Source of the DNA: Deltaproteobacteria bacterium
Lineage (GTDB): Bacteria; Myxococcota; Myxococcia; SLRQ01
Length of the DNA stretch: 50,481 bases
Direction of reading: 5' to 3'
Assembly (NCBI GenBank): GCA_029210625.1
Contig: JARGFU010000014.1
Span: forward strand, 144,400 to 194,880
The notes beneath the pieces are model-generated. The model made no database searches and had not been told where the DNA came from. It saw nothing but the letters and a program-made list of their open reading frames with translations. Positions 1 through 50,481 of this stretch are shown here, in pieces (positions within the stretch are counted from its first letter, which is position 1; every line of letters starts with the position of its first letter). Both the position numbers and the translations under genes were made by a program.

Positions 1-566
1 AGCTGGGTGTTCGTGTCGGTGTCCACGTCCACGGCGCAGGCCCAGGCGGCGCCGTCCCACTTGGCCACCTCGCCCGCGGCGCAGCCCAGGGTCGCCAGGG
101 TGTCGGTGTCGATCGTGTGGGCGCCCATCGAGTAGCCGTTGTTGGCGACGAAGGCGTCCACCTCGGCCTCGCTGAGCTGGGTGTTCGTGTCGGTGTCCAC
201 GTCCACGGCGCAGGCCCAGGCGGCGCCGTCCCACTTGGCCACCTCGCCCGCGCCGCAGCCCAGCGCCGCCAGGGTGTCGGCGCCGGTGTTCAGGTCCGGC
301 GCGCACTCCCAGGCGCCCACCGGGCCGTTCCACTTCGCGACCTGACCGTCCAGGCAGCCCAGCGCCGCCAGGGTGTCGGTGTTCGTGGTGTGCGGCCCGG
401 CAGCGAGCACCGCGCCGCCCACGGTCGTGCCCGGAGCGAGATCGAGCGCACCGTTGGTGACGAAGGCCTCGACCTCGGCCTCGGTGAGCTGGGTGTTCGT
501 GTCGGTGTCCACGTCCACGGCGCAGGCCCAGGCGGCGCCGTTCCACTTCGCGACCTCACCGTCGGC
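1..566 (-). repeat. Direct repeats inside the KWxGxxWxC protein gene
   Basis: Copies begin at about 1, 175 and 487. The first two are identical over about 78 bp; the third diverges after about 60 bp. They encode the KWxGAAWACAVDVDTDTNTQ segment. Near identity at the DNA level points to recent duplication or gene conversion within the gene. Confidence 0.85.
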
Positions 567-1124
567 GCAACCGAGGGCCGCCAGCACGTCGGTGTTCACG
601 GTGTGAGGGCCGGTGGCGAGGTCGGTCGGGACGTTGGCGAGCTCGGCCCAGTCCACCGGATCCGCGGTGCGCCGGAGCTCGCCGGGCGCGACGCCCCCGA
701 GGGTCGCGGCGTCGTCGGCGCTCAGGGCGCTGTCGGCCCTCCCCGCGTACTGGGCGAAGCCCGCGTAGGGGGTGGTCCCCACCGGCAGGCGGGGGGTCAG
801 CTCGGCCTCACCGTCCACGGCCACGCCCAGGAAGAGGCTGCCCTGATCCCGGAAGAGGGCGAGGTCGAGGGTGTCGACCTGGCCGAGGTAGACCGTGAAG
901 TGTCCGCCCTCGACGAGCACCTGCTGGGTCTCGGTGAAGAGGGGCGTGGCCGTGCTCGGATCGTCGTAGAGCGAGAGCACGAGGGTGGTCTCCCCCTCGG
1001 TCGGCGTGCCGTCGGCGGCGCTGAGGTAGCCCTGGACCGGCACGAAGGCGGGCGCGTCGGCCAGCGCCGGGAGGGTGAGCAGAGAGGAGAGGAGGAGAGC
1101 GAGCGCGAGACGCAGAGAGCGCAT
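1..1124 (-). CDS. Exported repeat protein with KWxGxxWxC units (C-terminus beyond window)
   Basis: The frame runs from an ATG at 1124 to the left edge without a stop, so at least 374 residues are present and the C-terminus is missing. A signal peptide ends near LPALADAP. A domain of about 120 residues follows (FVPVQGYLSAADGTPTEG onward), resembling the N-terminal region of secreted proteins that carry tail-fibre-like repeats. From about residue 185 a unit recurs: LGCxxGxVAKWxGxxWxC, then DVDTDTNTQL and a short EAEVxAFV stretch. Each unit holds two Cys and an Asp/Thr-rich run, which suggests disulfides and calcium binding. A GAGGT sequence lies 8 nt before the start. The lipoprotein gene upstream ends 59 bp away on the same strand, so the two may be co-transcribed. 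The likely role is surface binding or structure; no enzyme motif is seen. Confidence 0.8.
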   Translation of the reverse strand, partial: MRSLRLALALLLSSLLTLPALADAPAFVPVQGYLSAADGTPTEGETTLVLSLYDDPSTATPLFTETQQVLVEGGHFTVYLGQVDTLDLALFRDQGSLFLGVAVDGEAELTPRLPVGTTPYAGFAQYAGRADSALSADDAATLGGVAPGELRRTADPVDWAELANVPTDLATGPHTVNTDVLAALGCADGEVAKWNGAAWACAVDVDTDTNTQLTEAEVEAFVTNGALDLAPGTTVGGAVLAAGPHTTNTDTLAALGCLDGQVAKWNGPVGAWECAPDLNTGADTLAALGCGAGEVAKWDGAAWACAVDVDTDTNTQLSEAEVDAFVANNGYSMGAHTIDTDTLATLGCAAGEVAKWDGAAWACAVDVDTDTNTQ

Positions 1125-1183
1125 GGTGGACCTCGAGAGAGGATGGAGAGCGTGAGAGGGGCGGGGGTCGATGCCGGTGCCGG

Positions 1184-1519
1184 TCATCGTCCGACCTCCG
1201 GCCCGGCCTCGAGGCTGCGGCCGGAGCCGTCCGCCTCACCCATGGGCTGAGGGGCCCCGATGGTCAGGCGCAGCTTGCGATCGGCGGAGCCGGCCTCGCC
1301 GCCCCCGCCGACCAGCCGCAGGGAGGTGGGCCGGCGGGTGACCTCGCCGCCGTCGCTCCCGCCGCCATCGCTGCTGCCCCCGTCGGTGCCGCCGCCGTCG
1401 GTGGTCCCACCGTCGTCGACGCTGCCGTCCGGGGTGCCACCCCCGCCACGACAGTCACAGGCCGAGAGACACACCACCGCCAGGAGCAGCGGCAAGAGCC
1501 GACCCCTCTTTCGAATCAT
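1184..1519 (-). CDS. Small lipoprotein with Asp-Gly-Gly linker
   Basis: The 111-residue product starts MIRKRGRLLPLLLAVVC, with a type II signal peptide and a lipobox ending at a Cys near residue 17 or 21 (CLSACDC). After the Cys comes a low-complexity linker of DGG, TDGG and SDGG units to about residue 58, typical of myxobacterial lipoproteins. A short tail follows (RRPTSLRLVGGGGEAGSADRK). No catalytic motif is visible. The ATG at 1519 was chosen because the signal peptide begins there; an AAGGAAA lies about 15 nt upstream and a TAGGTT (-10-like, minus strand 1569-1564) lies 44 nt upstream. It faces the Cys-cluster gene at 1656 and is followed by the repeat protein at 1124. Function unknown. 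Confidence 0.75.
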   Translation of the reverse strand: MIRKRGRLLPLLLAVVCLSACDCRGGGGTPDGSVDDGGTTDGGGTDGGSSDGGGSDGGEVTRRPTSLRLVGGGGEAGSADRKLRLTIGAPQPMGEADGSGRSLEAGPEVGR

Positions 1520-1655
1520 CGAAAGACCCCGTTTCCTTGCGGCCCCACCGCCTGGACCGCGCCAACCTATGAGGCTCGCCGGAGGCCGGCAAGGCCCGCG
1601 GCCCAACGATTTTGCCGGTATCCGTGCCGGTGCCGCCCTGGGATACTCGATCTCG

Positions 1656-2855
1656 TTGAGCACCAAGACCATCCGGGCGCCCGAAGCTCGCTTCACCTGC
1701 GAGGGCGACGGACGGTGCTGCACGCGCTGGAGCGTCCCGGTCTCGGCGGAGGTCGTCGAGCGCCTGCGCGCCCACGACTGGACCGGCGTCGGCGCGGGTG
1801 ACCCCTTCCTGCCCGTTGCGGGCAGCGGCGAGCCCTTCCGCCTGCGCCTGGTGGACGAGCGCTGCTTCTTCCTCGACGCCGAGAACCGCTGCGAGATCCA
1901 GAAGCGGCTGGGCCACGAGGCCAAGCCGGCGGCCTGCAAGGCCTTCCCCCTGCAGCTCACCTCCATCGGCGGCCAGACCCACGCCCGGCTCTCCTTCTAC
2001 TGCCCCACGGTCTGCGCCGATCGGGGCAAGCGCCTCTCGGAGCAGCAGCGCTGGCTGAAGACCGTCGAGCGGAGCGCGGAGGTGCACCCTCGCTGCGCCC
2101 CCCTGCGGCTCAGCCCGGACATCGAGATCGGCCTCCGGGATCAGGGTGAGGTCGATCGCGAGCTGGCGCGGCGCCTCGGAGAGACCGGCGCCTCGATGGC
2201 CGACCGGCTCGCCACCTGCGTCGGCCTGCTGCAGGTCATCCAGAGCCAGCACAGCGAGGGCGGGATCGCCGTCGCGATGGGGCTGAAGCGCGCGAGCGCC
2301 ATGGAGAGCGGGGAGCTGGCGAGGCTCGGACGCGAGGGTGGCGAGGCCCCCCGCGCCGGGCCGGTCCTCTCCCTCTTCCTCGCCTCGGACTGCCTGCCGG
2401 GACCCTGGGCGAAGGCCGGCCACTTCTTCGGGGTGCGCTTCTTCGGCCTCGGTCTCTCGAAGCTGCGCTCCCGGGCCATGGGGGCGAAGGCCTCCCGCGG
2501 GCGCATCGCCGCCGTCACCTTCGCGCCCGGCGAGGAGGGCGACGCGCTCCTCACCCGCTACTTCATCGCCAAGCTCGTGGGGCGCCGGCACCTCGCCGAC
2601 CAGCTCGACCTGCTGCGGGGCTTCAACCTGCTGGTGGTCGCCTACGGGATGATCGTGCTGCTGGCCCGGCTGAAGGCCGCCAGCGAGGGGCAGCCCGGCG
2701 TGCGCCAGAGCGATCTCCTGGCCGCGGTGCAGGCGACGGAGCTCCTCGTGCTGGAGCACACCGCCATCCACCGGACCTCCTCCTTCTCCCACCTGCTGGA
2801 GAAGATCCTGGACGAGCCCACCCTCTGCAGCTCGATGCTGGCCCGGGCGGCCTGA
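1656..2855 (+). CDS. YkgJ/FliB-like cysteine-cluster protein
   Basis: The protein has about 399 residues. The N-terminus carries CEGDGRCCTRW, then CFFLDAENRCEIQKRLG and KPAACKAFPLQL. This Cys pattern is typical of the CxxCxxCC zinc/iron-chelating family (YkgJ, PF03692), which includes the flagellin lysine N-methylase FliB. About 240 helical residues without a recognised motif follow. I chose the TTG at 1656, just before STKTIRAPEARF, because the family region begins there; an in-frame ATG at 1569 would add 29 residues that do not look like this family. The gene is convergent with the kinase gene, with 1 nt between the stops. No flagellin gene is nearby, so the substrate is open. Confidence 0.8.
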   Translation: MSTKTIRAPEARFTCEGDGRCCTRWSVPVSAEVVERLRAHDWTGVGAGDPFLPVAGSGEPFRLRLVDERCFFLDAENRCEIQKRLGHEAKPAACKAFPLQLTSIGGQTHARLSFYCPTVCADRGKRLSEQQRWLKTVERSAEVHPRCAPLRLSPDIEIGLRDQGEVDRELARRLGETGASMADRLATCVGLLQVIQSQHSEGGIAVAMGLKRASAMESGELARLGREGGEAPRAGPVLSLFLASDCLPGPWAKAGHFFGVRFFGLGLSKLRSRAMGAKASRGRIAAVTFAPGEEGDALLTRYFIAKLVGRRHLADQLDLLRGFNLLVVAYGMIVLLARLKAASEGQPGVRQSDLLAAVQATELLVLEHTAIHRTSSFSHLLEKILDEPTLCSSMLARAA

Positions 2856-2856
2856 C

Positions 2857-5800
2857 CTATTCGGCCGCGCCGCCCTCGGTGCGGGCGAGCCCGGCGCGCG
2901 CCTCGTCGTAGTAGGGCACCCCGGTGTCGGTGGTGCCCACCACGTGGCGGTAGTCGTCGGCGGCCGCCGGGGCGTTGCCCAGATCCTCGTTGGCCTTCGC
3001 CCGGAGCATCCGGGCCTGGCGGGTCAGGGGGCTGGTGGGGTGATCGGCGATCAGCTTGGAGCAGGTGCTGACGGTCTCGGGCTTCTGGCCGTTGCCGTAG
3101 TAGGCCTGGGCCAGGCCCATCAGGGCGGGGACGTACTTGGGCGAGCCCGCCTGCTCCTCGAGGAAGCGCCCGTAGGCCTCGGCGGCGGCCCAGTGGTTGC
3201 CCGCGTCGAGGTTCGCCTTGCCGATGTAGTAGTCGGCCTCCCGGGCCTGGGGACGCTTGGGGAACTCGGCCTTGAGCTTCTGGAAGCCGGCGATGGCCGC
3301 GTCGAGCTCGCCCTTGCGGTACTTGCCCAGGGATTCCTCGTAGAGCAGCCGCGCCGCCTCCGCGTTGCCGGTGTCGGCGGCGGCCATCCCGGCCTCGTGC
3401 TGCTTGCGCAGCGCCGCGTCCTCGGTGTCGTCGAGGCCCTTCTTGAGATCGGTCGAGACCCGGTCGGCCTCCTCGGTCGCGCTGGAGACGAAGCTGCCGA
3501 TGCCCGAGAAGATCGCCCAGACGACGCCGGCCACCACCAGCAGCCCGACGACCTTCAGGCCCCAGGCCTCCCAGGCGGCCCGCACGTAGTCGAGGGCGGT
3601 CGGATCGGGGAGCGGCTCGGTGACCTCGGCCGCCTCGGGGCGCCCGCCGGGGATCACCGGGCCCGCCGCCTTGAAGCCGCCGGTGTGCACCCCCGCGACC
3701 AGCGCGGCGGTGTCCGGCCCCATCCCGGGGCGCGCGCCGGTGACGCCGGTGGCGCGGGTGGCCCCCTTCTTCGGCCCCTTCGCCTTCACCTCCACGTGCT
3801 GGCCGGTGAGCATCGAGAGCTGGCTGGCGGTGTAGCCGTCGTCGGGGCGCAGGCGCAGGTAGCGCTTGAAGAAGCCCACCGCCTTGTAGAGGTTTCCCTC
3901 GTTCCGGTAGAGGTTCGCCAGGCGCTGGAGGATGCCGGCGTTGTCGGGCTCCTGCTCGAGGAGCTGCTCGAGCTCGACGATCTTGGGGTTGGCGCTCTGC
4001 CCGAACTGGATCCCCTCGGCCTCGCAGACCTGAGTGAGCAGCTCGGTGGCCTCGGCGTTCTCGGGGTCACGCAGCACCGCCCGGTAGAGGGCGAGGGAGG
4101 CCTGGCGCCGCTCGGCGGGGCCGGCCTCGAGGAGGCGGCGGCCCTCGGCGAGCCAGTGGACCGAGACCTCCTGGATCAGCCCGGCGACGGTCCGGTCGGC
4201 GTCGGAGAGGGCCTCGGCCAGCAGGTTCGGCCGCGTCGCGCGGTGCCGCTCCAGGTAGGGCCCGATGGCCTCGAGCACCGCCTGGCCGCTGGGGGGTCGC
4301 TCGGCGGGCTCCGCGGAGAGGAGCGAGTCGAGGAGGGCCTCGATCTCGGGGGGGACCGTCGGCTCCTTCTCGTAGATGGGCGGGACGATCCCCTTGAGCA
4401 GGCGCGCCACGGTGGTGGCGGCGTCGTCGGCGGCGTTCGGGTTCTCCCCGGAGAGCAGCTCGTAGAGCACGATGCCGGCCGCGTAGAGATCCGAGCGGGC
4501 GTCGAGGCCCTCGCCCCGCGCCTGCTCCGGGCTCATGTAGGCCGGCGTCCCCACCAGCATGCCGGTCTGGGTGAGGGCCGCGCCGCCCACGGTCTTGGCG
4601 ATGCCGAAGTCGGCCACCTTCAACACGCCCGAGGAGGTCAGGAGCATGTTTGCCGGCTTCACGTCCCGGTGCACGATGCCCTGCTGGTGGGCGAAGTGCA
4701 GGCCGGTGACCAGCTGCGCGAAGATCTCCACGGCGAGGGGCGCGGGCATCCGCTGGACCTTCTTCATCAGGTCCTCGACCGTGCCCGCGTCGACGAACTC
4801 GGAGGCCATCCAGTAGCGGCCGCCCTCCTCGCCGTAGGAGAAGACCTCGACGACGTTGCCGTGGTGGATGTCGATGGTGCTGCGCACCTCGTGGAGGAAG
4901 CGCTGGACGAAGCTGGGATCGTTGGCCAGCTGCGGCTGCATCACCTTCAGCGCCACCTCCCGCCCGTCGTTGCCCTGAGCCAGGTAGACGGTGGCCATGC
5001 CGCCGCCGCCCAGGGGCTTCACCACCGTGAACTCGCCCACGGCCATGCCGGGGACGATCGGCGTCACCTCCGCGCCGGGGATCGAGACCGCGCCGCTGCC
5101 GGTGGCCGCCACCGAGGCGGTGCCGGTGGTCCCGATCGAGGCGCTGCCGGTGGTGGCGACGCTGGCGCTGCCCGTGGTCGCCACGGAGGCCGCCCGGGCG
5201 CTGCCGGTGGTCGCCACGCTCGCCGCCCCGGTGGTCGCCACCGAGGGCGTGGGCGCAGGAGCCGGGGGTGGCGGCGGAGTGGCCGCAGGAGGCGCGGTTG
5301 GCGCGGGAGGCACGGCTGCCGCGGGAGGCGCCGCCGCTGCGGGAGGGGCACCGGGCGCGGGCTGGCCGTAGGGGAGCGTCCCACCGGCGCCGGGGGCGGG
5401 GGCAGGGGCTGTGGCAGGTGCGGCCGGAGCCTGCTGAGCCGCGTGCCCGGAGGCCATCAGCCTGGTGGCGCCGGCCGTGGCCGCGGCCAGCCGGCCCAGC
5501 GCCCGGCGCACCGCCGCCTCCTCGGCGAGGAAGGCCTGGTGGGGCGGCAGGGCCCCGGCGGCCTGGGAGGTCACCCAGGAGGGCTGAGCGAAGGCCACCG
5601 CCAGGGTCTCGCCCTGGCGTCCGAAGGGCACCGCCAGCAGGCGCTGGCAGAGGGCGAGATCCACCCCGGTGAGGGCGGCGGGATCGAAGGCGTCGAGGTG
5701 CGCCGAGGGGACGACGCGCAGGCCGTAGGCCGCCCCGAAGGCCTGGAGGATGGCCTCGATCGCGACGCCCTCTCCGGCCAGGTGGGTGAGGAAGACGCCC

Positions 5801-5916
5801 CCCTCCCCCTTGGTCTTCGCCTGCGCGGCCCCGACCTGTTCACGAGTCGCCGCACCCTGCGCCATGAGCGCCCTGGCGGCCTCTGCCAGCGGATTCTTGG
5901 CCCCTTGATCCGGCAT
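2857..5916 (-). CDS. Membrane Ser/Thr protein kinase with GspE-N-like and TPR domains
   Basis: The 1019-residue protein has several parts. Residues 8-145 resemble the N-terminal domain of type II secretion ATPases (GspE_N/MshEN). Residues 155-225 are Pro/Ala-rich. Residues 225-280 repeat SVATTGSA-like units rich in Ser/Thr. Residues 295-560 form a Hanks-type kinase with glycine loop 303-310, Lys324, Glu343, HRD at 417-419, DFG at 437-439 and SPE at 462-464, so all key residues are kept. A TPR-like region follows at 600-700, a transmembrane segment near 788-811, then periplasmic TPR/YbgF-like repeats to the end. The ATG at 5916 was preferred over an upstream TTG at 5955. GAGACT, a possible -10 variant, lies 10 nt before the start. 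The role is probably phospho-signalling at the inner membrane; partners are unknown. Confidence 0.9.
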   Translation of the reverse strand: MPDQGAKNPLAEAARALMAQGAATREQVGAAQAKTKGEGGVFLTHLAGEGVAIEAILQAFGAAYGLRVVPSAHLDAFDPAALTGVDLALCQRLLAVPFGRQGETLAVAFAQPSWVTSQAAGALPPHQAFLAEEAAVRRALGRLAAATAGATRLMASGHAAQQAPAAPATAPAPAPGAGGTLPYGQPAPGAPPAAAAPPAAAVPPAPTAPPAATPPPPPAPAPTPSVATTGAASVATTGSARAASVATTGSASVATTGSASIGTTGTASVAATGSGAVSIPGAEVTPIVPGMAVGEFTVVKPLGGGGMATVYLAQGNDGREVALKVMQPQLANDPSFVQRFLHEVRSTIDIHHGNVVEVFSYGEEGGRYWMASEFVDAGTVEDLMKKVQRMPAPLAVEIFAQLVTGLHFAHQQGIVHRDVKPANMLLTSSGVLKVADFGIAKTVGGAALTQTGMLVGTPAYMSPEQARGEGLDARSDLYAAGIVLYELLSGENPNAADDAATTVARLLKGIVPPIYEKEPTVPPEIEALLDSLLSAEPAERPPSGQAVLEAIGPYLERHRATRPNLLAEALSDADRTVAGLIQEVSVHWLAEGRRLLEAGPAERRQASLALYRAVLRDPENAEATELLTQVCEAEGIQFGQSANPKIVELEQLLEQEPDNAGILQRLANLYRNEGNLYKAVGFFKRYLRLRPDDGYTASQLSMLTGQHVEVKAKGPKKGATRATGVTGARPGMGPDTAALVAGVHTGGFKAAGPVIPGGRPEAAEVTEPLPDPTALDYVRAAWEAWGLKVVGLLVVAGVVWAIFSGIGSFVSSATEEADRVSTDLKKGLDDTEDAALRKQHEAGMAAADTGNAEAARLLYEESLGKYRKGELDAAIAGFQKLKAEFPKRPQAREADYYIGKANLDAGNHWAAAEAYGRFLEEQAGSPKYVPALMGLAQAYYGNGQKPETVSTCSKLIADHPTSPLTRQARMLRAKANEDLGNAPAAADDYRHVVGTTDTGVPYYDEARAGLARTEGGAAE

Positions 5917-6033
5917 CCCGGCCGGAAGTCTCCCGCATTCCCCGGGGAAGCGCAAAGCCCCCCTCGACGCCCTGCCGGGCGGCTGCTAGGGGAGTGCAGC
6001 GCCAGTCCTCGTCCCCGGCGCCGGAGGGCCCCG

Positions 6034-6594
6034 ATGATGGAACGAGCCTGGAGGTGGCCGGCCCTGCTCGGCGTCTTGCTCCTCGCTGCGGCGGGAGCCT
6101 GCCAGGGCGCCCCGGCGGCGCCCGAACCCTGCCCCGAGTGCGCGGCCTGCCCCGAGTGCGCCGCGTGCAGCGCCTGCCCCGACTGCCCCGGGCTCCCGGC
6201 GGCCTCCGGGGTCCCCGAGCCTCCCGCGGATCGCCCCGGCGACCTGCCGGGCAGCGCCGCGGTCGACCGTAGCTCCTTCCGGATCGCCACGGCCGTGGAC
6301 GCGATGAACGCCCTGGCCCGGGGGGATCTCGAGGCGGCCCGGCGGGGCTTCCGCAAGGACCTGGAAGAGGCGCTGCCCGCCGCGCGGCTGGCCCAGGTCT
6401 ATCAGGGGGTGGTCGAGGCCCACGGCGCTCCGGGCGAGCTGATGGACGCCTGGGAGACCACGGTGATGGACGAGGGGCGCAGGCTGGAGGCCGCCGCGGT
6501 CCTCTTGCGGATGAGCGCGAGCCCGGTCCGCTTCCGCCTGCTGGTCGTCTACGACCGGCAGGCCATCCAGGGCTTCTGGCTACGGCCGCTCTAG
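6034..6594 (+). CDS. DUF3887-like lipoprotein with a Cys-every-third-residue stretch
   Basis: The 186-residue product starts MMERAWRWPA, with a lipoprotein signal and lipobox Cys23 (AAAGAC). Residues about 33-51 have seven Cys, each separated by two residues (CPEC, AAC, PEC, AAC, SAC, PDC). A Pro/Gly linker follows. From residue 85 to the end is a compact domain (NALARGDLEAARRGF ... FRLLVVYDRQAIQGFWLRPL) resembling DUF3887, found in exported proteins and fused to hydrolases. GGAGGG lies 6 nt before the ATG. The gene ends 14 nt before the tricorn gene on the same strand. The Cys run could bind metal or form disulfides next to the lipid anchor; this is inference. The domain assignment rests on overall pattern only. 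Confidence 0.75.
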   Translation: MMERAWRWPALLGVLLLAAAGACQGAPAAPEPCPECAACPECAACSACPDCPGLPAASGVPEPPADRPGDLPGSAAVDRSSFRIATAVDAMNALARGDLEAARRGFRKDLEEALPAARLAQVYQGVVEAHGAPGELMDAWETTVMDEGRRLEAAAVLLRMSASPVRFRLLVVYDRQAIQGFWLRPL

Positions 6595-6597
6595 GTT
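6592..6597 (+). promoter_or_regulatory. Putative -10 box TAGGTT for leaderless tricorn transcript
   Basis: TAGGTT ends 11 nt before the tricorn ATG, and no Shine-Dalgarno is present between them. The TAG is also the stop of the preceding gene, so this instance alone is weak. It is listed because the same spacing recurs elsewhere in the window. No clear -35 is seen. Confidence 0.4.
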
Positions 6598-6608
6598 ATC
6601 ACCGCGCG

Positions 6609-9600
6609 ATGGCACGCCCCTCCGGCTACTACCGCATGCCCACCCTCCACGGGGACCGCCTGGTCTTCGTCTGCGAGGACGAGCTCTTCGAGGTCTCTGC
6701 GTCCGGCGGGCGCGCCCGGCAGCTGACCGACTCCATCGGCCGCAAGGTCTGGCCGCGCCTCTCCCCCGGCGGCGACCTCCTGGTCTTCGGGAGCGCCGAC
6801 GAGGGCGAGACCGAGCTGTGGTCGATGCCGGCCGGTGGCGGCGAGGCCCGCCGGCTGACCTACTTCGGCAGCGACGCCCGTCCGCGCTCCTTCGCCCCCG
6901 ACGGCCGCTCGGTGATCGTCGCCTCGACCCACCGCGCCGCCCTCCCCAAGCACACCGAGCTCTTCCGGGTGCACCTGGAGGAGGAGGGCAGCCCCCGCGT
7001 CGAGGCCCTCGAGCTGGGCCTGGGCTGGGACCTGGCCGAGGGCGGCCCCGGCGGGGCCGTGGTGCTGGGCCGCCACACCCTCGATCCCGCGCGCTGGAAG
7101 CGCTACCGGGGCGGCACCGCCGGGCAGCTCTGGCTCAAGCCCGGCGACTCGGAGGAGTTCGTCCTCCTGTCCTGCGAGGGGAACGTCGCCTCGCCCTTCT
7201 TCCTGGGCGAGCGCCTCTACTTCGTCTCGGACCGGGAGGGGCACGGCAACCTCTACTCCGTCGCCCTCGAGGGCACGCAGATCGTCGATCGCCGGCGCCA
7301 CACCGACCACGACGACTTCTACGTGCGCAACGCCAGCAGCGACGGCGCCCGGGTCGTCTACCACGCCGGGGGCGACCTCTTCGTCCACGACCCCGCGTCC
7401 GGCGAGACGGCCGCGGTCGAGGTGGACATCGCCTCCTCCCGCCGCGCGCGGCACCGGCGCTTCGTCGACGCCTCCGACTTCCTGGAGGACTACGAGCCCC
7501 ACCCCCAGGGTCACCGGCAGGTCGTGGTCTCCCGGGGCAAGGTCTTCTCCTTCGGCAACTGGGAGGGCCCGGTGCTGGTGCACGAGGGCCCCGGCGGCGG
7601 CCGGCACCGCCTGGCCCGCTGGCGCCACGACGGCGAGGCGGTGGTGGCGGTCACCGACGCCCCGGGTGAGGAGGCCCTCGTCGTGCTCCCCCTCGACCCG
7701 GCGCTGGAGCCCACCCTCATCGAGGGCCTCGACCTCGGCCGGATCGTCGAGCTCCAGGCCTCCCCCACCCGCCCCGAGGTGGCGCTGGTCAACCACCGGA
7801 TGCAGCTGCTCCACGTCGATCTGGCGACGGGGAAGCTCGTCGAGCTCGATCGCGGCGTCCACTCCCGCCCGGGGGACCTCGCCTTCTCACCCTGCGGCAG
7901 CTACCTGGCCTACGCCTACCCCGACACGCCGCGGACCAGCTGTATCCGCCTGGCCGCCATCGACGGCAGCGGACCGGTGGATGTCACCCGCCCGGTGCTC
8001 CACGACGGCCGCCCGGTCTGGGATCCCGACGGGCGCTTCCTCTTCTTCATCGGCGCCCGGGTCTTCAACCCGGTCGAGGACGGGCTGCACTTCGAGCTGG
8101 GCTTCCCCTGGGGGGAGCGGCCCTACGCCCTGCCCCTGCAGGCCGACGTTCGATCGCCCTTCATCAAGGAGCCGATGCCCCTGAAGAAGGACGATCCTCC
8201 GGAGCCCGAGCCCGAGCACGAGAAGGAGAAGGCTGAGGCTGAGGCGGAGGCGGAGAAGAAGGACGACGACAAGATCGAGCCCATCAAGATCGATCTCGAG
8301 GGCATCCAGGATCGACTGCTGCCCTTCCCCGTCGCCCAGCGCCGCATCGTCGATCTCGGGGCCGGCGAGGGGCGCCTCTTCTTCCAGTCCGAGCCCCTCG
8401 AGGGTGCCCTCCACGACCCCTACGATCCGCGCGAGCCCGGCCCCCGGGACGAGCTCTGGGTCTGGGACCTGGAGGAGGAGAGCCTCGAGCTGGTCACCGC
8501 CGGCATCGAGTCCTTCACCCTCTCCCGGGACGCCAGCACCCTCGTCTACCACGCCGGCCGCGACCTGCGGGCGGTGCTGGCGAGCGACAAGCTCCCGATC
8601 GAGGACGGCTTCAACCGGCGCGCGGGCTGGATCGATCCCGGCCGCCTGCGGATCAGCATCGATCCGGCGGCCGAGTGGCGGCAGATCTTCGACGAGGCCT
8701 GGCGCCTGCAGCGCGACCAGTTCTGGTCCCCCGACATGTCGCAGGTGGACTGGGAGGCGGTGCACGCCCGCTACCGCCCGCTGGTCGAGCGCGTCGCCTC
8801 GCGCACCGAGCTCTCGGATCTGCTCTGGGAGATGCAGGGCGAGCTGGGCACCAGCCACGCCTACGAGTACGGCGGCGACTACCCCTACCAGCCCCACTAC
8901 CGGATCGGGCACCTGGGCGCCGATCTCTCCCTCGCGGCGGACGGCCGGGGCTTCGTCATCGAGCGCATCCTGCGCGGCGCGCCCGGCGAGGCCGACGAGG
9001 ACTCGCCCCTGGCCTCCCCCGGCCTCGACCTCGCGGCGGGGGACGTCGTCCTCGCCGTGAACGGCCAACCCGTGGGCGCCCGGCGCAGCGTGGGCGAGGC
9101 CCTGCTCCACCAGGCCGGCCAGGAGGTCGCCCTCACCGTCCGGCGGGGCGACGGCCCCCTGCGGCGGGTCACGGTGAGCACCCTGCGCCACGAGCAGGAC
9201 CTGCGCTACCGCGCCTGGGTGGAGGAGCGGCGCGCGCTGGTCCACGCGCGCAGCGAGGGCAAGGTCGGCTACCTCCACCTCCCGGATATGCGGGCGGCGG
9301 GCTACGCCGCCTTCCACCGCGACTTCCTGCGTGAGTGCGATCGCGACGCCCTCGTCATCGACGTGCGGGGCAACGGCGGCGGCAACGTCTCGCAGCTGAT
9401 CCTGGAGAAGCTGGCCCGCAAGCGCGTGGGCTTCGACCAGCCCCGCCACGGCACGCCGATCCCCTACTTCCAGGAGTCGCCGGCCGGCCCCCTGGTCTGC
9501 CTCACCGACGAGCTGGCCGGCTCGGACGGCGACATCTTCTGCCACTGCTTCAAGCTCCTGGGCCTGGGCAAGCTGGTGGGGATGCGCACCTGGGGCGGCG

Positions 9601-9893
9601 TCATCGGGGTCTGGCCCCGGCACGCCCTGGTCGACGGCACCTACACCACCCAGCCCGAGTACGCCTTCTGGTTCCAGGACGTCGGCTGGTCGGTGGAGAA
9701 CCACGGGGTGGACCCCGATCTGCAGGTCCCGCTGCCGCCCCACGCCAGCCAGGCCGCGGAGGACCCCCAGCTGGAGCAGGCCGTCGTCGAGGCCCTGGCC
9801 GCCCTGGAGGCGAACCCGCCCCTGCGCCCCGAGTTCGGGCCCCGCCCCGACCGGCGGCCCCCCACCCTGCCGCCTCGCAGGGAAGATCGCTAG
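6609..9893 (+). CDS. Tricorn protease homologue (S41-type serine protease)
   Basis: The 1094-residue protein is close to the family length of about 1070. Residues 1-530 form beta-propeller repeats (LSPGGDLLVFGSADEGETELW and similar). An acidic Glu/Lys/Ala linker sits near 540-565. The second propeller part is followed by the C1 core, a PDZ domain at about 770-860 and the C2 core. The catalytic residues line up with archaeal tricorn (Ser965, His746, Glu1023): His750 in GTSHAYEY, Ser972 in AGSDGDIF and Glu1030 in SVENHGVDPD. The enzyme is expected to degrade oligopeptides released by the proteasome or Lon/Clp in the cytosol; no signal peptide is seen. The ATG at 6609 lacks a Shine-Dalgarno and follows a TAGGTT box. 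It lies 14 nt upstream of the cyclase gene. Confidence 0.93.
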   Translation: MARPSGYYRMPTLHGDRLVFVCEDELFEVSASGGRARQLTDSIGRKVWPRLSPGGDLLVFGSADEGETELWSMPAGGGEARRLTYFGSDARPRSFAPDGRSVIVASTHRAALPKHTELFRVHLEEEGSPRVEALELGLGWDLAEGGPGGAVVLGRHTLDPARWKRYRGGTAGQLWLKPGDSEEFVLLSCEGNVASPFFLGERLYFVSDREGHGNLYSVALEGTQIVDRRRHTDHDDFYVRNASSDGARVVYHAGGDLFVHDPASGETAAVEVDIASSRRARHRRFVDASDFLEDYEPHPQGHRQVVVSRGKVFSFGNWEGPVLVHEGPGGGRHRLARWRHDGEAVVAVTDAPGEEALVVLPLDPALEPTLIEGLDLGRIVELQASPTRPEVALVNHRMQLLHVDLATGKLVELDRGVHSRPGDLAFSPCGSYLAYAYPDTPRTSCIRLAAIDGSGPVDVTRPVLHDGRPVWDPDGRFLFFIGARVFNPVEDGLHFELGFPWGERPYALPLQADVRSPFIKEPMPLKKDDPPEPEPEHEKEKAEAEAEAEKKDDDKIEPIKIDLEGIQDRLLPFPVAQRRIVDLGAGEGRLFFQSEPLEGALHDPYDPREPGPRDELWVWDLEEESLELVTAGIESFTLSRDASTLVYHAGRDLRAVLASDKLPIEDGFNRRAGWIDPGRLRISIDPAAEWRQIFDEAWRLQRDQFWSPDMSQVDWEAVHARYRPLVERVASRTELSDLLWEMQGELGTSHAYEYGGDYPYQPHYRIGHLGADLSLAADGRGFVIERILRGAPGEADEDSPLASPGLDLAAGDVVLAVNGQPVGARRSVGEALLHQAGQEVALTVRRGDGPLRRVTVSTLRHEQDLRYRAWVEERRALVHARSEGKVGYLHLPDMRAAGYAAFHRDFLRECDRDALVIDVRGNGGGNVSQLILEKLARKRVGFDQPRHGTPIPYFQESPAGPLVCLTDELAGSDGDIFCHCFKLLGLGKLVGMRTWGGVIGVWPRHALVDGTYTTQPEYAFWFQDVGWSVENHGVDPDLQVPLPPHASQAAEDPQLEQAVVEALAALEANPPLRPEFGPRPDRRPPTLPPRREDR

Positions 9894-9896
9894 ACT
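9891..9896 (+). promoter_or_regulatory. Putative -10 box TAGACT for leaderless cyclase transcript
   Basis: TAGACT ends 11 nt before the ATG at 9908, and the intervening bases contain no Shine-Dalgarno. The TAG doubles as the tricorn stop. It fits the pattern of six similar boxes in the window. Confidence 0.4.
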
Positions 9897-9907
9897 CTCC
9901 CCTGACG

Positions 9908-11614
9908 ATGTTGCGGATCCACATCCGCTCCCCCGAGGAGCCCCCGCGGGTCGAGGCGCTGTCCGACGGCGAGCACGTCATCGGGCGCCACAGCTCGGCC
10001 GACCTGCGCCTGGCGAGCAAGCGCATCTCCCGCCGGCACGCGATGCTGAAGATCGACGGCCGGGAGGCGGTGCTGACCGACCTGGGCAGCCAGAACGGCA
10101 CCTGGGTCAACGGCCAGCGGGTGGTCGGCCCCAAGCGGGTCCTGGCCGGCGACCGCATCCGCCTGGGCGACTTCGCCCTGCGGATCGAGGCCGAGGAGGG
10201 CCACGTCCCCTGGGCCGAGGACAACGACCTCTCGAGCCTCGCCCCCTCCCACAAGGCCTCGCTGGTCGAGGGCATGCGGGTGGAGACCGAGGGCGTCGTC
10301 CGCGACGCCTTCACCGCCAACCCCATCCTCGATCGCCTCAAGGAGATCGGCGCCATCGTCGAGGGCGCCGAGGTCTCGGTGCCGGCGGGCCGCTCGGCCC
10401 TCGACCCTCTCTCCCTCTTCTCGACGGTCACCGAGCTGATCAACAGCGCCCCCTCGACCGAGGCCTTCCTCGACGAGATCCTGGGCCTGGTCTGCATGGT
10501 CGCCGGCGCCGACGCCGGCGCGGTCGTCCTCCTCGAGGGCGACGACCTGACCCCCTTGTGCGTCCGCCGCCTGACGAAGGCCAGCGAGGAGGAGGGGGTG
10601 CCCATCTCCCGCACCATCGTGAACACCGCGGTGAGCGAGCGGGCGGTGGTCACCACCCACGACGCCAGCCAGGACGAGCGCTTCGAGCAGCAGCAGTCCA
10701 TCGCCCTGATGGGCCTGCGCTCGGTGCTCTGCGCGCCCCTCATCCGCCAGGACGAGGTGCCCGGCGTGCTCTACCTCACCCGGCCCCCGGGGGGCTTCGG
10801 CCGCGAGGAGCAGATGTCGGTGGCCGCCGTCGCGCACCTCGCCGGCATGGGCCTCGAGCGCTCCCGCCTCCACGAGCAGATGGAGAAGGAGGAGCGCCTG
10901 CGCCGCGCCCTCTCCCGCTTCCACGCCCCGGACGTGGTGGACGCCGTCATCGCCCAGGACGCCACCGAGGGCGGCCCCGTCTCGAAGCTCACCCCCGCCG
11001 AGGCCACGGTGCTCTTCTGCGACATCTGCGGCTTCACCAGCGTGGCCGAGGGCGTCGACGCCGAGACCCTCGGCGAGATGCTCAACGAGTTCTACCACGC
11101 GATGACCGAGGCGGTGTTCGAGCAGGGCGGCACCGTCGACAAGTACATCGGCGACTGCGTCATGGCCCTCTTCGGGGTCCCGGTGAGCAAGGGCAACGAC
11201 GCCCTGCGGGCCGTCGAGGCCGCGGTGCAGATGCAGCTGCGCTTCGAGAAGATCGACGCCTGGGCCTCCCGCGGCGCGAGGCTGCGCATCGGCGTGAACA
11301 CCGGCCCCCTCGTCGCCGGCACCGTCGGCTCGGCCCTGCGGCTGGAGTACACCGCCCTGGGCGACGCCGTGAACGTGGCCCAGCGCCTGGAGAGCGTGGC
11401 GCAGCCCGGCCAGATCCTCGCCGGCCCCATCACCGCCGCCGCCGTGCAGAACGCCTATCACCTGCACAGCAAGTCGATGATGAACGTGAAGGGCCGCAAG
11501 GCGCCGGTCGAGGTCTTCGAGATCCTCGGGCGCAAGGCGAGGCACCAGCGCGAGGGCTCGGGCGAGGGGCAGAGCGTGAAGACCGCCATCTCCCGCATCC
11601 CCGACGCCGACTGA
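9908..11614 (+). CDS. FHA-GAF class III adenylate/guanylate cyclase
   Basis: The 568-residue protein is cytosolic, with three domains. The FHA domain (about 20-95) has GRHSSADL, SRRHA and NGTWVNG and should bind phosphothreonine. The GAF domain spans about 170-315. The class III cyclase domain (about 365-540) has metal-binding Asp372 (FCDICGF) and Asp416 (YIGDCVMALFG), and transition-state Asn489 and Arg493 (GDAVNVAQRLE). Substrate choice (ATP or GTP) cannot be settled by eye. The FHA input makes it a plausible target of a Ser/Thr kinase such as the one at 2857-5916; that link is inferred. The ATG at 9908 has no Shine-Dalgarno. The upstream frame stays open into the tricorn gene but does not resemble FHA sequence. 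Confidence 0.92.
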   Translation: MLRIHIRSPEEPPRVEALSDGEHVIGRHSSADLRLASKRISRRHAMLKIDGREAVLTDLGSQNGTWVNGQRVVGPKRVLAGDRIRLGDFALRIEAEEGHVPWAEDNDLSSLAPSHKASLVEGMRVETEGVVRDAFTANPILDRLKEIGAIVEGAEVSVPAGRSALDPLSLFSTVTELINSAPSTEAFLDEILGLVCMVAGADAGAVVLLEGDDLTPLCVRRLTKASEEEGVPISRTIVNTAVSERAVVTTHDASQDERFEQQQSIALMGLRSVLCAPLIRQDEVPGVLYLTRPPGGFGREEQMSVAAVAHLAGMGLERSRLHEQMEKEERLRRALSRFHAPDVVDAVIAQDATEGGPVSKLTPAEATVLFCDICGFTSVAEGVDAETLGEMLNEFYHAMTEAVFEQGGTVDKYIGDCVMALFGVPVSKGNDALRAVEAAVQMQLRFEKIDAWASRGARLRIGVNTGPLVAGTVGSALRLEYTALGDAVNVAQRLESVAQPGQILAGPITAAAVQNAYHLHSKSMMNVKGRKAPVEVFEILGRKARHQREGSGEGQSVKTAISRIPDAD

Positions 11615-11629
11615 TCCTCGGGCCTGGCT

Positions 11630-11944
11630 TCAGGTGGCAGCGATCACCTTGCCCAGCTCCTGCTCGGTGACCCCCAGCGCCAGCAAGGTCCGGATGAGCA
11701 GGTCGATCGACACCGAGGGATCGCCTCCCTCCATCTTCGCGACTCGCGACTGACTGGACTCGACCAGCTCTGCCAGCTGGACCTGCGTCAGTCCCTTCCG
11801 TTTGCGCCCCTGACGAATGTGCTCGCTCAGGCGCAGCTTGATCTCGAAGTACGTCGACTCTGCGTCGGTGAGCTCGAGGAGCTCCCGCACGGTTCCGACC
11901 TTCCATCCCTTCTTCTCGAGGTGAATCTTCTTGCGTCGTTCCAT
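11630..11944 (-). CDS. XRE-family helix-turn-helix protein (HigA-like, solitary)
   Basis: The 104-residue protein starts [17 protein letters not shown]. The HTH lies at about residues 45-95, with [22 protein letters not shown], the classic XRE recognition region, followed by [17 protein letters not shown]. Proteins of this layout are common as antitoxin-like regulators, often beside HigB/RelE toxins, and also occur as integron cassettes. No toxin gene is adjacent: the cyclase gene ends 15 bp away on the opposite strand, and an integron integrase remnant starts on the other side. AGGGGAG lies about 8 nt before the ATG. Its orientation away from the integrase is that of a cassette gene, but no attC site follows its stop. 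Confidence 0.85.
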
Positions 11945-11977
11945 CGGAGCACTCCCCTATATGTCCACATTGGCATA
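11945..11977. promoter_or_regulatory. AT-rich junction with imperfect TATG/CATA palindrome
   Basis: This short gap is AT-richer than its surroundings. It contains TATGTCCACATTGGCATA (about 11959-11976), whose ends TATG and CATA are inverted repeats. On the minus strand CATATAGG lies just upstream of the XRE ribosome site and could be a -10. An XRE autoregulatory operator is plausible. The site also marks the break between the XRE gene and the integrase remnant. Confidence 0.35.
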
Positions 11978-12928
11978 AACCGCCTCTACTTCTTCGGCGA
12001 GGTGCTCGAGCTGCCCCTCGAGCGCATGGAGGAGATCGTCCGGGCCAAGCAGCCCCGCCGCCTCCCCGTCGTGATGAGCCGGCAGGAGGTGAGCGCCGTC
12101 CTCGAGGCGATGGAGGGCCTGCCGCGCCTCATGGCCATGGTCCTCTACAGCGCCGGCCTGCGCTTGATGGAGTGCTGCCGCCTGCGGGTGAAGGACCTCG
12201 ACTTCGACTCCAACCAGCTGATCGTGCGCTGCGGCAAGGGCCAGAAGGACCGGGTCACGCTGCTGGCCGCGGCCGTGGCCGAGCCCCTGCGGGCGCAGCT
12301 ACGCTTCGTCCGGGAGCAGCACCTCGAGGACCTGCGCCGGGGCGCCGGCAACGTCGAGCTGCCCCTCGGCCTCGCGCGCAAGCTGCCGGCCGCGAAGCAG
12401 CAGCTCGCCTGGCAGTGGGCGTTTCCCGCGACCCGCACCTACCGGGACCGCGAGACCGGCGAGCGGCGGCGCCACCACCTGCACGAGACGGTGCTTCAGC
12501 GGGCGGTCAGCGAGGCCGCTCGGGTGGCTGGCCTGCACAAGCGGATCACCACCCACACCTTCCGCCACAGCTTCGCCACCCACCTGCTCGAGGACGGCTA
12601 CGACATCCGCACCGTGCAGCAGCTCCTCGGCCACCGCAGCGTCAGCACCACCATGATCTACACCCACGTCCTCGACCGTGGTCCCTTCGCCGTCCGCAGC
12701 CCCCTCGATGCCCTCGGGGGCGACCGCCCCCCGGCCGCGCGGACCTTCGACCCCTTCGCCGCGACCCTCGCCCACCCGTCCGGTTCCCGGACCTCGGTCC
12801 AGCTATCGGCCGGCTCCCCCGCCCTTTCTCCGTCCATCCAGCCCGGCCCCGCTCCCCGGCGCTACCGCCTGCGGAGGGGGCGCAACGCGCCTTCGAAGTC
12901 CGGGCGCCTGGACCCGGAGGACTTTTGA
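11975..12928 (+). pseudogene. intI: Integron integrase, 5'-truncated (IntI catalytic domain)
   Basis: From [17 protein letters not shown] onward the frame matches integron integrases. It has [36 protein letters not shown] (catalytic Arg), [11 protein letters not shown] (Lys), and the IntI-specific insert with [13 protein letters not shown] and [34 protein letters not shown] (His, Arg), [17 protein letters not shown] (His, nucleophile Tyr) and SPLDAL follow. All tyrosine-recombinase residues are kept. The N-terminal SAM-like core-binding domain (about 80-90 residues) is absent: the sequence before 11975 is antisense to the XRE gene and has no match in this frame. About 70 unrelated residues extend beyond the usual IntI end. 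The first ATG inside the remnant is at 12026. DNA binding is probably lost, so a relic is the best reading. Confidence 0.85.
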
Positions 12929-13195
12929 GAACGTGTGTCCCAGACCGTCACTTCTGCCCAAGTGCCTCCGAACTCGCTTATCAGCATTCCCGATCCGCTA
13001 TGATGTTCGGGCGTTCCTCGGAGGTAGACGGTCGATCCAGGGATCGCTGGGGTCCGTTCTCCCCTTTTCCCGCTCCTTACTCCGACCGTCGAAGGAAAGA
13101 CCCCCGAGTTTCTTCGTGGATACGATTTCGTCTACTGGAAATCTCAACAGTAGCGGGCCAGCCTGCCGCTACCGCTGCGGCGACCCGGCGACTTG
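12929..13195. other. Intergenic region, possible promoter
   Basis: The 267 bp have lower GC than the flanks and no convincing gene. TATGAT at 12999-13004 is a good -10 match, with TTATCA at 12978-12983 as a poorly spaced (15 bp) -35. No attC-like paired core sites, tRNA or strong terminator was found. It may be remnant integron sequence, since it lies downstream of the integrase relic. Confidence 0.4.
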
Positions 13196-13486
13196 ATGCA
13201 AGACCTCCAGGCCATCGAGAAGCACAAACGAACGCTCGCGCAGCAGACGGGCGAGGCGGCCTGCCGGACCAGGATGCTGATCGCGGAGCTCTACCTCCGG
13301 CGTGGCGACTCCCAGACCGCGGCCTGGTGGTACCTCGAGGCCGCGCGGGGCTGGTGGCGCGCGGCCCAGCCCTTCAAGGCCACCGTCGCCCTCGAGAAGG
13401 TGCTCAGGGCGGACCCCGGCCACGAGGAGGCGGCCCGCCTGCTCGAGGAGCTCCACGAGAAGCTCGGACTACCGAAGACGGGGTAG
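13196..13486 (+). CDS. Small TPR-like protein
   Basis: The 96-residue protein starts [19 protein letters not shown]. It has helical repeats [43 protein letters not shown] and [19 protein letters not shown], which read as about two TPR hairpins. Similar short TPR segments in myxobacteria sit in front of cyclic-nucleotide or FHA proteins; here the unit stands alone. An in-frame TTG one codon upstream of the ATG is possible. No signal peptide is seen. The next gene starts 50 bp downstream with TAGAAT at 13484-13489 between them. It probably makes a cytosolic protein-protein contact; partner unknown. Confidence 0.75.
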
Positions 13487-13536
13487 AATCACAGCGCTCG
13501 ACCCGCCGCTGCCGCAGCGCCGGGAGAGAGGTCGCG

Positions 13537-13908
13537 ATGACCACCGCAGCCCTCGTCTTCAGCCTCGTGATCGTCCTCCAGGGGGCCGTGGGCCTGCTCT
13601 CCCCTACCCTCCACCTGGAGCTCGCGCGCCTCCTCCTCCGGCCCGGAAGGCTCCAGCTCGCTGCCGGGTACCGGCTGGCGATGGGCGTGGTCTTCGTCCT
13701 CGCCGCGCCCGCCTCCCGCGCCCCCACCCTCCTGCTGATCCTCGGGATCGTCGTGCTCGTGTCGGGCGTGGTCGCGGCCCTCGTCGGGACCGCCCGCTAC
13801 GGCCGGGTCATCAAGGCCTGGGCCGCCGGGCCGCCCGGGCTGGTCCGCCTCCAGGGCGCCGTCACCGCCGCCGTGGGCCTGCTGCTGGCCTACGCCTTCA
13901 CCGGCTGA
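13537..13908 (+). CDS. Small four-helix membrane protein
   Basis: The 123-residue product starts [19 protein letters not shown] and has about four hydrophobic segments (roughly 3-20, 45-62, 65-85 and 103-121), with Arg-rich loops between. The layout resembles small DUF2065-like inner-membrane proteins, but no diagnostic motif is present. GAGAGAGG lies 4-11 nt before the ATG. It follows the small TPR gene on the same strand and ends 21 bp from the convergent zinc-ribbon gene. Function unknown. Confidence 0.75.
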
Positions 13909-13929
13909 CCACGCGCAGCGAGCCTCCCC

Positions 13930-14379
13930 CTAGTTCGGGAAGAGCAGCTCGCGCAGCCGCACCACCAGGCGCGAGCGGGCGAGCCTCGGGCCGAAGAGCA
14001 CCTCGAGGGCGGTCGCTTGCGGGCCGGTGGTGAGCGCCAGCACGGCGTGGTTGAAGGCATCGCCGCGCAGGCCCATCTCCAGGTAGGCGAGGGCGAGGTC
14101 GGCGTGGGTCCCGCCCTCGTCCGCGAAGGCCTCGGCGGGCAAGTCGTGCAGGATCCAGCCCTGCTGCTCCAGGTCCCCCTCGGCCCACCGCTCCACCACG
14201 CCCCGCGGGTCGGTCTCGAAGCGCCACAGGCGAGCGAGGACCTCGAAGTCGAGGTGGCCGACGAGCTCGACGAGGCGCCCGCAGCAGCCCGCGCAGACCG
14301 CCGGGCGGTCCTCGGGCAGCCCGGACTCCTCGCTCACGGCATCGCCGCAGAGCGAGCAGGGATGAAGCTCCGGGAGCAC
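13930..14379 (-). CDS. Zinc-ribbon-like protein of unknown function
   Basis: The 149-residue protein begins at a GTG (14379) as MLPELHPCSLCGDAV. Two Cys pairs (CSLC near residue 8 and CAGC near residue 29, followed by another Cys) suggest a zinc ribbon. The rest is helical (LVELVGHLDFEVLARLWRF, THADLALAYLEMGLRGDAF) and TPR-like. Its start lies 10 bp after the stop of the secreted protease gene on the same strand. TAGGAT ends 7 nt before the GTG and no Shine-Dalgarno is present, so it may have its own leaderless transcript. No family is recognised beyond the Cys motif. Confidence 0.75.
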   Translation of the reverse strand: MLPELHPCSLCGDAVSEESGLPEDRPAVCAGCCGRLVELVGHLDFEVLARLWRFETDPRGVVERWAEGDLEQQGWILHDLPAEAFADEGGTHADLALAYLEMGLRGDAFNHAVLALTTGPQATALEVLFGPRLARSRLVVRLRELLFPN

Positions 14380-14386
14380 CCCGACG

Positions 14387-14392
14387 ATCCTA
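14387..14392 (-). promoter_or_regulatory. Putative -10 box TAGGAT for leaderless GTG gene
   Basis: On the minus strand TAGGAT is followed after 7 nt by the GTG start of the zinc-ribbon gene. With the usual 6-7 nt from -10 to +1, transcription would begin at or next to the start codon. It overlaps the end of the upstream protease gene. Confidence 0.45.
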
Positions 14393-17300
14393 TCCCCTCC
14401 GGCGCAGCCGCGGCAGCAGGAGCCCGAGGAGGAGCAGGCCCAGGAGGCTCCCCTCCCCGCTCCCCTCGCTCTCGCAGCTGCAGCCCCGGGAGGTGCCGAT
14501 GTCGCCGCCGCCGTCCACCACGACGCTGCCGGCGTCGCTCGTCCCGCCGTCGGGCACGAAGCAGGTGCCCTCGGGATCGTCGAGGGTCGTGCGGTCGCAG
14601 TCGTCGTCGCGGCCGTTGCAGAGCTGCTCCCCGGCGCCCCGGTAGACGTCGGGCTCGGCGTCGTCGCAGTCGTCGCTGTTCTCCACCCGGCCGGCCGGCG
14701 GCTCGGCGCAGGAGACCAGCGGCAGGACCGAGGCGTCGCCCCGTCCGTCGCCGTCGGCGTCGGGCCAGCTGCGGTTCAGGGGGAGCTCCTCGTCGGTGTT
14801 GCCGTCGCAGTCGTTGTCGATGCCGTCGCAGAGCTCCGGCGCCCGCGGGTGGATGGTGGCGTCGTCGTCCCGGCAGTCCCCGAAGTTGGGGGCGGTGCCC
14901 GGGAGCTGCCGGCAGGAGCGTACGGGCTCTCCGTTCGGGTCGCCGTGCCCGTCGCCGTCGAGGTCGGGCCAGTAGCCGGCCGTGGGCAGGCTCTCGTCGG
15001 TGACGCCGTCGCAGTCGTCGTCCCGGCCGTTGCAGGCCTCGAGCGCCCCGGGCCGCACCTCCCGGTCGTCGTCCCGGCAGTCGTCCCCGTTGGCGACCAG
15101 GCCAGGGGGCGCGCTGCAGGCCGCGGTGGGGATCGCGCGGGCGTCGCCGTAGTTGTCGCCGTCGAGATCGGGCCAGTAGTCGTTGGTCGCCCCCTCGTCG
15201 GTGGCGCCGTCGCAGTCCTGATCGACGCCGTCGCAGAGTTCGGTGGCGCCGGGGTGGATCCAGGGATCGGCGGGCGCGCAGTCGCCGGCTTCGGCGGCGT
15301 AGCCCCCGGGCGCCTGGCAGGCGGCGAGGGTGGGCCCCGCGGCGTCACCCCAGCCATCGCCGTCGCCGTCGAGGAAGAAGTCGGTGGTCGGCAGACCCTC
15401 GTCGGTGGCGCCGTCGCAGTCCTCGTCGGCGAGGTTGCAGAGCTCGGCGGCGCCGGGGTGCATCGAGGGGTTGGCGTCGTTGCAGTCGAGGTCGTTCGCC
15501 GACATCCCGGCGGGCAAGGCGCAGGCCGTGATCGGCGCGGCGCCCGCTGCGCCGAAGCCGTCACCGTCGGTGTCGGGCCAGTAGTCGGCGGCGCTGCCCT
15601 CGGTGGTGGTGGGGTCGCAGTCGTCGTCCCGGCCGCCGTTGCAGAGCTCGAGGGCGCCGGGGTGCACCGAGGCCCGCCCGTCGTCGCAGTCGGAGGCGTC
15701 GGTGACCATGCCGGCTGGCGCCGCGCAGGCCGCGGTGGGCGCCACGCTCGCGTCTCCGTAGCCGTCGCGGTCGCCGTCGGGCCAGTAGTCGGTGGTCACC
15801 CCCTCGTCGGTGGCGCCATCGCAGTCGTCGTCCACGCCGTTGCAGCCCTCGCTCGCGCCCGGGTTCACGGTGGGGTCGCCGTCGTCGCAGTCCCCGGCGG
15901 TCACGGTGAAGCCGTCACCGTCCTGGTCGCCGGGGCTGCTGGCGCCCGTGACGTTCAACGAGTCGAGGTAGAGCCAGTTGCCGTAGCCGTTCTGGTTCAC
16001 GAAGCGCAGCTGGACCGAGGGCTCGCCGAGGTAGGCCGAGAGGTCGATGGTCTCGGTGCGCCACTCGCCCGGGGCCGGAGTGTAGTAGGCCTGCAGGTCC
16101 GCGGCGGTGGCCAGCGCGGTGCTCTCCTTGAAGAAGACCTGGCTCCAGCTCCCCCCGCAGTCGGTGGAGACCTCGACCCCCAGGCCATCCCAGAGGGTGT
16201 CGTTGTAGCGGGCGTAGGCGAGGTCGAAGCTCAGGGTGACCGGCCCGCCCGTCCGGGCCAGGTCGAGGTAGGGGCCGTAGAGCCAGTCGACCTGGCCGCT
16301 GGAGTTGTAGTCGTAGTTGTTCACCGTCGCCGACGCGCTGCTGCCCGCGCTGCCCACCGCGCTGCTCTGCTCCCAGGTGAAGGAGCCGTCGGGGTTCTCC
16401 AGCTGCCAGCCCGGCGGCGGGAAGGTGCCCCCCTCGAAGTCCTCGCCAAAGGGGAGGGAGCGCCCCACCGCCGAGAGGGTGGTGAAGCTGGTCGTGGCGA
16501 CGTCGTTGGCGGGGTTCTCGTCGGTGCCGCCGTTGGGGGCGACCAGGGTCACGGTCACCGTGTGGCTGCCCACCCCCACCACGTGGGAGGAGAAGGTCAC
16601 GGTGGCGGCCGCGTGGGTGGCCAGGCTGCCGGTCCAGCTGCGCGTCTCCACCGGCACGCCGTCGACCTGCAGCACCAGCTGAGCCGAGACGAGGGCGGCG
16701 GTGCCCCGGTTGCGCAAGATCACCTCGGGGGTGATCGACGAGACGCAGGTGCTGGTGCCCCCCACCGGAGCGGTGAGGGTGAGCTGCGCGTCGAGGGGGA
16801 CGGTGGGGGTGAAGGGGTCGAGGCCGTCGATCCCGGTGGGCGCGGTCCCGGCGGGATCGAGCCAGTCGCGCAGGCGCTCGCTGGCGCTGTTGCCGTCCCA
16901 GGAGACGTCGAAGCGGCCGTAGAGATCCTCGAGGTTGTTGCCGCAGGCGGCGCTGCCGCCGTGGAGCTGCCCGACGATGCGGTGGTCGGGGCCGAAGAGG
17001 GGCGAGCCCGAGGAGCCACCCTCGGTGGTGCCGTCGTCCCAGTCCTGCACCTCCCAGTGATCGTTCGGCCCGCCCCCGTAGGCGGCCGCCACGGCCGGGT
17101 CGTTGTCGAAGGAGATCTTCTTGATGTCCCCGCTGGGGTGGTGGATGCCCACCGAGGCGCTCGGCGGCGAGCTGCTGCGGTTCCAGCCGGCGTAGTAGGG
17201 CGTGAAGGAGGCCGGGGGCGCGGTGTCCAGCTCGATCAGGCAGAAGTCGGAGTCGACCCGCCGGGCTCGCAGGGTCGCGCCGGAGAGGGTGTCGTGGGGC

Positions 17301-18160
17301 GGCGAGCTGCCGGGGTTCGAGCAGGTGGGGCTCTGCCAGTTGAACCAGAAGACCCAGCTGCTGGGATCCGAGTAGCAGTGGTTGGCGGTGAGCAGGTAGG
17401 GCGTGCCGTCGCCCGAGGTGTTGTTGATCATCGCGCCGGTGCAGAAGCCGTCGCCGCCCGAGACCAGCATCACCACCGAGCGGATCTCGTTCTCCCAGCC
17501 CAGGGCCTCGGGGCAGGCCACGTTGTTGTTGCAGCTGCCCGACTCGCCCAGCACCTTGGCCAGGCCGAAGACGTCCCGGTAGCCGTGGGTCACCGAGGCG
17601 AGGTGGAGGCGGGAGCGAAAGGGGGCGTCCTTCGGCTCGCGCAGCTCGAGGACGATGGCCTCGGTGGGCAGGAGCGAGGTGGCGAAGACGCCGTCGGGGC
17701 GATGGTTCGCCTCGGTGAAGGCGCCGATCAGCGCCGAGCGATCCTCGGCGTGGATGAAGAGCTCGGCCCCCGGGGGCAGCCGGTAGTCGTCGAAGATCAG
17801 GTTGAGGGAGAGCGCCCCGGGGGAGCGGATCACCAGGCGCCAGAGGCGGTCGCCCCCGGGCAGGGTCTCCCAGAGGCCGGCCTGCGCCGGATCCAGATCG
17901 ACGGGCAGCTTCGCGCCGAAGCGCCAGGGGCGGGCCGTCCCGTCCTGGAGGGCGTCCTCGGCCTGGTAGGCGGCCACGTCCACCCTGGGCAGCGTGCGGA
18001 CGGGCAGCGCCTTGGCGCCCGCGAGGGGGAGCTTCAGATCCCAGCTGGGAGGGAGGCCGCCCTGGCTCAGCTGGGCGTGGGCGACGGGGCAGAGGCCGAG
18101 CGAGAGCACGAGCGCGAGCGCGCGCGCGGCGGGTCGACAGGCCCTCGAGAAGTGGATCAT
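14390..18160 (-). CDS. Secreted lysyl-endopeptidase-like serine protease with MopE repeats and MYXO-CTERM-like tail
   Basis: The 1256-residue protein has a signal peptide ending near CPVAHAQ. An N-terminal prodomain is followed by a trypsin-fold domain like lysyl endopeptidase (API): His261 in LLTANHCYS, Asp305 in VDSDFCLIEL and Ser384 in EGGSSGSPLFG. A CARDB-like domain (about 445-550) and a jelly-roll/MAM-like domain (about 555-720) come next. Then come seven MopE-type repeats (DxDGDGxGD ... CDD ... CNGxDDDCDGxTDE). The end, GCSCESEGSG then a hydrophobic stretch and RLRRRG, fits a MYXO-CTERM sorting tail, cleaved by myxosortase and anchored at the surface through its Cys. The ATG at 18160 was chosen for its GAGGA 6 nt upstream; an ATG at 18172 is also in frame. 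Confidence 0.92.
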   Translation of the reverse strand: MIHFSRACRPAARALALVLSLGLCPVAHAQLSQGGLPPSWDLKLPLAGAKALPVRTLPRVDVAAYQAEDALQDGTARPWRFGAKLPVDLDPAQAGLWETLPGGDRLWRLVIRSPGALSLNLIFDDYRLPPGAELFIHAEDRSALIGAFTEANHRPDGVFATSLLPTEAIVLELREPKDAPFRSRLHLASVTHGYRDVFGLAKVLGESGSCNNNVACPEALGWENEIRSVVMLVSGGDGFCTGAMINNTSGDGTPYLLTANHCYSDPSSWVFWFNWQSPTCSNPGSSPPHDTLSGATLRARRVDSDFCLIELDTAPPASFTPYYAGWNRSSSPPSASVGIHHPSGDIKKISFDNDPAVAAAYGGGPNDHWEVQDWDDGTTEGGSSGSPLFGPDHRIVGQLHGGSAACGNNLEDLYGRFDVSWDGNSASERLRDWLDPAGTAPTGIDGLDPFTPTVPLDAQLTLTAPVGGTSTCVSSITPEVILRNRGTAALVSAQLVLQVDGVPVETRSWTGSLATHAAATVTFSSHVVGVGSHTVTVTLVAPNGGTDENPANDVATTSFTTLSAVGRSLPFGEDFEGGTFPPPGWQLENPDGSFTWEQSSAVGSAGSSASATVNNYDYNSSGQVDWLYGPYLDLARTGGPVTLSFDLAYARYNDTLWDGLGVEVSTDCGGSWSQVFFKESTALATAADLQAYYTPAPGEWRTETIDLSAYLGEPSVQLRFVNQNGYGNWLYLDSLNVTGASSPGDQDGDGFTVTAGDCDDGDPTVNPGASEGCNGVDDDCDGATDEGVTTDYWPDGDRDGYGDASVAPTAACAAPAGMVTDASDCDDGRASVHPGALELCNGGRDDDCDPTTTEGSAADYWPDTDGDGFGAAGAAPITACALPAGMSANDLDCNDANPSMHPGAAELCNLADEDCDGATDEGLPTTDFFLDGDGDGWGDAAGPTLAACQAPGGYAAEAGDCAPADPWIHPGATELCDGVDQDCDGATDEGATNDYWPDLDGDNYGDARAIPTAACSAPPGLVANGDDCRDDDREVRPGALEACNGRDDDCDGVTDESLPTAGYWPDLDGDGHGDPNGEPVRSCRQLPGTAPNFGDCRDDDATIHPRAPELCDGIDNDCDGNTDEELPLNRSWPDADGDGRGDASVLPLVSCAEPPAGRVENSDDCDDAEPDVYRGAGEQLCNGRDDDCDRTTLDDPEGTCFVPDGGTSDAGSVVVDGGGDIGTSRGCSCESEGSGEGSLLGLLLLGLLLPRLRRRG

Positions 18161-18212
18161 CGGCGTCCTCATGCCCCCGGAGTCGAAGGCCAGAGGATAG
18201 CCGATCGAGGGC

Positions 18213-20333
18213 CTATTCCGGCACCAGCTTCACGTAGTTGTCGTAGCGGTTCTGGATCTCGCTGACGTACTTCACCGGCTCCCGCCCGCGGACGTAGCCG
18301 TGGCGCGCCCAGCGGTGGAAGCGCGGTTTTTCCAGCAGGAGCATGGCCTTCTCGACGTGCCCGAACCAGCGATCGGGATCGAGGCGCCGACGGGCCGCCA
18401 GCCGGCGGGCGTCCTGCACGTGGCCGAGTCCGGCATTGTAAGCCGCCATGGCCATCCTCACGCGCTGCCGGAAGGGCAGCTTGGGGTCGATCCGGTCGAT
18501 GAGCTGGCGCAGGTACTTGATGCCCGCGTGGATGCCCTGCTCGGGATCCTTCAGATTGGTGAAGCCCAGCTCCTTCCCGGTGGCGGGCATCACCTGGAAG
18601 AGCCCCTGGGCGCCCACCCAGGACACGGCCTCCGGATCGAAGCCGCTCTCCTGGAAGGCCAGCGCCGCCATCAGCCGCCAGTCGAGGCCGTACTTCGCCG
18701 AGTACTTCCGGATCAGGTCGTCGTAGGGAGAGATCCGGCCCTCCTCCTCGGCGGGCACCCGCCAGGCGTTGGCCTGCGCGATGCGGCGGCTGCTCTCGAA
18801 GTAGCGCTGCCGCGCCATGTTGTACTCGAGGTCGCGGTAGCTCGCGGCGACGAAGGCGTTCACCGCCCGCTCGAGCCTGGGCGAGCCCGGCCGCATGGCG
18901 AAGGCGATGGCCTTGGCCGGCTTCGGCTGCTCGCCCTCCTCCTCGGGCTCCGCGCCGGTGAGGTTGAGGCCGGCGCGCACGTCGTCTCGCCAGGTCAGCT
19001 CGGTCTGCAGGATGTGGCTGTCGGCCACCGTCAGCGGGATGGCCCCGCGGGCGACCTCGTCGATCAGCTCCTCGGTCTCCTTGGTCTCGTCGGCGGCCAC
19101 CAGCCGCACGCCCACCCCGAGGGCCTTCAGGGTCCGGTGGTAAGAGGAGGAGGGCCGCACGTGCACGGTCCGCCCGGCCAGCGCCTCCTTGCTCGTGACG
19201 GGAGGCGCGGCCGCCGGCTCGACGAGGATCTCGTCCACGTGGAGGTAGGGCCGGGAGAAGGTGACCTGCTCGGCCCGATCCGGCGTGACCGTGAGGGAGG
19301 CCGCCACCAGATCGCCGCGCCCCTCGAGCAGCCAGGGGATGAGCAGATCGCGGGAGGGCGCCAGCACCATCTCCAGGCGCACCTTCAGGCGGTCGGCCAG
19401 GCGCTGCACGAGGAGGTAGTCGAAGCCCCGGGGCGAGCCATTGTAGAGGAAGTAGGTCACCGGGTTGTTGCGGGTGATCACCCGCAGCACGCCCCGCTGG
19501 CGGATGCCGTCGAGGTCGCCGGTGAAGAGCTCCTCGGTGTGGCCGGTCATCGCCTTCTCGGTGAGGAAGCCGCGCAGCGCGAGCAGCAGCTCCGGGGCGT
19601 CGGGGCGCAGGGCCCAGCCCAGGGAGCGGGCCTGGTTCACCATGAGGAGGGCAGTGAGCGCGGGGTACTCGTTCGAGAGCTCGGCCAGCTGCGGCCGGGG
19701 CAGCACGGTCAGCGGGACCTCGCCCGCCGCGACGGCCGCGGCGATGGCGGCCGCGTCGCGCTCCTCGTCGAGCACCAGCCGGAAGCGGGGCGGCTCGGAG
19801 CGGCGAGCCGCCAGCAGCTCGGCCACCGCGGAGCTGGCGGGCACCACGATCTCGCGCTCGCCCAGGTCGCGCAGGCTCGTGGGCAGATCGTCGGGATAGT
19901 CGGGGCCGGGAAGGCCCACCAGCCACTCCTCCACCGTGCCCAGGGGCGGGCCGAAGGCGAGGCGGGCCTTGCGCGCCTCGGTCAGCGGCACGGTGATGGC
20001 GAGGTCCCCCTCCCCCGCCTCCAGCGCCACCACCGCGGCGGCGGCCGAGGGCTGCTCGAGGATCACCAGCTCCAGGCCCCGGCGGCGAGCGAAGTCCGCG
20101 AGCACCTCCCGCTCGCGCAGGAGCATGCCGAAGCGATCGTGGAGGGAGGGCTCGAGGGCCGGGGGCGCCAGCACCTCGAGCCGCCCCCGGGCGGCGATCA
20201 CCGGCAGGTCACCGCGGCGTGGGGGCGCCGGCTCCGGCTGCTCCTCCACGGGCGGGGGTGCCTCCTTCGCCGGGCAGGCCGGCAGGAGGACGAGCGCCGC
20301 GAGGGCGAGGGAGTGGAGCGGCCGGACCCTCAT
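18213..20333 (-). CDS. MltF-like lytic transglycosylase lipoprotein with two SBP domains
   Basis: The 706-residue protein has a lipoprotein signal (ALVLLPAC). Two periplasmic solute-binding domains follow: residues about 45-270 (degenerate) and 275-520 (GVLRVITRNNPVTYFLYNGS, RGDLVAASLTVTPDRAEQV). A transglycosylase SLT domain lies at about 545-680, with catalytic Glu562 in AFQESGF, then GAQGLFQVMP and AYNAGLGHV. MltF of E. coli has one such binding domain, so the second is an addition. It should cleave peptidoglycan to 1,6-anhydromuropeptides at the outer membrane, with the binding domains as ligand sensors. Its ATG overlaps the stop of rlmN by 4 bp (ATGA), so the two are probably translationally coupled. 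Confidence 0.9.
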   Translation of the reverse strand: MRVRPLHSLALAALVLLPACPAKEAPPPVEEQPEPAPPRRGDLPVIAARGRLEVLAPPALEPSLHDRFGMLLREREVLADFARRRGLELVILEQPSAAAAVVALEAGEGDLAITVPLTEARKARLAFGPPLGTVEEWLVGLPGPDYPDDLPTSLRDLGEREIVVPASSAVAELLAARRSEPPRFRLVLDEERDAAAIAAAVAAGEVPLTVLPRPQLAELSNEYPALTALLMVNQARSLGWALRPDAPELLLALRGFLTEKAMTGHTEELFTGDLDGIRQRGVLRVITRNNPVTYFLYNGSPRGFDYLLVQRLADRLKVRLEMVLAPSRDLLIPWLLEGRGDLVAASLTVTPDRAEQVTFSRPYLHVDEILVEPAAAPPVTSKEALAGRTVHVRPSSSYHRTLKALGVGVRLVAADETKETEELIDEVARGAIPLTVADSHILQTELTWRDDVRAGLNLTGAEPEEEGEQPKPAKAIAFAMRPGSPRLERAVNAFVAASYRDLEYNMARQRYFESSRRIAQANAWRVPAEEEGRISPYDDLIRKYSAKYGLDWRLMAALAFQESGFDPEAVSWVGAQGLFQVMPATGKELGFTNLKDPEQGIHAGIKYLRQLIDRIDPKLPFRQRVRMAMAAYNAGLGHVQDARRLAARRRLDPDRWFGHVEKAMLLLEKPRFHRWARHGYVRGREPVKYVSEIQNRYDNYVKLVPE

Positions 20334-21361
20334 CCCTTGCCCGCCAGCATCCCGCAGGCGGCCTCGACGTTCTTCCCGCCCGAGTAGCGCCGGCTCACGG
20401 GGGCGCCCACCACCCGCAAGGCGTCGCGGAAGCGGTCGAGCTCCGCCTCGTCCGGCGGCAGGAAGCGGCCGCTCGCGTCGTTCACGTCGATCAGATCGAG
20501 GATCACCGGGGTGTCACCGACGAGCGCCTTCAGCGCCCGGGCGTCCTCCTCGCCGGTGTTGAAGCCGGCGACCATCACGTAGGCCAGGGTCAGGCGCCGT
20601 CGCCGGCCGGCCGCCACCCGCGCCGCCGCCGGGAAGACCTCCCGCAGGGGCTGGCTCTCCTCGATGGGCATCAGCTGCCTTCGCTTCTCGGGGATGGCCG
20701 AGCCCACCGAGAGGATCAGCCGGAAGGGGACCCGCTCCGCCTCCAGGCGGCGCAGCCCCGGCAGCAGGCCGGCGGTGGAGATCGTGATGTTGCCCCCGGA
20801 GATGTTGGGCCCGCCGCCCGTGGAGAGGATCCTCGCGGCGCGCAGGACGGCGTCGAGGTTGGCCAGGGGCTCCCCCATCCCCATGAAGACCACGCCCTTC
20901 ACCGGCAGCTCGGCCCGGGCGCGCACCTCGAGGACCTGCTCGACCATCTCCTCGGCGAGCAGGTTGCGGGGCGTGCCGAGCCCCGCCGTGGCGCAGAAGG
21001 CGCAGTCCAGGGCGCAGGAGGTCTGGGAGGAGACGCAGACCACGTGGTGCTTCCCGTGGATGGGGATGCGCACGGCCTCCACCTTGCCGCCCCGCTCCAG
21101 CTCGAAGAGGAGCTTGGCGAAGCCGTCGGCCGGATCGATCCGCTCGGAGGCGAGCCGCAGGCTCGGCCCGGCCTGCCGCTCGGCCACGCTCCGGGCGACC
21201 TCCCTTCGCACCTGCGGCAGGAGGCCGTCGCCGGGCAGGCCCTCGGGCGCGAGCGCCTGGCACCAGAGCTTGCGGGCCTCGCGAGGGCGGGCGCCGAAGG
21301 TGGCGAGGCGCTCGATGGCCTCGTGCTGCTCGAGGCCGCGCAGGGAGAGGGGGTCGCTCAC
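20330..21361 (-). CDS. rlmN: RlmN-type radical SAM 23S rRNA/tRNA adenine C2-methyltransferase
   Basis: The product has 343 residues from the GTG at 21361 (349 from a GTG at 21379). It has the radical SAM triad in CALDCAFC (Cys116, 120, 123), the upstream Cys109 seven residues before, as in RlmN, and the C-terminal catalytic Cys336 in NVEAACGML. GMGEPLANLD is the SAM-binding GEP motif. RlmN methylates C2 of A2503 in 23S rRNA and A37 of some tRNAs. The 21361 start is favoured because CAGAAT ends 8 nt before it, similar to other leaderless starts here, and neither GTG has a good Shine-Dalgarno. The stop overlaps the MltF-like gene by 4 bp. Confidence 0.9.
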   Translation of the reverse strand: MSDPLSLRGLEQHEAIERLATFGARPREARKLWCQALAPEGLPGDGLLPQVRREVARSVAERQAGPSLRLASERIDPADGFAKLLFELERGGKVEAVRIPIHGKHHVVCVSSQTSCALDCAFCATAGLGTPRNLLAEEMVEQVLEVRARAELPVKGVVFMGMGEPLANLDAVLRAARILSTGGGPNISGGNITISTAGLLPGLRRLEAERVPFRLILSVGSAIPEKRRQLMPIEESQPLREVFPAAARVAAGRRRRLTLAYVMVAGFNTGEEDARALKALVGDTPVILDLIDVNDASGRFLPPDEAELDRFRDALRVVGAPVSRRYSGGKNVEAACGMLAGKG

Positions 21362-21429
21362 GGCCCACCATTCTGCCACGGCCTGCGGCCCGCGTTGTGG
21401 TCCCCGGCCGCCGGTGCTCCAATGCGCCC

Positions 21430-22140
21430 ATGAGCCTGCCCCCGCTGGTCTTCCTCCCGCCCGCCGGCGGCAACGCCCGGGCCTACGAGCCCCTGATCTC
21501 CGCGCTCTCGCTGCCCCTCGGCGGCCGCCACCTCGAGATCCTCGAGTACCCCGGCCGGCGCCCCGGCACCCGCCCCCTCGACACCGTGGGGGACCTCGCC
21601 GCCTTCGTCGAGAAGAAGCTCGGCGCCCGCGGCCTCGAGGACGCCTTCCTCGTCGGCCACTCCCTGGGCGGCGCGGTGGCCCTGGAGGTCGCCCTGCGCG
21701 GGGCGGCCCGGCTCTCGGGGCTGATCCTCATCGGCACCGGCGGGCGTCTGCGGGTGCACCCGATGATCCTGGAGATGATGCGCACCGCCGCGGCCGAGGG
21801 GCAGCCGGTGCCGCCCCCCGCCCTGGCCTTCGGTCCCGGCGCCAGCGAGGACCTGATCGATCGGGTCGCGCAGGCCTGGTCGGAGACCCACCCCGCGGGC
21901 GCCCTCGGCGACTGGGAGGCGGTGAACACCTTCGATCGCCTGGCAGACCTCGCGCGGATCTCGCTGCCCACCCTGGTGCTCTGCGGCGAGGCGGATCAGA
22001 TGACCCCGAGGAAGTATTCGGAGAAGCTGGCCGAGGCGATCGCGGGCGCGCAGCTGCTGGTCCATCCGGGCGCCGGCCACCTGATCCCCTGGGAGGAGCC
22101 CGACTGGCTCGCCCGCCACATCGCGGAGTTCGTCTCGTGA
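21430..22140 (+). CDS. Alpha/beta hydrolase
   Basis: The 236-residue cytosolic protein has PPAGGNARAY (oxyanion region), nucleophile Ser78 in GHSLGG, Asp189 in CGEADQMTP and His217 in GAGHLIP, a complete triad. Length and layout fit small esterases and C-C bond hydrolases; the substrate cannot be told. The ATG at 21430 lies 68 bp from the divergent rlmN start and has no clear Shine-Dalgarno. Its stop overlaps the GTG of the dehydratase gene by 4 bp (GTGA), so the two are probably one operon. Confidence 0.9.
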   Translation: MSLPPLVFLPPAGGNARAYEPLISALSLPLGGRHLEILEYPGRRPGTRPLDTVGDLAAFVEKKLGARGLEDAFLVGHSLGGAVALEVALRGAARLSGLILIGTGGRLRVHPMILEMMRTAAAEGQPVPPPALAFGPGASEDLIDRVAQAWSETHPAGALGDWEAVNTFDRLADLARISLPTLVLCGEADQMTPRKYSEKLAEAIAGAQLLVHPGAGHLIPWEEPDWLARHIAEFVS

Positions 22141-23096
22141 GTCCGGTGACCGCCCCCGACCCCTCCGTGGTCGCCGAGGCCGCCGAGCGGCTGCGCGGCG
22201 CCGCCCACCGCACGCCCGTCTTCCACTCGACCCTCCTCGACGAGGCCTGCGGCGCCCGGGTCTTCCTGAAGGCCGAGTGCCTCCAGCGGGTGGGCGCCTT
22301 CAAGTTCCGCGGCGCCTACAACACCCTGTCCCAGCTGAGCGAGGAGGAGCGCGCCCGGGGCGTGATCACCCACTCCAGCGGCAACCACGCCCAGGCCCTG
22401 GCCCTCGCCGCCCGCCTCTTCGAGACCGAAGCCGTGGTCGTCATGCCCCACGACGCGCCCGCCTCGAAGCGCGCGGCCACGGCGGGCTACGGCGCGCGCA
22501 TCGTCCCCTGCGACGCGAAGGAGCGCGAGGCCGTCTGCCAGGCCGAGATCGACGCCCACGGCTACACCCTGGTCCACCCCTACGACGATCCGCGGATCAT
22601 CGCCGGCGCCGGCACCGCCGCGCGCGAGCTCCTCGAGGACCACCCCGGCCTCTCCCTGATCCTCACCCCGGTCGGCGGCGGCGGCCTCGTCAGCGGCACC
22701 TCCCTGGCCGCCGCGGCCCACCGCGCCGGCGGCGGCGCCTGCCAGGTGATCGGCGTCGAGCCCGAGATCGCCGACGACGCCCGCCAGAGCCTCGCGCGCG
22801 GCGAGGTCGTCACCCTCCCCGAGGTGCCGCCGACGATCGCCGACGGCCTGCGCACGCGGCACATCGGCGAGCACAACCTCGCGGTGATCTCCGAGCACCT
22901 GCAGGCGATCGTCACCGTGAGCGAGGCGGCCATCGTCGAGGCCCTGAGGCTCGTCTGGTCGCGCACCAAGCTCCTCATCGAGCCCAGCTCGGCCGTGCCC
23001 GTCGCGGCGCTGCTCACCGGAGCGGTGAAGGCCGAGGGCGAGGTCGGCGTCATCCTGAGCGGCGGCAACGTCGACCCCACGACCCTCTCCCTCTAG
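22137..23096 (+). CDS. PLP-dependent threonine dehydratase / serine racemase family
   Basis: The 319-residue protein is a fold type II PLP enzyme: Lys56 in AFKFRGA, SSGNHAQALA and the phosphate-binding GGGGLVSGT. Length and absence of a C-terminal ACT regulatory domain match catabolic threonine ammonia-lyase (TdcB-like) or serine racemase. The first converts threonine to 2-oxobutanoate and ammonia, the second interconverts or dehydrates serine. It starts at GTG 22137, overlapping the hydrolase stop. It is convergent with the mannosyltransferase gene, and the two share the stop tetramer CTAG at 23093-23096. Confidence 0.9.
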   Translation: MSPVTAPDPSVVAEAAERLRGAAHRTPVFHSTLLDEACGARVFLKAECLQRVGAFKFRGAYNTLSQLSEEERARGVITHSSGNHAQALALAARLFETEAVVVMPHDAPASKRAATAGYGARIVPCDAKEREAVCQAEIDAHGYTLVHPYDDPRIIAGAGTAARELLEDHPGLSLILTPVGGGGLVSGTSLAAAAHRAGGGACQVIGVEPEIADDARQSLARGEVVTLPEVPPTIADGLRTRHIGEHNLAVISEHLQAIVTVSEAAIVEALRLVWSRTKLLIEPSSAVPVAALLTGAVKAEGEVGVILSGGNVDPTTLSL

Positions 23097-24520
23097 GGGG
23101 GCGGGACGAGCCCCTGCTGCCGCCGGAAGACGGTGGTGTCCTCGAAGGTCGCGACCTCCTCGAAGCCGCGCCAGCGGCGCATCTGCTGCAGCGAGCGCTC
23201 CTCGTAGACCGCCACGTAGTTGTAGAGGCGGTTGCGCAGGTGCCCGGTGTGGAACTGCAGCTGAGGGATCGATCGGTTCAGGAGGGTGTAGCCGCCGTTG
23301 AGGTGGAGGCGATCGTCCAGGAGCAGGCCGGTCGCGTCGGCCTGCTGGCCGACGAAGTCCTGGGCCTGGAAGATGCCGGCCTTCCAGCGCATCCGCATCT
23401 TCGAGACGCCGACGAAGTTGGCGCCGCAGACCAGCAGGAGCAGCGCGGTCGCGAGGCCGGCGCTCCAGCGGCGCCGCGGCAGGCGATCGAGGAGCGCGAA
23501 CCAGGCCACCAGGGCGCCCACCAGGAGGAAGGGCCAGATCGAGAGCAGGAAGCGCTCCTCCTTGTGGCGGATCACCGAGAAGGCCACGAAGGGCAGCAGC
23601 CAGCCGCCCAGCATCCGCCAGTGGGCGCGGGCGAAGGCCAGCGCCGGCAGGACGAGCAGCCAGCGGGCGTGCCCGAGGCGCTCGACGAAGGCCTCCTGCC
23701 AGTAGAAGTCCAGGGGGCTCACCCCGTGGTGGCTCGCGCCGTCCTCGATCAGGTTGTAGCGGACGTACTCGATGAAGGCGTGGAGGGGCACGCCCCAGGT
23801 GATCCAGTCGACGATCGCCAGCAAGGCGATCATCGTGAGGAAGCCCGCGGTCGCCGCGACGAACTGCCGCTTGCGGCTGAAGAGCAGGTAGTCGAGGGCG
23901 ACCACCGGCACGAAGACCAGCAGGGTGTAGCGGGTGACGAAGGCGCCGCCGAGGAGGAGGCCCACCACGAAGGCCTTGCGGCGATCGCCCTCCCGGTCCT
24001 CGGCGGCGACCTGCTCCATCCAGAGGGCGTAGGCCCAGGTGGTGAGCAGGAGGCCGTGCAGCTCGCTCAGGGTGTGCGGCCCGAAGTAGCCGAAGAGGGG
24101 GAAGGCGGCCAGGAAGAGGCCGGTGAGCCAGGCCACCCGCTCGTCCCCGCGGGAGGCGGCGCGGCCGAGACGCAGCCCGGCCGGGATCAGCAGCAGACCG
24201 AAGAGGGTGTTGTGGAGGGTGAGCAGCCGGTGCAACTCCCAGCCCTGGTAGCCCAGCCACTCCCCGAGGGTCATGAGGCTGCCGTAGTAGGCGGGCAGCA
24301 CCCAGTTGCGCACGCCGCGGGCGTACTCCCAGGGCAGCCAGGCGTCGCCGTGCCGCACCCAGTAGGCGGGCTCGAGGTACTGAAAGATCTCGTCCGGGTA
24401 GTGCATCCCGGCCTTGATCGAGAAGTAGTAGAGGCGCACCGCCAGGCCGAGGACCAGGAGGGCGGCGAGCCCGAGCCAGGCTCGCGGGCTCCGCGCCGCG
24501 CCGGTGGCCGCCTCGCTCAC
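23093..24520 (-). CDS. GT22-family mannosyltransferase-like membrane protein
   Basis: The 475-residue polytopic protein has about 10-12 membrane segments. The first luminal loop has MHYPDEIFQYLEPAYW (Asp43, Glu44), and RHKEERFLLSIWPF is at 318-331. Both are hallmarks of Glyco_transf_22, the family of eukaryotic ALG9/ALG12 and PIG-B/PIG-Z, which use dolichyl-phosphate mannose. In bacteria such enzymes use polyprenyl-phosphate sugars for envelope glycans or glycoproteins. The GTG start at 24520 overlaps the stop of the upstream discoidin-like gene by 4 bp, so they probably work together. The sugar and acceptor are unknown. Confidence 0.88.
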   Translation of the reverse strand: MSEAATGAARSPRAWLGLAALLVLGLAVRLYYFSIKAGMHYPDEIFQYLEPAYWVRHGDAWLPWEYARGVRNWVLPAYYGSLMTLGEWLGYQGWELHRLLTLHNTLFGLLLIPAGLRLGRAASRGDERVAWLTGLFLAAFPLFGYFGPHTLSELHGLLLTTWAYALWMEQVAAEDREGDRRKAFVVGLLLGGAFVTRYTLLVFVPVVALDYLLFSRKRQFVAATAGFLTMIALLAIVDWITWGVPLHAFIEYVRYNLIEDGASHHGVSPLDFYWQEAFVERLGHARWLLVLPALAFARAHWRMLGGWLLPFVAFSVIRHKEERFLLSIWPFLLVGALVAWFALLDRLPRRRWSAGLATALLLLVCGANFVGVSKMRMRWKAGIFQAQDFVGQQADATGLLLDDRLHLNGGYTLLNRSIPQLQFHTGHLRNRLYNYVAVYEERSLQQMRRWRGFEEVATFEDTTVFRRQQGLVPPP

Positions 24521-25113
24521 GCGCCCTCCCCTCCGGCCTCGAAGCGGCCGAGGACCCGCAGCTCGAAGAGCCGCACCACACCGCGGGGGCTCCCCTCCTC
24601 CTCGACCTGGAAGTCGATCCGGATCCGGGTGGCCCCCTCGCAGCCGAGGGCGTGGACCGGCCTCGACCCGGTGTTGCCCCTCACCTCGAAGCGGGAGAGG
24701 ACCCCCTCGGGCCCGAGGCAGGTCAGATCGTAGTCGCGCAGGTCGTAGGCCCGATCCTCGCGGATGCTGGCGAGGTCGAGCGCGATCGACTCGACCCGGG
24801 CGGGCGCGGCGAGGGCGAGCTCGAGCCAGGGCGCGCGGTCCTTGCCGGCGCTGACCCACTTCTCGGTGAGCCCCGGGTTCGGGTGCTCGTCGATGAGGAA
24901 GAGGGGGTGGTGGCTGTTGAACCAGTGGTAGGAGCTGACGGTGACCCGCGCGCCCCGGGAGAGCGCCGCCAGGTTCACGGTCCCCGCCTCCTCGGGGGTC
25001 GCGGCGTGCTCCACCGCGTAGGCCGGGGTCGTGATCACCGGCGCGCTCGCCAGCCACCCCACCCCGCCGAGGGCGAGGGGCAGCAGGTAGGCGAGCCAGG
25101 CCAGGCGGCGCAT
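24517..25113 (-). CDS. Periplasmic discoidin (F5/8 C)-like protein
   Basis: The 198-residue protein starts MRRLAWLAYLLPLALG, a signal or anchor segment. It then has ARVTVSSYHWFNSHHPLFLIDEH, DRAPWLELALAAPARVESIAL and RFEVRGNTGSRP, ending RLFELRVLG. This is the beta-sandwich order of F5/8 type C (discoidin) carbohydrate-binding domains. GGGGAGG lies 5 nt before the ATG at 25113. It is coupled to the GT22 gene by a GTGA overlap, which suggests it binds or presents the glycan acceptor; that is inference. Fold assignment is by pattern only. Confidence 0.75.
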   Translation of the reverse strand: MRRLAWLAYLLPLALGGVGWLASAPVITTPAYAVEHAATPEEAGTVNLAALSRGARVTVSSYHWFNSHHPLFLIDEHPNPGLTEKWVSAGKDRAPWLELALAAPARVESIALDLASIREDRAYDLRDYDLTCLGPEGVLSRFEVRGNTGSRPVHALGCEGATRIRIDFQVEEEGSPRGVVRLFELRVLGRFEAGGEGA

Positions 25114-25199
25114 CAGGCCTCCCCTTCGTGCTGTCCTGGTCCGCGTCACGGCTCCGTCCCTTCCCTCGCGCCTCTCCTGAAGATGGGGCGCGAACATAC

Positions 25200-25205
25200 T
25201 AGAGT
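25200..25205 (+). promoter_or_regulatory. Putative -10 box TAGAGT upstream of radical SAM gene
   Basis: TAGAGT ends 15 nt before the ATG at 25221, giving a short leader of about 8 nt. A GAGG within the box region could act as a distant Shine-Dalgarno, so this case is less clear than the others. Confidence 0.4.
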
Positions 25206-25220
25206 GAGGGCGGGTGCGCG

Positions 25221-26573
25221 ATGCGAGTGCTCGTCGTCCAGACCAACACCTATCCCCTGCTGGGACCCACGCCGCTCGGGGCCGCGCTGGTGGCGATGCG
25301 CCTGGAGCAGGCGGGTCACGACGTCCGCTTCGTCGATCTCATGTACGAGGAGCGGCCCACCGAGACCGCCCTGCGCGCCGCCAGCGAGCACGCGCCCGAG
25401 CTCTGCTGCTTCTCGATCCGCAACCGGGACAACATGAGCCCGAGCCGCTACTTCGATCCCATCCCCTCCATCGGGGAGCTCGTCCGGGAGGTGAAGGCGG
25501 CCACCGGCGCGCCGGCCCTGATCGGCGGCGCGGCCTTCACCACCTTCCCGGCGCAGATCCTCGAGGCGGTGGCGGCCGACTACGGCCTCGCCGGAGACGA
25601 CCTCGAGCCCATCGCTCACCTGGTCGAGTCCCTGGCCGCGGGCGAGGCGGACCTCGAGACGCCGGGGCTGGTCTGGCGCGACGACGCGGGAGCGATCCAC
25701 CAGAACCCCTACCGCCTCGTGGGCTACGCCGGCGTGCGCTTCGACTGCCACCGCTTCCTCGACTTCGATCGCTACCGGAAGGGCTACTGGCAAGCCGCGG
25801 TGGTCACCCGCACCGGCTGCCCCGAGCAGTGCCTCTACTGCGACACCCACGTGACCTTCGGCGACCGCTTCCGCCTGCGCGATCCGGCCCTCGTGGCCGA
25901 GGAGCTGCTGGCCCTCAAGCGCACGGGCAAGGTGCGGAGCGTCTTCCTCGTCGACGACGGCTTCAACCGCCCGCTCGATCACGCGAAGGAGGTGTTGCGA
26001 GAGATCCTGCGCCAGGGCGCCCAGCTCACCCTCCAGTCGATCTTCGACCCCGGCGAGGCCGACCGGGAGTTCTTCGAGCTCTTCCGCCGGGCGGGCGGCC
26101 TGATGGTCACGGTCTTCGCGGAGAGCCTCTCGGATCCGGTCCTCGCCGCGCTGAAGAAGCCCTTCGGCTACGCAGAGATCGAGCGCGACTGCGCCGAGCT
26201 CCGCCGCGCCGGCATCGCCGCGATGATCATGCCCACCTTCGGCAGCCCGGGAGAGACCCGCGAGACCGTCGACGAGACCCTCGCGCGGCTGCCGCGGCTG
26301 AAGGCCAGCTACGTCGACTTCTCCATCGGCTGGCGCCTGCAGCCGAAGACCGGGCTCTTCGCTCGGGCGGTGGAGGAGGGCCTCGTCGAGGCCGACGACG
26401 ACCTCTTCGCGCCCCACTTCTACGTCTCGCCCCGGGTCGAGGCGAGCTGGATCGAGGAGCGGATCCGCCGCTATCGACGTCGTCACCCCCTGCGTCACCT
26501 GCGCATGGCGCCGATGATCTGGCGGACGGTCACCGAGCGGCCCTGGAGACGGGGCCCCGAGCTTCCCGCCTAG
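25221..26573 (+). CDS. Radical SAM protein with N-terminal B12-binding-like domain
   Basis: The 450-residue cytosolic protein starts MRVLVVQTNTYPLLGPTPLG, a Rossmann-like B12-binding-type domain (about 1-150) that lacks the DxHxxG cobalamin-ligand motif. The radical SAM core has Cys200, Cys204 and Cys207 in CPEQCLYC, binding a 4Fe-4S cluster. The ESLSDPVLAALKKPFGY and GSPGETRET segments are typical of the MiaB/B12-radical SAM superfamily. The substrate is unknown and no biosynthetic cluster surrounds it. It is preceded by a TAGAGT box and followed by a convergent TPR gene 32 bp away. Confidence 0.88.
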   Translation: MRVLVVQTNTYPLLGPTPLGAALVAMRLEQAGHDVRFVDLMYEERPTETALRAASEHAPELCCFSIRNRDNMSPSRYFDPIPSIGELVREVKAATGAPALIGGAAFTTFPAQILEAVAADYGLAGDDLEPIAHLVESLAAGEADLETPGLVWRDDAGAIHQNPYRLVGYAGVRFDCHRFLDFDRYRKGYWQAAVVTRTGCPEQCLYCDTHVTFGDRFRLRDPALVAEELLALKRTGKVRSVFLVDDGFNRPLDHAKEVLREILRQGAQLTLQSIFDPGEADREFFELFRRAGGLMVTVFAESLSDPVLAALKKPFGYAEIERDCAELRRAGIAAMIMPTFGSPGETRETVDETLARLPRLKASYVDFSIGWRLQPKTGLFARAVEEGLVEADDDLFAPHFYVSPRVEASWIEERIRRYRRRHPLRHLRMAPMIWRTVTERPWRRGPELPA

Positions 26574-26605
26574 GGGCTCGCAGCTCCCGGCTCCGCCCCT
26601 CGGGG

Positions 26606-27514
26606 CTACCTCCCCTTCTTCCCCTTCTTGCTCTTCTTCAGCAGCGCCTGGGTCTCCTGCATCCTCGCCTCGGCCTCGACGAGGAAGGGGTGATCCGCGG
26701 GCAGGGTCGCCCGCCGGATCTTCAGGCAGCGGGTGAGGAGAGCCTTCGCCTTCGCCGGGCGGTTCTCGTCGAGCTCGATCCCCGAGAGGTTGAAGAGCAC
26801 GGTGGCGACGTAGGGGTGATCGCGCCCGAGGGTCTGCTCGCGCAGGCTCAGGGCGAGGCCGTACTCGCGGCGCGCGCATTTGCGATCCTTGCGGCGCTGG
26901 CAGAGGTTGCCCAGGCCGTTGCGGATGAAGGCCTCCTGCTCGGGGTCCTTCAGCTGGTGGTAGATCGCCAGACCCTCCCGGTAGAGCGGCTCGGCCTCGT
27001 CGTCCCGCTTCTGGTACTCCAGGTTCAGCGCGAGGTTGGTCAGGGCGCGCGCGACGGCGGCGCCCGGCGGCTGCTCCAGCTCCTTCCAGCGCCCGAGCAG
27101 CGAGCGGAAGTGGACCTCGGCGTCGGCGAACTTGCCGTCGTAGTCGTCGGCGATGGCCAGGGACTCCAGGGCCTCGAGGGTGGTCTGGGCGTTCGGCCCC
27201 GCGACCTTCTCCTCGTGCGCGAGGGAGGCCTTGAGGTGGGTGCGCGCCTCCTCGAGCTTGCGCTGCTCGAGGTAGACCGCGCCCAGGGCGTAGTTCACGT
27301 CCGAGATGGCCTGGGGGTCGCCCTCGGCCTCGGCCAGCACCAGGGCCTTCTTCAGCTTCTCGGCGGCCTGGTCGAACTGGCCCGCCCGGTGGTCCTGCTC
27401 CGCGGCGTCGTGGAGGGACTGCCAGGTCTCGGCCGCCGACAGGGCGCGGGGCGCAGCCGCCACCACGAGGAGGAGCGCGAGAGAGAGGCAACGGAGCGCG
27501 GCGGGAGCGTGCAT
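26606..27514 (-). CDS. Exported TPR protein
   Basis: The 302-residue protein has a signal peptide ending near RALSAAE. About six TPR units of the kinesin-light-chain style follow (AVYLEQRKLEEARTHLKASL, LALNLEYQKRDDEAEPLYRE, GLNP-like spacing) over residues 30-285. It ends in a lysine-rich tail (LLKKSKKGKKGR). AAGGAG lies 4-5 nt before the ATG. It is probably a periplasmic protein-binding scaffold. The next gene upstream on the same strand ends 32 bp away, so an operon is possible. Confidence 0.85.
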   Translation of the reverse strand: MHAPAALRCLSLALLLVVAAAPRALSAAETWQSLHDAAEQDHRAGQFDQAAEKLKKALVLAEAEGDPQAISDVNYALGAVYLEQRKLEEARTHLKASLAHEEKVAGPNAQTTLEALESLAIADDYDGKFADAEVHFRSLLGRWKELEQPPGAAVARALTNLALNLEYQKRDDEAEPLYREGLAIYHQLKDPEQEAFIRNGLGNLCQRRKDRKCARREYGLALSLREQTLGRDHPYVATVLFNLSGIELDENRPAKAKALLTRCLKIRRATLPADHPFLVEAEARMQETQALLKKSKKGKKGR

Positions 27515-27546
27515 GCGCTCCTTATCCCACAGGCTCCCGCCGGGGG

Positions 27547-28539
27547 TCAGCGCCGCGGCACCAGGTAATAGGTGCGGGTGGAGAGGCTCCGATCGGACCA
27601 GCGCAGCTTGTAGTCGATCTCCTGGCCCAGGTCGTAGGTGTGCACCCCCTCCCCGGCGACGCGGGCGATCATCTCGAGGTGGGTGAGGTTGCCGAGCCCC
27701 TCGCGGCGCGCCTCCTCGACGTAGGCGTGCTGCAGGCCCCGGTAGATGCCCGCGTGGATCCCGCCGAAGTGGTAGGCGAGGTCCTCCTCGCCGCGCCGCG
27801 CGAAGAGCACCCGGAACGCGCCCGCGGGGAGCAGCCGCGCGCCCATGTGCTCGTAGAAGGTCCGCATCGGCCCCTCGCCGATCCCCAGGCGCATCATGCC
27901 CTTCCAGGAGCGGGCCTCGACGGCCTGGATGCGCTCGTAGACCTCGGGCCAGCTCGCGCCCTCCGCGGCGCCCACGAACTCGACGCCCGCGGCCTCGGCC
28001 TTGCGGCGGGCGCGCTCGAGGCTGCGGCGCAGCCCGGCGCCGCGGCGCGAGAGGAAGGCCTCCCGGCCGCCGCGCAGGTCGGCGCGGGCGCGGCCGGTGG
28101 CCTGCCCGGGGAGGAGCTGCGCCTGCCCGGCGAGGGCCTCGACCAGGGCGCGGAAGAAGGCCTCGTCGTCGGGGAGCCCCGGCAGGAAGGCCAGCCCGAC
28201 GACCCCTCGCTCGCAGAGGGCTCGCCCGGCCTCCGCGGCGGCCTCCGCCATCCCCTCCCCGGCGATGCCCGAGCCGAAGCCCCACATCGGCTCGAGGGGG
28301 TGGACGATCTTGCGGTAGCTCGGGTGCTCGCGCTCGAGGAGGAGGGCGAGCCCGTGCTCCCCCTCGCCGAAGAGCAGCCGCCCCTCGGGCGCGAAGGCCA
28401 GGTGCGCCGGCACCGCCCAGCGGGTGGAGGAGCAGAAGTCGTCGATCCCCGGGCTGCGCTGGACCAGCGCGTCCCAGCGACGGGCGAGCTCGCTGCCCGG
28501 CGCGAGCGCGCTGCTGTCGGGGAGGGACCGGAGCTTCAC
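27547..28539 (-). CDS. CelD/BcsL-like GNAT acetyltransferase
   Basis: The protein has 330 residues from GTG 28539. It resembles the PF13480 (Acetyltransf_6) family: two GNAT-like halves, with RGGREAFLSRRGAGLRRSLERA in the middle and WKGMMRLGIGEGPMRTFYEH, GGIHAGIYRGLQHAY and TYDLGQEIDYKLRW in the second. Such proteins acylate or transfer aminoacyl groups in exopolysaccharide or peptidoglycan pathways. A TTG at 28557 would add six residues. The divergent methyltransferase gene begins 47 bp away. No polysaccharide operon is seen here. Confidence 0.8.
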   Translation of the reverse strand: MKLRSLPDSSALAPGSELARRWDALVQRSPGIDDFCSSTRWAVPAHLAFAPEGRLLFGEGEHGLALLLEREHPSYRKIVHPLEPMWGFGSGIAGEGMAEAAAEAGRALCERGVVGLAFLPGLPDDEAFFRALVEALAGQAQLLPGQATGRARADLRGGREAFLSRRGAGLRRSLERARRKAEAAGVEFVGAAEGASWPEVYERIQAVEARSWKGMMRLGIGEGPMRTFYEHMGARLLPAGAFRVLFARRGEEDLAYHFGGIHAGIYRGLQHAYVEEARREGLGNLTHLEMIARVAGEGVHTYDLGQEIDYKLRWSDRSLSTRTYYLVPRR

Positions 28540-28571
28540 TCGCCCATGGTGCCCCAATCCGCCTCTGGAAG

Positions 28572-28577
28572 TAGAGT
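28572..28577 (+). promoter_or_regulatory. Putative -10 box TAGAGT for leaderless methyltransferase transcript
   Basis: TAGAGT ends 9 nt before the ATG at 28587. The bases between have no Shine-Dalgarno, and the TAG is not a stop codon of another gene, which makes this one of the cleaner cases. Confidence 0.5.
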
Positions 28578-28586
28578 CCGCCGACG

Positions 28587-29243
28587 ATGCGCAGCGCCGC
28601 CGACCACGAGAGCTTCGTCCGGGAGAACGCCGCCCCGACCCCCGCGCCCCTGGTGCCGGAGCTCTCTCTCTACCTCGCCACCGAGCTGACGCCCCTCTGG
28701 GAGGCCACCGAGGCCTGGCTCGAGCGCGAGCAGCTCCCCCCTCCCTACTGGGCCTTCTGCTGGCCAGGCTCCGCGGCCCTCGCCCGGCTGGTGCTCGACC
28801 AGCCCTCGCTGGTGGAGGGCCGGCGGGTCCTCGACTTCGCCGCGGGCTGCGGGGTCGCCGCCCTGGCCGCCGCCTCCTCGGGGGCGCGCCGGGTGCTCGC
28901 CGCCGAGATCGATCCCTTCGCCTCGGCCGCCACCCGGGTGAACGCCGCGCTCAACGGCCTGCAGGTCGAGACCACCGACGAGGACCTGGTGGGCCGGCCC
29001 CTGCCGGAGTTCGACCTCATCCTGGCCGGCGACGTCTGCTACGAGAAGCCGATGGCCGCGGCGGTCACCGGCTGGCTGGAGCAGCTCGCCCGCCGGGGCG
29101 CCGAGGTGCTGCTCGCCGACCCCGGCCGGGCCTACCCGCCCCGCCGGGGCCTGATCGAGCGGGCCAGCTACACCGTACCGACCCTGCTCGAGCTCGAGGA
29201 TCACGAGTCCAAGGAGACCCGGGTCTTCCAGCTGCTGCCCTGA
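28587..29243 (+). CDS. ETFB-lysine-methyltransferase-like protein
   Basis: The 218-residue cytosolic protein is a class I SAM methyltransferase with motif I RVLDFAAGCGVAAL (80-93), acidic motif II AAEIDP and DLILAGDVCYE. The LPPPYWAFCWPGSAALAR stretch and DPGRAYPPRRGL match ETFBKMT (METTL20), which methylates lysines of the electron-transfer flavoprotein beta subunit. Bacterial homologues do the same. A related small-molecule or protein target is possible. No etfAB genes are in the window. It is convergent with the barrel protein gene, with 1 nt between stops. Confidence 0.85.
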   Translation: MRSAADHESFVRENAAPTPAPLVPELSLYLATELTPLWEATEAWLEREQLPPPYWAFCWPGSAALARLVLDQPSLVEGRRVLDFAAGCGVAALAAASSGARRVLAAEIDPFASAATRVNAALNGLQVETTDEDLVGRPLPEFDLILAGDVCYEKPMAAAVTGWLEQLARRGAEVLLADPGRAYPPRRGLIERASYTVPTLLELEDHESKETRVFQLLP

Positions 29244-29244
29244 T

Positions 29245-31548
29245 CTACATCCCGTCCCAGAGGCGGATGTCGAGGAGGGCGACCAGCTCGAGGTCGGGCT
29301 TGCCCGGATCGACGTTGCGCATCTCGGAGCCGGCGCCGAAGGAGGTCCAGCGGCTGCGGGCCCGCAGGTCGAAGTTCACTCCGCGGCCCAGCTTCAAGGC
29401 CAGACCGGCGCCGGCGAAGGGGCCGCCGAGGGTGGCGGTGGTGCCGTCCTCCCACCAGTCGGGGTGGTTGCGGTGGCGCAGGGAGGCGCCGAGGCCCGCC
29501 TCGGCGTAGGGGGTGACGGGACCGAGAGGGAGGCGCAGCTCGAGGCCGAGGTGCGCGGGGAGGTCGTAGCCCGAGCGCTGCCCCATCTCGAGGGCGAGGG
29601 AGTCGGCGCCGTAGTAGGCCACGCCGGCCTCGACGGCGAGGAGGGCCCCGAGCTCCTTCTTCCAGGTGCCCGCCACGCCCCACTCGGCCCACTGGATCCC
29701 CCGGGCCTCTTCACCGGCCAGGATGCCGAAGCCCAGGCCGAGGTAGGTGCCCCGGTGCCGGCGGCGCGCCATCGGGCGGGGCCGGTGGGGGGTCGAGACC
29801 ACCGCGGTCTCGCTGTAGCTGGCGCCGAGGTCCTCCGAGACCGCGCCCTGGTACGAGGCCGAGACGCTCCCGCTGGAGGCGTACGCGGCGCTCGCGCCGA
29901 GGTCGTAGTGGGTCGAGCCGGAGGACTCCTCGCGGTAGCCGTAGTCGGCGGCCACCGAGGTGTCGGTCACGAAGATCGATCCGGGCTCGTAGATCGGCTG
30001 GGCCGGGGTCGTGTCCACGAAGACCAGGGGCGGCTCGGAGGGCGGCACGTGGGTGTCCACGTCGACCCAGACGTCCACGTCGGTCTCGGTGGTCACGACG
30101 ACCGGATCCCGGGGGTAGTCGGGGTAGGCCGGATAGGCCGGGGTCGCCGGGTAGGCGGGCTCGGCCGGGTAGGAGGGATAGGAGGGGTAGCTCGGATAGT
30201 CCGGGTAGGCCGGGGTCGCCGGGTGCGCGGGCCAGGCCGGGGTGGCGGGCGTCGCCGGGGTGGCGGGCGTCGCCGGGGTGGCGGGCGTCGCCGGGGTGGC
30301 GGGTGTCGCCGGGGTGGCGGGCGTCGCCGGGGTGGCGGGCGTCGCCGGGCGGCCGGGGGTCACCGGGCGGCCGGGGCCCCAGGGATCGACGGGGTTCCCG
30401 TGGTTGCCGTTGTTGCCATGGTTCCCGTTGTTGCCGTTGTTGCCGTTGTTGCCGCGGTCCGGGCAGTTGGCCCGGCGCCCGTGGAGGAAGCCGAGGCCGC
30501 CGCCCACGCCCGCATGCCGACCGCAGTCGTCGAGGGCGGTCTGATCGTGCCCGACGGCCCGGCCGCGGGGCTGGTTCTCCTGCCGCTCGCGGGCGGCGCG
30601 GGCTTCGCGCTCCACGCGCTCCCGGGCCTCTCGATCGGCTTGCGCCCGCTGCGCCCGATCGAGGGCATCCCGGGCGGCCTGCGCCCGGCGGTCGTTCTCG
30701 GCGCGCTCGCGAGCCTCTCGCTCGGCGCGGGCCTGCTCGGCGCGCGCGTTGCGCTCCCGGGCCTCCCGCTCGGCGCGGGCCTGCTCGGCGCGCGCGCTAC
30801 GGTCCCGGGCGTCCCGCTCGGCCTGCTCCCGGCGTGACCGCTCGGCGGCCTCGCGCATCGACCGATCCCGCGCCTCTCGCTCGGCGCGCTCCCGGGTGGC
30901 TCGCTCGGCGGCCTCGCGCATCGCCCGGTCCCGGGCCTCCTGCTCCTGGCGAGCCCGCGCGGCTCGATCGGCGGCCTCCCGGACCTGCCGGGCCCGCTCG
31001 CGCTCGGCCTGCTCCCGGGCGGCGCGCTCCGCACGATCGCGGGCCTCTCGCTCGGCGCGCTCGCGCGCGGCCCGCTCGGCGGCCTGCTGCGCGGCGCGGT
31101 TGCGGGCCTCCTGCTCGGCGCGGGCGCGGGCCTGGGCCTCGGCCTGCTGGCGGGCGGCGCGCTCGGCGGACTGCCTCGCCGCCTGCTCCTGGCGCTGGCG
31201 CTCCGCTCGGCTGCGAGCCTCCTGCTCGGCGCGAGCGCGAGCCTCCCGCTCGGCGCGATCGCGGGCGGCCTGGGCGGAGGCCTCGCGGGCCGCGCGGGCC
31301 CGGGCCTCCTGCTCGGCGCGGGCGCGGGCCTGAGCCTCGGCCTGGGCGCGGGCCTGGGCGACCGCCTGCTCGCGCCGGACCGCCTCGGCCTTCGCCCGCT
31401 CCTTCTTCTCCTTCGCCTCTCGCTCTTCCCGGGTCTCGTCGCGGTCCGCCGCCCGGGCGGGCCTGACACCGCGGCCCTGGGCGAGGGCGGGGGAAGCGAG
31501 GGAGAGGGCGAGGGAGGCGAGCAGCAGGGGGAAGAGCTTCGTACGCAT
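29245..31548 (-). CDS. Envelope protein: long charged helix, PAT/Tyr-Pro repeats and C-terminal beta-barrel
   Basis: The 767-residue protein has four parts. A signal peptide ends near ASPALAQ. About 280 residues of RAEREARERA-type sequence, made almost only of Arg, Ala, Glu and Gln, form a single helix or coiled coil. An Asn-Gly run (about 365-385) and a PAT/ATP repeat pass into Tyr-Pro repeats (PDYPSYPSYPS) to about residue 480. The last 170 residues (TYLGLGFGILAGEE ... LVALLDIRLWDGM) show alternating hydrophobic strands and look like an 8-stranded outer-membrane barrel. GAAGGAAA lies before the ATG. The arrangement suggests a tether spanning the periplasm or reaching outside. No family is recognised as a whole. 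Confidence 0.8.
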   Translation of the reverse strand: MRTKLFPLLLASLALSLASPALAQGRGVRPARAADRDETREEREAKEKKERAKAEAVRREQAVAQARAQAEAQARARAEQEARARAAREASAQAARDRAEREARARAEQEARSRAERQRQEQAARQSAERAARQQAEAQARARAEQEARNRAAQQAAERAARERAEREARDRAERAAREQAERERARQVREAADRAARARQEQEARDRAMREAAERATRERAEREARDRSMREAAERSRREQAERDARDRSARAEQARAEREARERNARAEQARAEREARERAENDRRAQAARDALDRAQRAQADREARERVEREARAARERQENQPRGRAVGHDQTALDDCGRHAGVGGGLGFLHGRRANCPDRGNNGNNGNNGNHGNNGNHGNPVDPWGPGRPVTPGRPATPATPATPATPATPATPATPATPATPATPATPATPAWPAHPATPAYPDYPSYPSYPSYPAEPAYPATPAYPAYPDYPRDPVVVTTETDVDVWVDVDTHVPPSEPPLVFVDTTPAQPIYEPGSIFVTDTSVAADYGYREESSGSTHYDLGASAAYASSGSVSASYQGAVSEDLGASYSETAVVSTPHRPRPMARRRHRGTYLGLGFGILAGEEARGIQWAEWGVAGTWKKELGALLAVEAGVAYYGADSLALEMGQRSGYDLPAHLGLELRLPLGPVTPYAEAGLGASLRHRNHPDWWEDGTTATLGGPFAGAGLALKLGRGVNFDLRARSRWTSFGAGSEMRNVDPGKPDLELVALLDIRLWDGM
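30239..30346 (-). repeat. 18-bp minisatellite, six units (encodes PAT repeats)
   Basis: Six tandem copies of ggggtggcgggcgtcgcc lie on the plus strand, with one C-to-T change in copy four. The first unit is two bases degenerate at its left edge. They encode the Ala-Thr-Pro repeats of the barrel protein. A second short repeat (ccgttgttg units, about 30396-30452) encodes the Asn-Gly run. Near identity suggests copy number changes by slippage. Confidence 0.85.
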
Positions 31549-31714
31549 GGGGTTTCCTTCTTTCGGCCCGGTCTGACGCACGCCGCCATGGATGCTTCAA
31601 ATCCGGCGCGGCTCTCCCCTGCGAAAAACCGTTGGACAGGGCTCCCGGCCAATCCCAACTTCTTCTGTGCCGCCGAGGGGGCGGTGCAAGTCATTGAAAT
31701 CAGGGGAGGGACCC

Positions 31715-32599
31715 ATGTCACCACGCAGCACGATCCAGCTTCTCGCTTCCGTCCTCATCACCACCACGGCCTGCGGCGGACCCGAGGAAGTCGTCCCGCT
31801 CACCGACCCCCTCCACGAGTGCCAGAGCTACGCGCCCAGCACCGTCTCCCGCGCCGTCCCCGGGCGCTACCTCGACAGCAACGACGAGCAGCAGGTGATC
31901 CTCACCGCACCGGAAGACCTCGGCGGAGGCTTCATCGAGCTGGTGCTCACCACCGAGAGCCCCCCCCTGAGCCCGGGCTTCATCGTCCGGGCCGAGGGGG
32001 ACACCGCCGGCGCGATCATCGCCGCCAACGCGGTGGGCACCGCCGACCCGACCACCATGCGGGGCGGCTTCTCGGCGGCGCCCGGTCAGCGCTACGTCGT
32101 GGTCATCACCCAGGGCCTCGGCGCGCCGGCCGGCGAGTACCCGGTGAAGTTCAACCTCGACTACACCTTCACCGGCACCATGGACTGCTACGAGGGCAAC
32201 GACAGCCCGGAGACCGCCAAGGTCGTCCCCGTGGCCACCACCATCCAGGCCCACGCCATGGCGGGCTACACGGCCAACCGCCTCACTGCGACCCCCTACG
32301 ACGACTGGTACCGCTTCACCCTCAACCGGGGCGCCAAGCTCGAGGCCGCGCTGGTCGCGGCGCCGGGCGGTCACCGGATGCGGATCCGCTTCTGGGGCGA
32401 GGACGGCGTCACCCAGCTCGCCGCCGAGGGCGGCACCCGCGGAGGCGAGATCTTCACCGTGGGCAACACCTTCGGGCTCGGCACCTTCCTCATGAGCGTG
32501 GAGGTGGCCGATCCCGAGCCGGCCGACTGGGAGGGCGACGGCGACGCGCCCACCTTCTGGTCGATGCCCTACACGGTCGAGCTGCGCGAGGTGCTCTAG
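31715..32599 (+). CDS. Lipoprotein with two PPC-like domains
   Basis: The 294-residue product starts MSPRSTIQLLASVLI with a lipobox Cys in TTTACGG. Two beta-sandwich halves follow. The second has DCYEGNDSPETAKVV, then DDWYRFTLNRGAKLEA, the signature order of bacterial pre-peptidase C-terminal (PPC) domains; the first is similar but weaker. GGGGAGGG is 3-10 nt before the ATG. No catalytic domain is present, so it may bind partners at the outer membrane. It is convergent with the caspase gene; the two stops share CTAG at 32596-32599. Confidence 0.8.
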   Translation: MSPRSTIQLLASVLITTTACGGPEEVVPLTDPLHECQSYAPSTVSRAVPGRYLDSNDEQQVILTAPEDLGGGFIELVLTTESPPLSPGFIVRAEGDTAGAIIAANAVGTADPTTMRGGFSAAPGQRYVVVITQGLGAPAGEYPVKFNLDYTFTGTMDCYEGNDSPETAKVVPVATTIQAHAMAGYTANRLTATPYDDWYRFTLNRGAKLEAALVAAPGGHRMRIRFWGEDGVTQLAAEGGTRGGEIFTVGNTFGLGTFLMSVEVADPEPADWEGDGDAPTFWSMPYTVELREVL

Positions 32600-34167
32600 C
32601 CCCTGCGGCGGATGCGGGCCTCGCCGACCCACTCGTCCCACTCGGTGCCGTAGCCGTCGTAGCGGATGAGGTAGCGCTCCCCGGTCCGGTCGAGGATCGA
32701 GGCCGGCCACCACTGGCCCCGCCACTCGACCTGCACCGGCTCGCCGACCGCCGCCGGCTCCTTCCCGGCCTTCACCCGCCGCAGACGCTCCGGCGGGATC
32801 CACTCGTCCCAGCTGCTGTCGTACCCGACGTAGTGGATGCGCAGCTGCTTGCCCTTCTCCTCGAGGATGAGGGCGGGCCACCAGCTCCCGCCCCACTCCA
32901 CCTCCACCAGCGCCGGTCCGGGAGCGGCCTCTCCGGGCGGCGGCCGCAGGCCGGCGATGCGGTCGCTCAGGATCCACTCGTCCCAGGACGCGTCCCAGCC
33001 CGGGTAGGTGATCCGGTGGAAGTCGCCCTCCACCGCCCTCACCTCGGCGTCCCAGAGCTCGCCGCCCCAGAAGACCCGGAGCTTCGCGCCGACGGGGTGG
33101 CGCTCGTAGGCGATGGCCTCGAGCTCCGCGTTCTTCACCCGCCGGTCCTCGAAGGCGCTGTAGTCGAAGAAGCGCACCAGGCTCTCGACGGCGCCGGGCT
33201 CGCGCACCCGCACGACCCGGTGGCCCGCGCCCACCGGCGCCCGCAGGTAGGCGCCCGCCGGGAAGGGGCCGACGGCCGCGCCCGGGCCCTCCCCGGCGTG
33301 GGCCAGCGGCGCGCGGCCCGGGAGGCCGTACGAGGCGAAGCCGTGGCGCTGCCCCTCGCGGTGCTTCATCTCGGCGGCGACGGACGCGCCCAGCTCGTCC
33401 AGCTGCAGGAGGCCATCCCGGTCGGCGTCGCCGAGGGCGTCTCCCCGCAGGCCGTCGATCACCGCCTGGGTGAAGGTCCAGTTGCTGGTGGAGAGGTTGC
33501 TGGCCTCGGCCGAGGTGAGCGCCGCGGCCTGCACCTGCTTCTCCCGCGCCAGCGCCGCCGCCACCGGGGCGAGGGCCCCGGAGTGGCAGCAGTCGGCCAT
33601 GAGCACGACCCGCTCTCCCGCGAAAGCCTCCCGCAGGCTCGACTCGATCGCGTCCACGCCGATGGCGGTGCCCGCGAGGTCGGCGCTCTTCGAGTCGTGC
33701 GCCAGGAAGTGCGTCGCGCCGGCCTCGTCCCGCGCGCCGTGACCGGCGTAGTAGAAGAAGAAGGTCGAGCCCGCCGGGGCCGCGCGGGCCACCCGCCCGA
33801 TCGCCGCCAGCACCGACTCCCTCGTCACCGCCTCGTCGAGGAGCAGCTCGAGGTTCGAGGCCGGCACGCCGCGGGCGAGGAGCAGCTCGTGGAGCTCCCG
33901 GTCCTTGCGCTCCTTCGCCGGCCAGCCCGCCACGCCCGGCTCGGAGAAGACCAGCACGCCGGCGATCACCCCGTAGGTCCGGGGCCCCGCGAGGAGCGCG
34001 CCCTCCGGGACCTGCAGCGCGGCGCCGGCGGGCTCCTCGCCCGCCCCGGCGTCGCCCGCCCCGGCGTCGACCGGCGGCGGCGGCGTCTTCGCTCCCCCGC
34101 AGCGCTCGCAGGAGAGCGGACCGAGGAGCAGGAACGACGCGAGGACGAGCGGGGAGAGGCGGCGCAT
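32596..34167 (-). CDS. Caspase-fold (C14) lipoprotein with EF-hand and three Tudor-knot-like repeats
   Basis: The 523-residue protein has a lipobox Cys20 (LLGPLSC). The caspase-like domain (about 62-285) has the dyad His143 (YYAGHG) and Cys194 (ADCCHSG). Inside it, residues 247-258 (DADRDGLLQLDE) form a perfect EF-hand loop with Asp at 1, 3, 5, Gly at 6 and Glu at 12. Three repeats of about 50 residues follow at 358-408, 419-466 and 475-521. Each has VxWxGxWW then YxGYDxSWDEW, the signature of eukaryote-type Tudor-knot/chromo-barrel domains. The enzyme should be a calcium-controlled Arg/Lys-specific protease outside the cytosol. The ATG at 34167 has no Shine-Dalgarno; TAGACT ends 8 nt upstream. 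Confidence 0.9.
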   Translation of the reverse strand: MRRLSPLVLASFLLLGPLSCERCGGAKTPPPPVDAGAGDAGAGEEPAGAALQVPEGALLAGPRTYGVIAGVLVFSEPGVAGWPAKERKDRELHELLLARGVPASNLELLLDEAVTRESVLAAIGRVARAAPAGSTFFFYYAGHGARDEAGATHFLAHDSKSADLAGTAIGVDAIESSLREAFAGERVVLMADCCHSGALAPVAAALAREKQVQAAALTSAEASNLSTSNWTFTQAVIDGLRGDALGDADRDGLLQLDELGASVAAEMKHREGQRHGFASYGLPGRAPLAHAGEGPGAAVGPFPAGAYLRAPVGAGHRVVRVREPGAVESLVRFFDYSAFEDRRVKNAELEAIAYERHPVGAKLRVFWGGELWDAEVRAVEGDFHRITYPGWDASWDEWILSDRIAGLRPPPGEAAPGPALVEVEWGGSWWPALILEEKGKQLRIHYVGYDSSWDEWIPPERLRRVKAGKEPAAVGEPVQVEWRGQWWPASILDRTGERYLIRYDGYGTEWDEWVGEARIRRRG

Positions 34168-34175
34168 CGCCGGTC

Positions 34176-34181
34176 AGTCTA
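34176..34181 (-). promoter_or_regulatory. Putative -10 box TAGACT for leaderless caspase transcript
   Basis: On the minus strand TAGACT is followed by GACCGGCG and the ATG at 34167, a gap of 8 nt. The TAG is not a stop of another gene. CAGTCA lies 17 bp upstream as a weak -35. Confidence 0.5.
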
Positions 34182-34256
34182 CTTCTGTCGCGCCCTCCTG
34201 ACTGCCACCGGTGAATCGTCCCTCGCCCGGAAGGCTCTCACGGAGGGAGGCAAGAC

Positions 34257-34469
34257 GTGCCCGAAGTCGAGATCACCTGCACCGATGGCCGCTCCATCCG
34301 GCCGATCCGCCTGGAGGACCCCCGCGACGGCGCTCCCCTGGAGCTCGTGAGCTGGTCTCCCACCCGGGAGAGCTCCTGCACCTGGGAGGGCGAGGTCGAG
34401 AGCAGCGACGGCCGGCGCTTCCACCTCAGCTACGGGCGGGCGATGGGCTGGGAGGTGCGCGAGCTCTGA
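34257..34469 (+). CDS. Small hypothetical protein
   Basis: The 70-residue product starts at GTG with MPEVEITCTDGRSIRPIRL and ends AMGWEVREL. GGAGG lies about 8 nt before the start, a strong site. Composition is acidic with beta-type alternation (RRFHLSYGRAMGWEV), and no signal peptide is present. It sits between the divergent caspase gene and the convergent M50 gene, 3 bp from the latter. No family is recognised. Confidence 0.65.
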   Translation: MPEVEITCTDGRSIRPIRLEDPRDGAPLELVSWSPTRESSCTWEGEVESSDGRRFHLSYGRAMGWEVREL

Positions 34470-34472
34470 GCT

Positions 34473-35432
34473 TCAGGGCGCGGGCTGCGCGGCCGCCCCC
34501 AGGAAGATGCCCACGATCCCGGCGACGATGAGCAGGGGGAGCGGCGCGAGGTAGGCGACGAAGAGGAGCGCGGTGGCCAGCGCCTCGGGCGGACGGCGAC
34601 GCGCCGCCTGCCGGATCTGCTCGACCACCCGGGCCCGGGTGGCCGGCGCCTCCACCGAGAGCTCCCGCTCCACGGCCTCGTCCATGGTGACGAGCATGGC
34701 GTCGTCGGGATCGGCCACGCGCGCGCCGTGCTCCTCACCCAGGCGGTGCGCCACCTCCCGCACCTTGCGCTGGAAGTTGGCGGCGACGAAGGCGAAGACG
34801 GCGAAGATGCCGATGCCCCACCAGCCCAGGAGCAGGGCGATGGCGACCAGCCCGACGGCGCCGAGGTAGGCGAAGGCCGTCTCCAGGTGGCGGTGGCGCT
34901 GAAAGAGCACGGCCGCCGCGAAGTGCCCGCCGTCCAGGGGCAGGAAGGGCAGCAGGTTGAAGCCGTTGAGGATGATCAGGTAGCCGGAGAGCTCGGCGAG
35001 GAGGCCCTCCTGCCGCAGCAGGGCCACCGGAAGCAGGGCGATGCCGACGAGGAGCCCGGGCAGCGGGCCGGCGAGGCTGACGAGCGCCTCCTGCCAGGCG
35101 GGCGCGTCGTCCTTGCGGCCGGTCATCAGGGCGCCGAGGAAGGGGATGAAGAACATCGAGACGTTGCGGTAGCCGAAGGCGACCATCGCCAGGGCGTGGC
35201 CCAGCTCGTGGAAGAGGAGCACGCCCAGGAAGAGGAGCACCGCCCCCAGATCCAGATCGCTCCCCATCACCGCCACGAAGACGATCCCCGTGATCAGGAA
35301 GAGGGCGAGGTTCTTGGTGGGCGAGTTCTGCTTCTCCCGCTCGGCGGCGATCTCCTGCCGGATGGCCGCGGCCCGCGCAGCGACGCTCTCCTCCGGCGCC
35401 CCGGTGTCGGGCTCGAGCGGGCTCTCGCTCAC
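34473..35432 (-). CDS. M50-family intramembrane metalloprotease
   Basis: The 319-residue protein has about six membrane segments. HELGH at residues 75-79 and LPLDGGH (Asp167) complete the zinc site of site-2 proteases. The cytosolic N-terminus (1-40) is charged. No PDZ domain is present, unlike RseP. It should cleave membrane-bound regulators within the bilayer; the substrate is unknown. The GTG start at 35432 overlaps the stop of the PEBP gene by 4 bp, so translation is probably coupled. Confidence 0.9.
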   Translation of the reverse strand: MSESPLEPDTGAPEESVAARAAAIRQEIAAEREKQNSPTKNLALFLITGIVFVAVMGSDLDLGAVLLFLGVLLFHELGHALAMVAFGYRNVSMFFIPFLGALMTGRKDDAPAWQEALVSLAGPLPGLLVGIALLPVALLRQEGLLAELSGYLIILNGFNLLPFLPLDGGHFAAAVLFQRHRHLETAFAYLGAVGLVAIALLLGWWGIGIFAVFAFVAANFQRKVREVAHRLGEEHGARVADPDDAMLVTMDEAVERELSVEAPATRARVVEQIRQAARRRPPEALATALLFVAYLAPLPLLIVAGIVGIFLGAAAQPAP

Positions 35433-36052
35433 CGAGCGTCGGGGTTGATGTGGTAGGTGCCCATCACGCTGGCCTCGGCCAGGACGTGGCCCTCCATCGC
35501 GGCGCGCACGTCGGCGCCCCCGAAGGCGCCGTCCACCATCAGCTTCTCGACGTCCAGGGCGAAGAGGGTGAAGTGGTAGTGGTGGACGATGCTGTCGTTC
35601 CACGGCGGGCAGGGGCCGTCGTAGCCGAAGTAGTCGCCCTTCATGTCGGCGTCGCCGGCGAACCAGCCGGTGTAGTCGTTGATGCCGTGGCGGCCCATCG
35701 GGCTGTCGTCCGCGCCCTTGCCCCGGGCGGTGACGCCGTCGGAGAACGCGCCGGCCTCGAAGTACCCCTCCTCGGGGGGCAGGTCGACGAGGACCCAGTG
35801 GAAGAAGTCGACCCGCGGCAGGTCGGCCGGGACGGTCTTGCCCTCCTGGTTCACGTCGTCACCCCTGCTGGGCACGTCGGAGTCGTGACAGAGCAGCGCC
35901 AGCGAGCGCGTCCCCTCGGGCAGGTCGGACCACGCCAGGTGGGGGTTGCGGTTCTCGCACAGGGTCACGTGGCTCTCGGGATCGTGCTTGCCGAAAGCGA
36001 AGGGCGTGGGGATCGCTGTCCCCTCCTCGAACGAGTCACTCCAGAGCTTCAT
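35429..36052 (-). CDS. YbhB/YbcL-type PEBP protein
   Basis: The 207-residue protein has PEBP family motifs: ENRNPHLAWSDLPEGTRSLAL, DFFHWVLVDLP, NDYTGW and YDGPCPPWNDSIVHHYHFTLFALD, near the ligand pocket. The length fits the bacterial Raf-kinase-inhibitor-like group, whose exact role is unknown. No signal peptide is seen. GGAGG lies 5 nt before the ATG at 36052. TAGGGT lies 24 nt upstream as a possible -10. It is cotranscribed with the M50 protease gene. Confidence 0.9.
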   Translation of the reverse strand: MKLWSDSFEEGTAIPTPFAFGKHDPESHVTLCENRNPHLAWSDLPEGTRSLALLCHDSDVPSRGDDVNQEGKTVPADLPRVDFFHWVLVDLPPEEGYFEAGAFSDGVTARGKGADDSPMGRHGINDYTGWFAGDADMKGDYFGYDGPCPPWNDSIVHHYHFTLFALDVEKLMVDGAFGGADVRAAMEGHVLAEASVMGTYHINPDAR

Positions 36053-36202
36053 GGTCGCCTCCTTTGCGTGGGTCCGACCCTAATCACCCCGGGGAAAACA
36101 GCCCAGATCGGCGGGAGCGAATCGCCTCCCGGCCCGATCCCAAGGTGAGCTATGCTGCTTCTTTCTCCCCGCTCCACGAAGTTTTCAGGACGAAGAGACG
36201 AT

Positions 36203-38257
36203 ATGCGGAAGAACCTCGACCGGTACCTCGAGCGCTGCCGCCACCTCCTCGGGGTGGCCTGCGCGATCACCCTTCTCGCCCTGGCCTCGGGCTGCGTCCC
36301 GGCCCAGGTCAGCCTCGAGGGGAAGGCCTGTGACGAGAACGGCGCCTGCGCGGCCGGCTACACCTGCGACCACGCCCGCGACACCTGCGTCCCCGAGGGG
36401 AGCCTCACGGACGGCGGCAGCGACGGCGGCACGGAAGACGGCGGCAGCGACGGCGGCAGCGACGGCGGCACGGACGGGGGTACGGACGGCGGCACGGACG
36501 GGGGCACCGACGGCGGCCCCTGCAGCGGCCCCGAGATCTGCAACCTCCTCGACGACAACTGCGACGGCCAGACCGACGAGGGCCTCACCGACTGGGACAC
36601 CGACGGCTTCTGCGACGCGATGGACTGCGACGACCAGAACCCCGACGCGAACGCCGATCAGCTCGAGGTCTGCGACGGGGCGGACAACGACTGCGACGGC
36701 GACACCGACGAGTCCGATCCGGCGCTGGGCTCGCCCTGCACCATCCCCGCCGGCAACGGCACCTTCGGTGAGTGCGTCCACGGCGCCACCGGCTGCGTGG
36801 GCGGCTTCCTCGCCTGCGAGCCCCGGGCGCCGGCCTCGGGCGACCTCTGCGGGCACGACGACGACTGCGACGGCACCACCGACTTCCCCCCGCCGCCGGG
36901 GGATCTGATCGCGGCCACCGTGAGCGTGGACATGGCGGGGCTGGTCGAGGACACCACCCGGGTCCCGGCGCGCTATCCCCTCACCGGCCTCTCCGGCGCG
37001 GTGCAGCTCCGGGCCGACGTCAGCCCCGACACGCGCTACATCACCCTGGACGACGCCGGCGCGGCGGTGACCTGGCACCTGATCACCTCCGGGCAGGCGC
37101 CGCGGGTCGGGCCGGTTCTCGAGGTCGGCGTGGTCGGCAGCGGCGCCGTGATCGAGCTCGCCGAGGGCCTGCACCTGGTCCGCATGGTCTACAGCGATCC
37201 CTGCGGGAGCGGCGACCAGCAGCAGGAGTTCGTGCTCTCGGTCGGCTCTCCCACCGCCCGGGTCAAGCCGGGCGGCGAGAGCAACTTCCGCGCGGTCTGC
37301 GCCGATCCGGGCGGCGCCCGGATCTGGGTGGCCTCCGATGGCAGCGCCCATGTGCTGACCCCTGCCCTGGCGCCGAGCACCTCGGCCTCGGCGACCAACC
37401 TGCAGGGCTGCGCGGTCGGCCCCTCCGGGGCGGGCTACTTCGGCCGGAAGAACAACGGTGATCGGGTCTACCGCTACGCGAACCCCGCCGACCTCTCGGC
37501 CCGGGACGACCTCGACGTCGCCAACAACGACGGCATCACTCCGCTGGGGATGGCCGCCGTCGATGGGCGCCGCCCCTGGATCGTCAGCGAGGACAAGCTG
37601 AAGTTCTTCGACGGGCAGAGCCCGGGCACCTTCGTCGAGGACAGCGCCGTGACCCGGCCGCCGGACGGCGGCATCGTCACCTGCGTCATCCGCGAGTCGA
37701 ACACCGCCCTCTGGGTCTGCACCGCCAACGGTGTGAACCGCCTCGAGCTCACCAACTTCAACCCCGCCGATCCCGGGGGCTCCTCCAGCTGGACCTTCAG
37801 CCAGAGCCTGACCCTCTTCGCCGAGGCCGGCGCCGGGGGAGGCACGCGGGCGGACGGCCTGACCTGGGACAACGGCACCCTCTGGGGCATCACCCGCGAC
37901 ACCAACGACCGGGTGGTGCGCTTCGACGCCACGGCCTATCGGGCCTGCATGGCCGGAGGCTGCGCCCTCGCCGACCACGTCGTGGCCATCGACATCTCGG
38001 GCAACCCGGCCTCACCCCAGAACAAGGCCGACGCCATCCGCGTCTGGTCCGACGGTGATCTGATGATCGCCAGCGGCAACGGCCTGCTGCGCTACCAGTA
38101 CTGCGGTCCCACCGACGGCTGCCCGAGCATGGCGCTCCAGCTCCACGGAGGCGACGCCACCGACCTCGATCTGCTCGACGGCGGCGGCCTGCCCTGGAGC
38201 CTCGTCGCCACCCTCACCGGCGGGAGCGGTGAGGTCTACCTCTACCGGGGCGAGTGA
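36203..38257 (+). CDS. Large lipoprotein with DGG linker, MopE-like repeats and propeller-like domain
   Basis: The 684-residue protein has a lipobox Cys31 (LALASGC). It then has CDENGACAAGYTCDHARDTC, a Cys-rich myxobacterial motif, and a linker of DGG units (about residues 70-107). Two to three MopE-type repeats (CNLLDDNCDGQTDE, CDGADNDCDGDTDE) follow. From about 235 to the end is a beta-rich region with repeated WVxSDG and GNPxxLR-type blades that looks like a beta-propeller. The ATG at 36203 was chosen for the signal peptide; no good Shine-Dalgarno is seen, and TATGCT lies 46 nt upstream. Its stop overlaps the next gene (GTGA). It probably acts at the cell surface; ligand unknown. Confidence 0.85.
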   Translation: MRKNLDRYLERCRHLLGVACAITLLALASGCVPAQVSLEGKACDENGACAAGYTCDHARDTCVPEGSLTDGGSDGGTEDGGSDGGSDGGTDGGTDGGTDGGTDGGPCSGPEICNLLDDNCDGQTDEGLTDWDTDGFCDAMDCDDQNPDANADQLEVCDGADNDCDGDTDESDPALGSPCTIPAGNGTFGECVHGATGCVGGFLACEPRAPASGDLCGHDDDCDGTTDFPPPPGDLIAATVSVDMAGLVEDTTRVPARYPLTGLSGAVQLRADVSPDTRYITLDDAGAAVTWHLITSGQAPRVGPVLEVGVVGSGAVIELAEGLHLVRMVYSDPCGSGDQQQEFVLSVGSPTARVKPGGESNFRAVCADPGGARIWVASDGSAHVLTPALAPSTSASATNLQGCAVGPSGAGYFGRKNNGDRVYRYANPADLSARDDLDVANNDGITPLGMAAVDGRRPWIVSEDKLKFFDGQSPGTFVEDSAVTRPPDGGIVTCVIRESNTALWVCTANGVNRLELTNFNPADPGGSSSWTFSQSLTLFAEAGAGGGTRADGLTWDNGTLWGITRDTNDRVVRFDATAYRACMAGGCALADHVVAIDISGNPASPQNKADAIRVWSDGDLMIASGNGLLRYQYCGPTDGCPSMALQLHGGDATDLDLLDGGGLPWSLVATLTGGSGEVYLYRGE

Positions 38258-38469
38258 GCGAGCCGGTCCCAGGCCCCGGGAGGCTGCAGCTGCACCACCT
38301 GATCGCGGGGCTGGGGCTCTTCGGCGTCGTGGGCGCGGCCCTGCTCAGCCGCCTGAGCCTGGAGATCGTCGCCTGGACCGATTCCGATCCGATCGTCGGT
38401 CTCCCCCGCGACGACGACGATGACGAGAGCCCCCCCGGCGCCTCGGCCGGCCAGAAGGACGCCGCATGA
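38254..38469 (+). CDS. Small single-pass membrane protein with acidic tail
   Basis: The 71-residue product starts at GTG as MSEPVPGPGRLQLHH, with one membrane segment (IAGLGLFGVVGAALL) and a tail with a five-Asp run (RDDDDDESPPGAS). Its start overlaps the preceding stop (GTGA) and its stop overlaps the next ATG (ATGA), which supports it as a real coupled gene. Function unknown. Confidence 0.7.
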   Translation: MSEPVPGPGRLQLHHLIAGLGLFGVVGAALLSRLSLEIVAWTDSDPIVGLPRDDDDDESPPGASAGQKDAA

Positions 38470-39434
38470 AGACCGCACTTCGCCCCCTCGCCCTCGCCCT
38501 CTGTCTCGGCCTCGCCGCCCCGGCCCTCGCCGACTTCACCCCCGATCAGCTCGTCTCGATCGGCGAGAGCTACCTGAAGAACGGGCAGGACCAGAAGGCG
38601 ATCGATCCCCTGGAGCAGGCCCTCGCCCTCGACCCGGAGCACGCCCGGGCCCACCGGCTGCTGGGCGCCGCCCTCACCCGGCTGGGCGAGAGCGAGCGCG
38701 CCATCGCCGAGCTCACCCGGGCCGCGGCGCTCGAGCCGAAGCACTACCAGGGCCAGATGCTCCTGGGCATGGCCCACGACCTCGCCGGCGACTCGACGGC
38801 CGCGGCCCGCACCTACCAGCAGGCGGCGAAGCTCGAGCCGGACCGCCCCGAGGCCTGGCACGAGTGGGGGATGAGCCTGGTCCTCGCGGGCAAGGCCCCA
38901 GCCGCGCTCGAGCCCCTGCGCAAGGCGCGGGCGGCGAGCAAGGACCGCGACCCGCAGATCCTGGCCGATCTGGGCTACGCCCTGAACGCCGCGAAGAAGA
39001 GCGGTGAGGCGGTGAAGCTGCTGGAGTCGGTGCTGGGCGCCCACCCGAAGAGCGCCGAGCTCCGCTTCGTCCTGGGCGACGCCCGGGCCGCCAGCGGGGA
39101 TCACGCCGGGGCGGTGAGCGCCTACGAGGAGGCCCTGAAGCGCGACCGCGAGCACTGGCTCGCCGCCTACCACCTCGGCCTGGCCCACTCGAAGCTCGGC
39201 GATCACGCCCGGGCCGCCGAGGCGCTGGAGCGGGCCACCCGGATCCGCCCCGAGGGTCCCCGGCCCTGGCTGGCCCTGGCCCTGGCCCGGGAGAAGGCCG
39301 GCGATCTCCCGGGCGCGGTGGAGGCGGCCCGGAAGCTGGAGAGCCTCGCACCGGGCGCAGAGGAGCCCCGCAAGCTGATCCAGCGCCTCGAGGCCGCCCG
39401 GGCGAAGACCCCCGAGGGCTCTGGCACCAAGTAA
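38466..39434 (+). CDS. Periplasmic TPR protein
   Basis: The 322-residue protein starts MKTALRPLALALCLGLAAP, a signal peptide. About seven TPR units follow (AIDPLEQALALDPEHARAHR, AIAELTRAAALEPKHYQGQM and so on) to residue 305. It is a canonical scaffold in the envelope. Its ATG overlaps the small membrane protein's stop (ATGA), so the three genes from 36203 form one coupled chain. It ends 127 bp before the S41 protease gene. Confidence 0.88.
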   Translation: MKTALRPLALALCLGLAAPALADFTPDQLVSIGESYLKNGQDQKAIDPLEQALALDPEHARAHRLLGAALTRLGESERAIAELTRAAALEPKHYQGQMLLGMAHDLAGDSTAAARTYQQAAKLEPDRPEAWHEWGMSLVLAGKAPAALEPLRKARAASKDRDPQILADLGYALNAAKKSGEAVKLLESVLGAHPKSAELRFVLGDARAASGDHAGAVSAYEEALKRDREHWLAAYHLGLAHSKLGDHARAAEALERATRIRPEGPRPWLALALAREKAGDLPGAVEAARKLESLAPGAEEPRKLIQRLEAARAKTPEGSGTK

Positions 39435-39561
39435 CGCAGGGAATAGCCTCTTTCCCGAGGATGGTTCCCCCCTCGAGCCACCTTCGGCCGGGAGCCTCGG
39501 ATTGAGCCGCCTGGCCGCCATCGCCTACCATGAGTGAGATGACCTCCCGCAAGGACGCCGT

Positions 39562-42500
39562 ATGACCTTCCAGCGACAGAACCTCCCCCGCGCCCAGCGG
39601 CTGCGCCGCCGCGCCCTCCAGGTGAGCGCGGCCCTCCTCCTCGGCAGCCTCGCGGCCCTCGCGCCCGACGGCCCCTTCGACGGCCGGCGTGACGCCTCGG
39701 CGCTCGGCAGCCGGGCCGAGGCGACGATGGGGAGCGACTTCCGCCTCTCCGATCTGCGCCTCTTCAACGCCGTGGTCCTCCTGGTGCACGACCGCTACGT
39801 GGACGACGACCGGATCCACGCCCGGAACATGCTGCTCTCGGCCCTCGACTACGTCGAGAAGCGGGTGGCCGAGGTACTGATCGACGAGAAGCGCGCCGCC
39901 TCCCATCAGGAGGTCACCGTCACCGTCGGCACGGCCACCCGCACCTTCGACATCTCGGGGGTCGGCGACCTCTGGCAGATGTCGGTGGGGATGAAGGAGA
40001 TCTTCGCCTTCATCGAGGCGAACCTCGTGAGCCACGAGGAGCTGCCCGAGATCGAGTACGCCGCCATCAACGGGATGCTGGCCACCCTCGACCCGCACTC
40101 CAACCTCCTCGATCCCGAGCAGTACACCGACATGAAGATGCACACGACCGGCGAGTTCGGCGGGCTGGGCTTCGTCGTGTCGCTGCGGGACGGCCGCCTG
40201 ACGATCATGAAGGTGCTGCCGCGCACCCCGGCCCACCGGGGCGGCATCCGCCCCCGGGACGTGATCACCCAGATCGAGGCCGAGTCGACGGTGAACATGG
40301 ACCTGACCGAGGCGGTGAAGCGCCTGCGGGGGGTGCCGGGCACCAACGTCTCCTTCTGGGTCGACCGCAAGGGCTTCGAGAAGCCGAGGAAGTTCACCCT
40401 CGCCCGGGCCCGGATCTCCATCGACTCGATCGATCCGGCCAAGCTGCTGACCGGCAACGTCGGCTACATCCGGATCACCAACTTCCAGGGGAACACCACC
40501 TCCGACCTGCGCCGGTCCATGCTCGATCTGGCCGAGAAGGCCGGCGGCCGCCTCAAGGGGCTGGTGCTGGACCTGCGCGGCAACCCGGGCGGCCTCCTCG
40601 ATCAGGCCATCCAGGTCACCGACCTCTTCGTCGACGACGGCACGATCGTCTCGACGGTGGGCATGAGCAACAAGCTGCGCGAGCGGAAGTTCGCCACCCG
40701 GCCCGGCACCCTGAAGGACCTGCCGATGGTCGTGCTGGTGAGCCACTCCTCGGCCTCGGCCTCGGAGATCGTCAGCGGCGCCCTGAAGAACCTCGACCGC
40801 GCGATGGTGGTCGGCTCCCAGACCTTCGGCAAGGGCTCGGTGCAGGTCCTCTACCCGCAGAACGACGACTCGGCCCTCAAGCTGACCGTCGCCGAGTACC
40901 TCACCCCGGGCGACATCTCGATCCAGGACGTGGGCGTCACGCCGGACATCGACCTGATCCCGGCGCTCGTCTCCCGCTCGCGGATCTGGGCCTTCGCTCC
41001 GCGCGAGTCCATGCGCGAGTCGGACCTCGAGGCGAGCATGTCCGAGGAGGTCGCCGGTGCGGCCCCGGGCGCGAACCCGGTGGGCTTCCGCACCGCCGAG
41101 CGGCGCAACACCGACGAGCCGGTGGCCCACCTCACCTTCCTGCGGGACGACGTGCCCGAGGGTGAGGAGATCGACGAGTTCGAGGAGCCCGAGTGGAAGG
41201 AGGACTTCCAGGTCCGCTTCGCCCGCGAGCTGCTCCTCGATGCCGGCGCGACGACCCGCAAGGAGATGCTGCGGGACGCCCGCCGGGTGGTGAACGAGCG
41301 CTCGGCCAGCGAGCGCCGCCGGATCAACGAGGCCGTCGGCAAGCTCGGCGTGGGCTGGAACCCGCCGCGCACCGAGAAGGTGGCCGGCGCCCCCGACGTG
41401 AGCGCGACCCTCGAGGTGAAGGGCGTGGCCCGCGCCGGCGAGGAGGTCCACCTCGTCCTCACCGTGAAGAACGAGGGCAGCACGCCGCTCAACCGGGTGC
41501 GCGCCTGGACCAAGACCCGCTCTCCGCGCTCGGTCCACTACGCCTACCTCTTCGACCGCATCGAGTTCGTCCTCGGCCAGATCGATCCCGGCCGCACCCA
41601 GACCTGGTCGGTGCCGGTCGAGCTGCCCATCGATCTCCCGGCCCGCCACGAGCTCCTCGACCTGCAGATCGCCGCCGAGCAGCACGAGGAGGTCACCTCG
41701 GTCCCGGCCGAGCTCGAGCTCTCGGGCAAGGCCCTGCCCCGCTTCGCCTTCGCCTGGGGCATCGACGACGGCGAGAGCCCCCAGGCCGACGGCGTCCTCT
41801 CGCCCGGCGAGAAGGTGAAGCTCTGGGTGGGCGTGAAGAACGTCGGCGAGGGCGCGGCCCCCGAGGTGGTCGCCACGCTCAAGAACCTCGAGGACGAGCA
41901 CCTCTACATCCACGAGGGCCGCGCAGCGATCGGCAAGCTGCCCCGCGGCGGCACCGCCCTCGGGGAGATGCTGCTCGAGCTGAAGGACGGCTTCGACGAG
42001 CCGCGGGCCCGGATGCGGGTGACGATCTACGACCGGGACGCGGGCGAGTACATCTCCTCCGAGATCCAGGTCCCCGTGGCCCACCGGGGCGACGCCGCGG
42101 TCCGGACCGCCGGGAGCCTGCGCGCCACCTCGGCGACCGAGGCGCGCGCCTGGGCCGCCCCCGAGGCGCCGGTGGTGGCCACCCTGAAGAAGGGCGCCGT
42201 CCTCCCCCTCACCCACGACGTGGGCGCCTACCACCGGGTGTCGCTCGGAGAGGGCCTCTCCGGCTTCGTGGCCGCGGAGGTCTCGAAGAAGCAGGGCGCC
42301 GTGCGCAAGCGGCCCGCGGGCGTGGCCCTCGCCTTCCCCTTCGAGGCGCCGACGATCCAGCTGGTGGGCCTCGAGGAGTCCCCGGCCACCGATCAGGCCA
42401 CCTTCGCCCTGGCGGGCAAGGCCACGGACGCCACCGGCATCCGGGACGTCTACCTCTTCCTCAACAACCAGAAGGTCTACTTCAAGGCCGCCGCGGGGAC

Positions 42501-42693
42501 GGGAGATCGGGAGATCCCCTTCACCACCACCCTCGAGCTGGCCGAGGGGGCGAACAACCTGATGCTCTTCGCGCGGGAGGACGACTCCCTGATCGGTCGC
42601 AAGACGGTCGTCATCTTCCGTCGCCCGGCGACCCTCGCCGCGGCGGTCGAGTCGGCCGCGCCGGACACCGCGCCGGCCAAGAAGAGCCCTTGA
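39562..42693 (+). CDS. Large S41 carboxy-terminal processing protease with C-terminal adhesion-type domains
   Basis: The 1043-residue protein has a signal or anchor segment at about 18-33. The S41 part follows (about 65-470): PDZ domain at about 205-290 and catalytic Ser399 in SASASEIV with Lys424 in TFGKGSVQ, the same 25-residue spacing as E. coli Prc (Ser430, Lys455). LDLRGNPGGLL is the family core. The second half has two CARDB-like beta domains (about 615-860), an SH3-like segment (about 865-925) and an Ig-like domain (about 930-1020). Prc proteins usually have 400-700 residues, so this half is extra. AAGGA lies 6 nt before the ATG. Its stop overlaps the next gene's TTG. Confidence 0.9.
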   Translation: MTFQRQNLPRAQRLRRRALQVSAALLLGSLAALAPDGPFDGRRDASALGSRAEATMGSDFRLSDLRLFNAVVLLVHDRYVDDDRIHARNMLLSALDYVEKRVAEVLIDEKRAASHQEVTVTVGTATRTFDISGVGDLWQMSVGMKEIFAFIEANLVSHEELPEIEYAAINGMLATLDPHSNLLDPEQYTDMKMHTTGEFGGLGFVVSLRDGRLTIMKVLPRTPAHRGGIRPRDVITQIEAESTVNMDLTEAVKRLRGVPGTNVSFWVDRKGFEKPRKFTLARARISIDSIDPAKLLTGNVGYIRITNFQGNTTSDLRRSMLDLAEKAGGRLKGLVLDLRGNPGGLLDQAIQVTDLFVDDGTIVSTVGMSNKLRERKFATRPGTLKDLPMVVLVSHSSASASEIVSGALKNLDRAMVVGSQTFGKGSVQVLYPQNDDSALKLTVAEYLTPGDISIQDVGVTPDIDLIPALVSRSRIWAFAPRESMRESDLEASMSEEVAGAAPGANPVGFRTAERRNTDEPVAHLTFLRDDVPEGEEIDEFEEPEWKEDFQVRFARELLLDAGATTRKEMLRDARRVVNERSASERRRINEAVGKLGVGWNPPRTEKVAGAPDVSATLEVKGVARAGEEVHLVLTVKNEGSTPLNRVRAWTKTRSPRSVHYAYLFDRIEFVLGQIDPGRTQTWSVPVELPIDLPARHELLDLQIAAEQHEEVTSVPAELELSGKALPRFAFAWGIDDGESPQADGVLSPGEKVKLWVGVKNVGEGAAPEVVATLKNLEDEHLYIHEGRAAIGKLPRGGTALGEMLLELKDGFDEPRARMRVTIYDRDAGEYISSEIQVPVAHRGDAAVRTAGSLRATSATEARAWAAPEAPVVATLKKGAVLPLTHDVGAYHRVSLGEGLSGFVAAEVSKKQGAVRKRPAGVALAFPFEAPTIQLVGLEESPATDQATFALAGKATDATGIRDVYLFLNNQKVYFKAAAGTGDREIPFTTTLELAEGANNLMLFAREDDSLIGRKTVVIFRRPATLAAAVESAAPDTAPAKKSP

Positions 42694-43685
42694 GCCGGAG
42701 GCGGCCCGGGGTGATCGAGGCGGCGGCGCTCCTCGGCGCCCTCGCGCTGACCTCGGCCTGCGCCTCACGGCCCGCCACCCCGGCGGCGCCGGCGGCCAGC
42801 CTGGCCTTCGCCCTGGAGGTCCGCGTCGAGGCCTGGGGGGAGGATGACCCCTTCCTCGACCTGCCTCGCGTCCCCGCCCACCCCGGGCTCGAGGGCCTCG
42901 AGGAGTGGCTGGAGGCCGGGACCCTGCGCACCGAGGCGCTGCCGCCGCGCGAGGACGACCCCTACCTGCGCCCCCTGCGGGTGCGCCCGGGCGAGGCCGC
43001 TGAGTCAGGCGAGTGGGTGGGCCGCCTGCGCTACGCCGCCCGGCTGCCGGCGCGTGACGCTCCGCTGCCCCCCGTCCTCGAGGGCTGGCCGGAGGCCGAC
43101 CCGGGGCTCTCGCGCTGGCTGCGGCCGACCACGGCCCTGCCCGCTCGCAGCCCCCGGGTGCGCAAGTTCCTCGTCTCCCGGGTCGAGCCGAGGCTGGAGG
43201 CCGGCGCCCCCGACGTCGTGCGAGAGATCGTCGCGGTGCTGGACGAGGCCGTCCGCCTCGATCGGGAGAAGGCCTCGGGCCCCGGGGTGCTCGAGGCGCT
43301 GCGCACCGGGGTGACGACGCCCAACGGCCTGAACCGGCTGCTCGTCACCAGCCTGCGCACGGCGGGCATCCCCGCCCGCCTGGCCGCTGGCCTCGATCTC
43401 GCCGCGCCGAAGGGCGAGCGCTTCGTCCGCTGGACGGAGGTGCACCTCCAGGGGGCGTGGTGGGCCCTCGCCCCGCCGGGGATGAGCGCCCTACCCGGAT
43501 CGGTGATCGAGCTCGATCACGGCGACCAGCGCTTCCTGCCCCGCAGCGAGGGCACCCGCCTGCGCTTCGTGCTCCTTCCCCTGGTCGTCCCCCCCGGCGA
43601 CGCGATCGGAGAGGCCGCCACCCGGGCCCTCGACGCGAGCGCCCGCCGCCGGGCGGCGCGGGAGCAGGAGGAGGAGCGGGAATGA
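42690..43685 (+). CDS. Lipoprotein with catalytically dead transglutaminase-like domain
   Basis: The 331-residue product starts at TTG 42690 (SRRRPGVIEAAAL), overlapping the S41 stop; a GTG at 42711 is also possible. The lipobox is near Cys24 (ALTSAC). Residues about 200-265 have TTPNGLNRLLVTSLRTAGIPA, then RFVRWTEVHLQGAWWALAPP. This is the transglutaminase core order (GxC...RAxGIPAR...HxWxEV...W...DP), but the Cys, His and Asp are replaced by Asn, Arg and Ala. It fits the inactive transglutaminase group and probably binds proteins or peptides at the envelope. The stop overlaps the next ATG (ATGA). Confidence 0.78.
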   Translation: MSRRRPGVIEAAALLGALALTSACASRPATPAAPAASLAFALEVRVEAWGEDDPFLDLPRVPAHPGLEGLEEWLEAGTLRTEALPPREDDPYLRPLRVRPGEAAESGEWVGRLRYAARLPARDAPLPPVLEGWPEADPGLSRWLRPTTALPARSPRVRKFLVSRVEPRLEAGAPDVVREIVAVLDEAVRLDREKASGPGVLEALRTGVTTPNGLNRLLVTSLRTAGIPARLAAGLDLAAPKGERFVRWTEVHLQGAWWALAPPGMSALPGSVIELDHGDQRFLPRSEGTRLRFVLLPLVVPPGDAIGEAATRALDASARRRAAREQEEERE

Positions 43686-45655
43686 GGAACGCGCTCTCCT
43701 CGCTGCTCGTGCTCGTGCTGCTCGCCCTGCCCGGCGCGGCCGCCGCGGCGCCGCCACCGGACCTCGTGGTGGTCATCGGTCACGATCCGGAGCTCGTCCT
43801 GCCGGCCACCCTCCTCGCGCACCGCAGCGGCGCCCCCCTGCTCCTGGTCGACCCCGATCGGCCGGAGCTGGCGGCGGCCTTCATCGCTCGCCTGAAGGCC
43901 CGCGCACCCCGCCTCTTCGCCACCCCGGACTCCTCGAGGGCCGAGCCAGGGATCGTGGCGAAGATGCTCGGTCTGCCGGCGACCCTGGCCCCGGAGCCCG
44001 CCGCGGCCTCCATCGAGCCGGGGACCACCGGCTACCTCGTCGAGCGCGGCGATCTGGAGGCAGCGCTCGCCGCCACCCACGCCGCCGGTCGCACCGGCGG
44101 CTTCGTGGGCTTCGTGGCGCCGGGGAAACCCGCTGCCAGCCACCCGGCCTTCCTGCCCACGAGCACCGTCGTCGTGGGGCGGCTGGCGCGACGCACGGCG
44201 CCCTTTCTCGACTCGCAGGCGGAGCGCCTGGTGGTGGACCCCGCTTCCCTCCTCGCCACCCTCCCCTCGGATCCCCGCGCGATGGGACAGCGCCGCCTGG
44301 TGCTGGCCAACCCCGAGGACACCCGGGGCCACTTCTCGCCCCCCCACCTCTCCCTGCTGGCGCCCCTGGTCGCGCTGCAGCAGGGGGCCGAGCTGCACCT
44401 GGTCGACGCCGATCCGGCCACCACCGCCGCCCTGGCCCGCCCGCCGGCGGGTTCGAAGACGCCGGTCGCCGACACGGTCACCCTGGTCGCGGACATCCTC
44501 GGGATCGAGCAGCGGGAGATCGACGATCCGGACGACCGCCACCAGGGCCGCAAGCGCGTGCGCCGCTTCGCCCTGCCCAATCTGGTGGGCCTCGGTCCCA
44601 CCACCACCGACGATCCCGAGGCGATCGCGCCGGCCGAGATCGCGGTGGGCCGCCTCGCCGCCCTCGACGTCCACGACCTCTCCCTCCAGCTCGCCCGGCA
44701 GCGCGCCTCGGAGGGAGGCCGCTGGCCGCGCAGCGGGCGCGCCCTGATGATGGCCAACGTCGATCTGAAGTTCCGCCTGGGCGAGGCCATCTCGCGGGCG
44801 AGCGTGAAGGAGCTGGAGGCGGCGGGCTTCAGGGTCGACGCCCACTACGGGCCGGCGGTGGAGGAGGCCCGCAAGGCCGGCGCGCTCGCCGGCCACGACC
44901 TCATCGTCTGGGAGGGCCACCCCCGGGACCTCGGCGTCGACGGCCACCTCGGGCTGCGGGACGAGCTCCTCGACGCCCGCCTGGTGGTGCTCCAGGGCTG
45001 CTACACGCTCGAGCGCAACGACGCCTACGTCCTCGGGGCGCTGGGCGCCGAGTCGGTGCTGGGCACCTCGATGCCGGTCTACAGCGCCTCGGGCTCGGCC
45101 CTGGCCAAGGTCTTCCTCGACGCCCAGCTCCAGCAGGGGATCGGCGCCGGCGAGGCCCTGGTCCACGCCCGCAACTACACCCTGGCCTACCTGCGCCTGA
45201 AGGCGAAGCGGGGCCAGGACGAGTGGCGCAAGACCTGGCGCGCCGCCCTGGCCTTCGATCTCTGGGGCGATCCCACGACCCGCCCCCTCGCCCGGGCCGG
45301 GGAGGACCACCCTCCCGCGATCCGGCTCGAGCGCCAGGGCGATCGCCTCTCCTTCGTGCTGCCGCCGGAGCGCCACCCGGAGGTCGAGACCGAGGCCTAC
45401 TCGGTGTCGATCCACCCCGGAGGACAGCTGGGCTCCCTGATCGGCAAGCTGCGCTCCGATCCCGAGGGCCCCCGCCGGGTGCAGGAGGTCTACTTCGGCT
45501 GGGTGAGCCTCCCGGAGCAGGCCACGCCGCCCCGCCTCGAGACCGGGCTGGACGATCGGGACTGGGCCATGGTCTGGGCCCCGGCCCGCCGCCGCCTCTA
45601 CCTGCTGGTCCACTCGGACGCCCAAGCGGCCCCGAGCTTCCGGCTGCTGCGCTGA
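43682..45655 (+). CDS. Exported clan CD (gingipain/caspase-fold) protease-like protein
   Basis: The 657-residue protein has a signal peptide ending near AAAAAPPPD. Residues about 27-250 contain two alternating segments (VVVIGHDPELVLPATLLAHRS, LLVDPDRPELAAAF; RRLVLANPEDTRGHF) reminiscent of CWB2-like Rossmann repeats. The caspase/gingipain-like part (about 350-535) has candidate His413 (WEGHPRD) and Cys440 (LQGCYTLERND), then GTSMPVYSASGSALAKVF. The order His then Cys with a hydrophobic strand before each is that of clan CD. The last 120 residues form a beta-sandwich. Its ATG overlaps the upstream stop (ATGA). It should be a secreted or surface protease, but activity is not certain. Confidence 0.75.
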   Translation: MRNALSSLLVLVLLALPGAAAAAPPPDLVVVIGHDPELVLPATLLAHRSGAPLLLVDPDRPELAAAFIARLKARAPRLFATPDSSRAEPGIVAKMLGLPATLAPEPAAASIEPGTTGYLVERGDLEAALAATHAAGRTGGFVGFVAPGKPAASHPAFLPTSTVVVGRLARRTAPFLDSQAERLVVDPASLLATLPSDPRAMGQRRLVLANPEDTRGHFSPPHLSLLAPLVALQQGAELHLVDADPATTAALARPPAGSKTPVADTVTLVADILGIEQREIDDPDDRHQGRKRVRRFALPNLVGLGPTTTDDPEAIAPAEIAVGRLAALDVHDLSLQLARQRASEGGRWPRSGRALMMANVDLKFRLGEAISRASVKELEAAGFRVDAHYGPAVEEARKAGALAGHDLIVWEGHPRDLGVDGHLGLRDELLDARLVVLQGCYTLERNDAYVLGALGAESVLGTSMPVYSASGSALAKVFLDAQLQQGIGAGEALVHARNYTLAYLRLKAKRGQDEWRKTWRAALAFDLWGDPTTRPLARAGEDHPPAIRLERQGDRLSFVLPPERHPEVETEAYSVSIHPGGQLGSLIGKLRSDPEGPRRVQEVYFGWVSLPEQATPPRLETGLDDRDWAMVWAPARRRLYLLVHSDAQAAPSFRLLR

Positions 45656-45679
45656 AGGCGCCCCAAGGGCCCGGTTTTC

Positions 45680-45709
45680 TTGACCCTATTGGCGCTGCGC
45701 TGCTAGCGT
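45680..45709 (+). promoter_or_regulatory. Putative promoter for barrel protein gene
   Basis: TTGACC (45680-45685) is followed by 18 bp and TAGCGT (45704-45709). The ATG lies 34 nt further, with GGAGGGAGT before it. The -35 is a good match and the -10 weak. Confidence 0.45.
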
Positions 45710-45743
45710 TTTGATTCGCCGTGCCATCCGGCTTGGAGGGAGT

Positions 45744-46679
45744 ATGCGACGCATCTCGAACATCGCGCTTTCGGCGCTCGTGCTGTCCGCCACCTGCCTG
45801 CCAGGCCTGGCCCGGGCCAACACGAACGACATCCAGGCGTTCCGTCTGGGGAGCCCGGCCACCGACTTCGAGGGCGCCAACGGCCGCTACCGGCTGCTCT
45901 CGACCGATCTGGCCATGGCCTTCACCCCGACCCCGATGCACCCCGCCGAGACCCTCGGCCGCTCCGGCGCCTCGATGGAGGTGGGGATGCGCATGGCGCA
46001 GGTCCACGCCGACGCCCGGGTCGAGGGCAACGGCACCTGCAACAACTCCGCGGACAACTGCCGGGTCTGGGTGACCGAGGGCAACGTCGAGAGCCTCTTC
46101 CTGATGCCGATGGTGCAGGTGCGCAAGGGCCTGCCCTTCTCCTTCGAGTTCGAGACGAAGTTCCAGTACCTCATCCACAGCGAGATGTTCGCGGCCACCG
46201 CCGGCCTGCGCTGGTCGCTCAACGAGGGCTTCGACTTCCTGCCCGACGTCTCGGTGGGCGGTCAGGGCACCCGCGTGATGGGCGTGCGGGAGATCGGCAT
46301 CATCACCGGCGCCCTCGACGTCACGGTGGGCAAGTGGTTCTCGCTGGGCGGCATGGCGGTGCTGGCCCCCTACGCCGGCTGGCAGCGGGTCTGGGTGAGC
46401 GCCATCTCCGAGGTCATCGACTTCGATCCCGCGAACGAGCTGCTCGACAACGCCACCGCGGACGACACGATCTTCGAGGACGTCCTCATCGGCGGGAACT
46501 ACTTCGACCGCTTCTTCGTGGGCTTCCGCTTCAACGCCTACGTGGTGCAGGTCTCCGGTGAGTTCACCTACCAGCCCGCCCACAAGGTCTCGGCCGCCTC
46601 GGTCTCGACCGGGAACCCGGGCTTCCCGGACCAGGGCGCGACGATGACCTTCGCGACCAAGCTGGGCCTCGACTTCTAG
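45744..46679 (+). CDS. Outer-membrane beta-barrel protein
   Basis: The 311-residue protein starts MRRISNIALSALVLSATCL, with a signal peptide ending near ARANTND. The mature part has alternating hydrophobic strands (ASMEVGMRMAQVHADARVEG, ESLFLMPMVQVRKGL, FEFETKFQYLI) and ends with TMTFATKLGLDF, whose terminal Phe is the BAM sorting signal. GGAGGGAGT precedes the ATG. Function unknown; perhaps a small-molecule channel or structural barrel. It shares CTAG (46676-46679) with the convergent GDPD gene. Confidence 0.85.
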   Translation: MRRISNIALSALVLSATCLPGLARANTNDIQAFRLGSPATDFEGANGRYRLLSTDLAMAFTPTPMHPAETLGRSGASMEVGMRMAQVHADARVEGNGTCNNSADNCRVWVTEGNVESLFLMPMVQVRKGLPFSFEFETKFQYLIHSEMFAATAGLRWSLNEGFDFLPDVSVGGQGTRVMGVREIGIITGALDVTVGKWFSLGGMAVLAPYAGWQRVWVSAISEVIDFDPANELLDNATADDTIFEDVLIGGNYFDRFFVGFRFNAYVVQVSGEFTYQPAHKVSAASVSTGNPGFPDQGATMTFATKLGLDF

Positions 46680-47377
46680 ATCAGCACCGACCTCGCGAAG
46701 GCGGGGTCGTTGGTGATCACGGCGTCGACGCCGAGGGCGGCGAGGCGCCGGAGGGTCGGCGCGTCGTCGACGGTCCAGACGTTCACCGCCAGGCCCAGCG
46801 AGCGCCAGAGCCGCATCCTCGCGGGGCCGACGAGGGAGGCCTCGGGGTGCAGCGCCGAGAGCCCGGCGCCCAGCCCCTGCCAGCCGCGCCGCCAGAGGCG
46901 GTGCTGCTCGGTGCCGAAGAGCAGGCCCCGGGGCAAGCGCGGGGCGTGCTCCCGGATCCGCCAGAGCCCCGCCGGGTGGAAGCAGGAGATCAGGGTGCGC
47001 TCCGCCACCCGCAGATCTGCGATCACCCGCGCCACCGCCTCCTCGAGGCCGGTGGGCCGCCGCTCGGTGACCTTCAGCTCGACGTTGACCAGGAGGTCGG
47101 GCCCCGCCGCCTCGTAGGCCTCGGCCAGGGTCGGGATCCGCTCCCCGCCGGGAAGGCGCAGGGCCCGCAGGTGCGAGAGGGAGAGCGCCGCGACCCGGCG
47201 GGGGTCGCCGGTCAGGCGCTCGAGGGTGGCGTCGTGGAAGACCACCACCTCGCCGCTGCCGCAGAGGCGCACGTCGAGCTCGATCCCGTCTGCGCCCTCC
47301 CGCCGGGCCAGCGCGAAGGCCGCGAGGGTGTTCTCGGTCGCCCGGGCGCTCGCCCCCCGGTGGGCCAGGATCTTCAT
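46676..47377 (-). CDS. Glycerophosphodiester phosphodiesterase
   Basis: The 233-residue protein starts MKILAHRGASARATENTLAAF. HRG with Glu (HRG...ENT), GIELDVR and FHDATLERLT form the metal and substrate site. NVELK and VNVWTVDD complete the GDPD fold, so all catalytic residues are kept. It hydrolyses glycerophosphodiesters to glycerol 3-phosphate and an alcohol. Length fits the short cytosolic UgpQ type and no signal peptide is seen. It is divergent from the TatA-like gene, with 39 bp between starts. Confidence 0.92.
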   Translation of the reverse strand: MKILAHRGASARATENTLAAFALARREGADGIELDVRLCGSGEVVVFHDATLERLTGDPRRVAALSLSHLRALRLPGGERIPTLAEAYEAAGPDLLVNVELKVTERRPTGLEEAVARVIADLRVAERTLISCFHPAGLWRIREHAPRLPRGLLFGTEQHRLWRRGWQGLGAGLSALHPEASLVGPARMRLWRSLGLAVNVWTVDDAPTLRRLAALGVDAVITNDPAFARSVLI

Positions 47378-47416
47378 CGCTCGTCCTCGCTCCCGGCCCG
47401 TGCTACTCCCTGAGGC

Positions 47417-47605
47417 GTGCCCACCCTGGTCGAGTTCCTGGTCATCTTGCTGATCGTGATCCTGGTCTTCGTGGCCGGGCGCCTCGGCGATCTGGGCGAC
47501 GGGCTCGGCAAGCTGATCCACGGGGAGGCGCCGCCTCCCGAGCCGCCCCCCGAGGATCCGGCCGGGGATCAGGCCTCACCTTCGGGCTCCAGCGCGTCGA
47601 GCTGA
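47417..47605 (+). CDS. TatA/E-like short membrane protein
   Basis: The 62-residue product starts at GTG as MPTLVEFLVILLIVILVFVAGRL, then GDLGDGLGKLIHGE and a Pro/Glu tail. The hydrophobic helix followed by (G)RLxxLGxxLGK amphipathic helix matches TatA/TatE, which forms the twin-arginine translocation pore. A usual FG before the second helix is AG here, and no tatB or tatC is near. The 3' end overlaps the LRV-like gene on the other strand by 37 bp. Small size and start leave some doubt. Confidence 0.72.
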   Translation: MPTLVEFLVILLIVILVFVAGRLGDLGDGLGKLIHGEAPPPEPPPEDPAGDQASPSGSSASS

Positions 47606-48378
47606 GCCGCCGCCTCGGCCGTCTCCTTGCGGCGGGCGAACTCGGCCACCCGGGCCCCGGCGGCGCGGCGCACCGCCTCGTGCAGGTTGCCGTCGGCGGC
47701 GATCGCCTTCGCGTCGCTCAGAGGAAGGAGAGCGACGAGCTTCAGGGCGATCTCGGTGGGCGTGTAGGGGTTGTTGGCCAGCGCCCGCCGCACCCGCCGC
47801 CGGGTGCTCCAGCGGGGCGCCCGGTAGATCTCCCGGAGCACCTCGGGGCGCGCCGGGCGGCGGGCGGCGAGGCCGACGACCTCCGTCTCGGTCAGGCGGG
47901 GGTGCGCGAGGAGGTTGTGGACCACCGAGGGATCGGGATCGGTGAGCAGCCGCGCCAGCTGCGGCCGGTCGGCCTTGCGGGCCAGGGCCTTGCGGAAGCC
48001 GAGGGTCTTCGAGCGCATCTCCCGGTCGACGCCCCTCTCGTCCTCGGGCCGGAATTCTCGGGCCGGCGGCGGCCGCTCCAGGAGGTGGGCCACCTCCAGC
48101 CGGTGATGCTCCCGGGCGAAGACGAGGAGATCCGAGATCTCGTCCCGCTCCCCGAGCGCCGAGATGGCCTCGGTCATCACCCCCAGGGCGTCGCGGCCGT
48201 GGCGGTCCCCCGCCTCGCGCAGCCGGAGCAGGCCCTCCAGGGCGTCGACCATGTCCTCCACCGACCAGAGCTCGAGGAAGGCGGTGGCGGCGGCCAGGCG
48301 GGCGCTGGGCTCGAGGACGGTGAGGCGATGCGCGAGCGACCCGGCCAGCTCGACCGCTCTCCCGCCGGACGGGCTCAT
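47569..48378 (-). CDS. HEAT/LRV-like repeat protein
   Basis: The 269-residue protein is helical, with repeats such as LLTDPDPSVVHNLLAHPRLTE, VVGLAARRPARPEVLREIY and RRRVRRALANNPYTPTEIALK. These resemble the leucine-rich-variant/HEAT family. No signal peptide is present. Its ATG overlaps the stop of the DUF3426-type gene (ATGA), indicating a joint function with that membrane protein. A general role in protein contacts is likely; the specific one is unknown. Confidence 0.75.
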   Translation of the reverse strand: MSPSGGRAVELAGSLAHRLTVLEPSARLAAATAFLELWSVEDMVDALEGLLRLREAGDRHGRDALGVMTEAISALGERDEISDLLVFAREHHRLEVAHLLERPPPAREFRPEDERGVDREMRSKTLGFRKALARKADRPQLARLLTDPDPSVVHNLLAHPRLTETEVVGLAARRPARPEVLREIYRAPRWSTRRRVRRALANNPYTPTEIALKLVALLPLSDAKAIAADGNLHEAVRRAAGARVAEFARRKETAEAAAQLDALEPEGEA

Positions 48379-50481
48379 GGCCCCGTCTGGGGCCGCACCT
48401 CGAAGCGCAGCCCCGAGCGTGGATCGGTCGGCGCCGCCAGGAAGACCGCGAAGTAGGGCAGGGTCGCGCCCGGCGCCATCTCGGCGGTGGCCTTCTCCCG
48501 CAGCCGCTCCATGAGGGCCTCGAGGGCGTTGGCGTCGATGAGGTGGTGCAGGTCGGCCGCGCTCGGCTCGACGCCCACGATGCCGGTGCCCGTGCCCAGC
48601 AGCTCTCCCGAGGCGGCGATGAGGCGCGCCTCGATCCGGGGGTCGGCCACCGGCCCGGAGGAGGCGTTGTAGAGCTCGCCCCGGACGTAGACCAGCGGCG
48701 GCCCCTCGGCGCGGGCATAGGCGCCCGGGACGGTCGAGACCACCTCGACCCCGCGGGCGCCCCCGCCGAAGGCCTGGGCGATGCGCGCAGGCGAGACGAG
48801 GCTCGCGTCGATCGCGCCCTCGGTCTGGTGGGCGACGAAGACCAGCAGCCCCGCGGCGATGAGCGCGGCCACGAAGACGCCGTTCATCACCAGCGAGCCG
48901 ACGCCGCCCTTCGCGCTGCGCCCCGGGACGGGCGTCTTCTGATGGACGGCCTGCTTGTCCGGCCGCACCATCGCGCCGACGACCACGCCCTCGGCAGAGG
49001 GCGGCGGCGCAGGCGGCTGGGCGGCGCGCGGCCTGCCGACCACCGCCCCGGTGGGCAGGTCCCCTCCGGGCGGCTCGAAGCCGCCGCCCAGGTCACCGCC
49101 GCCGGCGTCGAAGGGCATCCCCCCGCCGCCGCCGAGATCGAGGGTGGCGAAGGGATCGCTGCCCCCGTCGGTCGCGGCGACGAGGCCGGGGTCCGGCGAG
49201 CCGAAGTCGGTGATCGGGCCGGTATCGAAGGAGGGCCCGCCGCCATCGAACTCGAGCGCCGCACCGCCCTCCGCGCCGGGGAAGGAGCCGGGATCGAACT
49301 CGTGCGCCTGGGGGCCCTCGCTCTTGTCGATCTGCCAGTCGTCGAAGCCGCCGTCGTCGGCGGTCTCGAGGCCGCTCGGAGGCAGCTCCCCGCCTCCCAG
49401 GCCGGACTCGAAGGCGGCGTCGAGGGCCGCGTCGGTCTCCTGGTCGGCGGCGGGCGCGGGTCCGGGCCCGGCGCCCTCGGTGGCGTCGGCGAAGTCGAAG
49501 CTCCAGCCTCCCTCCTGGGCGCCCTCGGAGGCCGCGGCGGGGGGCGGCGGGGGCGGCGCGGCCTCGCCGGCCGGCGAGACCCCGAAGGCGGCGTCGAGGT
49601 CGAGGCTGACGGCCGCGTCGATGGCCTCCTGCGCCTCGGCGTCGCTCGCCACGCTCTCGACCGGCGGGAGGCCGACGCCTCCCTCGAAGCCGGCGCCGGG
49701 GCTCACGGCGGCGGCGCTGGTGTCGAAGGTGAGCGAGGCGGGGTCCGGCATGGGCGAGGGCGCCGCGGCGGGGGGCGGCGGGGTGGCCGCCGCCGGGGGG
49801 AAGGTGTCCGTGTCGAGGTCGAAGGCGCCCGCGGCGAAGGGATCACTCTCGGGCGGCGCCCCGAAGGCACCGGAGAACTGCAGGTCGCCACCGGCGGTGG
49901 CCTCCGGCGGTGGCGGCGGGGGCGCGGCGGGGAGCGGCGGATCGTAGGTGTCGCTGCCCACGTCGCCGAGGGGCGGATCGTAGGCGTCCACGCCGCCGGG
50001 GAGGGGCGGATCGTAGGTCTCCCCCTCGGCGCCGAAGTCGAGGTCCGAGAGGGCGGCGTCCATCTCCCCCTCCGAGGCGGTGCCGGGATCGGCGAGGGTG
50101 TCACCCTCGGCGCCCGGCTCCTCGGAGTCGAAGTCGAAGCCCCCGAACATCGCCTGGGTCTGGCGCGGATCTCCGCCCCCGCCGGCAGCCGGAGCCGCCC
50201 CGGCGCTCCCGAAGAGCGCGTCGGCGTCGAGGTGGGATCCGTCGTCGTCGGTCGGCGGTGCGGACGCGGGGCCGCCGAACATGTCCTCCGCGCTGGGGAG
50301 GAAGGAGTCGGAGCCCTCCTGCGCGTAGGCCTCCTCCTCGTAGCCCTCCTCCTCGGCGGCCTCTTCCCCGCCGAACCCGGCGGAGGGATCCCCGAAGAGA
50401 TCGTCCAGGCCCGCGCCGGGCGCTCCGGCGGTCGCCGCCGCCGGCGGCGGGGGCGGGGGCGGGGGCGGCGGCGGGGGCGGC
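48375..50481 (-). CDS. Membrane protein with disordered acidic/Pro-rich linker and DUF3426-like domain (N-terminus beyond window)
   Basis: The frame is open from the right edge, giving at least 702 residues, and the N-terminus is missing. From the edge it reads a Pro run, then FGDPSAGFGG-type units with Glu-rich stretches, then many FGG and YDPPLPG repeats (three near 49950-50030) and Ala/Pro linkers. A membrane segment (VMNGVFVAALIAAGLLVFV) lies near 48840-48900. The last 140 residues, with RGELYNASSGPVADPRIEARL, match the DUF3426 domain. In Myxococcota, such proteins have an N-terminal zinc ribbon, which would lie off the window. It is coupled to the LRV-like gene. Internal ATGs, such as 50282, are not preferred starts. 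Confidence 0.75.
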   Translation of the reverse strand, partial: PPPPPPPPPPPPPAAATAGAPGAGLDDLFGDPSAGFGGEEAAEEEGYEEEAYAQEGSDSFLPSAEDMFGGPASAPPTDDDGSHLDADALFGSAGAAPAAGGGGDPRQTQAMFGGFDFDSEEPGAEGDTLADPGTASEGEMDAALSDLDFGAEGETYDPPLPGGVDAYDPPLGDVGSDTYDPPLPAAPPPPPPEATAGGDLQFSGAFGAPPESDPFAAGAFDLDTDTFPPAAATPPPPAAAPSPMPDPASLTFDTSAAAVSPGAGFEGGVGLPPVESVASDAEAQEAIDAAVSLDLDAAFGVSPAGEAAPPPPPPAAASEGAQEGGWSFDFADATEGAGPGPAPAADQETDAALDAAFESGLGGGELPPSGLETADDGGFDDWQIDKSEGPQAHEFDPGSFPGAEGGAALEFDGGGPSFDTGPITDFGSPDPGLVAATDGGSDPFATLDLGGGGGMPFDAGGGDLGGGFEPPGGDLPTGAVVGRPRAAQPPAPPPSAEGVVVGAMVRPDKQAVHQKTPVPGRSAKGGVGSLVMNGVFVAALIAAGLLVFVAHQTEGAIDASLVSPARIAQAFGGGARGVEVVSTVPGAYARAEGPPLVYVRGELYNASSGPVADPRIEARLIAASGELLGTGTGIVGVEPSAADLHHLIDANALEALMERLREKATAEMAPGATLPYFAVFLAAPTDPRSGLRFEVRPQTGP

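Follow-up and report, generated by a model that had tools for sequence, protein, structure and literature searches.

Bacterial chromo-like domains are consistently found in secreted proteins, in which the aromatic cage is kept, and caspases are among their commonest partners (Kaur, Iyer, Subramanian and Aravind 2018, PMC5906684). According to Kaur et al., who reported linkage to caspases in planctomycetes, cyanobacteria, bacteroidetes and chloroflexi, these domains probably bind murein or matrix peptides through methylated lysine-like groups, have a tethering or targeting role, and gave rise to the eukaryotic chromatin readers (PMC5906684). Their location outside the cytosol, which the original prediction regarded as odd, is therefore usual for bacteria. 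On the protease side, orthocaspases, the prokaryotic p20-only members of C14, cleave after basic residues (PMC6426788). A literature search, which covered few subscription journals, found no later work on secreted caspase-chromo fusions, and neither a characterised fusion nor biochemical data on any member; searches on agenet domains in lipoproteins and on bacterial caspases in Myxococcus found nothing.

The window, a stretch of 50,481 nucleotides from a member of the Myxococcota, encodes a protein of 523 residues that combines a caspase-like domain with a tail of chromo barrels (Table 1). This architecture was already published in 2018 with homologues of the same composition, an outcome that the original prediction had named as refuting it, and the window protein is one more member. 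We are inclined, by a modest measure, to regard it as an exported cysteine protease of orthocaspase type, with the chromo barrels of the tail serving to tether or target it. The leader would export the protein from the cytosol, possibly attached to lipid, and the barrels would recognise envelope or matrix peptides whose side chains are methylated or otherwise cationic. The bound barrels would keep the protease in place, where it would cut after Lys/Arg. This reading is supported by domain matches above their cut-offs, by the conserved dyad and pocket acids, by the leaders of the relatives, and by an AlphaFold2 model of the second barrel (R2) that exhibits a mean pLDDT of 90.5 and matches MRG2 bound to H3K4me3/H3K36me3. 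Against it stand the lack of conserved neighbour genes pointing to a substrate, the loss of a cage position in 12 of 51 barrels, and the low confidence of the full-length model at residues 217-307.

Table 1. Features of the caspase-chromo-barrel gene, with positions in the window
Feature	Residues	Position	Strand	Basis
Whole gene, probably secreted caspase-chromo-barrel protein		32596..34167	-	21 homologous fusions
Predicted signal peptide, MRRLSPLVLASFLLLGPLS	1-19	34111..34167	-	n-region and hydrophobic stretch, by eye; Sec-type leaders at the same place in relatives
Candidate non-canonical lipidation site (P-L-S-C)	Cys20	34108..34110	-	Cys positions; lipobox rule of PMC3222651
Pro/Ala/Gly-rich linker	21-57	33997..34107	-	sequence; relatives without linker
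Caspase-like C14 domain	~64-285	33313..33978	-	PF00656, NF047832 (below cut-off), PDB matches, model
Catalytic His (YYAGHG)	His143	33739..33741	-	21/22 fusion proteins
Catalytic Cys (DCCHSG)	Cys194	33586..33588	-	22/22 fusion proteins; aligns with metacaspase-4 DSCHSG
EF-hand-type loop, DADRDGLLQLDE	247-258	33394..33429	-	exact motif; complete in 19/22 family members
Probable degenerate barrel R0, cage not conserved	~305-352	33112..33255	-	AF2 strands; hhalign 82%
Chromo barrel R1, cage W372, Y388, W391, W395	359-408	32944..33093	-	Pfam, alignment
Chromo barrel R2, cage W430, Y446, Y449, W453	416-466	32770..32922	-	AF2, Foldseek
Chromo barrel R3, cage W487, Y503, Y506, W510	472-522	32602..32754	-	PF11717, best stretch 474-520

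Barrel tail and candidate ligands

The tail matches the Tudor-knot family (PF11717) with 42.9 bits against a cut-off of 20.8, in three stretches that correspond to the three C-terminal chromo-barrel/Tudor-knot repeats announced in the original prediction; Agenet and MBT matches in Pfam overlap the same region. In a phmmer search of the PDB, the tail retrieved the chromodomains of MRG701, Eaf3 and MRG15. The proposed check by structure prediction and fold search agreed with this assignment. The R2 model, built from an alignment of R2, its two sister repeats and two repeats of L004, a homologue from a Spirochaetota MAG, is a five-strand barrel for which Foldseek listed MRG701, PHF20L1, MRG2 with H3K36me3 and H3K4me3, and MRG15 among its first matches. 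The TM-score was 0.83-0.84 against MRG701 and MRG2, and the E-values were modest (best 3.6e-3), as expected at 54 residues.

In the full-length model (pTM 0.55, pLDDT 75.7), four units resemble barrels. A protein with four agenet domains is the top PDB match of this model, followed by MBT proteins and by MALT1 and metacaspase-9, which the caspase part resembles. The additional unit, R0, whose strands lie at model residues 250-288, is probably a fourth, degenerate barrel that the original prediction did not mention. R0 alone gave no score with the barrel profile; the corresponding region of L048, a relative from the same phylum, scored better, and one profile-profile comparison supported R0 (Table 1). 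At the other end of the tail, R3 is missing from the nearest relatives in the alignment.

The four cage positions were set by alignment with MRG-type domains and from the cage of MRG15, and all four are aromatic in R1, R2 and R3. A full aromatic cage is present in 39 of the 51 domains sampled, and the position equivalent to W453 is the one lost in the others. An aromatic cage alone is no proof of methyl-lysine binding. Nevertheless, as the cages are intact, the barrels would plausibly bind protein rather than histone or RNA. Binding of extracellular nucleic acid or glycan in place of peptide, with the barrels as an anchor only, could be argued from the description of the Tudor-knot Pfam family by RNA binding and from Kaur et al., who leave room for contacts with nucleic acid of the matrix as well (PMC5906684). 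We consider this rather unlikely, as R1-R3 keep the complete cage of methyl-lysine readers, a group to which several of the top structural matches belong.

EF-hand-type loop and caspase domain

The loop at residues 247-258 is as perfect an EF-hand loop as originally described. It fits all positions of the strict motif D-x-[DN]-x-[DN]-G-x-[ILV]-x-x-x-E, which arises in 0.02% of shuffled copies of the window protein. Among the 22 fusion proteins, window included, the first Asp of the loop is invariant and 19 members exhibit a complete motif when Asp, Asn or Ser is accepted at the third position; in three members, the motif is broken at the Gly or at the last Glu. The loop also occurs in proteins of other architectures. 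A narrow script was run on 36 C14 proteins that have no Tudor domain, and 8 of them had the strict loop downstream of their catalytic Cys; this is not an unbiased rate, since 12 of the 28 loop-less proteins are close GSU0716-type paralogues from the window's own class. The loop was also recognised by eye in the spirochaete protein L062 (DSNGDGIVSFME) and in L001, another caspase encoded in the window's genome (727-2397, minus strand; DANGDGAVSATE), which exhibits a lipobox-like LLSC and no Tudor domain. As bacterial C14 proteins repeatedly carry the loop, whether or not they have Tudor domains, it may be structural, and if it binds Ca2+, stabilisation of the fold outside the cytosol is more likely than an activity switch.

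The full-length model predicts a helix on each side of the loop, within a stretch of low confidence (model residues ~160-250, i.e. protein residues 217-307). EF-hands are usually paired, and this loop is single. A calcium-gated extracellular protease, in which Ca2+ at residues 247-258 turns the activity on, is consistent with this predicted helix-loop-helix and with an exact loop whose completeness in 19 of the 22 fusion proteins suggests that it is probably under selection. It is nonetheless unlikely, given the unpaired loop, its presence in bacterial caspases of other architectures and its breakage in three family members. Moreover, the known calcium sites of metacaspases lie elsewhere, in p20 and in the 280-loop of p10, and the orthocaspases tested so far are calcium-independent (PMC5756287), so the metacaspase-like calcium control of the original prediction is not supported. 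EF-hand motifs have been noted previously in orthocaspases, in archaeal proteins (PMC6426788). An even bolder reading, to which we give little credence, is that of an extracellular reader-protease, in which three methyl-lysine-reading barrels recognise methylated proteins of the surface or matrix and bring to them a protease that is Lys/Arg-specific and depends on calcium. If it were true, extracellular lysine methylation would decide which proteins get cut.

The caspase fold of the window protein, as originally predicted, is borne out by Peptidase_C14 (PF00656), with 26.9 bits against a cut-off of 21.4, the match spanning only positions 43-140 of the 233 of the Pfam model. An identity as an EACC1-associated caspase was rejected, because NF047832 reached 87.9 bits, below its cut-off of 140. 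In the PDB, phmmer matched the N-terminal half to GSU0716 and plant metacaspases. The His/Cys dyad is intact (Table 1), and two acidic residues accompany it: Asp192, kept in 22/22 fusion proteins, which aligns with the Asp of metacaspase DSCHSG, and Asp89, kept in 21/22, which matches Asp95 of TbMC2 by motif only. Both would occupy positions at which metacaspases hold the basic P1 residue. By analogy with orthocaspases, the window caspase would probably cleave after Arg/Lys.

A pseudoprotease, in which the caspase fold serves merely as a scaffold, has precedents in the pseudo-orthocaspases (PMC6426788) and a possible parallel in the fusion homologue L052 from the Spirochaetota set (1492-2418, minus strand), which lacks the catalytic His region and is truncated, frameshifted or degenerate. 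This reading is very improbable for the window protein, as almost every fusion member retains the dyad and the pocket acids unchanged, and L052, which lacks the whole N-terminal part, may simply be broken.

Leader, gene and family

Secretion of the caspase-chromo-barrel protein is likely, judging from the leader recognised by eye and from the relatives with a readable N-terminus, which exhibit Sec-type leaders; in L052, the leader region is missing. The lipid anchor of the original prediction is more uncertain. The lipobox quoted for Myxococcus is L-[A/S/T]-[G/A]-C (PMC3222651), and the residues ahead of Cys20 are P(-3), L(-2) and S(-1), a misfit that makes lipidation of this Cys doubtful. The relatives with a readable N-terminus also lack a canonical lipobox, with L-P-A-C in L086. 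Should Cys20 be lipidated, Ala26 would occupy position +7, at which FibA needs an Ala in order to reach the extracellular matrix (PMC3222651); this is weak support, as Ala is abundant in the protein.

The open reading frame is a real gene. An in-frame TGA lies three codons upstream of its ATG, which is therefore the earliest possible ATG/GTG/TTG start, and its stop codon overlaps that of a convergent plus-strand gene in the common CTAG at 32596-32599. A spurious frame in GC-rich DNA, which overlapping frames of 920 and 419 aa might suggest, is practically refuted by 21 homologous fusions from three phyla with conserved catalytic residues. The convergent neighbour (31592-32599, plus strand) encodes at most 335 aa, probably a secreted protein, with only a sub-threshold GEVED match. 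Further along, a 778-aa protein (29245-31581, minus strand) contains a long Ala/Arg/Glu-rich stretch and Pro-Ala-Thr repeats, and its C-terminal region scores 27.2 bits with a model of outer-membrane beta-barrels, just under the cut-off of 28.7.

The search for C14 plus Tudor-knot architectures recommended in the original prediction yielded these 21 further fusions, 18 in Planctomycetota, two in the Spirochaetota set (L004 and L052) and one in the window's own phylum (L048). Of 18 aligned members, 17 had a Pfam match to Tudor-knot and 16 one to Peptidase_C14. In the own phylum (195 genomes), Tudor-knot matches occur in four genomes, two of them as caspase fusions, window included. Three other phyla were sampled partially (149, 246 and 198 genomes). 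In the Bacteroidota sample (198 genomes), the matches covered the caspase part only and none extended into the barrels, so this sample did not recover the fusions published for Bacteroidetes. In the tree, the window protein groups with L048 and L004 with weak support (85/36), which does not decide between vertical descent and transfer.

Nothing widely recurrent was found beside the gene in 15 regions, L004 and the window. A defence system was rejected, as PADLOC returned only a generic caspase match and no partner genes are conserved, and so was a mobile element, as phages gave no match and plasmids a single Tudor-only match; the scanned viral contigs contained distant caspases only. Tudor-type domains were also encountered in other settings: in L046, from the same class (1495-2649, minus strand), a Tudor-knot domain accompanies a GIDE match (PF12483) in place of a caspase, and L047 (1276-1647, plus strand) encodes 124 aa that consist solely of a leader and a pair of Tudor/agenet barrels.

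Relation to described systems

The Myxococcota and the Spirochaetota extend the caspase linkage beyond the phyla listed by Kaur et al. (PMC5906684). As its catalytic residues and the cages of R1-R3 are intact, the window protein is a reasonable test case for the barrel ligand and for protease activity. Its relatives L048 and L004, with 41% and 37% identity, respectively, have the EF loop and the degenerate barrel region in common with it, whereas they exhibit two good repeats instead of three and no Cys after the leader.

With regard to orthocaspases, the window protein shares the HC dyad and probably also the acidic positions of the pocket; in contrast, it is probably secreted and carries chromo barrels. 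The barrels resemble the MRG-type chromodomains of MRG2, MRG701, MRG15 and Eaf3 in fold and cage residues, but those are eukaryotic nuclear histone readers, whereas the window barrels are bacterial, probably secreted and in tandem with a protease. The proteins of Kaur et al. (PMC5906684) have the same two domains, tandem chromo-like copies, an aromatic cage and secretion, the last being probable here. The window protein differs from their caspase fusions in its phylum, its three good repeats, a possible fourth barrel and a possible lipid anchor.
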